A model generated the notes under the pieces. It had not been told where the DNA came from. It saw only the letters and a list, made by a program, of their open reading frames with translations, and did not search any database. Made by a program: the position numbers and the translations under genes. This document shows positions 1-64,000 of a stretch of 64,000 bases of DNA, piece by piece; the first letter of the stretch is position 1, and each line of letters starts with the position of its first letter. This DNA comes from Pseudomonas iridis (GTDB taxonomy: Bacteria; Pseudomonadota; Gammaproteobacteria; Pseudomonadales; Pseudomonadaceae): positions 1-64,000 of the forward strand of contig NZ_JACXXO010000006.1 in the NCBI RefSeq assembly GCF_017980685.1. The letters are read 5' to 3'.

Positions 1-229
1 TCCAGACTTCGATGAACTGAAGCGACCTCTCTCGAAACCTACTTAACTCATTGAATCTCAAGGAGTTTTCCGTTTCGACTGCGCCGGAAGTGGGGCGAAT
101 TATAGACGTCTGGAATCTGCCGTCAACAGCTAATTTCGCTTTTCTTTCAATTACTTGCAGATCGATCAAGAAACGACCAACCCCCCCTATATATAGAGGG
201 GAACGCTAAGCCTTCTATATAGAAGGAGC
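1..229. other. Intergenic region at window edge, no gene seen
   Basis: No convincing open reading frame or RNA gene is visible. The stretch is fairly AT-rich for this genome around 110-180. It ends with two AT-core palindromes directly downstream of the leftward CoA-transferase gene. A feature continuing from beyond the left edge cannot be excluded. Confidence 0.5.
184..226 (-). terminator. Two successive palindromes after gcdG
   Basis: A perfect 16-base palindrome CCTTCTATATAGAAGG (211-226) begins 4 bases after the gcdG stop. It is followed, in the direction of transcription, by an imperfect CCCC/GGGG palindrome with a TATATA core (184-201). They could fold as hairpins at the mRNA 3' end, but there is no clear U-tract, so the terminator call is tentative. 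Confidence 0.4.
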
Positions 230-1450
230 TCAGAGCACTCCATCCTCTTTCAGCGCGACCACCGCTCCCGCCCCCAGCCCCAAGACTCGCTGCAACACCT
301 CCAACGTATGTTCGCCCAACAAAGGAGGCGCAAGGCGATACTCGACAGGGGTTTGCGACATTCGAATAGGACTTGCCACCTGAGGCACCATCCCCGCCAA
401 CGCATGGGGCAACTCTATTGCCAGCCCGCGCGCCTTCACCTGCGGGTCCTCAAACACCTGCGACAGATCATTGATCGGGCCACATGGCACACCCGCCATC
501 TCCAACTGAGCTACCCACTCAGCCGTGGTCTTGAAGACTGTCGCCTGACGAATCAGAGGAATCAGCACGGCACGATTCGCCACCCGTAGCTTATTAGTAG
601 CGAAGCGCGGATCATCAGCCCACTGCGGCTGACCCGCCACTTCAGCAAACTTGCGGAACTGCCCGTCATTGCCCACGGTAAGGATGAAATCACCATCTGC
701 CGTAGGAAAGTCCTGATAAGGCACGATGTTCGGATGCGCATTGCCCAGGCGCTTGGGTGCATTGCCCGTGGTCAGGTAGTTCATCGCCTGGTTAGCCAGG
801 CAGGCTACCTGCACATCCAGCAATGCCATATCAATGTGCTGACCACCACCGTCGTGATCACGATGAGCCAGCGCCGCCAGTATCGCCACGGTCGAATACA
901 GCCCGGTCAGGATATCCGTTAGCGCCACACCAACCTTCACCGGCCCGGCACCTTCATCTCCTTCTGGCCGACCGGTCAGACTCATCAGCCCACCCAACCC
1001 CTGGATCATGAAGTCGTAACCGGCACGCTTGGCATAGGGCCCGGTCTGGCCGAAGCCAGTGATCGAGCAGTAGATCAGATCCGGATTGATAGCCTTCAGC
1101 GACTCATAGTCCAACCCATAAGCCGCCAGACCACCCACCTTGAAGTTCTCAATGAGGATGTCCGACTTGGCAGCGAGCTCGCGAACAAGCTTTTGGCCCT
1201 CGGGACGCGTGAAGTCGATGGTCACCGATTGCTTGTTGCGATTGGCCGAAAGGTAGTAAGCCGCCTCCGACGTGTTCTCACCATAAGCGTCCTTAAGGAA
1301 GGGCGGCCCCCAGGCGCGAGTGTCATCACCATTGCCGGGGCGCTCGACCTTGATCACTTCGGCGCCGAGGTCGGCGAGAATCTGCCCGGCCCATGGCCCG
1401 GCCAACACTCGCGATAAATCCAGTACCCGCAGATGCGACAGCGCGCCCAT
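230..1450 (-). CDS. gcdG: CaiB/BaiF family CoA-transferase (probable glutarate CoA-transferase)
   Basis: The 406-residue product is a full-length class III (formyl-CoA transferase type) CoA-transferase. The N-terminal LRVLDLSRVLAGPWAGQ and the following DLGAEVIKVE match the nucleotide-fold start of this family. It probably transfers CoA to glutarate, feeding glutaryl-CoA to the dehydrogenase encoded 13 bases upstream. The two genes form an operon (gcdHG) next to a LysR regulator, the arrangement known for lysine/glutarate catabolism in P. putida. The substrate is inferred from that context; the family alone does not fix it. Confidence 0.88.
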   Translation of the reverse strand: MGALSHLRVLDLSRVLAGPWAGQILADLGAEVIKVERPGNGDDTRAWGPPFLKDAYGENTSEAAYYLSANRNKQSVTIDFTRPEGQKLVRELAAKSDILIENFKVGGLAAYGLDYESLKAINPDLIYCSITGFGQTGPYAKRAGYDFMIQGLGGLMSLTGRPEGDEGAGPVKVGVALTDILTGLYSTVAILAALAHRDHDGGGQHIDMALLDVQVACLANQAMNYLTTGNAPKRLGNAHPNIVPYQDFPTADGDFILTVGNDGQFRKFAEVAGQPQWADDPRFATNKLRVANRAVLIPLIRQATVFKTTAEWVAQLEMAGVPCGPINDLSQVFEDPQVKARGLAIELPHALAGMVPQVASPIRMSQTPVEYRLAPPLLGEHTLEVLQRVLGLGAGAVVALKEDGVL

Positions 1451-1463
1451 GGTCGTTCTCCTA

Positions 1464-2645
1464 TTAATAGAACGCCTGCAGACCGGTTTGCGCGCGACCG
1501 AGGATCAGCGCGTGGACATCGTGCGTACCTTCATAGGTATTCACCACTTCCAGGTTGACCAAGTGGCGGGCCACGCCGAACTCGTCGGAGATACCGTTGC
1601 CGCCCAGCATGTCGCGAGCCATGCGGGCGATATCCAGCGACTTGCCGCACGAGTTGCGCTTCATGATCGAAGTGATTTCGACCGCAGCCGTGCCTTCATC
1701 CTTCATGCGCCCCAAACGCAGGCAGCCTTGCAGGGCCAGTGTGATCTCGGTCTGCATGTCCGCCAGTTTTTTCTGGATCAACTGAGTAGCGGCCAAAGGA
1801 CGGCCGAACTGCATGCGGTCCAGCGTGTATTGGCGTGCGGTGTGCCAGCAGAACTCGGCAGCGCCCAACGCACCCCAAGAGATGCCGTAGCGTGCGGAGT
1901 TGAGGCAGGTGAACGGACCTTTCAGACCACGCACGTCAGGGAAGATGTTTTCTTCCGGAACGAATACGTTGTCCATGACGATCTCACCGGTGATCGAGGC
2001 GCGCAGGCCGACCTTGCCGTGAATCGCCGGAGCGCTCAGGCCTTTCCAGCCTTTCTCCAGAACGAAGCCACGGATGTCGCCAGCATCGTCCTTGGCCCAA
2101 ACCACGAACACATCGGCGATCGGGCTGTTGGTGATCCACATCTTCGCGCCAGTCAGGCTGTAGCCGCCGTCGACTTTACGTGCACGAGTAATCATCGCGC
2201 CAGGGTCGGAACCGTGGTTTGGCTCGGTCAGACCGAAGCAGCCGATCCATTCGCCGGAAGCCAGTTTCGGCAGGTATTTCTGTTTCTGCGCTTCGGTGCC
2301 GAATTCGTTGATCGGCACCATTACCAGCGAAGACTGCACGCTCATCATCGAGCGATAGCCGGAATCGACACGCTCCACTTCACGGGCAATCAGGCCGTAG
2401 CTGACATAGTTGAGGCCACTGCCACCGTACTGCTCAGGAATGGTCGCGCCCAACAGGCCGACTTCACCCATCTCGCGGAAGATCGCCGGATCGGTCTTCT
2501 CGTGGCGGAAAGCTTCGAGGACACGCGGCGCGAGCTTCTGCTGAGCGAACTGCTCGGCAGTGTCGCGGATCATGCGCTCTTCTTCGGTGAGCTGTTGATC
2601 CAGCAGCAGGGGATCGATCCAGTTGAAGCTAGCTTTACCGCCCAT
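1464..2645 (-). CDS. gcdH: Glutaryl-CoA dehydrogenase
   Basis: This 393-residue FAD enzyme of the acyl-CoA dehydrogenase family converts glutaryl-CoA to crotonyl-CoA in lysine and glutarate degradation. Visible features are the FAD-binding segment [14 protein letters not shown], the [17 protein letters not shown] region, and the C-terminal [20 protein letters not shown], whose Glu is the catalytic base in the family. Length matches GcdH. It is the first gene of the gcdHG operon and is transcribed away from the LysR gene gcdR. The CoA-transferase partner supports glutaryl-CoA over other acyl-CoA substrates. Confidence 0.95.
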
Positions 2646-2787
2646 GAGTGTGCCCTCGTAAATCGGTGAATTAAAGTGGCATTGATCCTAGGCGCGGTTC
2701 GCGGTCGCGGCAAACGAGGATTTCGCATTCTGTTGTGCTAATTTCTCACTCCGAAACAACGCCGATAGCCTTTTAAGCGACGTATTA

Positions 2788-3702
2788 GTGAGGTTGAAGT
2801 ACATGCGCAGGAAGATCCCCAGCACAACCGCTCTGATCAGTTTTGAGGCTGCCGCTCGACACGAGAGTTTTACCAAGGCCGCTGAAGAGCTTTCCATCAC
2901 CCAAGGCGCCATTTGCCGACAGATCGCCAGCCTTGAGGAGTTCCTCAGCGTGGAACTGTTCCGACGCTCACGACGCGGGGTAAAGCTGACCGAAGCAGGG
3001 CTTTCCTACAGCCGTCGGGTGGCGACCCAACTTGATGCGGTCGAACGCGACACGCTGTCGGTAATGGGTCAGCAAGGCGCCAATGTGATCGAACTGGCGG
3101 TGGTGCCGACCTTCGGCACGCAATGGCTGCTGCCACGCTTGAAAGATTTCCAGCTCAAGCATCCGGAAGTCACCGTCAACCTGACTAACCGCACGCGTCC
3201 ATTCCTGTTCGCCGATACCGACTTCGATGCCGCCATCTACTTCGGCGATGCCGATTGGTCAGGTACCGAGTCCCACAGACTGATGGGCGAAAATCCGATG
3301 CCCGTTTGCAGCCCCACCCTACTCGGCAGCAAGACAAAGCTGACAGCGCAAGAGGTTGCCGAGCTACCGCTCTTGCAGCAGACCACCCGCCCCTATGCTT
3401 GGCGCCAGTGGTTCAACTCGCAACATCTGAATATCCCTCGCGACATGACAGGGCCGCGCTATGAACTATTCTCCATGCTGGCGCAGGCAGCCATGCACGA
3501 CATGGGCATTGCGCTGATCCCGCCGTTCCTGATTCAGCGCGAATTGGCCGAGAAGCGCCTGGTGATTGCCAACCCCCAGGCACTGTCCAGCATCAAGGCT
3601 TATTACCTGATGATTCCCGAGCGAAAGGTCGAATCGGCGTCCCTGAAGGCATTTCGCGACTGGTTGGTGAACCAGGCGCATAGCTACAGCCTAGAAGGGT
3701 AG
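2788..3702 (+). CDS. gcdR: LysR-type regulator of the glutarate operon
   Basis: A 304-residue LysR-family regulator. Residues about 8-65 form the winged helix-turn-helix (ALISFEAAARHESFTKAAEELSITQGAICRQI is the recognition region, read in pieces), and the rest is the periplasmic-binding-protein-like effector domain. It is divergent from gcdH with a 142-base gap, as expected for a LysR activator of its neighbour. In P. putida the orthologous GcdR activates gcdHG in response to glutarate; the same role is inferred here. The ATG used is the first in frame. Confidence 0.88.
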   Translation: MRLKYMRRKIPSTTALISFEAAARHESFTKAAEELSITQGAICRQIASLEEFLSVELFRRSRRGVKLTEAGLSYSRRVATQLDAVERDTLSVMGQQGANVIELAVVPTFGTQWLLPRLKDFQLKHPEVTVNLTNRTRPFLFADTDFDAAIYFGDADWSGTESHRLMGENPMPVCSPTLLGSKTKLTAQEVAELPLLQQTTRPYAWRQWFNSQHLNIPRDMTGPRYELFSMLAQAAMHDMGIALIPPFLIQRELAEKRLVIANPQALSSIKAYYLMIPERKVESASLKAFRDWLVNQAHSYSLEG

Positions 3703-4136
3703 CGGCTCACAGCGTTAGCTGACCTCGTAGTCAGAAAAATTAAAGCACTACAGATATAAGTATTTGTCGCATTTTCAACGACTGTATCCGAAGGTCGTAC
3801 AGACGTCCCACAAGCGCCTGCCGGCGTGGCTTTGAGCCTCCATTCGCGACTCATTACGGTCCATTCACGTCACCGATGAGATAAATCTTCGAATTCGTCC
3901 AGAATCCTTGTAAGGCACGGCCTGCAAGGGATTCAGCCGGTCATGTGCGACATTCGGTCACGGCATGACTTGTAGTTAATTTTCCGTCACCCGTCATAAT
4001 CCCTTGAAGGGCATAAAGTTCGCCTGCAAAATGCCGCGCCCCGCCTTGATTTAGCGGGATCGTGCTGATCGGCCGCCCCAGTCGCACCATCCGAAGTGCC
4101 TGGGTTTACTCAATAAGATCACGCAGGAGATTTGAC
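3703..4136. other. Intergenic region upstream of pntAA
   Basis: This 434-base gap carries no ORF with coding character. A near-perfect stem (CCTTGTAAGGC pairing with GCCTGCAAGG, about 3906-3930) is present but lacks a U-tract. The pnt promoter should lie in the right half; no convincing -35/-10 pair was identified. Confidence 0.4.
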
Positions 4137-5258
4137 GTGCACATTGGTGTTCCTCTCGAAACCCAGACCGGTGAAACACGGGTTGCTGCAACCCCGGAAA
4201 CCATTAAAAAGCTGATCAGCCAAGGTCATAAGGTCACTGTGCAAACCGGCGCCGGCGTTAAAGCCAGCGTTGTCGACAGTGCTTATGAAGCGGCAGGCGC
4301 AACTATTGGCAGTGCCAACGATGCGTTTGGCGCCGAGCTGATTCTCAAAGTGGTCGCCCCAAGCGATGCCGAACTGACGCTGATCAAGCGCGGTGCGGTG
4401 CTGGTTGGCATGCTCAATCCGTTCAACAACGACACCATCGCCAAAATGGCCGAGTGCGGGATTACCGCGTTCGCCCTGGAAGCGGCGCCGCGCACCTCGC
4501 GGGCGCAGAGTCTCGATGTGTTGTCGTCCCAGGCGAACATCGCCGGCTATAAGGCCGTGTTGCTGGCCGCTCACTACTATCCGCGCTTCATGCCGATGCT
4601 GATGACCGCTGCGGGCACCGTGAAAGCGGCGCGCGTGCTGATTCTCGGCGCAGGCGTGGCCGGGTTGCAGGCGATTGCTACGGCGAAACGTCTGGGTGCG
4701 GTTATCGAAGCGTCCGACGTGCGTCCGGCGGTGAAGGAACAGATCGAATCCCTCGGCGCCAAGTTCGTCGACGTGCCTTACGAGACCGATGAAGAGCGCG
4801 AATGCGCCGTTGGTGTCGGCGGTTACGCGCGGCCGATGCCGGCGAGCTGGATGCAGCGTCAGGCCCAGGCCGTGCATGAACGCGCCAAGCAGGCTGACAT
4901 CGTCATCACTACCGCGCTGATCCCGGGCCGCAAGGCACCGACGCTGTTGAGTGCGGACACCGTGGCGCAAATGAAACCGGGCTCGGTGGTCATTGACCTC
5001 GCGGCTGCGCAGGGCGGTAACTGCCCGTTGACCGTAGCCGATCAGGTCGTGATCGAGAACGGCGTGACTATCGCCGGTCCGACCAATCTGGCCGGTGAAG
5101 TCGCTGCGGACGCTTCGGCGCTGTATGCACGCAACCTGCTGGACTTCCTGAAGCTGGTCTTCACTAAAGAAGGCCAGTTCGACGTCAACCTCGAAGACGA
5201 CATCGTCGCCGCGTGCCTGATGTGCCGCGACGGCCAAGTCATCCGCAAAAACGCCTAA
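4137..5258 (+). CDS. pntAA: NAD(P) transhydrogenase alpha subunit, NAD-binding part
   Basis: The 373-residue soluble domain I of proton-translocating transhydrogenase binds NAD(H) and exchanges hydride with domain III in PntB. The alanine-dehydrogenase-like N-terminus (HIGVPLETQTGETRVAATP) and the nucleotide fold GAGVAGLQAIATAKRLGA with SDVRPAVKEQ are clear. The GTG at 4137 is chosen because it follows an AGGAG site and gives the family N-terminus; an upstream ATG at 4062 would add an unrelated tail. As in many bacteria, the alpha subunit is split into two genes, followed at once by pntAB. Confidence 0.95.
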   Translation: MHIGVPLETQTGETRVAATPETIKKLISQGHKVTVQTGAGVKASVVDSAYEAAGATIGSANDAFGAELILKVVAPSDAELTLIKRGAVLVGMLNPFNNDTIAKMAECGITAFALEAAPRTSRAQSLDVLSSQANIAGYKAVLLAAHYYPRFMPMLMTAAGTVKAARVLILGAGVAGLQAIATAKRLGAVIEASDVRPAVKEQIESLGAKFVDVPYETDEERECAVGVGGYARPMPASWMQRQAQAVHERAKQADIVITTALIPGRKAPTLLSADTVAQMKPGSVVIDLAAAQGGNCPLTVADQVVIENGVTIAGPTNLAGEVAADASALYARNLLDFLKLVFTKEGQFDVNLEDDIVAACLMCRDGQVIRKNA

Positions 5259-5273
5259 GCAGGGATTCAGACG

Positions 5274-5594
5274 ATGGAAGAGCTTATCTCCCCCGGTATC
5301 TACAACCTGATCATCTTCGTGCTGGCGATTTATGTCGGTTATCACGTGGTCTGGAACGTAACACCTGCGCTGCACACGCCGCTGATGGCCGTGACCAACG
5401 CCATCTCGGCGATCGTGATCGTCGGCGCGATGCTGGCCGCTGCCCTGACGGTCACCCCGCTGGGCAAGACCATGGGCACCCTCGCCGTGGCGCTGGCCGC
5501 AGTGAATGTGTTCGGTGGCTTCCTGGTTACCCGCCGCATGCTTGAGATGTTCAAGAAGAAAGCCCCGAAAGTAAAAGAAGAGGCGCCGAAGTAA
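5274..5594 (+). CDS. pntAB: NAD(P) transhydrogenase alpha subunit, membrane part
   Basis: A 106-residue hydrophobic protein with about three transmembrane helices, matching the membrane portion (domain II) of the split alpha subunit. It lies 15 bases after pntAA, and its stop overlaps the pntB start by one base (TAATG), so translation is probably coupled. The lysine-rich tail [13 protein letters not shown] is presumably cytoplasmic. Confidence 0.95.
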
Positions 5595-7027
5595 TGAGCA
5601 TGAATCTCGTCACGACGCTTTATCTGATCGCGTCGATCTGTTTCATCCAGGCCCTCAAAGGCTTGTCGCACCCAACCACGTCACGCCGCGGCAATCTGTT
5701 CGGCATGCTCGGCATGGGTCTGGCGATCATCACTACTGTCGGCCTCATCTATAAGCTCGGCGCTGAGCTGGCCACGGCTGGTATCGGTTATGTGATCGTC
5801 GGCCTGCTGGTCGGCGGTACCGCCGGTTCGATCATGGCCAAGCGTGTTGAAATGACCAAAATGCCGGAGCTGGTTGCCTTCATGCACAGCATGATCGGCC
5901 TGGCAGCGGTGTTCATCGCCATTGCTGCCGTGGTTGAGCCGCAGTCGCTGGGCATCGTCAAGCAACTGGGGGACGCGATTCCGGCGGGTAACCGCTTGGA
6001 ACTGTTCCTCGGCGCGGCGATTGGTGCCATCACCTTCTCCGGCTCAGTGATCGCCTTCGGCAAGCTCTCGGGCAAGTACAAGTTCCGCCTGTTTCAGGGC
6101 GCACCGGTACAGTTTAGCGGTCAGCACAAGCTGAACGCGGTGCTGGGTCTGGCGACACTGGCACTCGGATTGACCTTTATGTTCACCGGCAACCTCACCG
6201 CGTTTGCGCTGATGCTGGCGCTGGCGTTCGTGATGGGCGTGCTGATCATCATCCCGATCGGCGGTGCCGACATGCCGGTGGTGGTGTCGATGCTCAACAG
6301 CTATTCGGGCTGGGCAGCAGCGGGTATCGGTTTCTCGCTGAACAACTCGATGCTGATCATTGCCGGCTCGCTCGTCGGTTCGAGCGGTGCGATCCTCTCG
6401 TACATCATGTGTAAGGCGATGAACCGTTCCTTCTTCAACGTATTGCTCGGTGGTTTCGGCAATACGGTTGACGCAGGCCCGGCCGGTGCGAAGGAAGCAC
6501 GTCCGGTGAAATCCGGTTCGGCTGACGACGCGACGTTCCTGCTGACCAACGCCGACACCGTGATCATCGTTCCAGGCTACGGCCTGGCGGTAGCCCGTGC
6601 GCAGCATGCATTGAAAGAGCTGACCGAGAAGCTGACCCACCGTGGCGTGACCGTGAAGTATGCGATCCACCCGGTGGCCGGGCGGATGCCCGGGCACATG
6701 AACGTACTGCTGGCCGAAGCCGAAGTGCCGTACGACCAGGTGTTCGAGATGGAAGACATCAACTCCGAGTTCGGTCAGGCCGATGTGGTGCTGGTGCTCG
6801 GCGCGAACGACGTGGTCAACCCGGCCGCCAAGAACGATCCGAAATCGCCGATTGCCGGTATGCCGATTCTCGAAGCGTTCAAGGCCAAGACCATCATCGT
6901 CAACAAGCGCTCAATGGCCAGCGGCTATGCCGGTCTGGACAACGAACTGTTCTACCTGGACAAGACCATGATGGTGTTCGGTGACGCGAAGAAAGTCATC
7001 GAAGACATGGTTAAAGCCGTCGAGTAA
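5594..7027 (+). CDS. pntB: NAD(P) transhydrogenase beta subunit
   Basis: The 477-residue beta subunit has about eight to nine membrane helices in its first 290 residues (rest of domain II). The C-terminal NADP(H)-binding domain III carries VIIVPGYGLAVARAQHALKEL and HPVAGRMPGHMNVLLAEA. With PntAA and PntAB it uses the proton gradient to reduce NADP+ with NADH, a source of biosynthetic NADPH. It starts inside the pntAB stop codon and is followed by a strong terminator. Confidence 0.96.
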   Translation: MSMNLVTTLYLIASICFIQALKGLSHPTTSRRGNLFGMLGMGLAIITTVGLIYKLGAELATAGIGYVIVGLLVGGTAGSIMAKRVEMTKMPELVAFMHSMIGLAAVFIAIAAVVEPQSLGIVKQLGDAIPAGNRLELFLGAAIGAITFSGSVIAFGKLSGKYKFRLFQGAPVQFSGQHKLNAVLGLATLALGLTFMFTGNLTAFALMLALAFVMGVLIIIPIGGADMPVVVSMLNSYSGWAAAGIGFSLNNSMLIIAGSLVGSSGAILSYIMCKAMNRSFFNVLLGGFGNTVDAGPAGAKEARPVKSGSADDATFLLTNADTVIIVPGYGLAVARAQHALKELTEKLTHRGVTVKYAIHPVAGRMPGHMNVLLAEAEVPYDQVFEMEDINSEFGQADVVLVLGANDVVNPAAKNDPKSPIAGMPILEAFKAKTIIVNKRSMASGYAGLDNELFYLDKTMMVFGDAKKVIEDMVKAVE

Positions 7028-7044
7028 CTTTCGCCTGCTGCACC

Positions 7045-7073
7045 AAACGCCCCGACTTGTCGGGGCGTTTTTG
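7045..7073 (+). terminator. Rho-independent terminator after pntB
   Basis: AACGCCCCGAC pairs with GTCGGGGCGTT across a short TT loop, followed by a run of T. It lies 17 bases after the pntB stop and closes the pnt operon. Confidence 0.92.
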
Positions 7074-7241
7074 TTTGCGCAAACAGTCGGACAATATGCC
7101 GCGTTGTTGCAGATCCGGTAACGATGTTTTACTTGAAACCCGCGCAATAGACGCCTCTTTTGCGACCTTGGTAGCGGGACAGGCACCAGCCAAATTCACT
7201 AGACTGCGCATCCTGCTACTCGCTGCCCGAGATAAAAATAC

Positions 7242-8735
7242 ATGTACCGTGACCGTATTCGCCTGCCTTCGTTGTTGGACAAAGTGATGAGCGCCGCCGA
7301 CGCTGCTGCTCTGATTGAGGACGGCATGACCGTCGGCATGAGCGGCTTCACCCGCGCCGGCGAAGCCAAGGCCGTCCCTCATGCACTGGCCGAGCGGGCC
7401 AAGGTCACGCCGCTGAAGATCAGCCTGATGACGGGCGCCAGCCTGGGCAATGACCTCGACAAGCAACTGACCGAAGCCGGCGTGCTGTCGCGGCGCATGC
7501 CGTTCCAGGTCGACAGCACCTTGCGCAAGGCGATCAACGCCGGGCAAGTGATGTTCATTGACCAGCATCTGTCGGAAACCGTCGAGCAACTGCGCAACCA
7601 GCAACTGAAGCTGCCGGACATCGCCGTCATCGAAGCCGTGGCCATCACCGAGCAGGGCCATATTGTGCCGACCACTTCGGTGGGCAACTCGGCGAGCTTC
7701 GCGATTTTCGCCAAACAGGTGATCGTCGAGATCAATCTGGCGCATAACGCCAACCTCGAAGGTCTGCACGACATCTATATCCCGACGTATCGTCCGACGC
7801 GTACGCCGATTCCGCTGGTGAAGGTCGACGACCGCATCGGCAGCACCGCGATCCCGATTCCACCGGAGAAGATCGTCGCCATCGTCATCACCCAGCAACC
7901 GGATTCACCGTCCACGGTGTCGTCGCCGGATGTCGACACCAACGCCATCGCCGATCACCTGATCACTTTCTTCAAGCAGGAAGTCGATGCCGGGCGCATG
8001 ACCAACAAGCTAGGCCCGCTGCAGGCCGGGATCGGCAACATCGCCAACGCGGTGATGTGCGGCCTGATCGACTCGCCGTTTGAAGACCTGACCATGTACT
8101 CCGAAGTCCTGCAGGACTCGACGTTCGACCTGATCGATGCCGGCAAGCTGAGCTTCGCTTCGGGCAGCTCGATCACGCTGTCGGAACGGCGCAACACCGA
8201 CGTGTTCGGCAACCTGGAAAAGTACAAAGACAAACTGGTGCTGCGTCCGCAGGAAATCTCCAACCACCCGGAAGTCGTGCGGCGCTTGGGGATCATCGGC
8301 ATCAACACGGCGCTGGAGTTCGACATCTACGGCAACGTCAACTCTACCCACGTCTGCGGCACGCGGATGATGAACGGCATCGGCGGCTCCGGCGATTTCG
8401 CGCGTAACGCGCATCTGGCGGTGTTCGTGACGAAATCGATCGCCAAGGGTGGCGCGATTTCCAGCGTTGTGCCGATGGTCAGCCACGTTGACCATACCGA
8501 ACATGATGTCGACATTCTGGTAACCGAAGTAGGCCTGGCGGATCTGCGAGGCCTGGCGCCTCGCGAACGGGCCCGGGTGATCATCGACAATTGTGTGCAC
8601 CCGGACTTTCGCCAGGCGCTGGATAACTACTTCACCGCCGCCTGCGCAATCGGTGGTCACACCCCACACATCCTGCGTGAAGCGTTGAGCTGGCACATCA
8701 ATCTGGAAGAAACCGGGCGGATGCTGACGGTGTAA
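7242..8735 (+). CDS. Acetyl-CoA hydrolase / succinyl-CoA:acetate CoA-transferase family enzyme
   Basis: The 497-residue product is a full-length class I CoA-transferase of the Ach1/SCACT type. It shows MTVGMSGFTRAGEAKAVP near the N-terminus, the MYSEVLQDS segment that carries the active-site Glu in this family, and the GIGGSGDFARNA glycine motif near residue 385. It probably moves CoA between succinyl-CoA or acetyl-CoA and a short acid. P. putida has a similar gene beside pnt and gcd genes. The exact acids are not determined by sequence. Confidence 0.9.
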   Translation: MYRDRIRLPSLLDKVMSAADAAALIEDGMTVGMSGFTRAGEAKAVPHALAERAKVTPLKISLMTGASLGNDLDKQLTEAGVLSRRMPFQVDSTLRKAINAGQVMFIDQHLSETVEQLRNQQLKLPDIAVIEAVAITEQGHIVPTTSVGNSASFAIFAKQVIVEINLAHNANLEGLHDIYIPTYRPTRTPIPLVKVDDRIGSTAIPIPPEKIVAIVITQQPDSPSTVSSPDVDTNAIADHLITFFKQEVDAGRMTNKLGPLQAGIGNIANAVMCGLIDSPFEDLTMYSEVLQDSTFDLIDAGKLSFASGSSITLSERRNTDVFGNLEKYKDKLVLRPQEISNHPEVVRRLGIIGINTALEFDIYGNVNSTHVCGTRMMNGIGGSGDFARNAHLAVFVTKSIAKGGAISSVVPMVSHVDHTEHDVDILVTEVGLADLRGLAPRERARVIIDNCVHPDFRQALDNYFTAACAIGGHTPHILREALSWHINLEETGRMLTV

Positions 8736-8749
8736 TTCACACAGATGTT

Positions 8750-8780
8750 CCGTCGGCGCAAACACAGTTTGCGTCGACGG
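8750..8780 (+). terminator. Hairpin after the CoA-transferase gene
   Basis: CCGTCGGCGCAAA pairs with TTTGCGTCGACGG (one G-A mismatch) around a CACAG loop, 15 bases after the stop. There is no T-run, so it may be a processing or weak termination signal. Confidence 0.5.
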
Positions 8781-8807
8781 TATTCAGAAATCCTCGACAC
8801 CGTCAAA

Positions 8808-8826
8808 AACTGTACTGCTGTACCGG
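8808..8826 (+). promoter_or_regulatory. Direct repeat of CTGTAC boxes
   Basis: AACTGTACTG is followed immediately by CTGTACCGG. This head-to-tail pair resembles the direct-repeat operators of MocR/GntR regulators. Related boxes occur at 8896-8905, 8957-8973 and 9444-9454. The binding protein is not encoded in this window. Confidence 0.5.
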
Positions 8827-8895
8827 TCTTTTCCTACAGCAAATACCCACACTTTCTTCCGAAACCAGCTAAAACGCACCACTTAAGTGCGGACA

Positions 8896-8905
8896 GGTAC
8901 AGTTT
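8896..8905 (-). promoter_or_regulatory. Inverted copy of the AACTGTACC box
   Basis: GGTACAGTTT is the reverse complement of AAACTGTACC, the same box as at 8808-8826. It lies 160 bases upstream of the DUF1127 start. Confidence 0.4.
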
Positions 8906-8956
8906 GCCCAATTTCGACCCGTACACCATCAATAAACAGTTAACTGGTCACTCACA

Positions 8957-8973
8957 ATACAGTTGAACTGTAT
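8957..8973. promoter_or_regulatory. Perfect palindrome ATACAGTT-G-AACTGTAT
   Basis: A 17-base perfect inverted repeat built from two AACTGTA half-boxes. It is close to where a promoter for the DUF1127 gene would lie. A second palindrome, CAGTTAACTG, sits at 8937-8946. A dimeric regulator is likely; it is not a LexA site because the half-sites point the wrong way. Confidence 0.5.
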
Positions 8974-9001
8974 CTAGTGAGACTAGGCAAACGGGAGGAT
9001 C

Positions 9002-9028
9002 ATGGGCACCAGTCAAACCACTACCTGA
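9002..9028 (+). CDS. Eight-codon upstream ORF before the DUF1127 gene
   Basis: ATG at 9002 is preceded by GGGAGGATC, a good Shine-Dalgarno sequence, and encodes MGTSQTTT followed by TGA. The next gene starts 28 bases further on. It could be a leader peptide affecting translation or attenuation downstream, or simply chance; no alternative RNA structure was worked out. Confidence 0.3.
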   Translation: MGTSQTTT

Positions 9029-9056
9029 TCCCGCCACAAGCGGAAGGATGTCAACC

Positions 9057-9275
9057 ATGGAACGTACACTCAGTTCCGAACTGTTCTTCGAAGACAAAGC
9101 TGCAAAAACCCAGGCTTCCATGCCTCTGCGCGTTCTCGCCAACCTGATGTTGTGGCAGCGCCGCATCTCCAGCCGCCACCAATTGGCCCGCCTGGATTCG
9201 CGTCTGCTGGCTGACGCCGGTATCAGCGAAGCACAACGCTACGAAGAGCTGAGCAAGCCGTTCTGGCGCTAAGTA
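9057..9275 (+). CDS. Small DUF1127 protein
   Basis: The 71-residue protein has the DUF1127 (YjiS-like) C-terminus: a tryptophan/arginine segment WQRRISSRHQLARLDSRLLADAGIS then a short tail. Such proteins are small, basic and often stress- or phosphate-responsive; their function is mostly unknown. The ATG at 9057 fits a GGAAGG site nine bases upstream; the in-frame ATG at 9048 overlaps that site and is unlikely. It is monocistronic, with a strong terminator downstream and an unusual box-rich upstream region. Confidence 0.85.
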
Positions 9276-9330
9276 GCGTCGCTGGCTCTGGTCGTTAGAC
9301 CCACCGCCAGCAACCCGAATTGAATAAAAC

Positions 9331-9363
9331 AAAACCCGTCGTGGGAAACCACGACGGGTTTTG
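9331..9363 (+). terminator. Rho-independent terminator after the DUF1127 gene
   Basis: AAAACCCGTCGTGG and CCACGACGGGTTTT form a 14-bp stem with a GAAA loop. The A and T ends make it potentially active in both directions. Confidence 0.92.
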
Positions 9364-9443
9364 TCGTTCTGGATGCTTCAAAACCGCAGAATAGACGCTT
9401 CGAGATTAAAACAAGCACAGTTTTAGTTTTATCAACATTCATA

Positions 9444-9454
9444 GGTACAGTTAT
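9444..9454 (-). promoter_or_regulatory. AACTGTACC-type box upstream of the DUF2388 cluster
   Basis: GGTACAGTTAT is the inverse of AACTGTACC and matches the boxes upstream of the DUF1127 gene. It suggests that one regulator may act on both transcription units. Confidence 0.35.
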
Positions 9455-9608
9455 ACGTGTTCCGCAGAAGCCAGCATTCTGACCACTGGGCGAATTGCAC
9501 AGAGCAGCCTAATATCCATTCAGTACGTGGCGAATGCTGTGCCGATGGCGTCTGACTCCTCAGATACCGAGCCACCTCTCTATACGGTTTATCCACAGGA
9601 GTTACCCC

Positions 9609-9926
9609 ATGACCCGTCTTCGCATGCTCAGCGCCGCAGCCCTGTTGGCCGTGGCTGCCAACGCCAGCGCTACCAGCTTCATCGTGACCACTGACTCGAT
9701 TGTCGGCGCCCTGAAAGCCTCCTCCGACGCTACTTCCGACGTCACCTCTTCCTTCCGTGACGACAAGATCGTGCTCGCTGCCCGTGACGACGCAGCCAGC
9801 TTCGTCGCCAGCCAAGGCGACATCCGAGGCGTGAAACTGGAAAGCGCGCTGGATCACATTCGTCATCAGGCGCCACAACTGCAAGCCACCGACGCTCAGT
9901 TGGCTCAGGCCATTCTGACTATCTAA
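9609..9926 (+). CDS. DUF2388 family exported protein 1
   Basis: A 105-residue protein with a Sec signal peptide (cleavage probably after NASA at about residue 20). The mature part contains the motif DDAASFVASQGDIRG followed by a short helix-rich tail ending LAQAILTI. Two similar genes follow at once (10034 and 10385), so this is a tandem family leading into a DUF4105 gene. The ATG at 9609 gives a clean signal peptide; earlier in-frame starts do not. Function is unknown, and a periplasmic location is inferred. Confidence 0.82.
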   Translation: MTRLRMLSAAALLAVAANASATSFIVTTDSIVGALKASSDATSDVTSSFRDDKIVLAARDDAASFVASQGDIRGVKLESALDHIRHQAPQLQATDAQLAQAILTI

Positions 9927-10033
9927 GCAGTCGCGGCATGGCGGGGCACGCCGGTCGTGTCCCGATATTTCGGCGCTGGCTCTAGTCCGGGCATTGCGCT
10001 AGCCTTACGGCTCGCCAACAGTTGCCGAGTCCC

Positions 10034-10342
10034 ATGCCTTTTATTCAAAAACTCCTGATCCCTTGCGTATTGTTAACTGCTTGCTGGACGACCTCGGCCA
10101 ACGCCTTCGACGTCTCCACGCAAAACACCGTGGTGAGCGTCTGGGCGACCGGCATGGTGTCTTCCGCGCCGTTCGACCGTAAACTGCTGCTCGTCGCTCA
10201 CGATGATGCGGCGGTGTTTGTTGCCAGTGACGGAGAATTGCGCGGCGCTCGATTGGAATCCGCACTGCACTACCTGCGTAAAACCCGGCCGAAACTTCAT
10301 GCCAGCGACCTTGAACTGGCAGAGGCAATTCTCGTCCAATAG
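10034..10342 (+). CDS. DUF2388 family exported protein 2
   Basis: A 102-residue paralog of its neighbours, with signal peptide (…WTTSANA) and the motif HDDAAVFVASDGELRGARLESALHYLR. It is the most divergent of the three copies. A TTG at 10022 could add four residues, but the ATG at 10034 gives a normal signal peptide. It lies between the other two copies on the same strand and is probably co-transcribed. Function is unknown. Confidence 0.78.
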   Translation: MPFIQKLLIPCVLLTACWTTSANAFDVSTQNTVVSVWATGMVSSAPFDRKLLLVAHDDAAVFVASDGELRGARLESALHYLRKTRPKLHASDLELAEAILVQ

Positions 10343-10384
10343 TTAACCCAGTCCCTTGTTAACTTTGCCCTTCGGAGTCGTTCC

Positions 10385-10705
10385 ATGCGTAGCCCGCTGA
10401 TTGCTGCCGCCCTTGGCCTGTTTTTATTGGCCGACCTGGCCCAGGCCCAAACCCTGGTAGCCACCAGTAACATCATCGTTCGTGCCTCCCAGCGCACCAT
10501 TGATTTCACGTCTGATACCACCACGTCGATTCGCGACTCGAAAATCATCCGCGAAGCCCACGACGACGCCGCCAGCTTTGTCGCCAGCAAGGGTGATATC
10601 CGTGGTGCGCACCTGGAAGCCGCTCTCAACACCTTGCGCACACGCGTGCCGGAAGCTCGCGACGCCAGTGATCAGGTTCTCGCCGAAGCCATCCTCGCAC
10701 TGTGA
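10385..10705 (+). CDS. DUF2388 family exported protein 3
   Basis: A 106-residue paralog with signal peptide ending …LAQAQT and the motif AHDDAASFVASKGDIRGAHLEAAL, ending LAEAILAL. It has a GGAG ribosome site. Its TGA stop overlaps the GTG start of the DUF4105 gene (GTGA), so the two are translationally coupled, which argues for a shared function in the cell envelope. Confidence 0.82.
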   Translation: MRSPLIAAALGLFLLADLAQAQTLVATSNIIVRASQRTIDFTSDTTTSIRDSKIIREAHDDAASFVASKGDIRGAHLEAALNTLRTRVPEARDASDQVLAEAILAL

Positions 10706-12663
10706 AGTCACTTGGCGCCTGGCTACTGGCCGGGGCGTTGTTGCTACTTGGCAACAGCGCCTACGCCGGCCTGCAATTGCGGCTCAAGACCGACGGTCTG
10801 AGCCCCGCCCAGCAACAGGCCAGCCAGGCGCTGATCGATGAAGCCATGCAGGCCTTGCCGCCGAGCTTTATCGAGCGGCTGGATCGGCGCATCGATGTCG
10901 GCTGGACCGATGACATGCCCGGCAATGCCTATGGCCAGGCAACCCTGGTCGCCGAACTCGATCTGAACCGCAAATTGCTCGCCAGTCTCACCGACGGCAG
11001 CGCGGCCAAAGAGAAGACCAATCGCCCCCACGGCACTGTGCGCCAGGAACTGCTCGCCACGGTGCTGCACGAAATCACCCACATTTATGACCGCGCACGC
11101 CTCTGGCCAAACGCCGAGCGCACGCTGATCCAGCGCTGCACCCGGCGCTTCAACAGTGTCGGGCTGATCGGCATTCCCGATGAGTGCCGTGGCCAGAACG
11201 GGCGCCGCTTCACCCTTAGTGATGACCCGCGATTGCTCGACCTCGCCGGGTGGCCGCAATACGTCGGCCGTCGCGGCGAGCGCGAGCAACACAACCGACA
11301 GATTGCCCGCAGCCCGGACCTGTACGAAATCTCCAGTCCCAAGGAGTTCGTCGCGGTCAACATGGAGTACTTCCTGCTCGACCCGAGCTACGCGTGCCGC
11401 CGCCCGGCGCTGTATCGCTACTACAAGGATCACTTCGGCTGGGCACCACCGGCCCCGAATTCCTGCGCCAAGACCTTTGCGTTTCTGAACGCCGGCAACG
11501 ATTTCGCCAAGCAACCATTGGGGCAAGTCGATCCGGAGCGTGTCTACGCCGTCGATTATTTACTGGCCGAGGCCAATCAGAACTGGGTCAGCCGCTGGGG
11601 TCACAGCATGTTGCGTCTGGTGATCTGTGCACCGGGGCGTCCGCGTGGCCCGGATTGCCGGCTCGATCTGGATCAACATCTGGTGCTGTCCTACCGCGCT
11701 TTCGTCGGTGATGTGCAGTTGTCGAGTTGGGACGGATTGGTCGGTAAATACCCCTCTCGGCTGTTCGTCCTGCCGTTGGCGCAGGTGATCGACGAGTACA
11801 CCAAGACCGAACTGCGCAGCCTCGCCTCGGTACCGCTGAATCTGTCGCGCAGCGAGATCGAAGGCGTGGTCGAACATGCCGCCGAGATGCATTGGAGCTA
11901 CGACGGCAACTATTTCTTCCTGTCCAATAACTGCGCAGTGGAAGGCTTGAAACTGTTGCGCAGCGGCAGCAACAACGCGCAACTCACCGGCCTCGACAGC
12001 ATCATGCCCAACGGTCTGCTGGAAGTGCTCAAGGGCCGTGGTCTGGCCGACACCAGCGTGCTGGATGATCCGAAAGAAGCGCTGCGTCTGGGCTATCGCT
12101 TCGACTCGTTCCGCGATCGCTATCAAGCGATGTTCGACGTGCTGAAGAAGCAGCTGCCAATCAAACAGAACACCGTTGAGGAGTGGCTTTCGTTGTCGGC
12201 CGAAGAACGCCGCGAATGGTTCGATCGCGCCGACCTGCGCACCAGCGCCGCGCTGTTGCTGCTGGAGCAGGCCAGTTTCCGTCGCCAGTTGTTGCTCGCG
12301 CAGGACGAGGTCAAACAGCGTTACCTCGGTGCGCGGGAACTGGAGAATGGCGGAATGGACAAGGCCAATGCGACCTTGCAGGAAATCCTCGCCAACAGTG
12401 GGTTCCTCAGCCGTCCGGCAGAACTGCTGGATTCGAAAGGCTACGGTTTGCCGCAACCCAGCGAGTTCAGCCGACTGGAAACGGAAAGCAGCCAGCGGCA
12501 GAAGAAGCTGCTGTTACTCAGCGGCGACCTCGACAAGGAAGTGCGTAAGTTGCTGGAACCCAAGCGCGCCGCCGAAATTGCCGCCAGTGAGGCCAACGTG
12601 AAACAGATCGGCGAGCATTTGCGCAAACTGCACAAGGCGTCCGGCGGGCTGGAGCTGCCGTAA
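10702..12663 (+). CDS. Exported protein with HExxH zincin motif and DUF4105 domain
   Basis: A 653-residue protein with a signal peptide (cleavage near residue 22, SAYA). An N-terminal region contains VLHEITHIYDR (HEITH at about 123-127) with acidic residues in SPKEFVAVNMEYF at about 213-224 as possible third ligands, as in zinc peptidases. From about residue 285 a DUF4105 (Lnb_N-like) domain follows with WGHSMLRL (His 301) and LSNNCAVEG (Cys 411), spaced like a cysteine-hydrolase His/Cys pair. The C-terminal 200 residues are helical and charged. The GTG start overlaps the preceding stop. The enzymatic roles are inferred from motifs only. Confidence 0.82.
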   Translation: MKSLGAWLLAGALLLLGNSAYAGLQLRLKTDGLSPAQQQASQALIDEAMQALPPSFIERLDRRIDVGWTDDMPGNAYGQATLVAELDLNRKLLASLTDGSAAKEKTNRPHGTVRQELLATVLHEITHIYDRARLWPNAERTLIQRCTRRFNSVGLIGIPDECRGQNGRRFTLSDDPRLLDLAGWPQYVGRRGEREQHNRQIARSPDLYEISSPKEFVAVNMEYFLLDPSYACRRPALYRYYKDHFGWAPPAPNSCAKTFAFLNAGNDFAKQPLGQVDPERVYAVDYLLAEANQNWVSRWGHSMLRLVICAPGRPRGPDCRLDLDQHLVLSYRAFVGDVQLSSWDGLVGKYPSRLFVLPLAQVIDEYTKTELRSLASVPLNLSRSEIEGVVEHAAEMHWSYDGNYFFLSNNCAVEGLKLLRSGSNNAQLTGLDSIMPNGLLEVLKGRGLADTSVLDDPKEALRLGYRFDSFRDRYQAMFDVLKKQLPIKQNTVEEWLSLSAEERREWFDRADLRTSAALLLLEQASFRRQLLLAQDEVKQRYLGARELENGGMDKANATLQEILANSGFLSRPAELLDSKGYGLPQPSEFSRLETESSQRQKKLLLLSGDLDKEVRKLLEPKRAAEIAASEANVKQIGEHLRKLHKASGGLELP

Positions 12664-12667
12664 AGGC

Positions 12668-12736
12668 AAAAGATCGCAGCCTGTGGCAATTCCTACAAAG
12701 GTCACATGTAGGAGCTGCAACAGGCTGCGATCTTTT
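12668..12736. repeat. REP pair, GATCGCAGCCTG type
   Basis: AAAAGATCGCAGCCTG on the left and CAGGCTGCGATCTTTT on the right form a long inverted repeat around TGTAGGAGCTGCAA. It lies between the converging DUF4105 and trpA genes and ends in T-runs on both strands, so it likely terminates both. The same type occurs at 51417-51494. Confidence 0.85.
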
Positions 12737-12803
12737 GACTGACTAACGATTAATCCAGAACCCCGGTGCCCAGGCACTTTCCTCTGAACCAGGAACTCTA
12801 CCT

Positions 12804-13615
12804 TTAGCTGGCGCGAGCCTTCCGCACGCCCTCTGCCAGTGCCGAGCACAGGCTCAATACGCCGTCGATGGCCTGATCCGGAGTCTGGGCATTGGCGATG
12901 TGATCGATCAACGCCGAACCCACCACAACCCCGTCAGCCAGACGCGCAATCGCGGCGGCCTGCTCTGGTGTGCGGATACCGAAACCAATGCTGATCGGCA
13001 GATCGGTGTGGCGGCGCAAACGAGCGACCGCCTCTTCGACATGCTCCAGCGTCGCCGCGCCGGCACCGGTGACACCGGCAACCGACACGTAGTACACAAA
13101 ACCGGAACTGCCGTTGAGAACCTTCGGCAGTCGCGCGTCGTCGGTGGTCGGCGTAGTCAGACGGATGAAATCCAGGCCGGCAGCCTGCGCCGGGTCGCAC
13201 AGTTCGTCGTTGTGCTCCGGCGGCATGTCGACAACGATCAGGCCGTCGACGCCAGCCTCTTTGGCCTGCGCAATGAAACGCTCGACACCAAACTTGTGGA
13301 TCGGGTTGTAGTAGCCCATCAGCACCAGCGGTGTGTCGCTGTTGTCTTCGCGGAACTCGCGAACCATTTGCAGGGTTTTCAGCAGATTCTGCTTGGCGCC
13401 CAATGCGCGGATGTTCGCCAGTTGAATCGCCGGGCCGTCAGCCATCGGATCGGTGAACGGCATGCCCAACTCAATCACGTCGGCGCCGGCTTTCGACAAG
13501 CCTTTGAGGATCGCCAGCGAAGTGTCGTAATCCGGATCACCGGCGGTGACAAAGGTCACCAGCGCGGCGCGATTCTGTTGCTTGAGTTCGGCAAAACGGG
13601 TTTGCAGGCGGCTCA

Positions 13616-13616
<1 letters not shown>
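12804..13616 (-). CDS. trpA: Tryptophan synthase alpha chain
   Basis: The 270-residue TIM-barrel subunit cleaves indole-3-glycerol phosphate to indole. The catalytic pair lies in [16 protein letters not shown] (Glu near 50, Asp near 61), and the phosphate-binding [13 protein letters not shown] lies near the C-terminus. The start at 13616 ([11 protein letters not shown]) is chosen because it overlaps the trpB stop by one base (TGATG). The longer open frame upstream is trpB read in another frame. Confidence 0.97.
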
Positions 13617-14968
<1,352 letters not shown>

Positions 14969-15886
14969 ATGAGCCACGACCTTCCCCCGCTCAACGCTTT
15001 GCGCGCCTTCGAAGCCACTGCCCGTCTGAACAGCGTCAGCCAGGCCGCCGAACAACTGCACGTGACCCATGGCGCGGTCAGCCGCCAGCTCAAGGTGCTC
15101 GAAGAACACCTTGGCGTCAGCCTGTTCGTCAAGGATGGGCGCGGCTTGAAACTCACAGATGCCGGTGTGCGTTTACGCGATGCCAGCGGCGAGGCGTTTG
15201 ATCGCTTGCGCAGTGTTTGTGCCGAGCTGACGCAACGTACAGCCGATGCGCCGTTCGTGCTCGGCTGCTCGGGAAGCTTGCTGGCGCGCTGGTTCATCCC
15301 GCGATTGGGAAGGCTGAATGCCGATCTGCCGGATTTGCGCCTGCATTTATCGGCGGGTGAAGGTGATCTCGACCCGAGGCGACCGGGACTGGACGCATTG
15401 CTGCTGTTCGCAGAACCACCCTGGCCCGCAGACATGCAGGTTTATGAGCTGGCCGCAGAACGCATCGGCCCCGTAATGAGCCCGCTGTTCAACGGGTATC
15501 AACGCCTGCAAACCGCGCCCGCTTCAGCGCTGCTCGACGAACCCTTGCTGCACACGACATCTCGGCCGCAAGCCTGGCCGAGCTGGGCACAGCAAAATCA
15601 CCTCGACGCCAAGACGTTGAAGCTCGGGCAAGGTTTTGAGCATTTGTATTATTTGCTGGAAGCCGCAGTGGCGGGCCTTGGGGTGGCTATCGCGCCGGAG
15701 CCGCTGGTGACCGAAGACTTGAAGGCCGGGCGCCTGGTTGCGCCGTGGGGCTTCTGTGAAACCCCGGCGCAACTGGCGTTGTGGCTACCCAAGCGCGCCG
15801 CGGATGGGCGCGCCCGGCAACTGGCGCACTGGCTCAAACAAGAGCTGCGCCAGCCGGATCACTCGCCGCGCTTGAACAGCAAGTAA
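14969..15886 (+). CDS. trpI: LysR-type activator of trpBA
   Basis: A 305-residue LysR regulator. The helix-turn-helix lies in [26 protein letters not shown] (residues about 20-45) and the effector domain from about 90. Its place opposite trpB identifies it as TrpI, which activates trpBA on binding indole-3-glycerol phosphate. The 3' end overlaps the converging DUF883 gene by 28 bases. Confidence 0.95.
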
Positions 15887-16185
15887 GCGGCCAGTAGACC
15901 CAAAGCACCCACCGCAACACCGGCGGTGGTCCATGGATGTTCCTGCGCGTAATCGCGGGTGGCGATCCCGGTCTCGCGGGTCTTCACTTTGACTTCTTCG
16001 TAGGCATCGCTAAGCAGATGACGCGAATGTTTCAGCGCACTTTCGGCATTGCTTTTTAGCGCCTTGAGGGTTTTGCGCGACTCGTCGGAAGCGTCGTCCT
16101 TCAGGCCTTCCAACGACTTGAGCAGACTCTCGATCTCCGCTTCCATGCTTTGCAATGAGGCTTTACGTAAAGAGGTGTTGGCCAT
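15859..16185 (-). CDS. DUF883 family membrane-anchored protein (ElaB/YqjD-like)
   Basis: A 108-residue protein with a charged amphipathic helical region (residues about 10-75) and one C-terminal transmembrane helix ([19 protein letters not shown]) ending in KRGE. This is the ElaB/YqjD layout; in E. coli YqjD these proteins bind ribosomes at the membrane in stationary phase. The start at 16185 has a GGAGAG site. The last 28 bases run convergently into trpI. The role here is inferred from the family. Confidence 0.88.
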
Positions 16186-16342
16186 GGTGGCTCTCCTGCA
16201 TTGGTGATGAGTGGCGTGTGTTGATTGGGACTTCAGCGGATTGAGAAAGTGCAGAAATTCTGAACTTCGCTTGCGCAAAGCCGCCGAAATCAACAGTGCA
16301 AATTCACTGCTAGTCTCAATTCCACATCCCAAGGAGATCACC

Positions 16343-16558
16343 ATGACTGACCACCACACGTACAAAAAAGTCGAGCTGGTCGGCTCGTCCCCAACCAGCA
16401 TCGAAGACGCCATCAACAATGCGTTGGCAGAAGCCAACAAAAGCATCAAGCATCTGGAGTGGTTTGAGGTGACCGAGACCCGCGGCCACATCAAGGACGG
16501 TAAAGCTGCGCACTTTCAGGTAACACTGAAAGTCGGGTTCCGCATCGCCAGTAGCTGA
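16343..16558 (+). CDS. Dodecin flavin-binding protein
   Basis: A 71-residue dodecin. The sequence HTYKKVELVGSSPTSIEDAINNALAEA, the stacking Trp in LEWFEVTETRG and the end FQVTLKVGFRI match the family. Dodecins form dodecameric spheres that store or buffer FMN/riboflavin. AAGGAG lies seven bases before the ATG. It is a single gene, divergent from the DUF883 gene. Confidence 0.95.
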   Translation: MTDHHTYKKVELVGSSPTSIEDAINNALAEANKSIKHLEWFEVTETRGHIKDGKAAHFQVTLKVGFRIASS

Positions 16559-16686
16559 GTTTGGTCTACGCTTCTGAACTTGCGCGCTGGCCGAGTGCCA
16601 TAGGAATGGCAAAGCGCTACAAGGTGGGCATGTCGGGTGAATAACCCGATGCCCGCCTCTTTTAATCCGACCAGGGAGTGCGACCG

Positions 16687-16911
16687 ATGAAGAAGTTCAT
16701 GTTGGCAGTAGGTTTGTTGAGCCTTGCGGGTGGTGCATTTGCAGCCGGCAAGCCTTGTGAAGAACTGAAGGCAGAGATTGCGGCGAAACTGGATGCCAAG
16801 GGCGTTTCCGGGTATTCGCTGGAGATCGTCGACAAGGGTGCCGCGGCTGGCGGCGATGTCGTCGGCAGCTGTGAAGGTGGCACCAAGGACATTGTCTACA
16901 AACGCGGTTGA
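16687..16911 (+). CDS. DUF1161 periplasmic protein 1
   Basis: A 74-residue protein with a Sec signal peptide (cleavage after AFAA, about residue 19). The short mature domain has two cysteines (KPCEELKAEI and VGSCEGGTKDIVY) that could form a disulfide. This is the DUF1161 family, function unknown. A close paralog lies at 19100. The ATG at 16687 follows GGGAG; the GTG at 16678 is too early for the site. Confidence 0.88.
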   Translation: MKKFMLAVGLLSLAGGAFAAGKPCEELKAEIAAKLDAKGVSGYSLEIVDKGAAAGGDVVGSCEGGTKDIVYKRG

Positions 16912-16926
16912 TTGCGCCTGAAATGC

Positions 16927-16956
16927 AAAAGCCGACGCGAATGCGTCGGCTTTTTT
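16927..16956 (+). terminator. Rho-independent terminator after the first DUF1161 gene
   Basis: AAAAGCCGACGC pairs with GCGTCGGCTTTT around GAAT, ending in six T. Confidence 0.93.
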
Positions 16957-17000
16957 GTGTCTGCTGCGCACGGCTTTAGGTTGTGGGTGTGGGCCAGAGC

Positions 17001-17154
17001 CAGCCCCTCACCCCAGCCCTCTCCCGAGGGAGAGGGAGCCGATTTGCGTAATCTTTCAGAACCCAAATCCACTCGGTTTCTCAAGTCGATGTACATCGCC
17101 TGAACGCCTCGGTCAGTCCCCTCTCCCTCCGGGAGAGGGTTAGGGTGAGGGGCT
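17001..17154. repeat. MITE-like repeat copy 1
   Basis: A 154-base element with inverted ends: AGCCCCTCACCCCAGCC on the left and the GGTTAGGGTGAGGGGCT type on the right. Each end carries an internal CCCTCTCCC/GGGAGAGGG palindrome. The interior (…TCAAGTCGATG…CCTCGGTC) resembles that of the copy at 46214-46392. It contains no ORF of its own. Confidence 0.85.
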
Positions 17155-17170
17155 CTTCAGCGCCTGACGC

Positions 17171-18172
17171 TTAGCCCTTCATCACCTGCGCCAGCAACTC
17201 GTACGAACGCACGCGATCGGCATGTTCATACAAGTCAGAGGTAAAGATCAGCTCATCAGCCTGGGTTTGCTCAATCAGCACCTGCAGTTTCGCGCGGATT
17301 TTCGCCGGGCTGCCGACCATCGCCAGACCCAGGAAATCTCCCACCGCTTCACGCTCATGGGGCAGCCACAGGCCATCCATGGTTTTCACCGGTGGGCGCT
17401 GCACCAGGCTTTGCCCACGCATCAACGCGAGGATTCGCTGGTACACCGAAGTCGCCAGGTAATCGGCTTGCTCATCAGTGTCCGCCGCCACCAGCGGCAC
17501 ACCAAGCATCACGTAAGGCTTGTCGAGCACCGCCGACGGCTTGAAGTGATTGCGGTAGACGCGGATGGCCTCGTGCATGAAGCGCGGGGCGAAATGCGAG
17601 GCGAAGGCGTAGGGCAAACCGCGCTCGCCGGCCAGTTGCGCACTGAACAGGCTGGAACCGAGCAGCCAGATCGGCACATTGGTGCCGGTGCCGGGCATGG
17701 CGATCACCCGTTGATCCGGGGTGCGCGGGCCGAGATAACGCGCCAGTTCGGCAACGTCTTCCGGGAAGTCGTCAGCACTGCCGGAACGCTCACGGCGAAG
17801 CGCGCGGGCAGTCATTTGATCGGAACCCGGCGCCCGGCCCAGACCGAGGTCGATACGACCCGGATACAGGCTCTCCAGTGTGCCGAACTGTTCGGCGATC
17901 ACCAGCGGCGCATGGTTAGGCAGCATTACCCCGCCAGAACCGACGCGGATGGTCGAGGTACCGCCCGCCAGATAACCGAGCAGCACCGAGGTGGCGGAAC
18001 TGGCGATGCCGTCCATGTTGTGGTGTTCAGCCACCCAGAACCGCGTGTAGCCGAATTTCTCGGCGTGCTGCGCCAGGTCCAGCGAATTGCGCAGCGACTG
18101 CGCCGGGCTGCCGTTCTCGCGCACGGGCACCAGATCGAGGGTGGAAAATTTTACGTCGGACAGTTGCTTCAT
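17171..18172 (-). CDS. LLM-class flavin-dependent oxidoreductase (YhbW-like)
   Basis: A 333-residue luciferase-like monooxygenase. Typical segments are [13 protein letters not shown] (residues about 40-52), [45 protein letters not shown] (about 72-115) and a C-terminal [11 protein letters not shown]. These enzymes bind FMNH2 and oxidise small or sulfonated substrates, but the substrate cannot be read from sequence. It is a single gene, divergent from osmC. Confidence 0.88.
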
Positions 18173-18323
18173 AAACCTGCGTCTCCGAGTGAGGAGGCAG
18201 GTTCTTCTCGCAAACGAAAACCTGCCGAATCCATAAGCGTGTTCTATGCAATGAGGGCATATACCCGAGTTTCAATAGCAGGACGAAAAATCCTACTAAA
18301 AAAGTCAACGATTCAGATAGGCT

Positions 18324-18351
18324 GAACTTTGTCCCGACGTCTATCCTCAGA
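18324..18351 (+). promoter_or_regulatory. AlgU (sigma-22) promoter of the OsmC gene
   Basis: GAACTT (18324-18329) and TCAGA (18347-18351) are separated by 17 bases. This matches the AlgU/RpoE consensus GAACTT-N16/17-TCTGA. It lies about 60 bases upstream of the osmC start. P. aeruginosa osmC is known to be AlgU-dependent, which fits. Confidence 0.75.
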
Positions 18352-18412
18352 AGCCTTGCAAGCAAAAACCACGAAGGCGCGGCGTCCCGCGCCAGATCTT
18401 GAGGAGGCAGAC

Positions 18413-18844
18413 ATGGCTATCGTGAAGAAAGCATCCGCACATTGGGAAGGTGATCTGAAAACCGGCATCGGCTCGATTTCCACCGAAACCGGCGTCCTCA
18501 GAGAAGCACCCTACGGCTTCAAGGCGCGCTTCGAGGGCGGTAAAGGCACCAACCCTGAAGAACTGATCGGCGCGGCGCATGCCGGCTGTTTCTCCATGGC
18601 GTTTTCGATGATTCTCGGCGATGCCGGCCTCAAGGCCGACAGCATCGACACCCAGGCTGAAGTCACGCTCGATCAGGTTGAGGGCGGTTTCGCGATCTCT
18701 GCGGTGAAGCTGATTCTCAAGGCGAAAATTCCGGGCGCGACCCAAGAGCAGTTTGAAGAGCTCAGCAACAAAGCCAAAGAAGGATGCCCGGTGTCCAAGG
18801 TGTTGAATGCGAAGATTACCCTTGAGGCTTCGCTGCTCAGCTGA
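18413..18844 (+). CDS. osmC: OsmC family peroxiredoxin
   Basis: A 143-residue OsmC-type thiol peroxidase that reduces organic hydroperoxides. The two redox cysteines lie in AAHAGCFSMAFSMIL (about residue 60) and KEGCPVSKVLNAKI (about 125). The N-terminus KASAHWEGDLKTGIGSISTETG is typical of OsmC rather than Ohr. A GAGGAGG site precedes the ATG. The AlgU-like promoter upstream implies induction by envelope or osmotic stress. Confidence 0.93.
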   Translation: MAIVKKASAHWEGDLKTGIGSISTETGVLREAPYGFKARFEGGKGTNPEELIGAAHAGCFSMAFSMILGDAGLKADSIDTQAEVTLDQVEGGFAISAVKLILKAKIPGATQEQFEELSNKAKEGCPVSKVLNAKITLEASLLS

Positions 18845-18881
18845 TGTTCCAAGGCTGATTCTGGCGTTGGCAGTGCCGACG

Positions 18882-18957
18882 CCTTCGCGAGCAGGCTCGC
18901 TCCCACAGGGTTATGTGAACGCCACAAAACTCTGTAGGAGCGAGCCTGTTCGCGAAG
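18882..18957. repeat. REPIN, GCGAGCAGGCTCGC type
   Basis: CCTTCGCGAGCAGGCTCGCTCC and its inverse GGAGCGAGCCTGTTCGCGAAG flank about 25 bases. This is the common P. fluorescens REP doublet. Further copies of the type lie at 40363-40455 and 55301-55370. Confidence 0.9.
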
Positions 18958-19099
18958 ACGATCTGGAAATCATCACGAGGGGGCAAAAGCTGATCAAAGT
19001 TTGTGAGCGAAGTCAGAACTCGCGTTTCAAAAATGTGGTCGTATACGTGATAGCAGCTTCAGCGCACGCCCGTGCGCGCTGCCTCAAGGAGCTTCATTC

Positions 19100-19339
19100 A
19101 TGAAACGTATTGGCTTGGCGATTCTCTGCAGTGCACTGGCCACCTCCGCTTTTGCCGCACCTAAAGACTGCGAAGAACTCCGCAAAGAGATCGAAATCAA
19201 GATTCAGGCTAAAGCCGTGCCGTCCTACACGCTGGAAATCGTCAGCAAGGCAGAGGCCAAAAAGCACGACATCGCCATGGTCGTAGGCAGATGTGAAAAC
19301 GGCACCAAAGCAATCGTCTATCAGAAGAACAACGACTGA
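19100..19339 (+). CDS. DUF1161 periplasmic protein 2
   Basis: A 79-residue paralog of the protein at 16687. It has a signal peptide (…TSAFAA), then PKDCEELRKEIEIKIQAKAVPSYTLEIVSKAEAKKH and VVGRCENGTKAIVYQ. The two cysteines are kept. An AAGGAG site precedes the ATG. Function is unknown. Confidence 0.88.
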   Translation: MKRIGLAILCSALATSAFAAPKDCEELRKEIEIKIQAKAVPSYTLEIVSKAEAKKHDIAMVVGRCENGTKAIVYQKNND

Positions 19340-19345
19340 AGGCGC

Positions 19346-19765
19346 TCAGGGTACACAGTTGATCTGCCGTTCCTTGGCAACGATCTGCCCCTGGCGATTG
19401 ATCAACCGGGCGCTTGGCGTGAAGGCCAGCGACCGTGCCTCCAGTCGATAACGTTGCCCGGCCTCGAAATCATCGTAACGCACGGTCATGTAACACAGCC
19501 GCTCCTGCGGATCGGTGTCCATGCCCTGACCGCCGCCAAACACCTCGAAATCAAAACGCACCCTCAGCTCGTGACTCCCCGGCGTGACCTGAAAATATCG
19601 CCCGTCGGTCATCCTTTGCTTGTCCACTCGATCGGCCATCAACACCTTGCCGCCGGGGGTGGGCATGGCAAAGTCGACCCAGGCCATGGTGGGATCGACC
19701 ACCGGCATCGGGCTCTGGCAGCCGGCAACCACACTTGCTGCAAGCAACAGCGTTAACCTGCGCAT
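19346..19765 (-). CDS. Small lipoprotein, paralog A
   Basis: A 139-residue predicted lipoprotein. Its lipobox VVAGC lies at about residues 12-16. The mature part holds PTMAWVDF, TPGSHELRVRFDFEVFGGG, CYMTVRYDDFEAGQRYRLEARSLAFTPSARL and a final Cys. The neighbour at 19806 shares these blocks, so they arose by tandem duplication. The ATG at 19765 is preferred because AAAGGA lies eight bases upstream; a TTG at 19771 is too close to it. Function is unknown. Confidence 0.78.
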   Translation of the reverse strand: MRRLTLLLAASVVAGCQSPMPVVDPTMAWVDFAMPTPGGKVLMADRVDKQRMTDGRYFQVTPGSHELRVRFDFEVFGGGQGMDTDPQERLCYMTVRYDDFEAGQRYRLEARSLAFTPSARLINRQGQIVAKERQINCVP

Positions 19766-19805
19766 GATCAATGTCCTTTAGATGAGAGCGCCAGCATAGC
19801 GCCGA

Positions 19806-20228
19806 TCAGGTTTTCTGACAGCCCGCCGGCGTACCCTGTCCGACGACTTTGCGCTGCTCGTCATAAAGTTTCGCCCACGGGCGGAAACCGATACTGCCGG
19901 CCTGCAACTGATAACGCTGGCCGGCGTTGAAGTCCTTGAATTTCACGCTCAACTGGCAATCACGCCAGAGGGGCTCGGCGTCCGGGCCGATATTGGTCGC
20001 CTCGACCGGGAATTGATAACGCACCTTCAGTTCATGACTGCCGGGCTGTACCTCGAAATAACGTTTGTCGACGGCGGCCTTGCTATCGACTTGCAGCGCC
20101 TGTAGCGCCGTGTCCTGCTGCCGGGCATCGAGATCAATCCAGGCTTGCGAAGGGTCAGGATCGGGCATTCCGAATCCGGCACAACCGGCCAGCGTCAGCA
20201 GGCCTCCTGTCAGCATCAACATGCGCAT
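19806..20228 (-). CDS. Small lipoprotein, paralog B
   Basis: A 140-residue lipoprotein with lipobox LAGC (Cys about 16). It shares DPSQAWIDL, VQPGSHELKVRYQF, CQLSVKFKDFNAGQRYQLQAGSIGFRPWAKLYDE and a late Cys with paralog A. It is the upstream member of a two-gene leftward operon, with a 40-base gap between the genes. The repeated beta-rich PGSHELxVRY block suggests a small beta-sandwich, but this is inference. Function is unknown. Confidence 0.78.
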   Translation of the reverse strand: MRMLMLTGGLLTLAGCAGFGMPDPDPSQAWIDLDARQQDTALQALQVDSKAAVDKRYFEVQPGSHELKVRYQFPVEATNIGPDAEPLWRDCQLSVKFKDFNAGQRYQLQAGSIGFRPWAKLYDEQRKVVGQGTPAGCQKT

Positions 20229-20287
20229 AGCGAAGCTCCAATGGGCGGGATAGTCTTGCGGGCAGACTTTCCAGAGGGTTTCTTATT

Positions 20288-21379
20288 TTGATCAGGCCGC
20301 TTCCAAGCCATCGGTTACTTGATCGCGTTTTTCGGATTTTGTTTCCGGGTGTGATGCTTTTGTTGCTCAACGGTTGCGCAAGCGTCAGCTATTACAGCCA
20401 ACTGGCCAGCGGTCAGTGGCAATTGCTGCAGGCCCGCGAACCGGTCGCCAGCGTGATTGCCGACCCGAGCCGCGATGCGAAATTGCGCGCGCACCTGGTC
20501 CAGTCGCAGCAGGCCCGGGCTTTTGCCAGCGAGCACCTGCATCTGCCAGACAACCAGAGTTATCGCCTGTACGCCGACATTGGCCGTCCTTTCGTGGTGT
20601 GGAATGTGTTCGCCACCACAGAGTTTTCCCTGACCCCGCAAAACCACTGCTTCCCGATTGCCGGGTGCGTGGCCTATCGCGGTTATTACAGCCAGAGCGC
20701 CGCGCGGGGTGAAGCGGCGATTCAGCGCTTGCAGGGCATGGACGTGTCGATTGGCGGTGTCGAGGCCTATTCGACGCTGGGCTGGTTCAACGACCCGATC
20801 CTCAATTCGATGATGGGCTGGGGCGACGAGCGCCTGGCCACGCTGATCTTCCACGAACTGGCGCATCAGCAGTTCTATGTGAAGGACGACACCGAGTTCA
20901 ACGAGTCGTTTGCCACGTTTGTCGAGCAGGAAGGTACTCGGCAATGGCGGGCGTTTCGCGGATTGCCGGCGGAGACCAACTCCCGACTCAAGCAGCGTGA
21001 TCAGTTCATCGCGTTGGTACTTGCTACGCGCTCGCGGCTGGAGACGTTGTATGCACAGCCGTTGCCCGTCGAGCAGATGCGCGAGCGCAAAGCGGCCGAG
21101 TTCGAGCAGTTTCGCCGGGATTACCGGGTGATGCGTGACCGTCAGTGGGCCGGGGACAAGCGTTATGACGCCTGGGTGAATACGCCGCTGAACAATGCGC
21201 GGCTGCTGCCCTTCGGGTTATATGACCAATGGGTGTCGGCGTTTTCGGCGTTGTTCAGCCAGGTTGGGGGGGATTGGCCAAGGTTTTACGCGGAGGTCGA
21301 GAGGCTGGGCGGGTTGCCGGTTGTGGAGCGTAAATTGGCATTGAAAACTTTGGCAGACTCTCAGCCCTCCAGTGGCTGA
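20288..21379 (+). CDS. Putative zinc aminopeptidase lipoprotein
   Basis: A 363-residue protein with lipobox LLNGC (Cys at about 30 with the TTG start at 20288) and a zincin motif IFHELAHQQFYVKDDTEFNESFATFVEQEG. His 189, Glu 190 and His 193 form HExxH and Glu 206 lies in the following helix. This matches the predicted bacterial aminopeptidase family PF10023. The TTG start preserves a basic n-region; an ATG at 20354 would leave a very short signal. It probably trims peptides in the periplasm; the substrate is unknown. Confidence 0.82.
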   Translation: MIRPLPSHRLLDRVFRILFPGVMLLLLNGCASVSYYSQLASGQWQLLQAREPVASVIADPSRDAKLRAHLVQSQQARAFASEHLHLPDNQSYRLYADIGRPFVVWNVFATTEFSLTPQNHCFPIAGCVAYRGYYSQSAARGEAAIQRLQGMDVSIGGVEAYSTLGWFNDPILNSMMGWGDERLATLIFHELAHQQFYVKDDTEFNESFATFVEQEGTRQWRAFRGLPAETNSRLKQRDQFIALVLATRSRLETLYAQPLPVEQMRERKAAEFEQFRRDYRVMRDRQWAGDKRYDAWVNTPLNNARLLPFGLYDQWVSAFSALFSQVGGDWPRFYAEVERLGGLPVVERKLALKTLADSQPSSG

Positions 21380-21388
21380 TCCGGCCTC

Positions 21389-21526
21389 ATCGCTGGCAAG
21401 CCAGCTCCCACAGGGATTTCGCTGAACCTGAAGACACCGCTCACCTGTGGGAACCAGATCCAACAGTGAATGCGGTGCCCCTGGTGACACCGCTTTCATG
21501 TGGGAGCTGGCTTGCCAGCGATGACG
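21389..21526. repeat. REPIN, GCTGGCAAGCCAGC type
   Basis: ATCGCTGGCAAGCCAGCTCC (from 21389) and its inverse GGGAGCTGGCTTGCCAGCGAT (to about 21522) flank about 85 bases. It lies between the converging aminopeptidase and HAD genes. The same type occurs at 36421-36514. Confidence 0.9.
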
Positions 21527-21532
21527 TATTGA

Positions 21533-22183
21533 TCAGCGCTGCAAAAATGCCTGATGCAACTCGGCCAGCGTTTCAAAGTGATAAGCCGGCGCCTCGGCAT
21601 TCAACTCTTCAAAACTGCCAAACCCATAACCCACCGCCGCCGCGTCCAGACCATTGCTGCGCGCGCCAATCAGGTCGTGCTTGCGATCGCCGATCATCAA
21701 GGTGTTCGCCGGGTCCAGCCCTTCTTCCGCGAGCAGGTGCGCAATCAGTTCAACCTTGTTGGTCCGCGTTCCATCCAGCTCACTGCCGTAGATCACCTTG
21801 AAGTGCCGGGCAAAGTCGAAGTGCCGGGCAATCTCGCGGGCGAACACCCAGGGTTTGGACGTTGCGATGTAGAGCTGCCGACCTTGGCCACTGAGGGTTT
21901 CCAGCAGCGGCGTGACGCCCTCGAACACGCGGTTTTCATAAAGACCGGTGACCTTGAAGCGCTCGCGATAGAAATTCACCGCCTCCCACGCCTTCGCTTC
22001 ATCAAAGTCGTAAAACTGCATGAATGCCTGCAACAGCGGCGGGCCGATGAAGTGCTCAAGCTTGGTCAGGTCTGGCTCATCAATGCCGAGTTTGCTCAGC
22101 GCGAACTGGATGGAACGGGTGATGCCCTCACGCGGATCGGTCAGGGTGCCATCGAGGTCGAACAGTACGGTCTGGTAATGCAT
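21533..22183 (-). CDS. HAD family hydrolase (phosphoglycolate phosphatase-like)
   Basis: A 216-residue HAD phosphatase. Motif I is FDLDGTLTD (residues 8-16), motif II is IATSKP (about 107), and the late motifs lie in SKPWVF and MIGDRKHDLIGARSNGLDAAAVGYGFG (about 165-190). The helical cap sits between motifs I and II as in Gph-type enzymes. It could act on phosphoglycolate, nucleotides or sugar phosphates; sequence does not settle which. A gamma-carbonic anhydrase gene lies 29 bases upstream on the same strand. Confidence 0.88.
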   Translation of the reverse strand: MHYQTVLFDLDGTLTDPREGITRSIQFALSKLGIDEPDLTKLEHFIGPPLLQAFMQFYDFDEAKAWEAVNFYRERFKVTGLYENRVFEGVTPLLETLSGQGRQLYIATSKPWVFAREIARHFDFARHFKVIYGSELDGTRTNKVELIAHLLAEEGLDPANTLMIGDRKHDLIGARSNGLDAAAVGYGFGSFEELNAEAPAYHFETLAELHQAFLQR

Positions 22184-22212
22184 GTGTATTCCTGAGCAGT
22201 CGCGAATTCGAT

Positions 22213-22758
22213 TCAGAGTGTGTCGTAGCCTTCGGCCAGGTGCAGGTCCTTGAGCTTCACGTAGTTCGCCGCGCTGTAGGTGAAGAAGGCGTTTTCCTTG
22301 TCGGTCAGCGCCCGCACCTGTTTCACCGGGCTACCCACGTAAAGGAAGCCGCTGTGCAGGCGCTTACCCGGCGGCACCAGGCTGCCCGCGCCGATGATCA
22401 CGTCGTCTTCGACCACCGCGCCGTCCATGACGATACTGCCCATGCCGATCAACACGCGGCTGCCGACGGTGCAGCCATGCAGCATGACTTTGTGGGCGAT
22501 GGTCACGTCATCGCCGATCAACAACGGGAAGCCGTCCGGGTTGAACGGGCCGGCGTGGGTAATGTGCAGCACGCAGCCATCCTGCACGCTGGTGCGCGCA
22601 CCGATGCGGATGCGGTGCATGTCGCCGCGGATGACCGTCAGCGGCCAGACGGAGCTGTCTTCGCCGATTTCGACGTCGCCGATCACCACCGCGGAGCCGT
22701 CGACAAAGGCACCTTTGCTCAACTGCGGGGTATGGTTCTGGTATTTGCGAAGGGACAC
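22213..22758 (-). CDS. Gamma-carbonic anhydrase family protein
   Basis: A 181-residue left-handed beta-helix protein with hexapeptide repeats. Residues about 12-150 hold GDVEIGEDSSVWPLTVIRGD, HITHAG and GDDVTIAHKVMLHGCTVGSRVLIGMGSIVMDG. The metal-binding histidines (HITH, IAHKVMLHGC) are kept. The GTG at 22758 gives the usual start SLRKYQNH; the longer frame upstream overlaps prlC. YrdA-like members often have weak or no carbonic anhydrase activity, so the reaction is uncertain. Confidence 0.87.
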   Translation of the reverse strand: MSLRKYQNHTPQLSKGAFVDGSAVVIGDVEIGEDSSVWPLTVIRGDMHRIRIGARTSVQDGCVLHITHAGPFNPDGFPLLIGDDVTIAHKVMLHGCTVGSRVLIGMGSIVMDGAVVEDDVIIGAGSLVPPGKRLHSGFLYVGSPVKQVRALTDKENAFFTYSAANYVKLKDLHLAEGYDTL

Positions 22759-22847
22759 GATTAGTTCTCTCTCTGTCGCCGATAGCTGCGGTGAGTGTCG
22801 ATTGTAATTAAGATGGGCACATGTTTCTTCCAGCCAAGGTGCCAACC

Positions 22848-24899
22848 GTGAGCGTGAACAACCCTCTTCTGCAGTCCTACGACCTGCCGCCGTTCTCCAC
22901 GATCCGTGCCGAACACGTCCTGCCAGCCATCGAAACCATCCTGGCCGACAACCGCGCCGCCATCGCCGAAATCCTCAAGACCCAAGGCCAGAACCCTACC
23001 TGGGCCGGCCTGGTATTGGCGATGGACGAACTCAATGATCGCCTCGGCGCAGCCTGGAGTCCGGTCAGCCACCTCAACGCTGTGTGCAACAGCGCCGAAT
23101 TGCGTGAAGCCTACGAGTCGTGCCTGCCTGCATTGAGCGCCTACTCCACCGAGATGGGCCAGAACCGCGAACTGTTCCAGGCCTTCGAAGCATTGGCCAA
23201 CAGCCCGGAAGCCGCCGGTTTCGACGTCGCGCAAAAAACTATCCTGGAACATGCCCTGCGTGACTTCCGTCTGTCGGGTATCGACCTGCCGGAGGCCGAA
23301 CAGCAGCGCTACGCCGAAGTGCAAAGCAAGCTGTCCGAGCTGGGCAGCCGTTTCTCCAACCAGTTGCTCGATGCCACTCAAGCGTGGACCAAGCACATCA
23401 CCGACGAAGCCATCCTCGCCGGCCTGACCGATTCGGCAAAGGCGCAAATGGCTGCCGCGGCCCAGGCCAAGGACCTAGATGGTTGGTTGATCACCCTCGA
23501 ATTCCCAAGCTACTACGCGGTGATGACTTACGCCCAAGACCGTGCGCTGCGCGAAGAAGTCTACGCAGCCTATTGCACCCGCGCTTCGGATCAAGGCCCG
23601 AACGCCGGTCAGAACGACAACGGTCCGGTGATGGAAGAAATTCTCGACCTGCGTCAGGAGCTGGCAAAGCTCTTGGGCTTCGCCAGTTTCTCCGAGTTGA
23701 GCCTTGCTACCAAAATGGCCGAGTCCAGCGATCAGGTGCTGAGCTTCCTGCGCGATCTGGCCAAACGCAGCAAGCCGTTCGCCGCTCAGGATCTGCAACA
23801 ACTGCGCGCCTACGCCGCCGAGCAGGGTTGCGCTGATCTGCAAAGCTGGGATGTGGGTTTCTACGGCGAAAAACTTCGCGAACAACGCTACAGCGTCGCC
23901 CAGGAAACCCTGCGCGCCTACTTCCCGATCGACAAGGTTCTCGGTGGTCTGTTCGCCATCGTCCAGCGTCTGTACGGCATCGAGATCGCCGAGCAGAAAG
24001 GCTTCGACACCTGGCACCCGGATGTTCGCCTGTTCGAAATCAAGGAAAACGGCCAGCACGTCGGCCGCTTCTTCTTCGATCTGTATGCCCGCGCCAACAA
24101 GCGTGGCGGTGCGTGGATGGACGGCGCCCGCGACCGTCGCCGTACTGTCGACGGCGTGCTGCAAAGCCCGGTCGCCAATCTGGTGTGCAACTTCACCCCG
24201 GCCGACAGCGGCAAGCCTGCGCTGCTGACCCACGACGAAGTGACCACGCTGTTCCACGAATTCGGCCACGGCCTGCATCACCTGTTGACCCGCGTCGAGC
24301 ATGCCGGCGTGTCGGGCATCAACGGCGTGGCGTGGGATGCGGTCGAGCTGCCGAGCCAGTTCATGGAAAACTGGTGCTGGGAGCCCGAAGGCCTCGCGCT
24401 GATTTCCGGTCACTACGAAACCGGCGAAGCGCTGCCTCAGGATCTGCTGGAAAAAATGCTCGCGGCGAAGAACTTTCAGTCCGGCCTGATGATGGTGCGT
24501 CAGCTGGAGTTCTCGCTGTTCGACTTCGAACTGCATGCCACTCACGGTGATGGCCGCAGCCCGCTGCAAGTGCTCGAAGGCGTGCGTGACGAGGTGTCGG
24601 TGATGCGTCCTCCGGCCTACAACCGCTTCCCCAACAGCTTCGCGCACATCTTCGCCGGCGGTTACGCGGCGGGTTACTACAGCTACAAGTGGGCGGAAGT
24701 GCTGTCGGCCGATGCGTTCTCGAAATTCGAAGAAGACGGTGTGCTCAACGCTGAAACCGGTCGCGCCTTCCGCGAAGCGATTCTGGCGCGAGGCGGCTCG
24801 CAAGCGCCGATGGTGCTGTTCGTCGACTTCCGTGGCCGTGAGCCATCGATTGACGCACTGTTGCGTCACAGCGGCCTGACCGAGGGCGCGGCAGCATGA
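22848..24899 (+). CDS. prlC: Oligopeptidase A (M3 family)
   Basis: The 683-residue zinc metallopeptidase degrades signal peptides and other short peptides in the cytoplasm. HEFGH lies at residue 470, followed by the third-ligand helix GVAWDAVELPSQFMENW, and GGYAAGYYSYKWAEVLSADAF near the C-terminus. The GTG at 22848, with AAGGTG upstream, gives the family start SVNNPLL and places HEFGH where E. coli OpdA has it; an ATG at 22821 would add nine residues. Its stop overlaps the yheV start (ATGA). A second M3 gene lies just downstream. Confidence 0.95.
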   Translation: MSVNNPLLQSYDLPPFSTIRAEHVLPAIETILADNRAAIAEILKTQGQNPTWAGLVLAMDELNDRLGAAWSPVSHLNAVCNSAELREAYESCLPALSAYSTEMGQNRELFQAFEALANSPEAAGFDVAQKTILEHALRDFRLSGIDLPEAEQQRYAEVQSKLSELGSRFSNQLLDATQAWTKHITDEAILAGLTDSAKAQMAAAAQAKDLDGWLITLEFPSYYAVMTYAQDRALREEVYAAYCTRASDQGPNAGQNDNGPVMEEILDLRQELAKLLGFASFSELSLATKMAESSDQVLSFLRDLAKRSKPFAAQDLQQLRAYAAEQGCADLQSWDVGFYGEKLREQRYSVAQETLRAYFPIDKVLGGLFAIVQRLYGIEIAEQKGFDTWHPDVRLFEIKENGQHVGRFFFDLYARANKRGGAWMDGARDRRRTVDGVLQSPVANLVCNFTPADSGKPALLTHDEVTTLFHEFGHGLHHLLTRVEHAGVSGINGVAWDAVELPSQFMENWCWEPEGLALISGHYETGEALPQDLLEKMLAAKNFQSGLMMVRQLEFSLFDFELHATHGDGRSPLQVLEGVRDEVSVMRPPAYNRFPNSFAHIFAGGYAAGYYSYKWAEVLSADAFSKFEEDGVLNAETGRAFREAILARGGSQAPMVLFVDFRGREPSIDALLRHSGLTEGAAA

Positions 24900-25186
24900 G
24901 TGAGGGGCCAGTGATCACCAAAAAACGCTTTATCGCCGGGGCTGTCTGCCCGGCGTGCAGCGAGCCGGACAAACTGATGATGTGGAACGAGGACACCGTG
25001 CCCCACCGCGAATGCGTGGCCTGCGGTTACTCCGACACGCTGAACGAGCAAGGGTTGTCGGTTCCAAAGGAGCTGGGCACGCGGGTCAACACCAGCGCGC
25101 TGAAACCGCCAGCGGACAAGAAAGTCCAGGCAGTGCAGTTTTTCCCTAATCCGAAACTTGCGAAAAAGCCTGACGAGCAACATTGA
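24896..25186 (+). CDS. yheV: YheV family putative metal-binding protein
   Basis: A 96-residue protein with a four-cysteine zinc-ribbon: CPACSEPDKL at about 18 and CVACGYSDTLNEQG at about 42. The N-terminus VITKKRFIAGAVCPAC is characteristic of YheV, found next to prlC in E. coli and Pseudomonas. It overlaps prlC by four bases and is co-translated. Its function is unknown. Confidence 0.92.
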   Translation: MSEGPVITKKRFIAGAVCPACSEPDKLMMWNEDTVPHRECVACGYSDTLNEQGLSVPKELGTRVNTSALKPPADKKVQAVQFFPNPKLAKKPDEQH

Positions 25187-25192
25187 GTCAGA

Positions 25193-25225
25193 ACCACCTT
25201 CCACCGATCAGCGGTGGAAGGTGGT
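25193..25225 (+). terminator. Strong hairpin after yheV
   Basis: ACCACCTTCCACCG and CGGTGGAAGGTGGT form a perfect 14-bp stem with a five-base loop, six bases after the yheV stop. There is no T-run, so it may also act as an mRNA 3' stabiliser. Confidence 0.6.
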
Positions 25226-25297
25226 AACTATCTACCGCCCTTCCCCTGCGCTTCCTGCCTAGGCTGGCCCTTTCAGCCAACCCTCAAGGAAGACGTC

Positions 25298-27328
25298 ATG
25301 CCTGACACCAATCCGCTTTTACAACACTGGTCATTGCCCCCGTGGTCGGACATTCGCGCCGAGCATCTGCTGCCCGCCATCAACGTGATCGTTGCCGAAA
25401 ACCAGCAGATCATTGCCCAAGTGATCGCCAGCCAGACCGAGCATCCAAACTGGGATGATCTGGTGGTGGCCATCGATTCGGCCGATGCGCGCCTGACGGA
25501 AGCAGTGGGCATTATCGACACGCTATCGACGGTCAAATCCGACGACGCCGACTGGCTCAGGGAAAGCGCGCTGTGCAGCCACGCTGCAGGTCAATACATA
25601 GACAACAAGACCGCCAATCTCGAGTTGTACCGTACCTATCAACGCCTGGCGCAGAGTGCGGTTGCCGCCAGTTTCGATGATCAGCGCAAAGCCTCGCTGG
25701 CGAAGATTCTGCGCAGGTTCCGCTTGTCCGGTATCGAACTGCAGCCAGCGCAACAGCAAAAACTTGCCCGCCTGAACCGGGATATCCGGAATCTGGAGCA
25801 GTTGTTTCAAAACAATCTGGAACTGGCCAACGCCGCGTGGAGCAAGCGAGTCAACGACATCACGCTACTTCAAGGCCTGTCTGCCGAGGTACAGGCACGA
25901 CTGGCCCTCAAGGCGAAAACGGCTGGACACAGCGGCTGGCTGCTCACGCTGGATCAGAACACCTACCGACAAATCATGACTCATGCGCAAAACCGCGCGC
26001 TGCGTGAGGAGTACTTCACGGCCTGGATCAACCGCGCGTCTGATCGAGGCCCGCTGGCAGAAAAACTCGACAACGATCCGGTCCTCTCGGTGCTGGTCGC
26101 GTTGCGCCACGAAAAAGCCCAATTATTGGGCTTCGAGAATTTCGTCGAGTTGCGCCTGGCAAACCGTATGGCCACCTCCCCGGCGCAAGTCAGTGCGTTT
26201 ATACGCCAGCAAGTCGTACTGAATACGCCGCATCTGCTCAGCGATACGCAGGCGTTGAAAGCCTTTGCGCTCACCCTGGGGTATGCAGATATCCAGCCGT
26301 GGGATGAGGAATTTCTCGCCGAGCAATTACGCCTGCAGCAGTTGAACGGGGCGCTAAAAGGCTTGCGCCAGTATTTTTCGCTTGATGACACGTTGCGTAA
26401 ACTCTGCCGGTTCTGCGAGCACTTGTTTGGCATCACCATCGTCGAGCAGACAGAACTCAGCCACTGGCATGACAGCGTCCGACTGTTGGATGTCAGCGAG
26501 CACGGGCAAGTGATCGGGCACATCTACGTAGACCCTTTTCACCGCGAAGACGCCACTGACTTTGCGTTCACCTCCGTGTTACGCATTCGCAGCATCAATG
26601 CCGAGGGGCGACCAGCGCTGCCGATCGCTTGCCTGAATTGCAATTTCCCGCCCGCCACCGAAGCGCACCCGTGCCTGCTCTCCCACGAAAACCTGCGGGT
26701 GCTGTTTCACGAGTTCGGCCATTGTCTGCAGCATGTGCTGACGCGCTCGCCCCATCGCAACCTGGCGGGGATCTCTCAACTGGGACGCGACACGGCGGAA
26801 TTCGCCGGGCAGTTGTTCGAGCATTGGTGTCAGTCACCAGACTTTCTGCTGTGGCTGGGGGCGCATTACCAGAGCGGCGAACGTCTGACGGCGGCGCGAG
26901 TCAACACCGCACTGGCTGCGCTTGGCGCCCAGACCAGTCGATCAACCGCCATGTTGCTGCTGACGGCGTTGTTTGATCTGGAGTTGCACCGCAGCCAGGG
27001 TGATGGCCGCAGCATCGAACAGGTGTTCGAGGATGTGCAACGCGAGATGCCGCACCTGCAACTGTCGGGTTATCACCGCTTCGCCTTTGGCTTTGATTAC
27101 CTGGTGACCGGTTACGAAGCGTCGGTCTATGCCTACAAGTGGTCAGGGGTGCTGGCGACCGAAGCGTTCAAGCGGTTCCAGCGGGACGGGGTTTTCAACC
27201 CGCAAACGGGCCGCGCTTTTCGCGAGGCGTTCTTTGCCCCTGGCGACTCAGGCTCGTTGCTGACCACGCTGGAAGCCTTTCTCGGCCAACCGGTCGACAC
27301 GCAACTCTTTGCAGCCACCACCGATTGA
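25298..27328 (+). CDS. Second M3 family metallopeptidase (prlC paralog)
   Basis: A 676-residue paralog of PrlC that is clearly divergent. It keeps HEFGH (residue 471), a following helix with DTAEFAGQLFEHW in place of DAVELPSQFMENW, and GYEASVYAYKWSGVLATEAF near the end, so the zinc site seems intact. The ATG at 25298 has AAGGA upstream and gives MPDTNPLLQHWSLPPW, parallel to PrlC; earlier in-frame starts add a foreign leader. No signal peptide is visible, so it is likely cytoplasmic. Substrate preference may differ from PrlC. Confidence 0.9.
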   Translation: MPDTNPLLQHWSLPPWSDIRAEHLLPAINVIVAENQQIIAQVIASQTEHPNWDDLVVAIDSADARLTEAVGIIDTLSTVKSDDADWLRESALCSHAAGQYIDNKTANLELYRTYQRLAQSAVAASFDDQRKASLAKILRRFRLSGIELQPAQQQKLARLNRDIRNLEQLFQNNLELANAAWSKRVNDITLLQGLSAEVQARLALKAKTAGHSGWLLTLDQNTYRQIMTHAQNRALREEYFTAWINRASDRGPLAEKLDNDPVLSVLVALRHEKAQLLGFENFVELRLANRMATSPAQVSAFIRQQVVLNTPHLLSDTQALKAFALTLGYADIQPWDEEFLAEQLRLQQLNGALKGLRQYFSLDDTLRKLCRFCEHLFGITIVEQTELSHWHDSVRLLDVSEHGQVIGHIYVDPFHREDATDFAFTSVLRIRSINAEGRPALPIACLNCNFPPATEAHPCLLSHENLRVLFHEFGHCLQHVLTRSPHRNLAGISQLGRDTAEFAGQLFEHWCQSPDFLLWLGAHYQSGERLTAARVNTALAALGAQTSRSTAMLLLTALFDLELHRSQGDGRSIEQVFEDVQREMPHLQLSGYHRFAFGFDYLVTGYEASVYAYKWSGVLATEAFKRFQRDGVFNPQTGRAFREAFFAPGDSGSLLTTLEAFLGQPVDTQLFAATTD

Positions 27329-27973
27329 TCACTTCAGATTAACCGTCTGAAACCAGCTCTTCAGCGAACAGGTCGCAAACGCGCTGGTGCTGCAATCACC
27401 ATTGGCCAGCGCGGTACGGAGTTTGTCGACATCAGCCTGCAGCACATAGCGCACGCTGTCGTGGAAGTGGACGTTTTCCCCAAAACCACCTTGGGTCATC
27501 TCGTTCAGAGCGTCCTCTTTGCTCCAGCCTTGCACCACTACGCGGTACATCGCGGCCATCAGCCCGGTGCGGTCGGAACCGTGCTTGCAGTGCATCAACA
27601 CCGGGCCACTGGCCTCGGCTTCCTGAATCGCACGCAGGGTCTTGAGCACATCACTGTCGTCGACGTGGTTGGTGCGATACGGTAATTGCACTTGATGAAT
27701 GCCGGGCGTGGACAGCCAGTTGCTATCGGCTTCGGGCAGGAAGTTGATGACCGTGGCCACTTTCAGATTCTTCAATAACGGCACGGCACCGTCGTCGGGC
27801 AACGCGCTGCGGTACAGCGTTGGCGAAACCTGGAACAGGTTGTATTGCACTTCAATCGGCTGCGCCCATTGCGCAGGACGAAGGGCCGCAGGCTCGGCAG
27901 CCTGTGCCGGAAACAACTGCAAGAGCATGACAAGCGACAAGCACACAGCAGGAAAAAGATGCACTCGGGACAT
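27329..27973 (-). CDS. Exported dual-specificity/tyrosine phosphatase
   Basis: A 214-residue protein with a Sec signal peptide (cleavage after AQA, residue 26). The phosphatase loop is HCKHGSDRTG, with nucleophile Cys 129 and Arg 135. The segment VNFLPEADSNWLSTPGIHQVQLPYR holds the expected general-acid region. This is the cysteine-phosphatase (DSP-like) fold in the periplasm, so phosphoprotein, inositol phosphate or lipid phosphate are possible substrates. Its 3' end abuts the M3 peptidase gene with no gap. Confidence 0.87.
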   Translation of the reverse strand: MSRVHLFPAVCLSLVMLLQLFPAQAAEPAALRPAQWAQPIEVQYNLFQVSPTLYRSALPDDGAVPLLKNLKVATVINFLPEADSNWLSTPGIHQVQLPYRTNHVDDSDVLKTLRAIQEAEASGPVLMHCKHGSDRTGLMAAMYRVVVQGWSKEDALNEMTQGGFGENVHFHDSVRYVLQADVDKLRTALANGDCSTSAFATCSLKSWFQTVNLK

Positions 27974-28280
27974 GCTGGATTAACCGTATCGGGATTTTCA
28001 GTGACAGGAGCCTCAGCATCGCCGTTTGGCGGTCAAAGCCCCGTGAGCCGGGTGTCAAAGAAGCGTGAATCGGCGTTATCTCCTCAACTCTCCCCGCGCA
28101 ATTCCAGTCTTTTTTGCGCTTTATCGATTCATCCAGATGCTTAGCCTGCTACCATTTGTCACATCTTGTTGCAGACACGCCCCCCTTCTACGGGTCAAAC
28201 CGGCCACGTCGCGACAGCAAATCCTCAAGCCGTTCGCAGAAACGGTTGACCAATCTTGATGCCTGATGAGGTGCAACCCA
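27974..28280. other. Intergenic region upstream of the gluconate dehydrogenase operon
   Basis: About 300 bases between divergent genes. It must hold promoters for both the phosphatase and the dehydrogenase operon. No coding ORF, clear sigma-70 promoter or operator was recognised. Confidence 0.4.
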
Positions 28281-29027
28281 ATGTCTGATGAGAATCGAGA
28301 CAACCCGCGGCGTGATTTTTTACGCAAATCCCTGACCCTGATTCCAGTGGTCACCCTCGCCGGCACCGGTTTGGGCAGCAGTGTCCTGCAAGCCTCGCCT
28401 GAAGCCGCACCGGCAACACCCGCGGCGCCACCGGCTCGCGCTGACGCGGGCGTTTATCAGCCGAGCTATTTCACCGCCGAGGAATGGGCCTTCATCAATG
28501 CCGCCGTGGCGCAGTTGATTCCCGCCGATGCTCAAGGCCCAGGTGCGATCGAAGCGGGCGTGCCGGAATACATCGATCGTCAGATGAACACGCCCTACGC
28601 TGCCGGAGCCCTCTGGTACATGCAGGGTCCGTTCAACGCTGAAGCGGCGCCGGAGATGGGTTGGCAGAGCAAATTGGTCCCGAAAGAGATCTATCGTCTC
28701 GGCATCGCCGCCACGGATCAGTGGACAAAAGCTCTCAACGGTAAAACATTTGCCGAGCAAGACAGCGCTACCCGAGACGATTTGCTCAAGCAACTCGAAG
28801 CCGGCAAACCGCAGTTCGATAGCGTCCCGGCGAAGATTTTCTTCAACCTGCTGCTGCAAAACACCAAAGAAGGGTTCTTCTGCGACCCGATCCATGGCGG
28901 CAATAAAGGCATGGTCGGCTGGACCATGATCGGCTTCCCCGGCGCCCGCGCCGATTTCATGGATTGGGTGGAACGCAACGAGCAATACCCCTTCCCGGCA
29001 GTTTCGATTCGCGGCGAGAGGGCGTGA
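28281..29027 (+). CDS. Gluconate 2-dehydrogenase gamma subunit (subunit 3)
   Basis: A 248-residue small subunit of a membrane-bound FAD dehydrogenase. It has a twin-arginine signal (NPRRDFLRKSLTLIPVVTLAG) and a body matching gluconate_2-dh3, with FFCDPIHGGNKGMVGWTMIGFPGA. The Tat signal probably carries the folded flavoprotein partner across the membrane. The start MSDEN at 28281 is chosen over an upstream ATG at 28266. First gene of a three-gene operon. Confidence 0.92.
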   Translation: MSDENRDNPRRDFLRKSLTLIPVVTLAGTGLGSSVLQASPEAAPATPAAPPARADAGVYQPSYFTAEEWAFINAAVAQLIPADAQGPGAIEAGVPEYIDRQMNTPYAAGALWYMQGPFNAEAAPEMGWQSKLVPKEIYRLGIAATDQWTKALNGKTFAEQDSATRDDLLKQLEAGKPQFDSVPAKIFFNLLLQNTKEGFFCDPIHGGNKGMVGWTMIGFPGARADFMDWVERNEQYPFPAVSIRGERA

Positions 29028-29029
29028 GC

Positions 29030-30814
29030 ATGGCAACGGTAATGAAGAAGGTCGACGCAGTGATCGTCGGTTTTGGCTGGACCGGCGCGATCATGGCCAA
29101 GGAACTGACCGAAGCGGGCCTCAACGTGCTGGCGCTGGAGCGCGGGCCAATGCAGGACACGTACCCCGACGGCAACTATCCGCAGGTGATCGACGAACTC
29201 ACCTACAGCGTGCGCAAAAAACTCTTTCAGGACATCTCCAAAGAGACCGTCACCATTCGCCACAGCGTCAACGACATTGCCCTGCCGAATCGCCAGTTGG
29301 GCGCGTTCCTGCCGGGCAATGGCGTCGGCGGCGCCGGGCTGCACTGGTCGGGCGTGCACTTTCGCGTCGACCCGATCGAGTTGCGCATGCGCAGCCACTA
29401 CGAAGAACGCTACGGCAAAAGCTTCATTCCCAAGGACATGACCATTCAGGACTTCGGCGTCAGCTATGAAGAGCTGGAGCCGTTCTTCGATTACGCCGAA
29501 AAAGTCTTCGGCACTTCGGGTCAGGCCTGGACCGTTAAAGGCCAGTTGGTCGGTCAGGGCAAGGGCGGTAACCCTTACGCGCCGGATCGCTCGAATCATT
29601 TCCCGCTGGAAGCGCAGAAGAACACGGTTTCCGCACAGCTGTTCGGCAAGGCAGCCACAGAGGTTGGTTACAAACCCTACAACCTGCCTTCGGCAAATAC
29701 TTCAGGGCCGTACACCAATCCCTACGGCGCGCAGATGGGCCCGTGCAACTTCTGCGGATTTTGCAGCGGTTACGTTTGCTACATGTATTCCAAAGCTTCG
29801 CCGAACGTGAACATCCTGCCGGCGCTCAAACCGCTGCCGAATTTCGAGCTGCGGGCCAATTCCCATGTGCTGCGGATCAATCTCGACAGCAGTAAAACCA
29901 AAGCCACCGGCGTCACCTACATCGATGCGCAAGGTCGGGAGATCGAGCAGCCGGCGGATCTGGTGATCCTCGGCGCGTTCCAGTTGCACAACGTGCGACT
30001 GATGCTGCTCTCCGGGATCGGCAAGCCTTACGATCCGATCAGCGGCGAAGGCGTGGTCGGGCGCAACTTTGCTTACCAGAACATGGCAACGATCAAGGCG
30101 TTCTTCGACAAGGACACCCACACCAACAACTTCATCGGGGCCGGCGGTAACGGTGTGGCGCTGGATGATTTCAACGCCGACAACTTCGACCACGGCCCGC
30201 ACGGCTTCGTCGGCGGCTCGCCAATGTGGGTCAACCAGGCCGGCAGCCGACCGATTGCCGGCACCTCGAACCCGCCGGGCACGCCGGCCTGGGGCAGCGC
30301 ATGGAAACGCGCGACCGCCGATTACTACACCCACCAGGTGTCGATGGACGCCCACGGCGCGCATCAGTCCTACAGAGGTAACTACCTCGATCTCGATCCG
30401 GTGTACCGCGATGCCTACGGCTTGCCGCTGCTGCGCATGACCTTCGACTGGCAGGAAAACGACATCAAGATGAACCGCTTCATGGTCGAAAAAATGGGCA
30501 AGGTCGCCGAAGCGATGGGCCCGAAAGCCATTGCGGTGATCGGTAAGAAAGTCGGCGACCACTTCAACACCGCGTCGTACCAGACCACCCACCTCAACGG
30601 TGGCGCGATCATGGGCACCGATCCGAAGAAGAGCGCGTTGAACCGTTACCTGCAGAGCTGGGACGTGCACAACGTCTTCGTTCCGGGCGCCTCGGCATTC
30701 CCGCAAGGCCTGGGCTACAACCCGACAGGTCTGGTCGCGGCGTTGACCTATTGGTCGGCGAAGGCGATCCGCGAGCAATACCTGAAAAAACCCGGCCCGC
30801 TGGTTCAGGCTTAA
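29030..30814 (+). CDS. Gluconate 2-dehydrogenase flavoprotein subunit (GMC family)
   Basis: A 594-residue GMC oxidoreductase. The FAD-binding VDAVIVGFGWTGAIMAKEL is at the N-terminus, with GNGVGGAGLHWSGVHFR near 100 and C-terminal HLNGGAIMGTD plus ASAFPQGLGYNPTGLVAALTYW. It oxidises gluconate or a related sugar acid in the periplasm. It has no signal of its own and likely travels with the Tat-tagged subunit encoded upstream. 2-Ketogluconate or sorbitol dehydrogenase activity cannot be excluded from sequence. Confidence 0.92.
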   Translation: MATVMKKVDAVIVGFGWTGAIMAKELTEAGLNVLALERGPMQDTYPDGNYPQVIDELTYSVRKKLFQDISKETVTIRHSVNDIALPNRQLGAFLPGNGVGGAGLHWSGVHFRVDPIELRMRSHYEERYGKSFIPKDMTIQDFGVSYEELEPFFDYAEKVFGTSGQAWTVKGQLVGQGKGGNPYAPDRSNHFPLEAQKNTVSAQLFGKAATEVGYKPYNLPSANTSGPYTNPYGAQMGPCNFCGFCSGYVCYMYSKASPNVNILPALKPLPNFELRANSHVLRINLDSSKTKATGVTYIDAQGREIEQPADLVILGAFQLHNVRLMLLSGIGKPYDPISGEGVVGRNFAYQNMATIKAFFDKDTHTNNFIGAGGNGVALDDFNADNFDHGPHGFVGGSPMWVNQAGSRPIAGTSNPPGTPAWGSAWKRATADYYTHQVSMDAHGAHQSYRGNYLDLDPVYRDAYGLPLLRMTFDWQENDIKMNRFMVEKMGKVAEAMGPKAIAVIGKKVGDHFNTASYQTTHLNGGAIMGTDPKKSALNRYLQSWDVHNVFVPGASAFPQGLGYNPTGLVAALTYWSAKAIREQYLKKPGPLVQA

Positions 30815-30826
30815 GGAGCGATGACC

Positions 30827-32128
30827 ATGAAGAAGTTTGTTATCGCGTCCCTTGCGCTGCTCGGCAGTGCTGCATTGCAAGCGGCCGAAGTCGATCAATC
30901 CTTGATCAAGCAGGGTGAATACCTGTCCCGCGCCGGTGACTGCGTGGCGTGCCACACCGCGAAAAACGGCAAGCCGTTCGCCGGGGGCCTGCCAATGGAA
31001 ACCCCGATCGGCACGATCTACTCGACCAATATCACCCCGGATAAAACCGGCGTGGGTGATTACAGCTTCGAGGACTTTGATCAGGCAGTGCGTCATGGCG
31101 TCGCCAAAAACGGTAGTACGTTGTACCCGGCGATGCCGTATCCGTCCTACGCCCGTGTCAGCGAAACCGACATGAAAGCGTTGTACGCGTACTTCATGCA
31201 CGGCGTGCAACCCGTCGCGCAAGAGAACAAGGCCAGCGACATTCCATGGCCGTTGAGCATGCGCTGGCCGCTGATGGGCTGGCGCTGGATGTTTGCGCCG
31301 AAGGTCGAGGACTACAAGTCGACGTCAGACGACCCGGTGATTGATCGTGGGGCGTATCTGGTCGAAGGGCTCGGACATTGCGGCGCCTGCCATACGCCAC
31401 GTGCCCTGACCATGCAGGAAAAATCCCTGAGTGCGGCCGATGGCAGCCACTTTCTGGCCGGCAGCGCGCCGCTGGAAGGCTGGATCGCCAAGAGTCTGCG
31501 TGGCGATCACAAGGATGGACTCGGCAGCTGGAGCGAGGAGCAACTGGTGCAATTCCTCAAGACCGGCCGCAGTGATCGCAGCGCCGTGTTCGGCGGCATG
31601 AGCGATGTGGTTACCCACAGCATGCAGTACATGACCGACGCCGACCTGACGGCGATTGCGCGCTATCTCAAGTCGTTGCCGGCCAGTGATCCGAACGATC
31701 AGCCACACCAATACGACGCGACAGCCGCCAAGGCCCTGTGGAACGGTGATGACAGCCAGCGCGGCGCCTCGGTGTACATCGACAACTGCGCGGCATGCCA
31801 TCGCACCGACGGTCACGGTTACACCCGTGTGTTTCCGGCGCTGGCAGGCAACCCGGTGTTGCAATCAGACGACCCGACCTCGCTGATTCACATTGTGCTC
31901 AAGGGCGGTACATTGCCCGCGACGCACACTGCGCCATCGACTTTCACCATGCCTGGTTTTGCCTGGCGGTTATCGGATCAGGAAGTGGCGGATGTGGTGA
32001 GCTTCATTCGTGGTAGTTGGGGCAACAAGGGCGCGCCAGTGTCGGCCAAAGACGTCGCGGGACTGCGTACCGACGATATGAAAACAATGTCTGGTGATGA
32101 TCTTGGCCAGGTAACCAGCCACAACTAA
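30827..32128 (+). CDS. Gluconate 2-dehydrogenase cytochrome c subunit
   Basis: A 433-residue triheme cytochrome c with signal peptide (…LQAAEVD) and three CxxCH motifs (CVACH about 38, CGACH about 185, CAACH about 325). A hydrophobic stretch is not obvious at the C-terminus. It passes electrons from the FAD subunit to ubiquinone or the oxidase. The ATG at 30827 lies eight bases after AGGAG; the ATG at 30821 is too close. It ends the operon before a strong terminator. Confidence 0.93.
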   Translation: MKKFVIASLALLGSAALQAAEVDQSLIKQGEYLSRAGDCVACHTAKNGKPFAGGLPMETPIGTIYSTNITPDKTGVGDYSFEDFDQAVRHGVAKNGSTLYPAMPYPSYARVSETDMKALYAYFMHGVQPVAQENKASDIPWPLSMRWPLMGWRWMFAPKVEDYKSTSDDPVIDRGAYLVEGLGHCGACHTPRALTMQEKSLSAADGSHFLAGSAPLEGWIAKSLRGDHKDGLGSWSEEQLVQFLKTGRSDRSAVFGGMSDVVTHSMQYMTDADLTAIARYLKSLPASDPNDQPHQYDATAAKALWNGDDSQRGASVYIDNCAACHRTDGHGYTRVFPALAGNPVLQSDDPTSLIHIVLKGGTLPATHTAPSTFTMPGFAWRLSDQEVADVVSFIRGSWGNKGAPVSAKDVAGLRTDDMKTMSGDDLGQVTSHN

Positions 32129-32135
32129 AAACATA

Positions 32136-32168
32136 AAACCCTGCATGAATCATTCATGCAGGGTTTTT
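32136..32168 (+). terminator. Rho-independent terminator after the gluconate dehydrogenase operon
   Basis: AAACCCTGCATGA pairs with TCATGCAGGGTTT around ATCAT, followed by T residues, just after the cytochrome gene. Confidence 0.92.
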
Positions 32169-32208
32169 GTTGCAACTTGTCGTGATGACCAATGTTTCAA
32201 CAAGCGAT

Positions 32209-32511
32209 TCAAGGATTGACGATACTCACATAAGCCTTGGCCAATGCCTCCAACTTGGCCTTGTCATCACTATCAATATCGCCGTCGCCGTCCACATCCT
32301 TCTTATCGGTGCGGATGGTGAACGACTTGCCACGATCGCTGGACACCGCGATAACATAAATCGAATCGACCAAGGACTCGGTCGACAGCTGCTCATCCGC
32401 GTCCCAGCCCAGTTCCTTGCGAGCAAGTTGCATCGAAACAACAGTATTGGGTTCCGATGGACCCGGCAGCATCATTTGCAGAAAAACACCACGCTGATTG
32501 AGAAACGACAT
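32209..32511 (-). CDS. Small protein with dockerin/EF-hand-like calcium motif
   Basis: A 100-residue protein without signal peptide. Its C-terminal third reads DKKDVDGDGDIDSDDKAKLEALAKAY, a DxDxDGxIDxxD loop followed by a helix, as in dockerin type I repeats and EF-hands. Only one loop is present. The first part (FLQMMLPGPSEPNTVVSMQLARKELGW) is not recognised. An AAAGGA site precedes the ATG. It lies next to an AT-rich stretch. Calcium binding is inferred; function is unknown. Confidence 0.65.
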   Translation of the reverse strand: MSFLNQRGVFLQMMLPGPSEPNTVVSMQLARKELGWDADEQLSTESLVDSIYVIAVSSDRGKSFTIRTDKKDVDGDGDIDSDDKAKLEALAKAYVSIVNP

Positions 32512-32723
32512 AAATCAAATCCTTTTAGAGTTAATACACAGGCATCAGTGCCGGTAAGTTGCGAAGGCTATATTTGATAACTTCCCCTCACAACCAAACA
32601 TATGTTTCCCGGGTTTTCTTTGGTTCTAACTATTTATATAAACAGCGAACAGAACCGCAGAATGATCCGCGACGGCTTTTCTATGGCCGAACGGTACTGG
32701 ATCGTCCCGGCGCTGCTCATATA

Positions 32724-32739
32724 CTGTATGCATATACAG
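32724..32739. promoter_or_regulatory. LexA operator (SOS box)
   Basis: CTGTATGCATATACAG fits the LexA consensus CTGT-N8-ACAG exactly, with an AT-rich core. It lies 17 bases upstream of the radical SAM gene's start. The P. aeruginosa homolog PA0069 is reported as part of the LexA regulon, so this operator is very likely functional. Confidence 0.88.
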
Positions 32740-32755
32740 ACACGAGGTTCGCCCA

Positions 32756-33814
32756 ATGATCAGCCCTCTCCCCCCTCGCGGTCGCGGCACTGCGACCAAC
32801 CCGCACAACCGCTTCGCGCCAAACCGCTCGGTGGCGGAGGACGACGGCTGGTATCAGGAAGTGCCCGAAACGCAAAACACCGAGGTGATGATCGAAACCG
32901 CAAAAACCATCATTACCCGTAACACTTCGCCTGACCTGCCCTTTGATCGCTCCATCAATCCCTATCGCGGCTGCGAGCATGGCTGCATCTATTGCTACGC
33001 TCGGCCCAGCCACGCCTATTGGGACATGTCGCCCGGGCTGGATTTCGAAACCAGGCTGATCGCCAAGACCAACGCCGCGCAGGTGCTGGAAGAACAGTTG
33101 AGCAAGCGCGGCTATCAATGTGCGCCGATCAACCTGGGCTCCAATACCGATCCTTATCAGCCAATCGAACGCGAACATAAAATCACCCGTCAGATCCTCG
33201 AAGTGCTGTTGCGCTATCGGCACCCGGTAACCATCGTCACCAAGGGCTCGCTGATCCTGCGTGATCTCGACTTGCTGACCGAACTGGCGCAGCAGCGGCT
33301 GGTGGCCGTGATGATCAGCCTCACGACGCTGGACGACGAACTCAAACGCATCCTCGAACCGCGCGCCGCAGCGCCCAAGGCGCGGTTGCGGGCGATCCGG
33401 GTGATGCGCGAAGCGGGCATTCCCGTGGGTGTGCTGTGTTCACCGATGATTCCGATGATCAACGACAGCGAGATCGAAGGCCTGCTCACCGAAGCTCACG
33501 CCGCCGGTGCGCAAAGCGCTGCGTACATGATGCTGCGCCTGCCGCTGGAGGTGGCGCCGTTGTTCGAGGAGTGGCTGCAAGCGCACTATCCGCAAAGGGC
33601 GACACACGTGCTGAGTCTGATTCGTCAAAGCCGTGGCGGTGAGCTTTATGACAGCCGTTTCGGTGCGCGCATGCGGGGCGAAGGGCCGTTCGCCGACCTG
33701 CTCGCCCAGCGCTTTGCCAAGGCGATCAAGCGTCTTGGCCTCAATCATCGCGAAGGCTACAACCTTGATTGCACCGCCTTCTGTCCGCCGGGTCGCCAGA
33801 TGTCGTTGATTTAG
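32756..33814 (+). CDS. PA0069-type radical SAM protein
   Basis: A 352-residue radical SAM protein. The cluster-binding motif CEHGCIYCYARPSH (CxxxCxxC, about residues 73-80) follows NPYRGC. The downstream TKGSLILRDLDLL and MLRLPLEVAPLFEEWL are typical of this group, related to photolyase/spore-photoproduct-lyase-like proteins such as SplB. A LexA box directly upstream links it to DNA damage. Its reaction is not known; a DNA repair role is inferred from SOS control. Confidence 0.9.
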   Translation: MISPLPPRGRGTATNPHNRFAPNRSVAEDDGWYQEVPETQNTEVMIETAKTIITRNTSPDLPFDRSINPYRGCEHGCIYCYARPSHAYWDMSPGLDFETRLIAKTNAAQVLEEQLSKRGYQCAPINLGSNTDPYQPIEREHKITRQILEVLLRYRHPVTIVTKGSLILRDLDLLTELAQQRLVAVMISLTTLDDELKRILEPRAAAPKARLRAIRVMREAGIPVGVLCSPMIPMINDSEIEGLLTEAHAAGAQSAAYMMLRLPLEVAPLFEEWLQAHYPQRATHVLSLIRQSRGGELYDSRFGARMRGEGPFADLLAQRFAKAIKRLGLNHREGYNLDCTAFCPPGRQMSLI

Positions 33815-34051
33815 CGACAATTGCCTTATGGTTGAGGGGTTGGAAACCTTCCGTCGAAAACTTCAGTCACGTTTTTTGTGACCTGGAACACACGTTCTAG
33901 AGCGTTTGATTCAGTTTGAGTTAAGTTTCGGCGGCTACCTTGTTCATCGAGTGACTGACGGGTCGGGATGGCCCGGATGTTTTAAACAGCCACTGGCTTC
34001 ATATCGGAATACCGGGGCAAGACTCCCTGAATCCGCCAAAGAGGATGAATC

Positions 34052-34780
34052 ATGAGTGACAAGGATAAACAGCCGCTGGCTGTGTCGGCGCAAACCCCTG
34101 AAGCGGAATCCGCCGATGCAGCGCTGCGACAGATCGTAGACGGCTTTTTGCATTTTCATCATGAGGTCTTCCCGCAGCAGGAAGAACTCTTCAAGAAACT
34201 CGCCACGGCCCAAGCGCCCAAGGCGATGTTCATCACTTGCGCCGACTCGCGCATCGTTCCCGAACTGATTACCCAGAGCTCCCCCGGCGATCTGTTCGTG
34301 ACGCGTAACGTGGGCAACGTCGTGCCACCTTACGGCCAGATGAACGGCGGCGTTTCCACTGCCATCGAATACGCGGTTCTGGCGCTGGGCGTGCAGCACA
34401 TCATCATCTGCGGCCACTCCGATTGCGGCGCCATGCGTGCGGTGCTCAACCCCGATAGCCTGGAAAAAATGCCGACGGTCAAAGCCTGGTTGCGCCACGC
34501 TGAAGTCGCGAAAACCATGGTGCATGAGAACTGTCACTGCGCCGACGAAAAAGAAAGTATGCCGATCCTCACCGAGGAAAACGTCATCGCCCAATTGCAG
34601 CACTTGCGTACCCATCCCTCGGTAGCCTCACGCATGGCGAACGGTCATCTGTTCATCCATGGCTGGGTCTACAACATCGAAACCAGTGAAATCAAAGCTT
34701 ACGATGCGGATCAGGGCCGTTTCCTGCCGCTCGATGGCAGCCATCCGATTCCGGTGGCGACGCCCAAAGCGCGCTTCTAA
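34052..34780 (+). CDS. Beta-class carbonic anhydrase
   Basis: A 242-residue enzyme that interconverts CO2 and bicarbonate. Zinc ligands and the Asp-Arg dyad are Cys 63, Asp 65 and Arg 67 (TCADSRI) and His 122, Cys 125 (GHSDCGAM). Length matches the family. A GAGG site precedes the ATG at 34052. The next gene is a SulP transporter, a pairing that suggests bicarbonate uptake or supply. Confidence 0.94.
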   Translation: MSDKDKQPLAVSAQTPEAESADAALRQIVDGFLHFHHEVFPQQEELFKKLATAQAPKAMFITCADSRIVPELITQSSPGDLFVTRNVGNVVPPYGQMNGGVSTAIEYAVLALGVQHIIICGHSDCGAMRAVLNPDSLEKMPTVKAWLRHAEVAKTMVHENCHCADEKESMPILTEENVIAQLQHLRTHPSVASRMANGHLFIHGWVYNIETSEIKAYDADQGRFLPLDGSHPIPVATPKARF

Positions 34781-34870
34781 ATCTTCCTGACAATCTGTGT
34801 GGTTTGACGCCGGCCGCTGTTTCAGCGGCCCGGCCTCGCCATGCCTGAAGAAAACTTCGGGAGAATCACC

Positions 34871-36397
34871 ATGCGTGCTGCTCAATTGAAAGCTGTGTTG
34901 CCACGGGAGCTGCTCGCATCCGTGGTTGTGTTCTTGGTCGCCCTGCCGTTGTGCATGGGCATTGCAATCGCTTCAGGGTTGCCGCCAGCGAAGGGTTTGA
35001 TCACCGGGATCATCGGTGGTCTGGTGGTGGGTTGGCTGGCGGGTTCACCGTTACAGGTCAGCGGGCCGGCGGCAGGGCTGGCGGTTTTGGTGTTCGAACT
35101 GGTGCGCCAGCACGGTATCGAGATGCTCGGGCCGATTTTGCTACTCGCCGGTTTCCTGCAACTGGTGGCCGGGCGACTGAAGCTCGGCTGCTGGTTTCGG
35201 GTCACGGCGCCAGCGGTGGTCTACGGCATGCTTGCCGGGATTGGCGTGTTGATCGTGCTGTCACAGGTGCATGTGATGCTCGATGCGTCGCCGAAACCTT
35301 CCGGGCTCGATAACCTCACGGCATTCCCCGCCGCGGTGGCGCAAGCCTTGCCGTCGTTTGGCTGGCAGGCCGGGTTGCTCGGGTTGTCGACGATTGCGGT
35401 GATGTGGCTGTGGGAGAAATTCCGCCCACACTCGCTGCGGTTCGTTCCCGGCGCATTGCTCGGTGTTGGCCTGGCGACGGGCGCCAGTCTGCTGCTGGCG
35501 TTGCAGGTGAAACGGGTTGAGGTGCCGGCGAATCTGGCGGAAGCCATCGACTGGTTGAAACCGGCAGACTTGCTCAGTCTGGCAGATCCGACGCTGCTGA
35601 TCGCCGCGTTCGCCGTGGCGTTTATCGCCAGCGCCGAAACCCTGTTGTCGGCCGCCGCGGTAGACCGCATGCACAATGGCGTGCGTTCGGACTTCGACCG
35701 TGAACTCTCGGCGCAAGGTGTCGGCAACATGCTCTGCGGCCTGCTCGGCGCACTGCCGATGACCGGGGTGATCGTGCGCAGTTCGGCCAACGTCCAGGCC
35801 GGTGCAACCACGCGTTACTCGACGATCTTCCATGGTCTGTGGCTGCTGGCGTTCGTGCTGTTGCTGTCGAGTGTGCTGCAAAGCATTCCGGTGGCGAGTC
35901 TGGCGGGTGTGCTGGTGTATACCGGCTTCAAACTGGTCGACCTGAAAGCCTTCCGTGGTCTTAGCCGTTATGGGCGGATGCCGATGTTCACCTACGCCGC
36001 CACGGCGCTGGCGATCATCTTCACTGACCTGCTGACCGGTGTGCTGATCGGTTTTGGTCTGACGATGTTGAAACTGGCGTTCAAGGCTTCGCGATTGAAG
36101 ATCAGCTTGATCGACCTGCCGCCGGAAGGGGAAATGGAGTTACGTCTGATCGGCGCGGCGACCTTCCTCAAAGTACCGGCGCTGACCCAGGTGCTGAACA
36201 CGATTCCAGCAGGCTCGACGGTGCATGTGCCGCTCAATAATCTGAGCTACATCGACCATTCGTGTCTGGAGTTGCTGGAAGAGTGGGGCCGGGCGAATGC
36301 GGCCAAGGGGTCGAAACTGGTGATCGAGTCGCGTGGGTTGAAGCGTAGGCTCGAAGGCAGGGTGCGGACCAATACCGGAATCGGCGCGGCCGGCTAA
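34871..36397 (+). CDS. SulP family anion transporter
   Basis: A 508-residue integral membrane protein with about 10-12 helices (LASVVVFLVALPLCMGIAIASGLPP at the start) and a C-terminal STAS-like end (about 420-508: VPALTQVLNTIPAGS…LSYIDHSCLELLEEWGR). SulP proteins carry sulfate or bicarbonate; the adjacent carbonic anhydrase favours bicarbonate, by inference. The ATG at 34871 is chosen because the conserved N-terminus begins there; an ATG at 34841 would add ten residues. Confidence 0.9.
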   Translation: MRAAQLKAVLPRELLASVVVFLVALPLCMGIAIASGLPPAKGLITGIIGGLVVGWLAGSPLQVSGPAAGLAVLVFELVRQHGIEMLGPILLLAGFLQLVAGRLKLGCWFRVTAPAVVYGMLAGIGVLIVLSQVHVMLDASPKPSGLDNLTAFPAAVAQALPSFGWQAGLLGLSTIAVMWLWEKFRPHSLRFVPGALLGVGLATGASLLLALQVKRVEVPANLAEAIDWLKPADLLSLADPTLLIAAFAVAFIASAETLLSAAAVDRMHNGVRSDFDRELSAQGVGNMLCGLLGALPMTGVIVRSSANVQAGATTRYSTIFHGLWLLAFVLLLSSVLQSIPVASLAGVLVYTGFKLVDLKAFRGLSRYGRMPMFTYAATALAIIFTDLLTGVLIGFGLTMLKLAFKASRLKISLIDLPPEGEMELRLIGAATFLKVPALTQVLNTIPAGSTVHVPLNNLSYIDHSCLELLEEWGRANAAKGSKLVIESRGLKRRLEGRVRTNTGIGAAG

Positions 36398-36420
36398 ACA
36401 ATTCGTTGTGAATGCAAACC

Positions 36421-36514
36421 CTGTGGGAGCTGGCTTGCCAGCGATGGCGGAGTTTCAGTCACCGATGATGTTGACTGATCCACCGCTATCGCTGGCAAGC
36501 CAGCTCCCACAATG
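36421..36514. repeat. REPIN, GCTGGCAAGCCAGC type
   Basis: TGTGGGAGCTGGCTTGCCAGCGAT on the left and ATCGCTGGCAAGCCAGCTCCCACA on the right, an inverted pair about 45 bases apart. It lies between converging genes, as does the copy at 21389-21526. Confidence 0.9.
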
Positions 36515-36532
36515 ATTTGTGTTGGCTTTGGA

Positions 36533-37183
36533 TTACGCAGCAGGCTGATCCAGCTCCAGACCCACACCCAATCGGCGACCCATGCAAGGCCAGCGTTTCC
36601 ACGCCGCACCGGTCTCAGGGCTGCTGAGTTTTTCGCGGTAGATCTCGACTGATTCCAGCGCAAAACTTTCGTCGTTGAGCATCTCGTCGATGGCGTGATG
36701 TACCGCTTCGTCCAGTTGGTTGGCAAATTCCTCACCGATCAACTGGTGAGCAATCAAGTTGGCGACCGTCATGTCCAAGGGGATCAAGGGCTGGCCGAAA
36801 TGCTTGATGTACAGGTCATTGACCTCTTCGACAAAACGGTGCGCCAGATAGGCTTCGTCCAGCAGGCTGTCCAGGCCAACGTGCCCGGCCATGATGGCTG
36901 GCGGCTGGAGGAAGTACTGCTCGGCGATTCTGAGCACCGGTTTGATCTGCGATTCAATTCCCGCTTCCCTGGCGACTTCATTGGCTGCATCCAGCAGGTC
37001 CGGTACTTCATCGATGTAGGCGGCGACAAAACGCGTCAGTACGCCATTGGCGTCGGCCTCCGGCAATTGGATCGCCGGGTGTAAATGAGGCAGCTTGCTT
37101 TCCAGCTGACGGGTCAGCAGGCCGGTTTCTTTCTCGTGCTGTTGGGCTTTTTGGATCTGCTCGCGCAATGCGGCGGTGTTCAT
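36533..37183 (-). CDS. Conserved hypothetical protein upstream of the cox locus
   Basis: A 216-residue soluble, acidic, helix-rich protein with no signal peptide or known motif. It begins MNTAALREQIQKAQQHEKE; a WKRWPCMGRRLGVGLELDQPAA tail ends the protein. A protein in the same place occurs in P. aeruginosa (PA0104) upstream of coxB. The start at 37183 fits a GGAG site; the longer frame adds a doubtful 25 residues. Function is unknown. Confidence 0.75.
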   Translation of the reverse strand: MNTAALREQIQKAQQHEKETGLLTRQLESKLPHLHPAIQLPEADANGVLTRFVAAYIDEVPDLLDAANEVAREAGIESQIKPVLRIAEQYFLQPPAIMAGHVGLDSLLDEAYLAHRFVEEVNDLYIKHFGQPLIPLDMTVANLIAHQLIGEEFANQLDEAVHHAIDEMLNDESFALESVEIYREKLSSPETGAAWKRWPCMGRRLGVGLELDQPAA

Positions 37184-37553
37184 GAAAACTCCAGGGAACA
37201 AGGCAATGAAATAGGGAAGACATAAGTTAGCTGGCTTACGAAAAATGCTAAGACGCATTTGTCATAATTATTTCATCCTTGATGCGCCCGCGTTATATCT
37301 GTTTGCCACCACTCGTCTGCATCCTTCTCCATTCCTGCCCTTGAACGCAAGTGCTCGCTGTTTCACATCATTTACGAGCAGACATTGCAATTCTCAGCCG
37401 CTGACTATACTCGCCAGTGAATGGAGTTAGCTGATGACGCCCGACTGCACCCGCAGCAAGGCTCGGCGATTCAAGTTCGTAGTCTGATGCAGCCGCTCCC
37501 TTGCCGCAGGCGTTACGCCTCCGGGATAACAAGAACGATAAGGGGAACCCGCA
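37184..37553. other. Intergenic region upstream of coxB
   Basis: About 370 bases between divergent genes. The AT-rich segment around 37240-37290 (TTGTCATAATTATTTC) is a likely promoter area. No gene, repeat or recognised operator was found. Confidence 0.4.
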
Positions 37554-38681
37554 ATGATGCGACATCCACACGTCTGGATGGGCCTCCTGTTGTGGTCGAT
37601 TTTCAGCCCGGCCAATGCGGCCTGGACTGTGAATATGGCGCCTGGAGCGACTGAAATCAGTCACGCAGTATTCGACCTGCACATGACCATTTTCTGGATC
37701 TGTGTGGTGATCGGGGTCATCGTCTTCGGCGCCATGTTCTGGTCGATGATGGTGCACCGCCGCTCTACCGGGCAGGTCGCCGCAAAATTCCACGAAAGCA
37801 CCACCGTCGAAATTCTCTGGACCGTCGTACCGCTGCTGATTCTGGTAGCGATGGCCGTGCCGGCGACCGCCACCCTGATCAAGATGTACGACAGCAGTGA
37901 GCCGGATATCGATATCCAGATCACCGGTTATCAGTGGAAGTGGCATTACAAATACCTGGGCCAGGACGTCGAATTCTTCAGCAACCTGGCCACTCCCGCC
38001 GAGCAGATCCAGAACAAGGAAGCCAAGGGCGAGCATTACCTGCTTGAGGTCGACAAGCCGCTGGTGCTGCCGACCGGCGCCAAGGTGCGCTTCCTCGTGA
38101 CCTCCGCTGACGTGATCCATTCCTGGTGGGTGCCGGCCTTTGCGGTCAAGCGCGATGCGATTCCGGGGTTCGTCAACGAAGCCTGGACCCGCGTCGACAA
38201 ACCGGGCATTTACCGTGGCCAGTGCGCCGAACTGTGCGGCAAGGATCACGGCTTCATGCCGATCGTGGTCGAGGTCAAGGATAAGGCCGACTACGAAACC
38301 TGGCTCGCCGAGCGCAAAGCCGAGGCTGCGCAGCTCAAAGAACTGACCAGCAAGGAATGGACCCTCGACGAGCTCAAGGAGCGCGGCGACAAGGTCTATC
38401 ACACCGCTTGCGTCGCCTGTCACCAGGCCGAAGGCCAGGGCCTGCCGCCGATGTTCCCGGCGCTCAAAGGCTCGAAAATCGCCACCGGCCCGATCAAGGA
38501 TCACCTGAGCATCGTCTTCCACGGCAAACCCGGCACCGCCATGGCGGCGTTCGGCAAGCAGTTGTCGGAAGTCGATATCGCCGCCGTTGTGACCTACGAA
38601 CGTAACGCGTGGGGCAACAACAAGGGCGACATGGTGACGCCAAAAGAAGTGCTGGAGCTGAAACAGGCGGAAAGCAAATGA
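37554..38681 (+). CDS. coxB: Cytochrome c oxidase subunit II with fused cytochrome c
   Basis: A 375-residue subunit II with signal peptide, two transmembrane helices (about residues 42-65 and 85-105) and a CuA domain (conserved CAELCGKDHGFMPI, about 225-238). A C-terminal cytochrome c domain carries CVACHQAEGQG (about 284). It accepts electrons from soluble cytochrome c and passes them to CoxA. First gene of the aa3 oxidase operon. Confidence 0.97.
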   Translation: MMRHPHVWMGLLLWSIFSPANAAWTVNMAPGATEISHAVFDLHMTIFWICVVIGVIVFGAMFWSMMVHRRSTGQVAAKFHESTTVEILWTVVPLLILVAMAVPATATLIKMYDSSEPDIDIQITGYQWKWHYKYLGQDVEFFSNLATPAEQIQNKEAKGEHYLLEVDKPLVLPTGAKVRFLVTSADVIHSWWVPAFAVKRDAIPGFVNEAWTRVDKPGIYRGQCAELCGKDHGFMPIVVEVKDKADYETWLAERKAEAAQLKELTSKEWTLDELKERGDKVYHTACVACHQAEGQGLPPMFPALKGSKIATGPIKDHLSIVFHGKPGTAMAAFGKQLSEVDIAAVVTYERNAWGNNKGDMVTPKEVLELKQAESK

Positions 38682-38763
38682 GCCGGTCTATTGCGTACTT
38701 CGTGAATCGGTCGGGGCTCCTCGCCCCGGCCCGCCCCGTCCACTCGCTTGAAGGAGACCGGCC

Positions 38764-40350
38764 ATGAGCGCTGTCATCGATGACCACGGTCACGCCGATC
38801 ACGCCCACGGCCCGGCCAAAGGCCTGATGCGCTGGGTGCTGACCACCAACCACAAGGACATCGGCACGCTGTACCTGTGGTTTGCGTTCTGCATGTTCCT
38901 GCTCGGCGGCTCGTTCGCCATGGTGATCCGCGCCGAGCTGTTCCAGCCCGGTTTGCAGATCGTCGAACCGGCGTTCTTCAACCAGATGACCACCATGCAC
39001 GGTTTGGTGATGGTGTTCGGTGCGGTGATGCCGGCGTTCGTCGGCCTCGCCAACTGGATGATCCCGTTGATGATCGGCGCGCCGGACATGGCCCTGCCGC
39101 GCATGAACAACTTCAGCTTCTGGCTGCTGCCGGCGGCGTTCCTGCTGCTGGTTTCAACCCTGTTCAGCCCCGGTGGCGGGCCGAACTTCGGCTGGACGTT
39201 CTACGCGCCGTTATCGACGACTTACGCACCTGAAAGCGTGACGTTCTTCATCTTTGCCATTCACCTGATGGGGATCAGCTCGATCATGGGCGCGATCAAC
39301 GTGGTCGCGACCATCCTCAACCTGCGCGCCCCCGGCATGACGTTAATGAAAATGCCGCTGTTCGTCTGGACCTGGCTGATCACCGCGTTTCTGCTGATCG
39401 CGGTGATGCCGGTGCTGGCCGGGTGCGTGACGATGATGCTGATGGACATCCACTTCGGCACCAGTTTCTTCAGTGCTGCCGGTGGCGGTGACCCGGTGTT
39501 GTTCCAGCATGTGTTCTGGTTCTTCGGCCACCCCGAGGTATACATCATGATCCTGCCGGCTTTCGGCGCCGTCAGCTCGATCATCCCGACGTTCTCGCGC
39601 AAACCGCTGTTCGGCTACACCTCGATGGTCTACGCCACGGCGAGCATCGCGTTCCTGTCGTTTATCGTCTGGGCGCACCACATGTTTGTGGTCGGTATTC
39701 CGTTGGTGGGCGAGCTGTTTTTCATGTACGCCACGCTACTGATCGCCGTGCCCACCGGGGTCAAGGTGTTCAACTGGGCGAGCACCATGTGGCAAGGCTC
39801 GCTGACCTTCGAAACGCCGATGCTGTTCGCCGTGGCGTTCGTCATCCTGTTCTCCATTGGCGGGTTCTCCGGGCTGATGCTGGCCATCGCCCCGGCGGAC
39901 TTCCAGTATCAGGACACCTATTTCGTGGTGGCGCATTTCCACTACGTGCTGGTGCCGGGGGCGATCTTCGGGATCTTCGCCTCGGCCTACTACTGGCTGC
40001 CGAAATGGACCGGGCACATGTACGACGAAACCCTCGGCAAGCTGCATTTCTGGTTGTCATTCATCGGGATGAACATGGCCTTCTTCCCGATGCACTTTGT
40101 CGGTCTTGCGGGAATGCCGCGACGGATTCCGGACTACAACCTGCAATTCGCCGACTTCAACATGGTCTCCTCGATCGGCGCGTTCATGTTCGGCGCCACG
40201 CAGATCTTCTTCCTGTTCATCGTCATCAAGACCATCCGTGGCGGCGAACCGGCACCGGCCAAACCGTGGGATGGCGCCGAAGGCCTGGAGTGGAGCGTGC
40301 CGTCGCCGGCGCCGTATCACACCTTCACTACGCCGCCGGAAGTGAAATGA
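38764..40350 (+). CDS. coxA: Cytochrome c oxidase subunit I
   Basis: The 528-residue catalytic subunit has 12 transmembrane helices. Heme a/a3 and CuB ligands lie in TMHGLVMVFG, WFFGHPEVYIMILPAFG, VWAHHMFVVG and DTYFVVAHFHYVLVPG. It reduces O2 to water and pumps protons. It lies downstream of coxB; a REPIN sits between it and ctaG. Confidence 0.98.
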   Translation: MSAVIDDHGHADHAHGPAKGLMRWVLTTNHKDIGTLYLWFAFCMFLLGGSFAMVIRAELFQPGLQIVEPAFFNQMTTMHGLVMVFGAVMPAFVGLANWMIPLMIGAPDMALPRMNNFSFWLLPAAFLLLVSTLFSPGGGPNFGWTFYAPLSTTYAPESVTFFIFAIHLMGISSIMGAINVVATILNLRAPGMTLMKMPLFVWTWLITAFLLIAVMPVLAGCVTMMLMDIHFGTSFFSAAGGGDPVLFQHVFWFFGHPEVYIMILPAFGAVSSIIPTFSRKPLFGYTSMVYATASIAFLSFIVWAHHMFVVGIPLVGELFFMYATLLIAVPTGVKVFNWASTMWQGSLTFETPMLFAVAFVILFSIGGFSGLMLAIAPADFQYQDTYFVVAHFHYVLVPGAIFGIFASAYYWLPKWTGHMYDETLGKLHFWLSFIGMNMAFFPMHFVGLAGMPRRIPDYNLQFADFNMVSSIGAFMFGATQIFFLFIVIKTIRGGEPAPAKPWDGAEGLEWSVPSPAPYHTFTTPPEVK

Positions 40351-40362
40351 ACACAGAACTCC

Positions 40363-40455
40363 CTGTGGGAGCGAGCCTGCTCGCGAAGAACGATGACGCG
40401 GTTCATCTGATGCACCGAGTTGTCTGCTTCGCGAGCAGGCTCGCTCCCACAAGGG
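40363..40455. repeat. REPIN inside the cox operon
   Basis: TGTGGGAGCGAGCCTGCTCGCG and its inverse flank about 38 bases between coxA and ctaG, a 126-base gap in an otherwise tight operon. The RNA hairpins could stabilise the coxBA message or reduce expression of ctaG-coxC. Confidence 0.88.
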
Positions 40456-40476
40456 ATCTGATGAGAGGCATGAACC

Positions 40477-41028
40477 ATGGCTGACTCGATCTCGCTGAAA
40501 AAACTCGTTACCCGACTGCTCGGTGTGGTGGTCGCGATGTTCATTTTCGGTTTTGCCCTGGTGCCGATCTATGACGTGATGTGCAAAGCCTTCGGCATCA
40601 ACGGCAAGACCGGCGGCCAGTACGAGGGTGAGCAGGTGGTAGATATCTCGCGCCAGGTGCGCGTGCAGTTTCTGTCGACCAACACTGCCGACATGCCTTG
40701 GGATTTCTATCCCAAGCACGATGAACTCACGGCCAACCCCGGCGCGGTCAACGAGATGATCTTCATCGCCCGCAACCCCACCGACAAACCGATGAGTGCG
40801 CAAGCCGTACCGAGCATCGCACCGAGTAATGCCGCCGCGTATTTCCACAAGACCGAATGCTTTTGCTTTACCCAGCAGGTGCTGCAGCCCGGGCAACAGA
40901 TCGAGATGCCGGTGCGTTTCATTGTTGACCGCGACATGCCCAAGGAAGTGAAGCACCTGACGCTGTCCTACACGCTGTTCGATATCACCGCCCGACATCC
41001 ACCGGTGGCTGTAAACACTGGCGGTTAG
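40477..41028 (+). CDS. ctaG: Cytochrome c oxidase assembly protein CtaG/Cox11
   Basis: A 183-residue protein anchored by one N-terminal helix (VVAMFIFGFALVPIYDVMC), then a periplasmic domain with the copper-binding KTECFCFTQQ (CFCF, about residue 126) and MPVRFIVD. It delivers copper to the CuB site of CoxA. It lies between coxA and coxC, as in other alpha- and gammaproteobacteria. Confidence 0.96.
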   Translation: MADSISLKKLVTRLLGVVVAMFIFGFALVPIYDVMCKAFGINGKTGGQYEGEQVVDISRQVRVQFLSTNTADMPWDFYPKHDELTANPGAVNEMIFIARNPTDKPMSAQAVPSIAPSNAAAYFHKTECFCFTQQVLQPGQQIEMPVRFIVDRDMPKEVKHLTLSYTLFDITARHPPVAVNTGG

Positions 41029-41052
41029 CGTGCCCGATAAGGAGAACAATAA

Positions 41053-41940
41053 ATGGCAACTCATGAGCACTATTACGTTCCGGCCCAGAGCAAGTGGCCG
41101 ATCATCGCCACGATCGGGATGTTGGTCACCGTGTACGGTCTGGCCGTCTGGTTCAACGATCTGAAGGCAGCGCGCCCGGAATCCCACGGCCCGCTGATCT
41201 TTTTCGTCGGTGGCCTGCTGGTGGCGTACATGCTGTTCGGCTGGTTCGGCACGGTGATCAAGGAAAGCCGCGCGGGGCTATACAGCGCGCAGCTGGACCG
41301 CTCGTTCCGCTGGGGCATGAGCTGGTTCATCTTTTCCGAGGTGATGTTCTTCGTCGCTTTCTTCGGGGCGCTGTTCTACGTGCGGCACATTTCCGGCCCG
41401 GCACTCGGAGGTGAAGGCCCCAAAGGGGTCGCGCACATGCTTTGGCCAAACTTTCAGTTCACCTGGCCGCTGCTGAACACGCCGGACCCGAAACTGTTCC
41501 CGCCGGCCAAGGACGTCATCAGCCCGTGGGGCCTGCCGCTGATCAACACGATTCTGCTGGTCAGCTCAAGCGTGACCATCACCATCGCCCACCATGCGCT
41601 GAAGAAAGGCCATCGCGGCGCGCTGAAAATCTGGCTGGCGATCACCGTGCTGCTGGGCTGTGCGTTCCTTGGTTTCCAGGCCGAAGAATACATTCACGCT
41701 TACAAGGAGCTGGGCCTGACCCTGGGTTCGGGCATCTACGGCGCGACGTTCTTCATGCTCACCGGTTTCCACGGCGCCCACGTGACCATCGGCACGATCA
41801 TTCTGTTTGTGATGCTGATGCGGATCATGAAGGGCCACTTCGACAACGAGCATCAGTTCGGCTTTGAAGCGGCGAGCTGGTATTGGCACTTCGTCGACGT
41901 GGTGTGGATCGGCTTGTTCATCTTCGTTTATGTGCTTTAA
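41053..41940 (+). CDS. coxC: Cytochrome c oxidase subunit III
   Basis: The 295-residue subunit III has seven transmembrane helices and typical segments SEVMFFVAFFGALFYVRH, HHALKKGHRGALK and FHGAHVTIGTIILFVMLMR, ending in ASWYWHFVDVVWIGLFIFVYVL. It stabilises the oxidase core. A run of CTCCAAG repeats follows the stop. Confidence 0.97.
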   Translation: MATHEHYYVPAQSKWPIIATIGMLVTVYGLAVWFNDLKAARPESHGPLIFFVGGLLVAYMLFGWFGTVIKESRAGLYSAQLDRSFRWGMSWFIFSEVMFFVAFFGALFYVRHISGPALGGEGPKGVAHMLWPNFQFTWPLLNTPDPKLFPPAKDVISPWGLPLINTILLVSSSVTITIAHHALKKGHRGALKIWLAITVLLGCAFLGFQAEEYIHAYKELGLTLGSGIYGATFFMLTGFHGAHVTIGTIILFVMLMRIMKGHFDNEHQFGFEAASWYWHFVDVVWIGLFIFVYVL

Positions 41941-41957
41941 CAACAGCTGCAAGCAGC

Positions 41958-42018
41958 GAGCTCCAAGCTCCAAGCTCCAAGCTCCAAGCTTGCAGCTCAA
42001 AGCTAGAAGCTTGCAGCT
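41958..42018. repeat. Short tandem CTCCAAG repeat after coxC
   Basis: Four consecutive CTCCAAG heptamers are followed by degenerate CTTGCAGCT units up to the end of the next, converging gene. The number of units probably varies between strains through slippage. Confidence 0.8.
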
Positions 42019-42220
42019 ACCACCGCACGTGGGACACCAGTTGGCCGCTGTAGAAACCCCAGGCAATCAAGCCGACGGTTCCGGCGGCCAATGCCACCCG
42101 AACACTCAAGGCGATGACCAGACGATTCGAGCTGCTGTCGTCCTTGACCAGGAAAAACAGGCCGCTGAACAGGCTGATCACCGTGGCAATCAGCATCAGG
42201 ACGATAGCTGTTTTGAGCAT
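42017..42220 (-). CDS. Twin-transmembrane DUF2909-type protein
   Basis: A 67-residue membrane protein with two helices (AIVLMLIATVISLFSGLFFLV and ALSVRVALAAGTVGLIAWGFY) joined by a KDDSSSNR loop. It lies in the cox locus but on the opposite strand, as in P. aeruginosa (PA0109). It is sometimes named twin transmembrane protein. An oxidase assembly role is inferred only from place. The start at 42220 has a GGAG-like site (CGGAGTCTTCCC). Confidence 0.85.
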   Translation of the reverse strand: MLKTAIVLMLIATVISLFSGLFFLVKDDSSSNRLVIALSVRVALAAGTVGLIAWGFYSGQLVSHVRW

Positions 42221-42290
42221 GGGAAGACTCCGGGGGACAGGCGATGCAGTTGAGTATAGCGATCGCGACGACTGACTTTGTGGCGCAAGC

Positions 42291-43031
42291 ATGAAGCGCT
42301 TTCGCCCGGGTGTGATTCCGACCGTGGTGGTGGCGTTGCTGCTGCCGCTGCTGGTGTCACTGGGTTTCTGGCAACTGGGCCGTGGCGCGGAGAAAACCAC
42401 CCTGCTCGCCACTTATACCGAACGCCGCGCCACCGAGCCGATGGCCAGCAGCGAACTACTGACCAGCGCCGACCCGGCCTATCGTCGCGTGCATCTGCAG
42501 GGCCAATTCGATGGTGCCCACAGCCTGTTACTCGATAACCGCCAGCGTGACGGCAAAGTCGGGGTCGAAGTACTGCAACCGTTTCAGGATCAGCGCAGCG
42601 GCCTGTGGCTGCTGGTCAATCGCGGCTGGCTGCCGTGGCCGGATCGCCGCGTACCGCCGCAATTCAGCACGCCAACCGAATCGCTGAATATCGACGCCTG
42701 GGTTTATATCGCCCCCGGCGCGACTTTCCAGTTGCACGCCGACCCGGTCAGCCAGACCTGGCCGCAAACCATCACCGCCGTCGAGCCGGCCAAACTGTGG
42801 AAAACCCTCGAGCGCGACGGCTACGCCTATGAATTACGCGCCGAACCCGGCCCGGCCAGCTATCAAGCCGATTGGCCGGTGGTCGCGATGGGCCCGGAAA
42901 AACACCTCGGTTACGCCGTGCAGTGGTTCGCCATGAGCATTGCACTGCTCGCTCTCTACCTCTATCTCGGCTGGCACAACGCCAAGGAGAAACACCATGG
43001 GAACGGCCATGAATCCACCCAGCATGTCTGA
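42291..43031 (+). CDS. SURF1 family cytochrome oxidase assembly protein
   Basis: A 246-residue protein with an N-terminal helix (VVVALLLPLLVSLGFWQLGRG), a periplasmic domain with VHLQGQFDGAHSLLLDNRQRDGKVGVEVLQPF and LLVNRGWLPWP, and a C-terminal helix (GYAVQWFAMSIALLALYLYL). SURF1 helps insert heme a into CoxA. The next gene starts before this one ends. Confidence 0.93.
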   Translation: MKRFRPGVIPTVVVALLLPLLVSLGFWQLGRGAEKTTLLATYTERRATEPMASSELLTSADPAYRRVHLQGQFDGAHSLLLDNRQRDGKVGVEVLQPFQDQRSGLWLLVNRGWLPWPDRRVPPQFSTPTESLNIDAWVYIAPGATFQLHADPVSQTWPQTITAVEPAKLWKTLERDGYAYELRAEPGPASYQADWPVVAMGPEKHLGYAVQWFAMSIALLALYLYLGWHNAKEKHHGNGHESTQHV

Positions 43032-43590
43032 AGCCAAAGTCCCGGTCAGTCGCCGACGCGGACGCATGCAACTGTTGCTGATCGTGCTTGGTGTAGTCGG
43101 CCCGATGCTTCTCGCCACCGGCATGTACAAATTGCAGTTCTGGGTGCCGGAAGGTCGCAGCTATCACGGTGAACTGCTCGGCAACGGCCAGACCCGCGCC
43201 GACCTCGGCGTGCAAACCGATGAACAACGCTGGCAGATGCTGGTGACCGCGCCCAAGGACTGCTCGGTGGATTGCCAGCAGTTGGTGTATCTGGCGCGGC
43301 AGATCCAGATCGGCCTCGGTCGTGAGGCCGGGCGCGCCACCCATGCCCTCGCCGCCGCGCAGCCGTTGAGCAGCGACTACGACGCCAAACTGACCCGCGA
43401 ATATCCGCAGCTGCAACGTTATCCGCTGGATGCTGCGACGTTCAGCAAGACAACAGGGGACAACGCGACGCCGCAGCTGTGGATCATCGATCCGCACGGC
43501 AACCTCGTGCTGCGCTACGGCCCGAACGTAAAGGGTAAGGATCTGCTCAACGACCTGCGCCACCTGCTGAAACTGTCGAACATCGGATAA
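42997..43590 (+). CDS. SCO-like membrane-anchored protein of the cox operon
   Basis: A 197-residue protein with one N-terminal helix (about 24-42) and a periplasmic domain with KDCSVDCQQL (Cys 89, Cys 93; a CxxxC as in SCO copper chaperones) and LWIIDPHGNLVLRYG (His 167). These match the layout of SCO copper sites. The ATG at 42997 has AAGGAG seven bases upstream, overlapping the SURF1 gene by 35 bases; an ATG at 43024 is an alternative. It corresponds to P. aeruginosa PA0111. A copper or redox role in CuA assembly is inferred. Confidence 0.78.
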   Translation: MGTAMNPPSMSEAKVPVSRRRGRMQLLLIVLGVVGPMLLATGMYKLQFWVPEGRSYHGELLGNGQTRADLGVQTDEQRWQMLVTAPKDCSVDCQQLVYLARQIQIGLGREAGRATHALAAAQPLSSDYDAKLTREYPQLQRYPLDAATFSKTTGDNATPQLWIIDPHGNLVLRYGPNVKGKDLLNDLRHLLKLSNIG

Positions 43591-43600
43591 GGGCATCGTC

Positions 43601-44680
43601 ATGGCCAAACCTGGATTTCGCCTCGCGCTGTTTGCCACCCTGCTGGCACTGGTTGTGGTGCTGCTCGGCGCCTACACACGCCTGACCCACGCCGGCCTCG
43701 GTTGCCCGGACTGGCCGGGGTGCTACGGATTTATCAGCGTGCCGAAAAGCGAAGCCCAACTGGCCCATGCCGAACTGCATTTCCCCGAGGCGCCGGTCGA
43801 AGCACACAAGGGCTGGAACGAGATGATCCACCGCTACTTCGCTGGCGCCCTCGGCCTGCTCATCTCGGTGCTGGCCGGTCGCGCGTGGGTCAATCGGCGT
43901 CATCCGGGCCTGCCATTGAAACTGCCACTGTTCTTGCTGGCGGTGGTCATCGCACAAGCCGCGTTCGGCATGTGGACAGTGACGCTCAAGCTCTGGCCAC
44001 AAGTGGTCACCGGGCATTTGCTCGGTGGTTTCGCGACGTTGAGTCTGTTGTTTTTGCTGACCCTGAGATTGTCCGGTGTACTGCCGGCGCTGACCGTGCC
44101 AAAGCGTTTGCAGTACTGGGCGACGGCGGGACTGTTGCTGGTGATCGGCCAGATCGCCCTCGGTGGCTGGGTCAGTTCCAACTACGCGGCGGTGGCCTGC
44201 ATCGACTTCCCGACGTGCCATGGCGAATGGCTGCCACCCGCTGATTTCGCCAATGGCTTTCATCTGACCCAGCATATCGGCCCGAATTACCTGGGCGGAC
44301 AACTCGACAGCGACGCACGCACGGCGATTCATCTGACCCATCGCATCGGCGCGCTGCTGGTAACGCTGGTGCTGCTCGGTCTGGCCTGGCAACTGAAAGT
44401 GGTTGGCATGACCCGACTGGCCGGCCTGGTGCTCATCGCCCTCGCCGCGCAAATCACCCTCGGCATCAGCAACGTGGTGTTCCATCTGCCGCTGCCAATC
44501 GCCGTCGCCCACAACGCGGGCGGCGCAGCACTGTTGTTGTCGATGGTGCTGGTCAATTATCACGCGCGCACCAGTCTGGTTCGGGTCAAGCAGCCGCTGA
44601 TTGCGCGGTGGCGCTTGAGCCCGCGTAAACACTCGGCGGCGCCCATCACCATAAAAGGAGAAACGCCGTGGCGATTCTGA
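43601..44680 (+). CDS. Heme A synthase (COX15/CtaA)
   Basis: A 359-residue membrane protein with eight helices in two halves. Conserved histidines lie in [30 protein letters not shown] and [13 protein letters not shown]. It oxidises the heme O methyl group to give heme A for the oxidase. Its end overlaps the heme O synthase start by 13 bases. Confidence 0.95.
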
Positions 44681-45567
44681 TTGGCGAACGTCCCGCGCAG
44701 GCGTTGTGGCGCGATTATCTGGAGCTGACCAAACCGAAAGTGGTGGTGCTGATGCTCATCACCTCGCTGGTCGGCATGTTTCTCGCGACCCGCGCCGGGG
44801 TCCCGTGGACGGTGCTGGTGTTCGGCAACCTGGGGATTGCGCTGTGTGCCGGCGGCGCGGCGGCGGTCAATCATGTGGTGGATCGACGCATCGACGCGCT
44901 GATGGCGCGCACCCACAAACGGCCGTTGGCCGAGGGCCGGGTTTCACCTGCCGCCGCGCTGACGTTTGCGCTGGTATTGGCGCTGCTGGGGCAGGCGTTG
45001 TTGCTGACCTTCACCAATCCGCTGACGGCTTGGCTCACCTTGGCGTCGCTGCTAGGTTACGCGGTGGTTTACACCGGTTTCCTCAAACGCGCGACGCCGC
45101 AGAACATCGTCATCGGTGGTCTGGCCGGCGCCGCACCGCCGCTGCTCGGCTGGACCGCCGCCACTGGCCATGTCAGCGCCGAACCGTTGCTGTTGGTGCT
45201 GATCATTTTCGCCTGGACCCCGCCGCACTTCTGGGCGCTGGCGATTCATCGCAAAGAGGAATACGCCAAGGCCGATATCCCGATGCTGCCGGTCACCCAC
45301 GGCGAGCACTACACCAAAGTGCACATTCTGCTGTACACCTTTGCGCTGCTGGCCGTGAGCCTGCTGCCTTATGTGATCCACATGAGCGGCATGCTCTACC
45401 TCATTTGCGCCCTCGCCCTGGGCGCGAGGTTTCTGCAATGGGCCGTGGTGCTGTACCGTGGCACTCGGCCGCACGCGGCGATCAACACCTTCAAGTACTC
45501 TATTTATTACTTGTTCCTGTTGTTCATCGCCCTGCTCGTAGACCACTACTTACTGTTGAACCTATGA
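44668..45567 (+). CDS. cyoE: Protoheme IX farnesyltransferase (heme O synthase)
   Basis: A 299-residue UbiA-family prenyltransferase with eight to nine helices. The aspartate-rich motif is [23 protein letters not shown] (about 70-90) and a second is [16 protein letters not shown]. It adds farnesyl to heme B. The GTG start follows AAAGGAG. A longer ORF in another frame from 44706 is a shadow. Its stop overlaps the SCO start (ATGA). Confidence 0.96.
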
Positions 45568-46199
45568 CTCGAACCCAGAAAACCGTTTTCATCCTCGTCG
45601 CCGTGGTCGCGTTGATCCTCGGCCTTACCGTCAACAAAGTGCTGAGCGGCAAGGGCCAGGGCGACCCGACCGCGCTGATCGACGCCGGCATCATCCTGCT
45701 GCCGCAGAGCCGCAATCTGCCGGACGTGACGATGACCGATCAGGACGGCAAACCGGTCGCGATCAATGAACTCAAGGGCAAGTGGAGTCTGCTGTTTTTC
45801 GGCTACACCTTCTGCCCGGATATCTGCCCGACCACCCTCGCGCAACTGCGCCAGATCAAAAGTGAACTGCCGAAGGACGCTGTGGACAAGTTGCAGATCG
45901 TGCTGGTCAGCGTCGACCCGAACCGAGATAACCCGAAGCAGTTGAAGCAGTATCTGGGCTACTTCGATCCGCAATTCATCGGCCTGACGCCAACCTCGAT
46001 CGAAGAACTGCAGAAAGTCGCCAACGCGGTGAGCATTCCGTTTATTCCAGCGGACACCAGCAAGCCGAATTACACGGTGGATCACAGCGGCAATCTGGCG
46101 GTAATCGGGCCGGACGGCACGCAGCGCGGGTTTATTCGGGCGCCGCTGAACAACGCCAAACTGGTGGCGCAGTTGCCGGTGATGCTCAATCGCAAGTGA
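45564..46199 (+). CDS. SCO1/SenC family copper chaperone
   Basis: A 211-residue protein anchored by an N-terminal helix ([20 protein letters not shown]). A thioredoxin-like domain follows with the copper motif [10 protein letters not shown] (CxxxC, about residue 87) and [14 protein letters not shown] (His about 175). It loads copper into the CuA site of CoxB. The start overlaps the cyoE stop by four bases. It is the last gene of the cox cluster. Confidence 0.95.
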
Positions 46200-46213
46200 G
46201 ATTTAAAAGCCAA

Positions 46214-46392
46214 AGCCCCTCACCCTAGCCCTCTCCCGGAGGGAGAGGGGACTGAATGGGGGATGCTGATGAAATACGCCGACGTGAGAGTACTGTGGCG
46301 AATCCATAATCGACTGGATCTTTCAGGTCGATGCATAGCGCCAGACACCTCGGTCGGCCCCCTCTCCCTCGGGAGAGGGCTGGGGTGAGGGG
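46214..46392. repeat. MITE-like repeat copy 2
   Basis: A 179-base element with ends AGCCCCTCACCCTAGCC and the GGGCTGGGGTGAGGGG type, each with internal CCCTCTCCC/GGGAGAGGG palindromes. The middle shares TCAGGTCGATG…CGCC…CCTCGGTC with copy 1 at 17001-17154. It has no ORF. Confidence 0.85.
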
Positions 46393-46430
46393 AAGATTCA
46401 CAGCGGATCTCAAGCCGAACACCCGCCATA

Positions 46431-46461
46431 AAAAAGGGGCGCATCAAATGCGCCCCTTTTT
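46431..46461 (-). terminator. Bidirectional terminator before metQ end
   Basis: AAAAAGGGGCGCAT and ATGCGCCCCTTTTT form a stem with a CAA loop. On the minus strand it lies just after the metQ stop and ends in a T-run. Confidence 0.92.
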
Positions 46462-46478
46462 CATTGCAGCAATCTGAA

Positions 46479-47249
46479 TCAGAACGCCGGCAACACCGCA
46501 CCCTTGTACTTCTCGGTAATGAATTGCTTCACCTCCGGGCTGTGCAGGGCAGCAGCCAGTTTCTTCATCGCGTCGCTGTCCTTGTTGTCCGCACGGGACA
46601 CGAGGATGTTCACGTAAGGCGAGTCGTTACCTTCAATCACCAGCGCGTCCTTGGACGGATCGAGCTTGGCTTCCAGCGCGTAGTTGGTGTTGATCAGCGC
46701 CAGATCGACCTGAGTCAGCACACGCGGGATGGTCGCGGCTTCCAGTTCGCGGAACTTCAGGTCTTTCGGGTTTTGCGCGATGTCTTTGATGGTCGACAGG
46801 ATGTTGGTCGGGTCCTTCAAAGTGATCACGCCAGCCTTGGCCAGCAGCAACAGCGCACGGCCGCCGTTGGTGGCGTCGTTCGGGATGACCACGTTGGCGC
46901 CGCCTGGCAATTCTTCGATCTTCTTGATCTTGCTCGAGTACGCGCCCAGTGGTTCCAGGTGTACGCCGGTCACGGCAACCAGGCTGGTGCCCTTGGCCTT
47001 GTTGAACTCATCGAGGTACGGCTGGTGCTGGAAGAAGTTGGCGTCCAGACGCTTTTCGGCAACCTGTACGTTCGGCTGAATGTAGTCGGTGAAGACCTTG
47101 ACCTTCAGATCCACGCCTTCTTTGGCCAGTGCAGGCTTCACGAATTCGAGGATTTCAGCGTGCGGCACCGGGCTGGCGGCAACGGTCAGGGTTTCGGCGT
47201 GGGCCGAGAATGCCGCAACGGCAGCGAAAGCAGCGATCAGTTTTTTCAT
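46479..47249 (-). CDS. metQ: Methionine ABC transporter substrate-binding protein
   Basis: A 256-residue NlpA/MetQ-type binding protein. Its signal peptide MKKLIAAFAAVAAFSAHA ends in AHA and lacks a lipobox Cys, so it is likely free in the periplasm, unlike E. coli MetQ. VAASPVPHAEILEFVKPALAKEGVDLKVKVFTDYIQPN and FFQHQPYLDEFN are family hallmarks. It captures methionine for MetNI. Last gene of the operon. Confidence 0.93.
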   Translation of the reverse strand: MKKLIAAFAAVAAFSAHAETLTVAASPVPHAEILEFVKPALAKEGVDLKVKVFTDYIQPNVQVAEKRLDANFFQHQPYLDEFNKAKGTSLVAVTGVHLEPLGAYSSKIKKIEELPGGANVVIPNDATNGGRALLLLAKAGVITLKDPTNILSTIKDIAQNPKDLKFRELEAATIPRVLTQVDLALINTNYALEAKLDPSKDALVIEGNDSPYVNILVSRADNKDSDAMKKLAAALHSPEVKQFITEKYKGAVLPAF

Positions 47250-47326
47250 TCAGCTAACTCCTTATGAGGCGCCCGTCTGGCGCCTGCCAGCGAATGGCCG
47301 GCTCATCTCTTGATTACAAAAACCGG

Positions 47327-48001
47327 TTATTTGCGCGAGAAATGCACGACCAGTCGGTCGCCTACCATTTGCAACACTTGCACCAGGATCAGCAGCAACA
47401 CCACTGTGACGATCATCACGTCGGTCTGGAAACGCTGGTAGCCGAAACGGATCGCCAGGTCGCCCAGGCCACCGGCACCCACCACACCGGCCATCGCCGT
47501 GTAGGAAACCAGTGTAATCGCTGTCACGGTAATCGCTGCGAAGATGCCCGGACGGGCCTCTGGCAGCAACGCGTTGACGATGATCTGCCGAGTGGTCGCG
47601 CCCATCGACTGGGTCGCCTCGATGATGCCGCGATCGACTTCACGCAGTGCAGTTTCCACCAGACGCGCGAAGAATGGCGTTGCACCCACCACCAGCGGCG
47701 GAATCGCACCGGCCACGCCCAGCGAGGTGCCGGTGATCAGCACGGTGAACGGGATCATCACGATCAGCAGAATGATGAACGGCAGTGAGCGCAGGATGTT
47801 CACCGCCAGCGACATGAACGCGTAGACACCGCGGTTTTCCAGCAACTGACGCGGGCTGCACAAAAACAGCAGTACGCCCAGCGGCAGACCGAGCAGCACG
47901 GTGAACAGCAGCGAACCGCCGAGCATCAGCATCGTGTCGCCGGTGGCCAGCCAGATTTCGTACCAGTCGATATTGGCGAAAAAGCTCATAAAGGCTTCCA
48001 T
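47327..48001 (-). CDS. metI: Methionine ABC transporter permease
   Basis: A 224-residue permease with five to six helices and the EAA loop VETALREVDRGIIEATQSMGATTRQII. It forms the membrane channel of MetNIQ. ATG at 48001 overlaps the metN stop by one base (TAATG). An alternative ATG at 47989 has a GGAAG site and would shorten the protein by four residues. Confidence 0.93.
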   Translation of the reverse strand: MEAFMSFFANIDWYEIWLATGDTMLMLGGSLLFTVLLGLPLGVLLFLCSPRQLLENRGVYAFMSLAVNILRSLPFIILLIVMIPFTVLITGTSLGVAGAIPPLVVGATPFFARLVETALREVDRGIIEATQSMGATTRQIIVNALLPEARPGIFAAITVTAITLVSYTAMAGVVGAGGLGDLAIRFGYQRFQTDVMIVTVVLLLILVQVLQMVGDRLVVHFSRK

Positions 48002-49008
48002 TAACGCAGGACCTCCATGTGAACGTCAGCGGCGGTGAAGCGGGCGAACGCCGCTTCCATGTCGCCACCGGTGACGGCGAGGGTCAATTGCCCGTACGGA
48101 ACGTCTTTGATGCGATCGATACGACCGGCCAGGATGCTGTAGTCGACACCGGTCTCGCGGGCGACGGTACCGAGCAACGGCGCGTAGGTCGCTTCTCCCT
48201 GGAAAGTCAGACGCACGATACGGCCCGGCACGTGAGCGAAGTCATCGCGCTGTTCGCTTTCGTCGATCTGCTCGCTTTCCTGCACGAAACGCTTGGTGGT
48301 CGGGTGCTGCGGATGCAGGAACACATCGGCCACCGAACCTTGCTCGACGATCACGCCGGCATCCATCACACCGACCTGATCGCACACGCGGCGGATGACG
48401 TCCATCTCGTGGGTGATCAGCACGATGGTCAGTTTCAGCTCGCGATTGATCTCGGCCAGCAGTTGCAGGACCGAGGCCGTGGTCTGCGGGTCGAGAGCGC
48501 TGGTGGCTTCGTCGCACAGCAGAATCTTGGGCTTGGTCGCCAGAGCGCGGGCGATGCCGACACGCTGCTTCTGGCCACCGGACAACTGCGCCGGGTACTT
48601 CCTGGCGTGGTCGGAAAGACCGACCCGCGCCAGCAACTCGGCCACACGTTTGTCGATTTCGCTGCTCGACAACTCGCCGGCCAAGGTCAGCGGCAACGCA
48701 ACGTTGTCGGCGACAGTCTTGGACGCGAGCAAGTTGAAGTGCTGGAAGATCATCCCGACTTGCTGGCGGAAACGGCGCAGGCCGTTGGCGTCCAGCGCGG
48801 TGACTTCTTCGCCGTCGACGAAGATCTTGCCGCCACTGGATTCTTCCAGGCGATTGATCAGACGCAGCAGGGTACTTTTTCCCGCGCCGGAATGGCCGAT
48901 CAGACCGAAGACCTGACCGTTCTCAATCGAGAGACTGGTCGGGTGCAGGGCGGGGATGTCCTTACCGGCGACGCGGTAAGTCTTGTGGACGTTTTGAAAC
49001 TCGATCAC
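48001..49008 (-). CDS. metN: Methionine ABC transporter ATP-binding protein
   Basis: A 335-residue ABC ATPase. Walker A is [10 protein letters not shown] (about 38-47), signature [15 protein letters not shown], Walker [13 protein letters not shown], and the C-terminal NIL regulatory domain (about 260-335) senses methionine. It powers methionine import. First gene of metNIQ; no riboswitch was recognised upstream. Confidence 0.95.
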
Positions 49009-49144
49009 GTAGCGAACCTTGTGGGGCGCGTTAGAAAAGGATCAGCGGTTAGCCGGGCGCGCATTTTAGCCTGTCCGTATAGAGGTTCTTAGCATTTATT
49101 TCGCATTTAACCTTCGAATTGGCAATAAGAAGATCAAAGGTCAT

Positions 49145-49166
49145 AAAAAAGGAACGCTCGTTCCTT
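49145..49166 (-). terminator. Minus-strand terminator-like hairpin upstream of metN
   Basis: Read on the minus strand, AAGGAAC pairs with GTTCCTT around GAGC and is followed by six T. It lies about 140 bases upstream of the metN start. It could be an attenuator in the met leader, or end a short transcript opposite katE. Confidence 0.5.
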
Positions 49167-49270
49167 GTCATCGGTCACTACTTAAGCGACTTGAAACCCT
49201 GGGTGCCGTGCCCGGGAACCACTCAAGAGTCCTCGGCACGTCCCGGGGTCAAACGAGGAGTTTACGTCTG

Positions 49271-51412
49271 ATGAGTACCAAGAAACCTGCCCCTGCAAAA
49301 AGTGAAATGGCCGGAACCGATACCCCGGATCGCGCCAACACCAACGCCAAGCTCGACAGTCTGGAGACATTTCGCTCCGACGCCACCGGCCAGGCACTGC
49401 GCACCAACCAAGGCGTGAAGGTTGCCGACAACCAGAACACCCTCAAGGTCGGTGAACGCGGGCCGTCGCTGCTGGAAGACTTCATCATGCGTGAAAAAAT
49501 CACGCATTTTGACCATGAACGTATCCCGGAACGTATCGTCCACGCCCGCGGCACCGGGGCTCATGGTTTTTTTCAAGCCTATGAAAATCATGCTGCGCTG
49601 ACCAAAGCCGGATTCCTACAGGACCCGGGGAAGAAAACCCCGGTGTTCGTCCGCTTTTCCACAGTGCAAGGGCCACGCGGTTCCGGCGACACCGTGCGTG
49701 ACGTGCGCGGTTTTGCCGTGAAGTTCTTCACCGACGAGGGCAATTTCGACCTGGTCGGCAACAACATGCCGGTGTTTTTCATTCAGGACGCGATCAAGTT
49801 CCCGGACTTCGTCCACGCGGTAAAACCTGAACCGCACAACGAAATCCCTACCGGTGGCTCGGCTCACGACACCTTCTGGGACTTCGTGTCGCTGGTGCCG
49901 GAGTCGGCGCACATGGTCATCTGGGCGATGTCCGACCGGGCGATCCCGAAGAGCCTGCGCAGCATGCAGGGCTTTGGCGTGCACACCTTCCGCCTGATCA
50001 ACGCCGAGGGCAAATCGCGCTTCGTCAAATTCCACTGGCGCCCGACTGCGGGGACTTGCTCGCTGGTGTGGGACGAAGCGCAGAAGCTCGCCGGTAAAGA
50101 CACCGACTATCACCGTCGCGACCTCTGGGAAGCCATCGAGATGGGCGACTACCCGGAATGGGAGTTGGGCGTGCAGATCATCGAGGAGGAAAAAGAGCAC
50201 GATTTCGACTTCGACATCCTCGACCCGACCAAGCTGATCCCGGAAGAAATCGTGCCGATCACGCCGCTGGGCAAAATGACCCTCAACCGCAACCCGGACA
50301 ACTTCTTCGCCGAGACCGAGCAGGTTGCGTTCTGCCCTGGCCACATTGTTCCGGGTATCGACTTCTCCAACGATCCGCTGCTGCAAGGTCGGCTATTTTC
50401 CTACACCGATACGCAAATCAGCCGACTCGGTGGGCCGAACTTTCATGAGCTGCCGATCAACCGTCCGGTGGCGCCGTTCCACAACGGTCAGCGCGATGCT
50501 CAGCACCGCACAACGATCGACAAGGGGCGCGCCTCTTACGAGCCGAACTCGATTGACGGCGGTTGGCCGAAAGAAACGCCACCGGCCGCGCAGGACGGTG
50601 GTTTCGAGAGCTATCCGGAACGCATCGACGCCGCCAAGATCCGTCAGCGCAGCCAGTCGTTCAGCGATCACTTCTCGCAGGCAACCTTGTTCTTCAACAG
50701 CATGAGCGAGCATGAGAAGGAACACATCATTGCCGCTTACAGCTTCGAGCTGGGCAAGGTTGAGCGCGAGTTCATCCGTGCACGGGAAGTGAACGAAATT
50801 CTGGCGAACATCGATCTGGAACTGGCCAAGCGCGTGGCGGAAAATCTCGGTCTGCCGGCACCCACCAAAGGCACGGTCGAAGCGCGCAAAACGTCTTTCG
50901 ATCACTCACCGGCGCTGAGCCAGGCCAATTTGTTGCCAGAAAACATCAAGACGCGAAAAGTAGCGATTCTTGCTGCCAACGGCGTCGATGGTGCGGCGAT
51001 TGATGCGATGAAGAAAGCACTGGCCGCCGAAGGCGCGCACGCTAAATTGCTCGGCCCGACCTCGGCGCCGGTAAAAACCGCCGATGGCAAAAGCCTGCCG
51101 GTGGATGCATCGATGGAAGGCATGCCTTCCGTGATTTTCGATGCGGTGTTCGTGCCGGGTGGCGCGGCGTCGATCAAAGCGTTGAGCGGTGACGGCGTGG
51201 CGTTGCATTACGTGCTGGAGGCGTACAAGCACTTGAAGGCGATTGCCTTGCACGGCGAAGCCAAGCAATTGCTGGATGTGCTGAAGCTGGAGGCAGATGC
51301 CGGGTTGCTCGAGGGTAAGGACGTCGGGGCGTTGACCAAACCGTTCTTTGCCGCGATCGGGCAGCATCGGGTTTGGGCGCGGGAGCCTAAGGCGAAAGCC
51401 GTTCCGGCTTAA
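49271..51412 (+). CDS. katE: Large-subunit catalase (HPII type)
   Basis: A 713-residue clade-2 catalase. The heme-site His lies in [14 protein letters not shown] (about 90), the distal Asn in [12 protein letters not shown], and the proximal Tyr in [13 protein letters not shown] (about 385). A C-terminal DJ-1/PfpI-like domain ([22 protein letters not shown] to the end) marks the large type. It breaks down hydrogen peroxide, often in stationary phase. The ATG at 49271 is chosen; a GAGGAG lies about 11 bases upstream. Confidence 0.95.
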
Positions 51413-51416
51413 AAGC

Positions 51417-51494
51417 AAAGGATCGCAGCCATCGGCTGCTCCTACATGGGTTCACATTCGCCCTGTAGGAGCTGCCGGAGGCTGCGATCTTTTT
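51417..51494. repeat. REP pair, GATCGCAGCC type
   Basis: AAAGGATCGCAGCCATCGGCTGC on the left pairs loosely with GGCTGCGATCTTTTT on the right, around TGTAGGAGCTGCCGG. It separates converging katE and lipoprotein genes and probably terminates both. Confidence 0.85.
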
Positions 51495-52206
51495 ACGGTT
51501 TACGCGGACTCAGCACCATCTGCGCCGGCACCGTGCGCAGAATCTGCTTCTCGATCTTCAGATCAAAGTCCGGATTCAATTTCTTCACACGCTTGGTCAG
51601 CAAATTCGCCAACCAGGGATAGTCATTGGTACGTGGTACCTGAATAGTCACCGCACACTCGTAATTCACTACATCGGCGGCGATCGCATCCAATTGGCGG
51701 CGAAGTTTGTGAATATCGGTGATATTCAGCGCAACCGTGGTGCTCTCTGCTGTTGGATCAATCACTTTGGCTTTCGGCCTGGCTTCCGCCGCGAGCAACG
51801 CCGCCTCGGCTTTTTCAAGCTCGGCCTTGCGTGCTTCGGTAATGGCGCCGTTGACGCCACCGGTCAGCGCCGGGGCCTTGGGCATCAAAACACGTGCACG
51901 GCTCAAAGCAGTTGCAGCAGCGTTTACATCACCCTTTTGCAGGACAATTTGGCTGCGACGCAGATACGCCTCGGCCAATTGCCGTTGATATTGCTCAAGG
52001 GATTGATCGTTGAGGGTTTCAGTCTGCAAAGTGGCCAACTGGGCTTCGGCAGTGGCCAATTCGCTGCTGGCCAGGCTTTGTTCCAGCTGCGCGATGGCCG
52101 TAGCCCGCGCATCGGGGACTTCAGCCACCGGCGGCGTGCTTTGGCAGGCGCCCAGCAGCACTGAAAATGCGACAAGGAGCAGATAACGGGAGGCGAACGG
52201 CTTCAT
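51493..52206 (-). CDS. Predicted lipoprotein (PA5502-like)
   Basis: A 237-residue lipoprotein with lipobox LLGAC (Cys about 21). The middle is helical with TPR-like spacing (ATAIAQLEQSLASSELATAEAQLATLQ…AEAYLRRSQIVLQKGDVNAAATALSRARVLMP), and the C-terminus is a mixed domain (ITDIHKLRRQLDAIAADVVNYECAVTIQVPRTNDYPWLANLL). It lies downstream of znuB on the same strand, 37 bases away. Function is unknown. Confidence 0.82.
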   Translation of the reverse strand: MKPFASRYLLLVAFSVLLGACQSTPPVAEVPDARATAIAQLEQSLASSELATAEAQLATLQTETLNDQSLEQYQRQLAEAYLRRSQIVLQKGDVNAAATALSRARVLMPKAPALTGGVNGAITEARKAELEKAEAALLAAEARPKAKVIDPTAESTTVALNITDIHKLRRQLDAIAADVVNYECAVTIQVPRTNDYPWLANLLTKRVKKLNPDFDLKIEKQILRTVPAQMVLSPRKP

Positions 52207-52243
52207 TCCTGCGACTCTCTAATTGCGCAAAAAGCGGCCAAGT

Positions 52244-53032
52244 CTACACCCCACGACGAGGCAGAACAAAACTCAGCAGAAACAGTGCGGCCGCCGTCAC
52301 AACGATTGACGGCCCCGCCGGGGTGTCCTTGAACCATGACAACGCCAGCCCGCCACACACGGCGAGCATGCCCAGCAGGCTCGCGCCCAGCGCCATCTGC
52401 TCCGGTGAACGAGCGTGACGCTGTGCCGCAGCCGCCGGAATGATCAACAGCGAAGTAATCAGCAATACGCCGACGATTTTCATCGCCACCGCGATCACCA
52501 CCGCGATCAACAACATCAGCGCCATGCGCAAGCCCGCGACCGGCAGGCCTTCAACCCTGGCCAGTTCCTCGTGCACGGTGATCGCCAGCAGCGGCCGCCA
52601 CAGCGTCACCAGTAACACCAGCACCGCCGCGCTGCCGCCGAGGATCCATGCCAGGTCAGTCGGGCTGATCGCCAGCAGGTCACCGAACAGATAGGCCATC
52701 AGGTCGATCCGCACTTCATGCATGAAGCTTAGTACGACAAGCCCGAGAGAGAGCGTGCTCGGTGCGAGAATTCCCAAAAGCGTGTCGGATGCCAGCGGCT
52801 GACGCTGTTGCAACGTGACCAGCAACACCGCCAGCAGCAGGCAGCCGACCGTGACCGCAACCGTCGGGCTGACATCCAGCAGGAAGCCCAGCGCCACGCC
52901 GAGCAATGCGGCATGGGACAAGGTATCGCCGAAATACGCCATGCGCCGCCATACCACAAACGAACCAAGCGGCCCTGCGACCACCGCCAGCGCCAGACCT
53001 GCAAGCAGGGCATACAACAGAAAATCAGCCAT
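52244..53032 (-). CDS. znuB: Zinc ABC transporter permease
   Basis: A 262-residue ABC-3 family permease with seven to eight helices, starting [45 protein letters not shown], which is diagnostic. It forms the channel for zinc import. The ATG at 53032 overlaps the end of znuC by eight bases; the longer frame from 53170 is not real. Confidence 0.95.
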
Positions 53033-53810
53033 GCTTGCAGTTGTCTCCATGAACGTGGGGCTGGCCCGAAACCGGGCCCTTGACCACTGAACCGTGCAGG
53101 TCGTGGGCGTGGTCGTGGTGGTGGTGATAAATCGCCAGGCTCGGCGCGTTCTTGCCGAACAGCTCGACAAACGCCGGATCGCCGCTGACTTGCTCTGGAT
53201 GCCCAGAGCAGCAGACGTGACGGTTGAGGCAGACCACCTGGTCGGTGGTGCTCATCACCAGATGCAAATCGTGGGAAACCATCAGTACGCCGCAGCCGTG
53301 GCGATCGCGCAGTCGGGTGATCAGGCTGTACAGCTCCGCCTGGCCGGCGACATCAACGCCTTGCACTGGCTCATCGAGCACCAGCAGTTCCGGTTCGCGC
53401 AGCAGGGCTCGGGCGAGCAGTACGCGCTGCATTTCACCACCGGAAACGCTCTGCACCGGGCTGTCGATGACGTGCTCGGCGCCGACTTCTTTCAGCGCCG
53501 CCAGTGCACGCGGGCGATCAACGCCGGGCACCAAACGCAGAAAACGCAGCACCGAGAGCGGCAAGGTCGGATCGACGTGAAGCTTTTGCGGCATGTAGCC
53601 GACGCGCAGTTTCGGCTTGCGCCAGACGCTGCCACTGTTCGGTTTCAACAATCCGAGCACGGCGCGCACCAGCGTGGTCTTGCCCGCGCCATTGGGGCCG
53701 ATCAGGGTGACTATCTGCCCCGGCTCGACACTCAGCTCGATGTTGTCCAGCACGGTTTGTCCGCCAAACGTGACGGCGACTTGCTCCAGACGGATCAGCG
53801 CATTGCTCAT
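53025..53810 (-). CDS. znuC: Zinc ABC transporter ATP-binding protein
   Basis: A 261-residue ABC ATPase: Walker [14 protein letters not shown], signature [16 protein letters not shown], Walker [13 protein letters not shown], and a His-rich C-terminus ([14 protein letters not shown]) typical of ZnuC. It energises zinc uptake. The start at 53810 overlaps the zur stop by one base (TGATG). Confidence 0.95.
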
Positions 53811-54292
53811 CAAGCCCCCTGGCAACCGGAGCACAGGCCGACCACTTCGACGGTCTGCGCTTCGACGATAAAACCGACATCCATGGCGCTGTTGATGATT
53901 GCGTCACTGATCACTTTTTGCTCAAGCTCGATGGCAGCGTGACATTCGCGGCAGATCAGGAACTGGCCCTGATGCGCATGTTCCGGGTGCACACAGCCAA
54001 CAAAGGCGTTGAGCGAGGAGATGCGATGCACCAGGCCGTTTTCCAGCAGGAAATCCAGCGCCCGGTACACGGTCGGCGGCGCGGCACGGCGGCCGTCCTG
54101 CTCGCTCAGCACCGCCAGAATGTCGTAGGCACCCAGCGGTTTATGGCTTTGCCACACCAGCTCCAGCACTCGGCGGCGCAACGCAGTCAGGCGCAAGCCT
54201 TTCTGTGCACACAAAGTATCGGCCTCCGACAAAGCGCTGTGCACGCAATGAGAGTGGTCGTGGGGACGGCTGGCGATCGGTGTAATAGGCAT
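53810..54292 (-). CDS. zur: Zinc uptake regulator (Fur family)
   Basis: A 160-residue Fur-type repressor. The helix-turn-helix region is [26 protein letters not shown]…[20 protein letters not shown] (about 35-90). The structural zinc cysteines lie in [10 protein letters not shown] (about 115) and VVGLCSGCQ (about 155). With zinc it represses znuA and its own zur-znuCB operon. Confidence 0.95.
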
Positions 54293-54318
54293 GGGCGGCG
54301 ACGAGTTTTGATAGAGAC

Positions 54319-54331
54319 GTTATTATGTTAC
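54319..54331. promoter_or_regulatory. Candidate Zur operator
   Basis: GTTATTATGTTAC resembles the Zur box core GTTATA-N-TATAAC (9 of 12 defined positions). It lies between the divergent zur and znuA starts, where a shared operator is expected. Confidence 0.45.
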
Positions 54332-54358
54332 CCGTTCTCGCCTCCTTGAGTGGTCATC

Positions 54359-55279
54359 GTGTCCCGACTTTTTTCTGTTTTTGTGGCGTTTGTCGCCAGT
54401 TTTCTGCTGATCGGTTCGGCTCAGGCCGAGGTCAAAGTGCTCACCAGCATCAAACCGCTGCAGCTGATTGCCGCAGCCGTGCAGGACGGCGTGGCGATTC
54501 CCGAGGTACTGCTGCCGCCGGGTGCCTCGCCGCACAACTATGCGCTGCGTCCATCCGACGTACGGAAGGTGCAATCGGTGGATCTGCTCTACTGGATCGG
54601 CCCGAGCATGGAAGGTTTCCTGCCTCGCGTGCTGAACGGTCGTACGCTGCCGAGCGTCGCGGTGCAGGATCTGCCGGGGATGAAACTGCGCCATTTCGCT
54701 GAAGACAGTCATTCCCACGCCGAAGAAGCCGACGATCATGACCACGATCACCGTCCGGGCACGCTGGATGCGCACTTGTGGTTATCGCCGGTGAACGCGC
54801 GGGTGATTGCCGACAAAATGGCCGCTGATTTGAGTGCAGCTGATCCGGCGAATGCCGAGCGCTATCAGAGTAACGCCAAGGCTTTCGACGAGCGTCTTGA
54901 TGCGTTGGATCTGCGTTTGAAGAAGCGTCTGGCCAGCGTTGAAGGCAAACCGTACTTCGTCTTTCACGAAGCGTTCGACTACTTCGAAGACGCTTACGGC
55001 TTGAAGCATACCGGCGTGTTCAGCGTGGCGACCGAGGTGCAGCCGGGTGCCCAGCATGTCGCTGCGATGCGCAAGCGTTTGCAGGAAGTGGGCAAGACCT
55101 GCGTGTTCAGCGAGCCGCCATTGCGCCCGCGTCTGGCGGAAACGCTGGTCGCCGGCCTGCCGGTGAAACTGGCGGAACTGGATGCATTGGGCGGTTACAC
55201 CCCGGCGACGGCTCAGGGATATGAGCAGGTGCTGGAGAAGCTGGGCAATGATTTGGCGGGTTGCCTGGAGTCGTTGTAA
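54359..55279 (+). CDS. znuA: Zinc ABC transporter substrate-binding protein
   Basis: A 306-residue periplasmic protein with signal peptide ending GSAQA. The zinc ligands lie in LLPPGASPHNYALRPSDV, LDAHLWLSPVNARV and FVFHEAFDYFEDAYGL. A His/Asp-rich loop SHSHAEEADDHDHDHRPG is typical of ZnuA. The GTG at 54359 gives a normal signal; a GTG three codons earlier is possible. It works with ZnuBC. Confidence 0.95.
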   Translation: MSRLFSVFVAFVASFLLIGSAQAEVKVLTSIKPLQLIAAAVQDGVAIPEVLLPPGASPHNYALRPSDVRKVQSVDLLYWIGPSMEGFLPRVLNGRTLPSVAVQDLPGMKLRHFAEDSHSHAEEADDHDHDHRPGTLDAHLWLSPVNARVIADKMAADLSAADPANAERYQSNAKAFDERLDALDLRLKKRLASVEGKPYFVFHEAFDYFEDAYGLKHTGVFSVATEVQPGAQHVAAMRKRLQEVGKTCVFSEPPLRPRLAETLVAGLPVKLAELDALGGYTPATAQGYEQVLEKLGNDLAGCLESL

Positions 55280-55300
55280 CCCCGGCATTCGTGTTGCCCC

Positions 55301-55370
55301 CATTCGCGAGCAGGCTCGCTCCCACAAGGATTAATGAAATCCTGTGGGAGCGAGCCTGCTCGCGAAGCTT
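55301..55370. repeat. REPIN, GCGAGCAGGCTCGC type
   Basis: TTCGCGAGCAGGCTCGCTCCCA and its inverse flank only about 16 bases. It fills the gap between converging znuA and thrB; the thrB stop begins at its right edge. Confidence 0.9.
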
Positions 55371-56324
55371 TCAAAGGGCAAAAGGCAGATGAATGCTAAC
55401 CATCTGCCGCTGCGCCAAGCGCTGCTCAAACTCCTGCGGATCGTGAATCAACACGTCCTGCCCGGCAAACTGTTCGGCCGCGATCAACCGCGACAGCCAG
55501 AACCGCACACACGCCACTCGCAGCATGGTCGGCCACAACTCAGCCTCTGCCGCCGTAAACGGCCGTAGCGCCGCGTAGGCGCCGAGGAAAGCACGGGCAC
55601 GCGGGCCATCGATCAGACCATCATCGTCCGAACACCAATCGTTCAACGCAATCGCCACGTCATAGAGCATCGGGCCCGAACAGGCGTTGTAGAAGTCGAT
55701 CAGCCCGGTCAGATGCGTGCCTTCGAACATTGCGTTGTCGCGAAACAGGTCGGCGTGAATATTCGCCCGAGGCAGCGCGAGAATCTTGTCCTTGCGCGCA
55801 GTGATTTCATCCAGCGCCTTTTGCAGCAACGCGCGCGGCGCATCGCTCAGGTGCGAGAGCAACGCGGTGCCCTCCTCCAGCATCCAGTCGAGGCCACGAT
55901 CGGTCTTGCGCTTGATCATGTGCTCACCCTGGGTCGCCAGGTGCAGATGCGCCTGCAACTCGCCGACCTGCGCGCAATGCTGGGCGTTGGCGACCTTGAT
56001 GTGCTTGCCAGCCAGACGCGGCTGCAGCAGTGCCGGTTTGCCTTTGAGTTCACGCAACGCCACGCCGTCGGTGGTGCGCAGTGCATACGGCACCGGCAGA
56101 TCGGCTTCGTGCAGCACGTCGAGCAGGTCGATGAAGAACGGCATCTCCTGCACCGGGCCGCGCTCGACCAGGGTCAGGACGAATTCGCCCTGCTCCAGGC
56201 TGATGAAGAAATTGGTGTTTTCGCTGCCGGCGGCAATCCCCTGGAAATCAAGCAGACGGCCAAGCCCGTAAGGGGCGAGAAAGGTTTCCAGCTCGGGCCG
56301 AGCCAGGGGGGTGAACACAGACAT
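55371..56324 (-). CDS. thrB: Homoserine kinase (APH-like)
   Basis: A 317-residue kinase of the aminoglycoside-phosphotransferase fold, the form of ThrB found in Pseudomonas. The catalytic loop is LPRANIHADLFRDNAMF (about 180-197) and the metal site GLIDFYNACSGPMLYDVAI. It phosphorylates homoserine in threonine synthesis. Its position near polA matches other pseudomonads (PA5495). Confidence 0.93.
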   Translation of the reverse strand: MSVFTPLARPELETFLAPYGLGRLLDFQGIAAGSENTNFFISLEQGEFVLTLVERGPVQEMPFFIDLLDVLHEADLPVPYALRTTDGVALRELKGKPALLQPRLAGKHIKVANAQHCAQVGELQAHLHLATQGEHMIKRKTDRGLDWMLEEGTALLSHLSDAPRALLQKALDEITARKDKILALPRANIHADLFRDNAMFEGTHLTGLIDFYNACSGPMLYDVAIALNDWCSDDDGLIDGPRARAFLGAYAALRPFTAAEAELWPTMLRVACVRFWLSRLIAAEQFAGQDVLIHDPQEFEQRLAQRQMVSIHLPFAL

Positions 56325-56384
56325 GGTTAAAAACTGCTCAGTTCGGGCGCCGCGATCAACGCGGCGCCGATTAAAATTAAGAGA

Positions 56385-56675
56385 CTACTTCCATTCGAAA
56401 ATCTTCCACGACGGAATCAGCATATCCGGCTGATCCGAGCGAATGAAATTCGCATCCGTCCCGTCTGCGCGCACAAGAAAGTACGGTGGTGCGCCCTTCG
56501 GCGTGACTTTGATCGCATACAGGAAACCGTTTTGTCGATACTCCTGAATGGTCTTGTCGCCTTCCGTGCGAATGGTAACTTCGGGGTCCCCCGTCGGCGC
56601 ATCATCCGCCGCCATCGCGGCCAATGGTGAAGCAGCAATCAACCCGACCAGCAGCAAGCGATTTAACGTACGCAT
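56385..56675 (-). CDS. DUF2782 periplasmic protein
   Basis: A 96-residue protein with a signal peptide (…SPLAAMA) and the DUF2782 body VTIRTEGDKTIQEYRQNGFLYAIKVTPKGAPPYFLVRAD, ending SWKIFEWK. It lies between thrB and polA as in P. aeruginosa PA5494. Function is unknown. Confidence 0.9.
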   Translation of the reverse strand: MRTLNRLLLVGLIAASPLAAMAADDAPTGDPEVTIRTEGDKTIQEYRQNGFLYAIKVTPKGAPPYFLVRADGTDANFIRSDQPDMLIPSWKIFEWK

Positions 56676-56749
56676 GATAACCTTGTCCCTTTGTCGTCAA
56701 CGGTCCCGCTATTCTAGCGCCGGGCCCGCCGAAAAGGTTGATTCTGCTC

Positions 56750-59554
56750 ATGAGCCAAGCCCCCCTCGTCCTGGTGGACGGTTCGTCTTACCTGTACCGC
56801 GCTTTCCACGCCCTGCCTCCTTTGACCACCTCCAAAGGTCTGCCGACCGGTGCGGTCAAGGGCGTGCTGAACATGCTCAAAAGTTTGCGCAAACAGTACC
56901 CGGACAGTCCGTTCGCCGTGGTTTTCGACGCCAAGGGCGGCACATTTCGCGATGAGATGTACGCCGAATACAAGGCCAACCGCCCGAGCATGCCCGACGA
57001 CATGCGCGTACAGATCGAGCCGCTGCACCAGAGCGTGATCGCCCTCGGCTTCCCGCTGCTGTGCGTGGAAGGCGTCGAGGCCGACGATGTGATCGGCACG
57101 CTGGCCCGCAGCAGTGCGGCGGCGGATCGTCCGGTAATCATCTCCACCGGCGACAAGGACATGGCGCAACTGGTCGATGGCCACATTACCTTGGTCAATA
57201 CCATGTCCGGTAGCTCGATGGACGTGGAGGGCGTGAAGGAGAAATTCGGCGTCGCTCCGGAGCAGATCATCGATTATCTGGCGTTGATGGGTGACTCTTC
57301 CGACAACATTCCGGGCGTTCCCGGCATCGGCCCGAAAACCGCATCCGGCCTGCTGGTCGGCGTCAACGGTGGCCTGACCGAACTGTATGCGCAGCTCGAC
57401 ATCGTGCCGACCCTGCCGATTCGCGGCGCCAAGACCCTGCCGGCCAAGCTCGAAGAACACAAGGAGATGGCATTCCTCTCCTATCAACTGGCGACCATCA
57501 AGATCGACGTGCCGCTGGACATCGAACTCGACGATTTGCAGATGCGCGCCGAAGATCCGGCCAAGCTCTACGAGCTGTACACGCTGCTGGAATTCAAGAG
57601 CTGGATCAACGATCTCGATCGCGACGCCAAACGCCTGGAGCTAAGCAGCGCTGCGGCGCCTGAGCCGGCGGGTGATCTGTTCAGCGCGCCAGAGGCCGAA
57701 GCCCCGGCCGCTCCGGCTGAAGCTGCTTACGAAACCATCCTCGATCAGACGCGTTTTGACGTCTGGCTGGAAAAACTCAAGAACGCCAAACTGTTCGCCT
57801 TCGACACTGAAACCACCGGTATCGATGCACAGCAGGCACAGCTTGTCGGTCTGTCGTTCGCGGTGCAGGCCAACGAAGCGGCATACATTCCGCTAACCCA
57901 CTCCTACATCGGCGTGCCGGAGCAACTGGATCGCGACACCGTACTGCGCGCGCTCAAGCCGATTCTCGAAGACCCGAACAAACTCAAGGTCGGCCAACAC
58001 GCCAAGTTCGACATGAACATTCTGGCCAACTGCGCCATCGGCGGCGATCAGAACGAAGGCATCACCGTGCGCGGCGTCGCCTTCGACACGATGCTTGAGT
58101 CCTACGTGCTCAACTCCACCGCCACCCGCCATGACATGGACAGCCTCGCGCAGAAGTACCTGGACCACACCACCGTGAGTTTCCAGGACATCGCCGGCAA
58201 AGGCGCCAAGCAACTGACCTTCGACCAAATCGCGCTGGAACAGGCCGGGCCGTATGCCGCCGAAGACGCCGACATCACCTTGCGTTTGCACCAGACGCTG
58301 TTTGAAAAACTCAGCGCCATTCCAAGCCTGGCCAGCGTGCTGACCGACATCGAGATTCCATTGGTACCGGTGCTGGCGCGCATCGAACGCCAGGGCGCAT
58401 TCGTCGATGCCGAGCTGCTCGGTATCCAGAGCATTGAGCTGGGCAACAAGATGGTCGCGCTGGAGCGCGAAGCGTTCGAAATCGCCGGGGAAGAATTCAA
58501 CCTGGGCTCGCCCAAGCAGCTCGGCGTGATTCTCTACGAGAAACTCGGCCTGCCGGTTTTGAAGAAAACCGCCAAGGGCCAGCCGTCCACCGCCGAAGAA
58601 GTCTTGGCGAAACTGGCCGAAGACGATCACCGCTTGCCGAAAGTGCTGATGGCGCATCGCTCCATGAGCAAGCTGAAAAGCACCTACACCGATCGCCTGC
58701 CGGAGCAGATCAACCCGCGCACCGGGCGCGTCCACACTTCGTACCATCAGGCCGTGGCATCGACCGGGCGCCTGTCCTCCAGCGATCCGAACCTGCAGAA
58801 CATTCCGGTGCGTACCGCTGAAGGCCGACGCATCCGTCAGGCCTTCGTCGCGCCAAAAGGCTACAAACTGCTGGCGGCGGACTATTCGCAGATCGAACTG
58901 CGGATCATGGCCCACCTGTCCAAGGACGAAGGCTTGATGAACGCCTTCCGCAACAATCTGGATGTGCACACCGCCACCGCTGCCGAAGTGTTCAAGGTCG
59001 AGCTCAACGAAGTGACTTCCGACCAGCGCCGTGGCGCCAAGGCGATCAACTTTGGCCTGATCTACGGTATGGGCGCACAGAAACTCGGCAAGGACATTGG
59101 CGTCGACACCAAGACCGCCAAGGCTTACATCGACACCTATTTCGCGCGTTATCCGGGCGTTCGCGAGTACATGGATCGCACCCGCGCACAGGCTGCGGAT
59201 CAGGGTTATGTCGAAACGTTCTTCGGCCGTCGCCTGTACTTGCCGGAAATCAACTCCAACAAGCCGCAGGAACGTGCTGCCGCTGAACGCACGGCAATCA
59301 ACGCGCCGATGCAAGGCACGGCAGCCGACATCATCAAGAAAGCCATGGTCGCGGTGGATAACTGGCTGACGACATCCGGGCTGGACGCGCGAGTCATCCT
59401 GCAAGTGCACGATGAACTGGTGCTGGAGGTTCGCGAGGATCTGGTGGATCAGGTCAGCGCCGAAATTCGTCAGCATATGAGCGAAGCGGCGAAGCTGGAT
59501 GTGCCGCTGCTGGTCGAAGTGGGTGTGGGCAATAACTGGGATGAGGCGCACTAA
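56750..59554 (+). CDS. polA: DNA polymerase I
   Basis: The 934-residue enzyme has a 5'-3' exonuclease (residues 1-290, [25 protein letters not shown]), a 3'-5' exonuclease (about 330-510, [12 protein letters not shown] with the catalytic Asp and Glu) and a polymerase domain (about 550-934: [45 protein letters not shown]). It fills gaps in repair and Okazaki processing. The ATG at 56750 gives the usual [11 protein letters not shown]; an upstream TTG would add four residues. Confidence 0.98.
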
Positions 59555-59570
59555 GCCATTTTGGGCTGGT

Positions 59571-59597
59571 TTTGCTGCGGCTTCACGCCGCGGCAAA
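59571..59597 (+). terminator. Hairpin after polA
   Basis: TTTGCTGCGGC pairs with GCCGCGGCAAA (one mismatch) 16 bases after the polA stop. It lacks a T-run, so it is a possible but not certain terminator. Confidence 0.5.
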
Positions 59598-59662
59598 CCC
59601 GTTGGAAGGTGCTTAGTCCGAATAGCGCTTGGGCTTATTCCAAAGCTTTTTGAAAAAAATCT

Positions 59663-59690
59663 GAACTAATCTTGCAGCTCACTACTCAGA
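59663..59690 (+). promoter_or_regulatory. AlgU (sigma-22) promoter of ersA
   Basis: GAACTA (59663-59668) and TCAGA (59686-59690) are 17 bases apart, close to the AlgU consensus. Transcription should start near 59697. In P. aeruginosa, ErsA is known to depend on sigma-22. Confidence 0.7.
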
Positions 59691-59696
59691 GTTACT

Positions 59697-59827
59697 GAAT
59701 GGCTGGTGAAGCCCTTCAATGCTCCTATGTTGTGTTAAGTGTTGGCAGATATCTGAACCCCGCCCTAGCGGTTCGGAACTTAAACCCCGGAATTTCTCCC
59801 TCCCCACTGAAATCCGGGGCTTTTTTT
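59697..59827 (+). ncRNA. ersA: ErsA small RNA
   Basis: This gap between polA and engB holds a probable small RNA: an AlgU-type promoter, no ORF, about 131 nucleotides, and a rho-independent terminator (59785-59827). P. aeruginosa ErsA has this location (also that of E. coli Spot 42), length and sigma-22 promoter. It is an Hfq-linked regulator of envelope functions there. The exact 5' end is estimated from the promoter. Confidence 0.78.
59785..59827 (+). terminator. Terminator of ersA
   Basis: CCCCGGAATTT pairs with AAATCCGGGG, with one bulged base, and is followed by a C and then seven T. Confidence 0.88.
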
Positions 59828-59883
59828 GCCCAAAAATCGGCTGTGGTGCTACGCAAGACACCACAGACAATTTTGAAATCCTT

Positions 59884-60528
59884 TTACTCAGACGCCGCTT
59901 CGGCGCCCTTGTCGGCCAATTCCATCCAGTCCGCCAACACAGTGTAAGCCTCTTCCAGGCCCATGCGTTTTGGCGCCGAGAACAGCTGGATAGTCACCAG
60001 ATCTCCCCAACCCTTACGAATTTCCGCCTGAACCTTGAGCAGCGTGTTCTTCGCTGCGCCGTAGGTCAGCTTGTCCGCTTTGGTCAGCAGAATGTGCATC
60101 GGCATGCCGGCCGCAACCGCCCAGTCGAGCATCAGCAGGTCGAAGTCGGTCATTGGATGACGGATGTCCATCATCAGAATCAGACCCTTCAAACTCTCGC
60201 GGCCACCCAGGTAAGCCTCAAGGTGACGCTGCCAGTGCATCTTCAGCGGGATCGGTACTTTTGCATAACCGTAGCCCGGCAGGTCGACCAGACGACGATC
60301 TTCGTCTAGCTTGAAGAAGTTCAACAGCTGTGTGCGACCCGGAGTTTTCGAGGTACGCGCCAGGCTGGCGTGAGTCAGGGTGTTCAGGGCGCTGGATTTG
60401 CCGGCGTTGGAACGACCGGCAAATGCCACTTCAAAGCCTTCGTCGTCGGGGCACTGATCGACTTTGGCGGCACTGAGCATGAACGTGGACTGTTGGCACA
60501 GGCCGAGGATGGGATTTTTGAGCTGCAT
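59884..60528 (-). CDS. engB: GTP-binding protein EngB (YihA/YsxC)
   Basis: A 214-residue small GTPase needed for large ribosomal subunit assembly. G1 is [12 protein letters not shown] (about 38-49), G3 is [10 protein letters not shown] (about 82), G4 is LLTKADKL (about 145), and G5 lies in FSAPKRMG. The start at 60528 ([13 protein letters not shown]) matches the family; the longer frame from 60795 crosses the promoter region. It is divergent from a cytochrome gene. Confidence 0.96.
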
Positions 60529-60601
60529 GGGATTTCCGATGTGGGCGGCGCCGGGAATGGGCGCGGAACGCGGTGTCGCTTCCGTTTCAGTGACGCCAGT
60601 A

Positions 60602-60607
60602 TATAAT
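60602..60607 (+). promoter_or_regulatory. -10 element of the c5-type cytochrome gene
   Basis: TATAAT is a perfect sigma-70 -10 hexamer. With 17-bp spacing the -35 would be CTTCCG, a weak match. It predicts a transcript start near 60614, so a leader of about 90 bases precedes the proposed start codon. Confidence 0.5.
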
Positions 60608-60703
60608 GCCGCAGATTTTGTGTGTGCTTTGTCCCAGCGAAGGACGAAGTTTACGAGAGCGACAGACCTTGATTGCGCATTAGAACGCAAAACGCTCTCA
60701 ACC

Positions 60704-61003
60704 CTGAAAAGGTCGTTTAAATGGCTGCTGGCTGCCGGAGTCTTGATGCCGCTTTGCAGCGCACAGGCTACACAGGATCCGGAAGCCGTGTACAACCGTG
60801 TTTGTAGTGCCTGTCATTCCGGCCAACTACCCATGGCGCCCGAAAGAGGCGATCAGGCAGCTTGGACGCCGAGGTTGGCGAAAGGTATGGAGACGCTGGT
60901 GCAACACGTGACCCAGGGTTTCAAGGCGATGCCGCCGCGTGGTTTGTGCATGGACTGCAGTGCCGAGGATTACCAAGCCATCATCCTTTGGATGAGCGAG
61001 TAA
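60704..61003 (+). CDS. Cytochrome c5-type protein with probable CTG start
   Basis: A 99-residue exported monoheme cytochrome: [22 protein letters not shown] holds CxxCH, and [23 protein letters not shown] holds the c5-type axial Met and a CxxC disulfide. The frame has no ATG giving a full signal peptide. CTG at 60704 yields [22 protein letters not shown], a classic signal. GTG at 60620 or TTG at 60629 would add 25-28 odd residues. The start is therefore uncertain. It precedes the cytochrome c4 gene. Confidence 0.75.
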
Positions 61004-61048
61004 GCCCGGTCCATAACTCTTAACCCTTAGCCGTAGTTGGATTAGCTG

Positions 61049-61660
61049 ATGAACAAATTGATCGTGAGTCTGCTGTTGACCGTGGGAATCTCAGGCTTCG
61101 CCCATGCTGCCGGTGATGCCGCAGCAGGTCAGGCGAAAGTCGCTGTATGCGGAGCCTGCCATGGCCCGGACGGGAACAGCATGGCGCCAAACTTTCCAAA
61201 ACTGGCCGGTCAAGGTGAACGCTACCTGACCAAGCAGCTACACGACATCAAGTCGGGCAAGCGCGTAGTCCTGGAAATGACTGGTCTGTTGACCAACCTC
61301 AGCGATCAGGATCTGGCCGACATGGCTGCCTACTTCGCCAGCCAGAAAGGCAGCGTCGGCGCCGCCGATCCCAAGCTTGTGGCACGCGGTGAAGCCCTGT
61401 TCCGTGGTGGCAACCTGCCCAAGGGCCTGCCAGCCTGCACCGGTTGCCACTCGCCCAATGGCAGCGGCAACGCCGCTGCCGGCTTCCCGCACCTGGGTGG
61501 TCAACACGCTTCATACATCGCCAAGCAGCTGACCGATTTCCGCAAGGAAGAAGGCGGCCGTACCAACGATGGTGACACGATGACCATGCAGACCATTGCC
61601 AAGCGCCTGAGTGATGAAGACATCGCCGCGGTCTCCAGCTACATTCAGGGCCTGCACTAA
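61049..61660 (+). CDS. cc4: Cytochrome c4
   Basis: A 203-residue diheme cytochrome with signal peptide (…GFAHAAG) and two similar halves, each with CxxCH (CGACHGPDGNS about 35, CTGCHSPNGSG about 135) and a late Met (VLEMTG and DTMTMQTIAKRL). It carries electrons from the bc1 complex to terminal oxidases in the periplasm. It is followed by a terminator. Confidence 0.95.
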   Translation: MNKLIVSLLLTVGISGFAHAAGDAAAGQAKVAVCGACHGPDGNSMAPNFPKLAGQGERYLTKQLHDIKSGKRVVLEMTGLLTNLSDQDLADMAAYFASQKGSVGAADPKLVARGEALFRGGNLPKGLPACTGCHSPNGSGNAAAGFPHLGGQHASYIAKQLTDFRKEEGGRTNDGDTMTMQTIAKRLSDEDIAAVSSYIQGLH

Positions 61661-61725
61661 GAGCCCTGGCTGCAACGGACATCTCGCGCAACGTTAACGC
61701 TCGATTAATCCGTCGCAGCAAGTAT

Positions 61726-61754
61726 AAAAAGGGTGGCTTTGGCCGCCCTTTTTT
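61726..61754 (+). terminator. Rho-independent terminator after cc4
   Basis: AAAAGGGTGGC pairs with GCCGCCCTTTT around TTTG with one mismatch, ending in a T-run. Confidence 0.88.
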
Positions 61755-61848
61755 GTGGCCGCTGCCGTTACACTACAGAACTCATGCCCGCCAAGGCCTG
61801 TCTGAAAACAGGTCGCGCGAGGCGACCCAATTTGTCCAGGAGTAAAGC

Positions 61849-62490
61849 ATGCGTAATCTGATCATCAGCGCCGCCCTCGTCGCTGCCAGCCTGTTCGGCG
61901 TGACTGCCCAGGCCGCTGAAGCCCCTGCCGCCCCTTATGTAGAGCTGAGCAATCCGGTACCGGTTGCCGTGCCTGGCAAGATCGAAGTGGTAGAGCTGTT
62001 CTGGTACGGCTGCCCGCACTGCTACTCCTTTGAGCCAGTGATCAATCCGTGGGTTGAAAAACTGCCGTCCGACGTCAACTTCGTGCGTATTCCAGCCATG
62101 TTCGGCGGCCCATGGGACGCTCACGGCCAGATGTTCCTGACGCTGGAAGCAATGGGTGTCGAACACAAGGTTCACAGCGCTGTGTTTGAAGCGATCCAGA
62201 AGCAGCACAAGAAGCTGATCGACAAGAACGACATGGCTGACTTCCTCGCCACTCAAGGCGTGGACAAGGACAAGTTCCTCGCCACTTTCGACTCTTTCGC
62301 CATCAAGGGTCAGATCGTAAAGGCTCGCGAACTGGCCAAGAAGTATGAAATCACCGGCGTGCCAACCATGATCGTCAACGGCAAATATCGCTTCGACATC
62401 GGCTCCGCCGGTGGTGCCGAGCAAGCGCTGAAACTGGCTGACCAACTGGTTGCCAAAGAGCGAGCCACCAACAAGGCCGCTGCCAACTAA
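61849..62490 (+). CDS. dsbA: Thiol:disulfide interchange protein DsbA
   Basis: A 213-residue periplasmic oxidoreductase with signal peptide (…VTAQAAE) and active site FWYGCPHCYSFEP (Cys 55 and Cys 58). The cis-Pro loop lies in TGVPTMIVNGKYRF. It introduces disulfides into exported proteins, including the cytochromes encoded nearby. First gene of a probable operon with the next two. Confidence 0.97.
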   Translation: MRNLIISAALVAASLFGVTAQAAEAPAAPYVELSNPVPVAVPGKIEVVELFWYGCPHCYSFEPVINPWVEKLPSDVNFVRIPAMFGGPWDAHGQMFLTLEAMGVEHKVHSAVFEAIQKQHKKLIDKNDMADFLATQGVDKDKFLATFDSFAIKGQIVKARELAKKYEITGVPTMIVNGKYRFDIGSAGGAEQALKLADQLVAKERATNKAAAN

Positions 62491-62504
62491 GCGCGGCAAC
62501 CGCC

Positions 62505-63383
62505 ATGCGCCGCTGGAAGACCGAACGCATCGTTGGCTTGCATGATCCGCAAGTCAACGAGCATCACCTGGCGTCCACGGGCCTGCCAGCGGATCATCGT
62601 CTGCGCTTGCTCAGTTTCAACATCCAGGTCGGTATCAGCACCGAGCGTTATCGGCACTACCTGACCCGCAGCTGGCAGCACCTGCTGCCGCACACCGGGC
62701 GCTCAGGCAATCTGCAGAAGATCGGCGACCTGCTCGGCGACTTCGACCTGGTCGCGTTGCAGGAAGCCGATGGCGGCAGCCTGCGCTCAGGCTACGTCAA
62801 TCAAGTCGAACACCTGGCCCATCTCGGCGCCTTCCCCTACTGGTATCAACAACTCAATCGCAACCTCGGTCGACTGGCCCAGCACAGCAATGGCGTGCTC
62901 AGTCGTCTCAAGCCGTGGGCGATCGAGGATCATCCGCTGCCCGGCCCAAAAGGTCGCGGCGCGATCCTGCTGCGCTTCGGCGAAGGATCGGAAGCGCTGG
63001 TGGTGGTGATGATGCATTTGGCCCTTGGCGCGCGAACGCGCAGCCTGCAACTGGCCTACATTCGTGATTTGATCGGTGGCTACAAACATCAGATATTGAT
63101 GGGCGACATGAATACCCATGCCAGCGATCTGCTACAACAGTCGCCGTTACGCGATCTCGGCCTGCTGGCCCCGCAGGTGGAAGCGACATTCCCCAGCTGG
63201 CGTCCTCAGCGCTGCCTTGATCATATTTTGCTCAGCCCGACCCTGACCCTGGAAAAGGTCGAAGTGCTGGCACAACCGATTTCCGATCACCTGCCGGTCG
63301 CGGTAGAGATTCGTCTGCCGGGTTCGCTCACGGCCGATGCATTGCCCGCGTTGAGTCCTGCCCCTCGCGGAACCCCTGAATGA
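62505..63383 (+). CDS. Endonuclease/exonuclease/phosphatase family protein
   Basis: A 292-residue protein of the EEP fold: [11 protein letters not shown] (about 33), [10 protein letters not shown] (about 83), LGDMNTH-type metal site ([16 protein letters not shown], about 200) and C-terminal CLDHILLSP and [10 protein letters not shown]. No signal peptide is seen. Substrate unknown; DNA, phosphoinositide or other phosphodiesters are possible. It lies 15 bases after dsbA and overlaps the next gene (ATGA). Confidence 0.88.
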
Positions 63384-64000
63384 GCGACGAAGCCCAGCGC
63401 TGGAAAGAGAAATACCTCAAAAGCATCGAACAACAGGACAAACTCGAACGTCGCTGGGCCGCAAGGCTCGACCTGCTGCGCCGAGGCCTGGTGCGCAGCA
63501 CGCTGGCCGCTGAGGGCACCGACCGCGTCGTTGATCAATGCATGAAAGAAATGCGCGACGTGGTGCGCTCCGACGACATGGACGTCAGCCTCGCCGCTCT
63601 GTTGCCGCGCCTGGAAAAAGCCGTGCTCGATTCCGAGCAGCGTCGCGAAACCCGGATCGATCAGGTCAGCACTGCACTGAACGCGCTGGTGACTCAGCTG
63701 CAAGCGTTGCCGCTGCCACGGGAAGTCGCCCAGCCCCTGAAGAAATTTGCCAAACAACTGGATGGCCGTGTCGGTCAGGCCCGGGAACTGCCGCTGCTGC
63801 TGGGTGAGCTCAGCGGCCTGCAGGGCAAGGCGTTGAGTCAGGTGGAGACACCCGCCGAACCTGGCCGGCCGGGGTTGCTGCAAAGGCTTTTCGGCAGCCG
63901 AGACAGCGAGGAGGCGCCGGAACCGACAGCGCAAGCTCAAGTTGCGCCGACGGCACAACCGGCAGTTGCACCTGCACCTGCAGACGAACCCGCCCCAGAG
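63380..64000 (+). CDS. dgcP: DgcP-like protein, N-terminal part (cut by window edge)
   Basis: The first 207 residues of a longer protein: helical, starting [26 protein letters not shown], then a Pro/Ala/Glu-rich linker ([21 protein letters not shown]). In Pseudomonas this position after dsbA holds DgcP, a polar diguanylate cyclase whose GGDEF domain is C-terminal and would lie beyond the edge. The GGDEF is not seen here, so the name rests on context and the N-terminal style. ATG overlaps the previous stop. Confidence 0.75.

What the first reader, a model, noticed from the sequence alone, without database searches (positions are those of the whole stretch)
9609..12663. Three tandem DUF2388 paralogs coupled to a large exported DUF4105 protein
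Three small exported proteins share DDAAxFVASxGxxRG and are followed by a 653-residue exported protein whose start overlaps the last stop. Tandem copies coupled to one putative enzyme suggest a cell-envelope system in which the small proteins may be substrates, inhibitors or partners of the large one. No function is known for either family.
Basis: partly seen in the sequence, partly recalled or inferred. Interest (0 to 1): 0.65.

Follow-up and report, generated by a model that had tools for sequence, protein, structure and literature searches.

The report
Double-headed envelope enzyme with small partners
In the bacterial genomes sampled here, a family of small exported proteins was found only together with one large exported enzyme that joins a protein-cutting type of domain to a fatty-acid-transfer type of domain, and models predict that the two bind, so the small proteins are probably its dedicated substrates or helpers.

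Summary
In detail: three DUF2388 genes, then a 653-residue exported protein whose GTG overlaps the last stop by 4 nt. The large protein is DUF7844 (MtfA/PPEP-like HExxH metallopeptidase type) plus Lnb_N, formerly DUF4105, reported as the Bacteroides lipoprotein N-acyltransferase, so 'no function known' is outdated for that half. Coupling holds well beyond this genome. In 69 Pseudomonadaceae genomes both families are in the same 59; in 396 phylum genomes the same 29 carry both over cut-off. A DUF2388 gene lies directly upstream of the enzyme in 58 of 59 loci, and in 20 of 20 in a second family. Each of the 59 has one enzyme gene and 1-8 DUF2388 genes. AlphaFold2 of a relative's read-through fusion folds a DUF2388 helical core and, judged from pTM, docks it on the enzyme; the Ser/Thr-rich, cysteine-free tail stays at low confidence. 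Other full-length Lnb_N genes have a different small exported gene upstream (DUF3015, 43 of 56), similar in layout but without detectable homology. Best reading: dedicated docking partners, perhaps substrates presenting the tail. Substrate, activator and inhibitor are not told apart. New variant of a known kind.

The parts
9329..9364. perfect 16-bp hairpin with a 4-nt loop; terminator-like in my reading (short T run, not listed by the scan); upstream border of the unit
9609..9926 (+). DUF2388 copy A, exported by eye, 105 aa
10034..10342 (+). DUF2388 copy B, exported by eye (TTG start at 10022 also possible); its middle-position relatives form one clade, 13 of 13, UFBoot 100
10385..10705 (+). 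DUF2388 copy C, the copy next to the enzyme; stop overlaps the enzyme start
10448..10534 (+). Ser/Thr-rich tail of copy C (residues 22-50); low confidence in the model of a relative; as conserved as the core in subfamily C
10702..12663 (+). 653-aa exported enzyme, GTG start
10774..11454 (+). DUF7844 domain, MtfA/PPEP-like metallopeptidase type
11068..11082 (+). HEITH zinc motif, residues 123-127; the two His and the Glu are invariant in 62 of 62 aligned enzymes
11509..12009 (+). Lnb_N (former DUF4105) domain, permuted NlpC/P60 type
11602..11604 (+). catalytic-type His301, invariant 62 of 62
11932..11934 (+). catalytic-type Cys411, invariant 62 of 62
12664..12740. inverted repeat, 34-nt arms, 88% complementary; downstream border (not listed by the scan)

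Best explanation
DUF2388 proteins are dedicated docking partners of one exported two-headed enzyme. SHOWN: joint presence and absence, adjacency with overlapping or near-overlapping genes, both active-site sets invariant in the enzymes aligned, a cysteine-free Ser/Thr-rich tail. PREDICTED: the helical core of DUF2388 binds the enzyme, possibly on the face of the Lnb_N sheet away from the catalytic cysteine, leaving the tail free. INFERRED: the tail reaches an active site and is the acceptor that the Lnb_N domain modifies, most likely by acylation of Ser/Thr or of an amino terminus, possibly after or together with cutting by the metallopeptidase domain. Paralogues A, B, C and the dispersed D type would be alternative substrates of the same enzyme.
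For: Pseudomonadaceae: DUF2388 in 59 of 69 genomes, DUF7844 in the same 59, with both states inside at least three genera. Phylum: the same 29 of 396 over cut-off. Family f11: DUF7844 in 21 of 60, DUF2388 in 20 of those 21. Adjacent: 58 of 59, 20 of 20 and 80 of 80 loci. One enzyme gene and 1-8 DUF2388 genes per genome in the 59. Of 8 single-copy genomes, 7 keep the copy next to the enzyme; in the eighth (G312) the enzyme contig is a 3.2-kb fragment. Fusion model (L153, enzyme 70% identical to the window's): pLDDT 87.2, pTM 0.87; ten-residue means 80, 95, 95, 92 and 95 for 51-100, and 47, 49 and 36 for 21-50. By my arithmetic 0.87 fits a docked core (0.873 at 2 A error, 20 A for unplaced residues) better than an undocked one (0.817; 0.852 at zero error). 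Tail Ser+Thr 31-52% against 6-9% in the core; tail as conserved as the core in classes C (0.71 against 0.65) and D (0.65 against 0.64). No cysteine after residue 25 in 84 of 84 aligned partners. DUF3015 has a similar layout and docks by the same reasoning (pTM 0.85).
Against: No activity or interaction measured. The docking rests on one fused-chain model per pair, without coordinates, PAE or a negative control; the model also draws a helix at 22-41 of the tail, at low confidence. The tail is less conserved than the core in classes A (0.47 against 0.66), B (0.55, 0.65), single copies (0.45, 0.68) and f11 (0.64, 0.71), and no tail residue is invariant across the 84. The only hint on position (3kw0 alignment starting at model residue 74) also suits a structural subunit. 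Enzyme G009 (L209) has no Pfam DUF2388, only a weakly similar small exported gene. About 89 of 216 DUF2388 genes lie outside the cluster. Another paper guessed from context that DUF4105 supports resistance transporters or translocation (passage of PMC10318531).
Confidence: 0.42

Rival explanations
1. DUF2388 is a non-catalytic subunit or activator: its helices complete the Lnb_N fold, and paralogues are interchangeable subunits that tune specificity or timing.
For: Mutual dependence and overlapping genes. The 3kw0 alignment (Z 9.5, 138 aligned, 3.1 A) spans model 74..580 against chain 13..195 (only first and last residues are given); chain residue 13 precedes beta1 near Asp25, so it should lie in the N-terminal helix region, on the sheet face opposite the catalytic helix (section 6 of PMC3142127); the enzyme model lists no helix between 358 and 392. 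Precedent for a two-protein acyl transferase: LnsA and LnsB (passages of PMC7387801).
Against: Does not explain the Ser/Thr-rich tail, nor up to 8 copies per enzyme.
Confidence: 0.3
2. DUF2388 is an inhibitor or immunity-like safeguard that holds a potentially self-harming periplasmic enzyme silent.
For: Enzyme hardly ever seen without it; the partner gene comes first, with overlapping genes; sister clade of a toxin acyltransferase domain according to PMC12994826 (passage).
Against: Predicted dock is not clearly at an active site; one enzyme with up to 8 inhibitors, some dispersed, would be unusual; no secretion genes recognised by eye among the neighbouring ORFs.
Confidence: 0.15
3. Mere genomic neighbours: a conserved locus without direct functional link.
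For: None beyond the general inheritance of gene order.
Against: Joint presence and absence inside several genera and in a second family; dispersed copies too are absent from the sampled genomes that lack the enzyme.
Confidence: 0.03

Closest known systems
Lnb, lipoprotein N-acyltransferase of Bacteroides (DUF4105 / Lnb_N)
   Same: Lnb_N domain over cut-off, His and Cys of the permuted NlpC/P60 type, exported (function from a passage of PMC12994826)
   Different: No membrane segment after the signal peptide; fused to a metallopeptidase-type domain; DUF2388 partner; no lipoprotein activity known
DUF3015 + DUF7843-Lnb_N-DUF7840 pair (second Lnb_N gene of the same genome)
   Same: Small exported partner encoded directly upstream, Ser/Thr-rich low-confidence segment then helical core, predicted docking
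   Different: Partner not detectably homologous (Prob 11.9); the enzyme ends in a modelled 12-strand barrel and lacks DUF7844
LnsA/LnsB of Staphylococcus aureus
   Same: NlpC/P60 enzyme that needs a second protein, remotely like CAAX metalloproteases, for acyl transfer (passages of PMC7387801)
   Different: LnsB is a polytopic membrane protein whose catalytic motifs have diverged; a DUF2388-like partner is not mentioned in the passages seen
MtfA (M90) and PPEP-1/Zmp1 metallopeptidases
   Same: HExxH, downstream Glu, fold
   Different: Not fused to an acyltransferase-type domain (recalled)

Membership tests
DUF2388 (PF09498) | profile score over the curated cut-off | tested here: met
   110.4, 91.0 and 104.4 bits against 25
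Lnb / DUF4105 (PF13387) | Lnb_N profile over cut-off | tested here: met
   95 bits against 22.2
Lnb / DUF4105 (PF13387) | catalytic-type His before Cys (permuted NlpC/P60) | tested here: met
   H301 and C411 invariant in 62 of 62 aligned; VIA Z 9.9 to TseH, 153 aligned, 4.3 A
Lnb / DUF4105 (PF13387) | membrane part after the periplasmic domain, as the Pfam name implies (recalled for Bacteroides Lnb) | tested here: not met
   best 19-residue hydropathy starting after residue 30 is 0.99
Lnb / DUF4105 (PF13387) | N-acylation of lipoproteins | not testable with these tools
   needs mass spectrometry
M90/MtfA-type metallopeptidase | HExxH plus downstream Glu | tested here: met
   H123, E124, H127, E215 and E222 invariant in 62 of 62
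M90/MtfA-type metallopeptidase | sequence or fold relationship | tested here: met
   profile against PDB: 9srw E 3.6e-4, 3dl1 E 1.2e-3; VIA 3dl1 Z 8.8, 158 aligned, 3.5 A, 22% identity. Against: Pfam M90 itself 16.8 bits, below its cut-off of 26.2
DUF3015 partner family | sequence homology with DUF2388 | tested here: not met
   hhalign Prob 11.9 over 15 columns
Effector-immunity pair | linked to secretion or conflict genes | tested here: inconclusive
   neighbours read by eye as metabolic genes (trpA, trpB and others); not surveyed across loci

The most novel reading that the evidence does not exclude
Lnb_N-type enzymes work with dedicated small exported acceptor proteins (DUF2388, DUF3015): the partner core docks and its flexible Ser/Thr-rich tail is acylated, giving a class of lipid-modified bacterial proteins outside the Lgt/Lsp pathway (cysteine-free in the DUF2388 case); in the DUF7844 version a metallopeptidase domain on the same chain trims or releases them.
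Probability: 0.17. Interest if true: 0.88.

Novelty: new variant of a known kind. Interest (0 to 1): 0.62.

Why it matters
It ties a function-less Pseudomonas family, present in up to eight copies per sampled genome, to one enzyme of a class recently linked to lipoprotein acylation, and shows that a second function-less family (DUF3015) sits in the same position beside most of the other full-length members of that class that were surveyed. That turns three unknown families into one testable question: is the small partner the substrate, the activator or the brake? If the tail is acylated, bacteria have a route to lipid-modified envelope proteins that annotation by lipobox misses.

Tried and rejected
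Common ancestry of DUF2388 and DUF3015: not supported by hhalign (Prob 11.9), although both models give a helical core of similar element order. Mobile or phage origin: copy C has no match at E 1e-5 in 50,697 phage or 72,556 plasmid records; the enzyme has only partial, under 30% identical matches in 7 plasmid-collection records. One consistent neighbour of the dispersed DUF2388 copies: not seen. My profile and ORF caller found the gene in 9 of 14 fetched loci; read by eye, a gcvP-like gene lies beside it in 2, an OsmC-like one in 2, and similar large or NfeD-like ORFs recur in a few, but none in all; the other 5 gave no call. Plain Foldseek gave no PDB match with E below 0.7; in the viral library the best was one uncharacterised protein, E 9e-4, TM 0.17; the VIA matches are second looks at Foldseek's list, and also include the lethal-factor catalytic domain, which shares the metallopeptidase fold. 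Weak DUF2388 matches below cut-off in four genomes (G382, G457, G459, G544): the one I read (G459, L254) shows no DUF4105-type ORF or signal peptide by eye within its 3.1 kb; I take it as chance. Two class genomes (G058, G077) have DUF7844 below cut-off and no DUF2388. The consensus scan found no promoter and one terminator-like site on the minus strand, both below the shuffle means, and did not list the two border hairpins. A P. aeruginosa tag, PA3785, recalled by me as DUF2388 but not verified here, was reported as tobramycin-induced, with altered biofilm recovery after gentamicin in a transposon mutant (passages of PMC10100978); used only as a lead. Papers: ten seen as passages or single sections, none in full (PMC12994826, PMC10318531, PMC6034422, PMC11963402, PMC10100978, PMC4665194, PMC6050968, PMC12345273, PMC3142127, PMC7387801). 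No paper found holds both DUF2388 and DUF4105 (4 papers with one of them); family accessions gave 0 papers, DUF3015 gave 1, not opened, guessed locus tags 0 with two or more of six. These cover open-licence PMC papers only.

Rows dropped before counts: one search kept 61 of 161 enzyme ORFs (under 88% identity to those kept, 400 aa or more); the alignment of 62 leaves out one of these (L210) and adds two close relatives; one search left out 3 of 49 DUF3015 frames with short matches; one search found an Lnb_N ORF in 55 of 66 loci (11 short or divergent ones missed) and one search set aside 2 fragments of 58 frames, leaving 56, one of them without upstream room. The tree used 106 sequences; its 7 class D members are 6 of the 9 copies found plus one from L099 (L376, L380 and L386 not used); class A was not a clean clade (23 of 28, support 62) and class C had support 54. 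One search failed (thread setting) and was repeated. One search lists only part of its match rows; the per-genome counts are complete and were summed from the table; the 127 in-cluster genes come from my own profile, the 216 from Pfam. Mended on checking: tail conservation equals the core's only in classes C and D, so I lowered the substrate reading from 0.45 to 0.42, raised the subunit reading from 0.28 to 0.30 and lowered the novel case from 0.18 to 0.17.
Full report
Observation. The last DUF2388 stop and the enzyme start overlap by 4 nt. The unit is bordered by two hairpins, 9329-9364 (perfect 16-bp stem) and 12664-12740 (34-nt arms, 88% complementary), which fits, but does not prove, one transcript; the consensus terminator scan did not list them.

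What the large protein is. Pfam gives DUF7844 (residues 25-251) and Lnb_N (270-436), the renamed DUF4105. DUF7844 is a metallopeptidase-type domain: a profile of 62 enzymes finds two PDB sequences, both MtfA-type (9srw E 3.6e-4; 3dl1 E 1.2e-3), and the model's residues 127-359 (fusion numbering) align with Zmp1/PPEP-1 (Z 10.2, 149 aligned, 3.0 A) and 3dl1 (Z 8.8, 158 aligned, 3.5 A, 22% identity). H123, E124, H127, E215 and E222 are invariant in 62 of 62. The Lnb_N part aligns with TseH (Z 9.9, 153 aligned, 4.3 A), and H301 and C411 are invariant in 62 of 62. DUF4105 was reported as the Bacteroides lipoprotein N-acyltransferase Lnb (passages of PMC12994826), and permuted NlpC/P60 structures have hydrophobic pockets, one holding a fatty acid (passages of PMC3142127). 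There is no membrane segment beyond the signal peptide. So this looks like a soluble, exported, two-headed enzyme; neither activity has been tested.

Coupling. In 69 Pseudomonadaceae genomes DUF2388 is found in 59 and DUF7844 in 59, and the two lists are identical, with the same 10 genomes lacking both. Presence varies inside genera g264 (2 of 6), g252 (5 of 7) and g257 (4 of 5), always jointly. In 396 genomes of the phylum the same 29 carry both over cut-off; below cut-off there are 4 DUF2388-only and 10 DUF7844-only genomes, the latter with frames of about 270-290 aa that I take as stand-alone MtfA-like, since E. coli also rings. In a second family (f11, unnamed by the tool) DUF7844 is in 21 of 60 and DUF2388 in 20 of those 21; the exception, G260, is 87% complete and its enzyme is cut by a contig end. 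In 232 genomes of the class, 5 have DUF7844 over cut-off and 4 of these DUF2388; two more have DUF7844 below cut-off and no DUF2388. The fifth, G009, has a small exported, Ser-rich gene directly upstream of the enzyme that Pfam does not recognise; 8 of 4,952 scored shuffles of it do as well against the DUF2388 profile, a hint only (hhalign Prob 6.7).

Adjacency. Directly upstream (within 120 nt), same strand: 58 of 59 Pseudomonadaceae loci (the miss is a 3.2-kb contig), 20 of 20 f11 loci and 80 of 80 close Pseudomonas loci; the median gap is -4, -1 and -4 nt. The 20 f11 genomes have one DUF2388 gene each. The 59 Pseudomonadaceae have 1-8 per single enzyme gene, 216 in all by Pfam, 127 of them in the cluster by my profile. 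Of the 8 genomes with only one, 7 have it next to the enzyme, and in the eighth the enzyme contig is a fragment.

Anatomy of the partner. A signal peptide by eye, a Ser/Thr-rich tail (31-52% Ser+Thr by class, against 6-9% in the core) and a helical core with invariant A62, A63, G70, L99 and A100. There is no cysteine after residue 25 in 84 of 84, so these are not ordinary lipoproteins. The tail is as conserved as the core in classes C and D, less so in A, B, single copies and f11. In a tree of 106 sequences the middle copy (B, 13 of 13) and a chosen set of dispersed copies (D, 7 of 7) are clades with UFBoot 100; C is 28 of 28 plus two single copies (support 54); A is not clean. At least the B type is therefore older than the split of the genera that carry it.

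Model of the pair. AlphaFold2 of a relative's natural locus (L153, enzyme 70% identical to the window's) in which copy C and the enzyme lie in one frame, with the stop read through, gave pLDDT 87.2 and pTM 0.87. Ten-residue means are 80-95 for 51-100 of the core, 36-49 for 21-50 of the tail (a helix is drawn there without confidence) and 27-32 in the linker. Arithmetic on pTM, assuming 2 A error for ordered and 20 A for unplaced residues: 0.873 if the core is docked, 0.817 if not, 0.852 if not and the rest is perfect. So the model places the core on the enzyme. One VIA row (3kw0, Z 9.5) runs from model residue 74, in the DUF2388 core, which suggests that a DUF2388 helix lies where the fold's N-terminal helix sits, on the sheet face away from the catalytic helix. 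This is indirect: no coordinates or PAE were available and there was no negative control.

A parallel pair. The second Lnb_N gene of the genome (DUF7843-Lnb_N-DUF7840) has DUF3015 directly upstream. In a class-wide survey (Lnb_N in 60 of 232 genomes), a DUF3015 gene, by a profile grown from that one, lies upstream of 43 of 56 full-length Lnb_N frames. DUF3015 also has a Ser/Thr/Asn/Gly-rich segment of low pLDDT that is more conserved (0.36) than its own helical core (0.28) in 36 sequences; the fused model gives pTM 0.85, against 0.830 expected if docked and 0.755 if not. The two partner families are not detectably homologous, so either they diverged beyond recognition or the arrangement arose twice.

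Mechanism. A docking core plus a flexible, hydroxyl-rich, cysteine-free tail on an enzyme of a lipid-acting class suggests an acceptor substrate. Up to eight partners per enzyme, none found without it in the samples, fits 'one enzyme, several substrates'. The main rival is an activating subunit that completes the Lnb_N fold; precedent for a two-protein acyl transferase is LnsA/LnsB (passages of PMC7387801). An inhibitor is possible but less favoured. Published data on DUF2388 found here are one expression table entry, PP_3743, about 5-fold up in a racemase mutant (passage of PMC6034422), and a cluster label (passages of PMC11963402).

Verdict. Observation confirmed, coupling strongly supported, mechanism open. 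New variant of a known kind: Lnb_N enzymes with dedicated small exported partners.

Noticed in passing
L373 4166-6601 (G000 C9), also L007: Second Lnb_N protein of the genome ends in DUF7840, modelled as a 12-strand outer-membrane-type barrel (VIA Z up to 14.6 to Tsx, 196 aligned, 3.8 A) and ending in aromatic residues; it would put an acyltransferase-type domain at the outer membrane, with DUF3015 as partner.
   Followed up: partly
L209 479-799: Small exported Ser-rich gene directly upstream of a distant DUF7844-Lnb_N enzyme, unrecognised by Pfam as DUF2388; possible divergent member.
   Followed up: partly
L376 4740-5174: A very divergent DUF2388 copy of the same genome (37.2 bits) away from the cluster.
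   Followed up: no
window 9057-9272: Short DUF1127 protein upstream of the cluster, separated from it by a perfect hairpin.
   Followed up: no
L320 and L327: 13 of 56 full-length Lnb_N frames lack DUF3015 upstream; in these two loci a different small exported ORF ends inside the extended open frame ahead of the Lnb_N domain.
   Followed up: no
plasmid records NZ_CP041590.1 and NZ_CP131880.1: DUF4105-type proteins about 30% identical to this one over 28% of its length are carried on Acinetobacter plasmids.
   Followed up: no
genomes G301, G316 and G326 (genus g260): About 3.2-3.3 Mb genomes with 8, 6 and 7 DUF2388 genes, high for their size.
   Followed up: no
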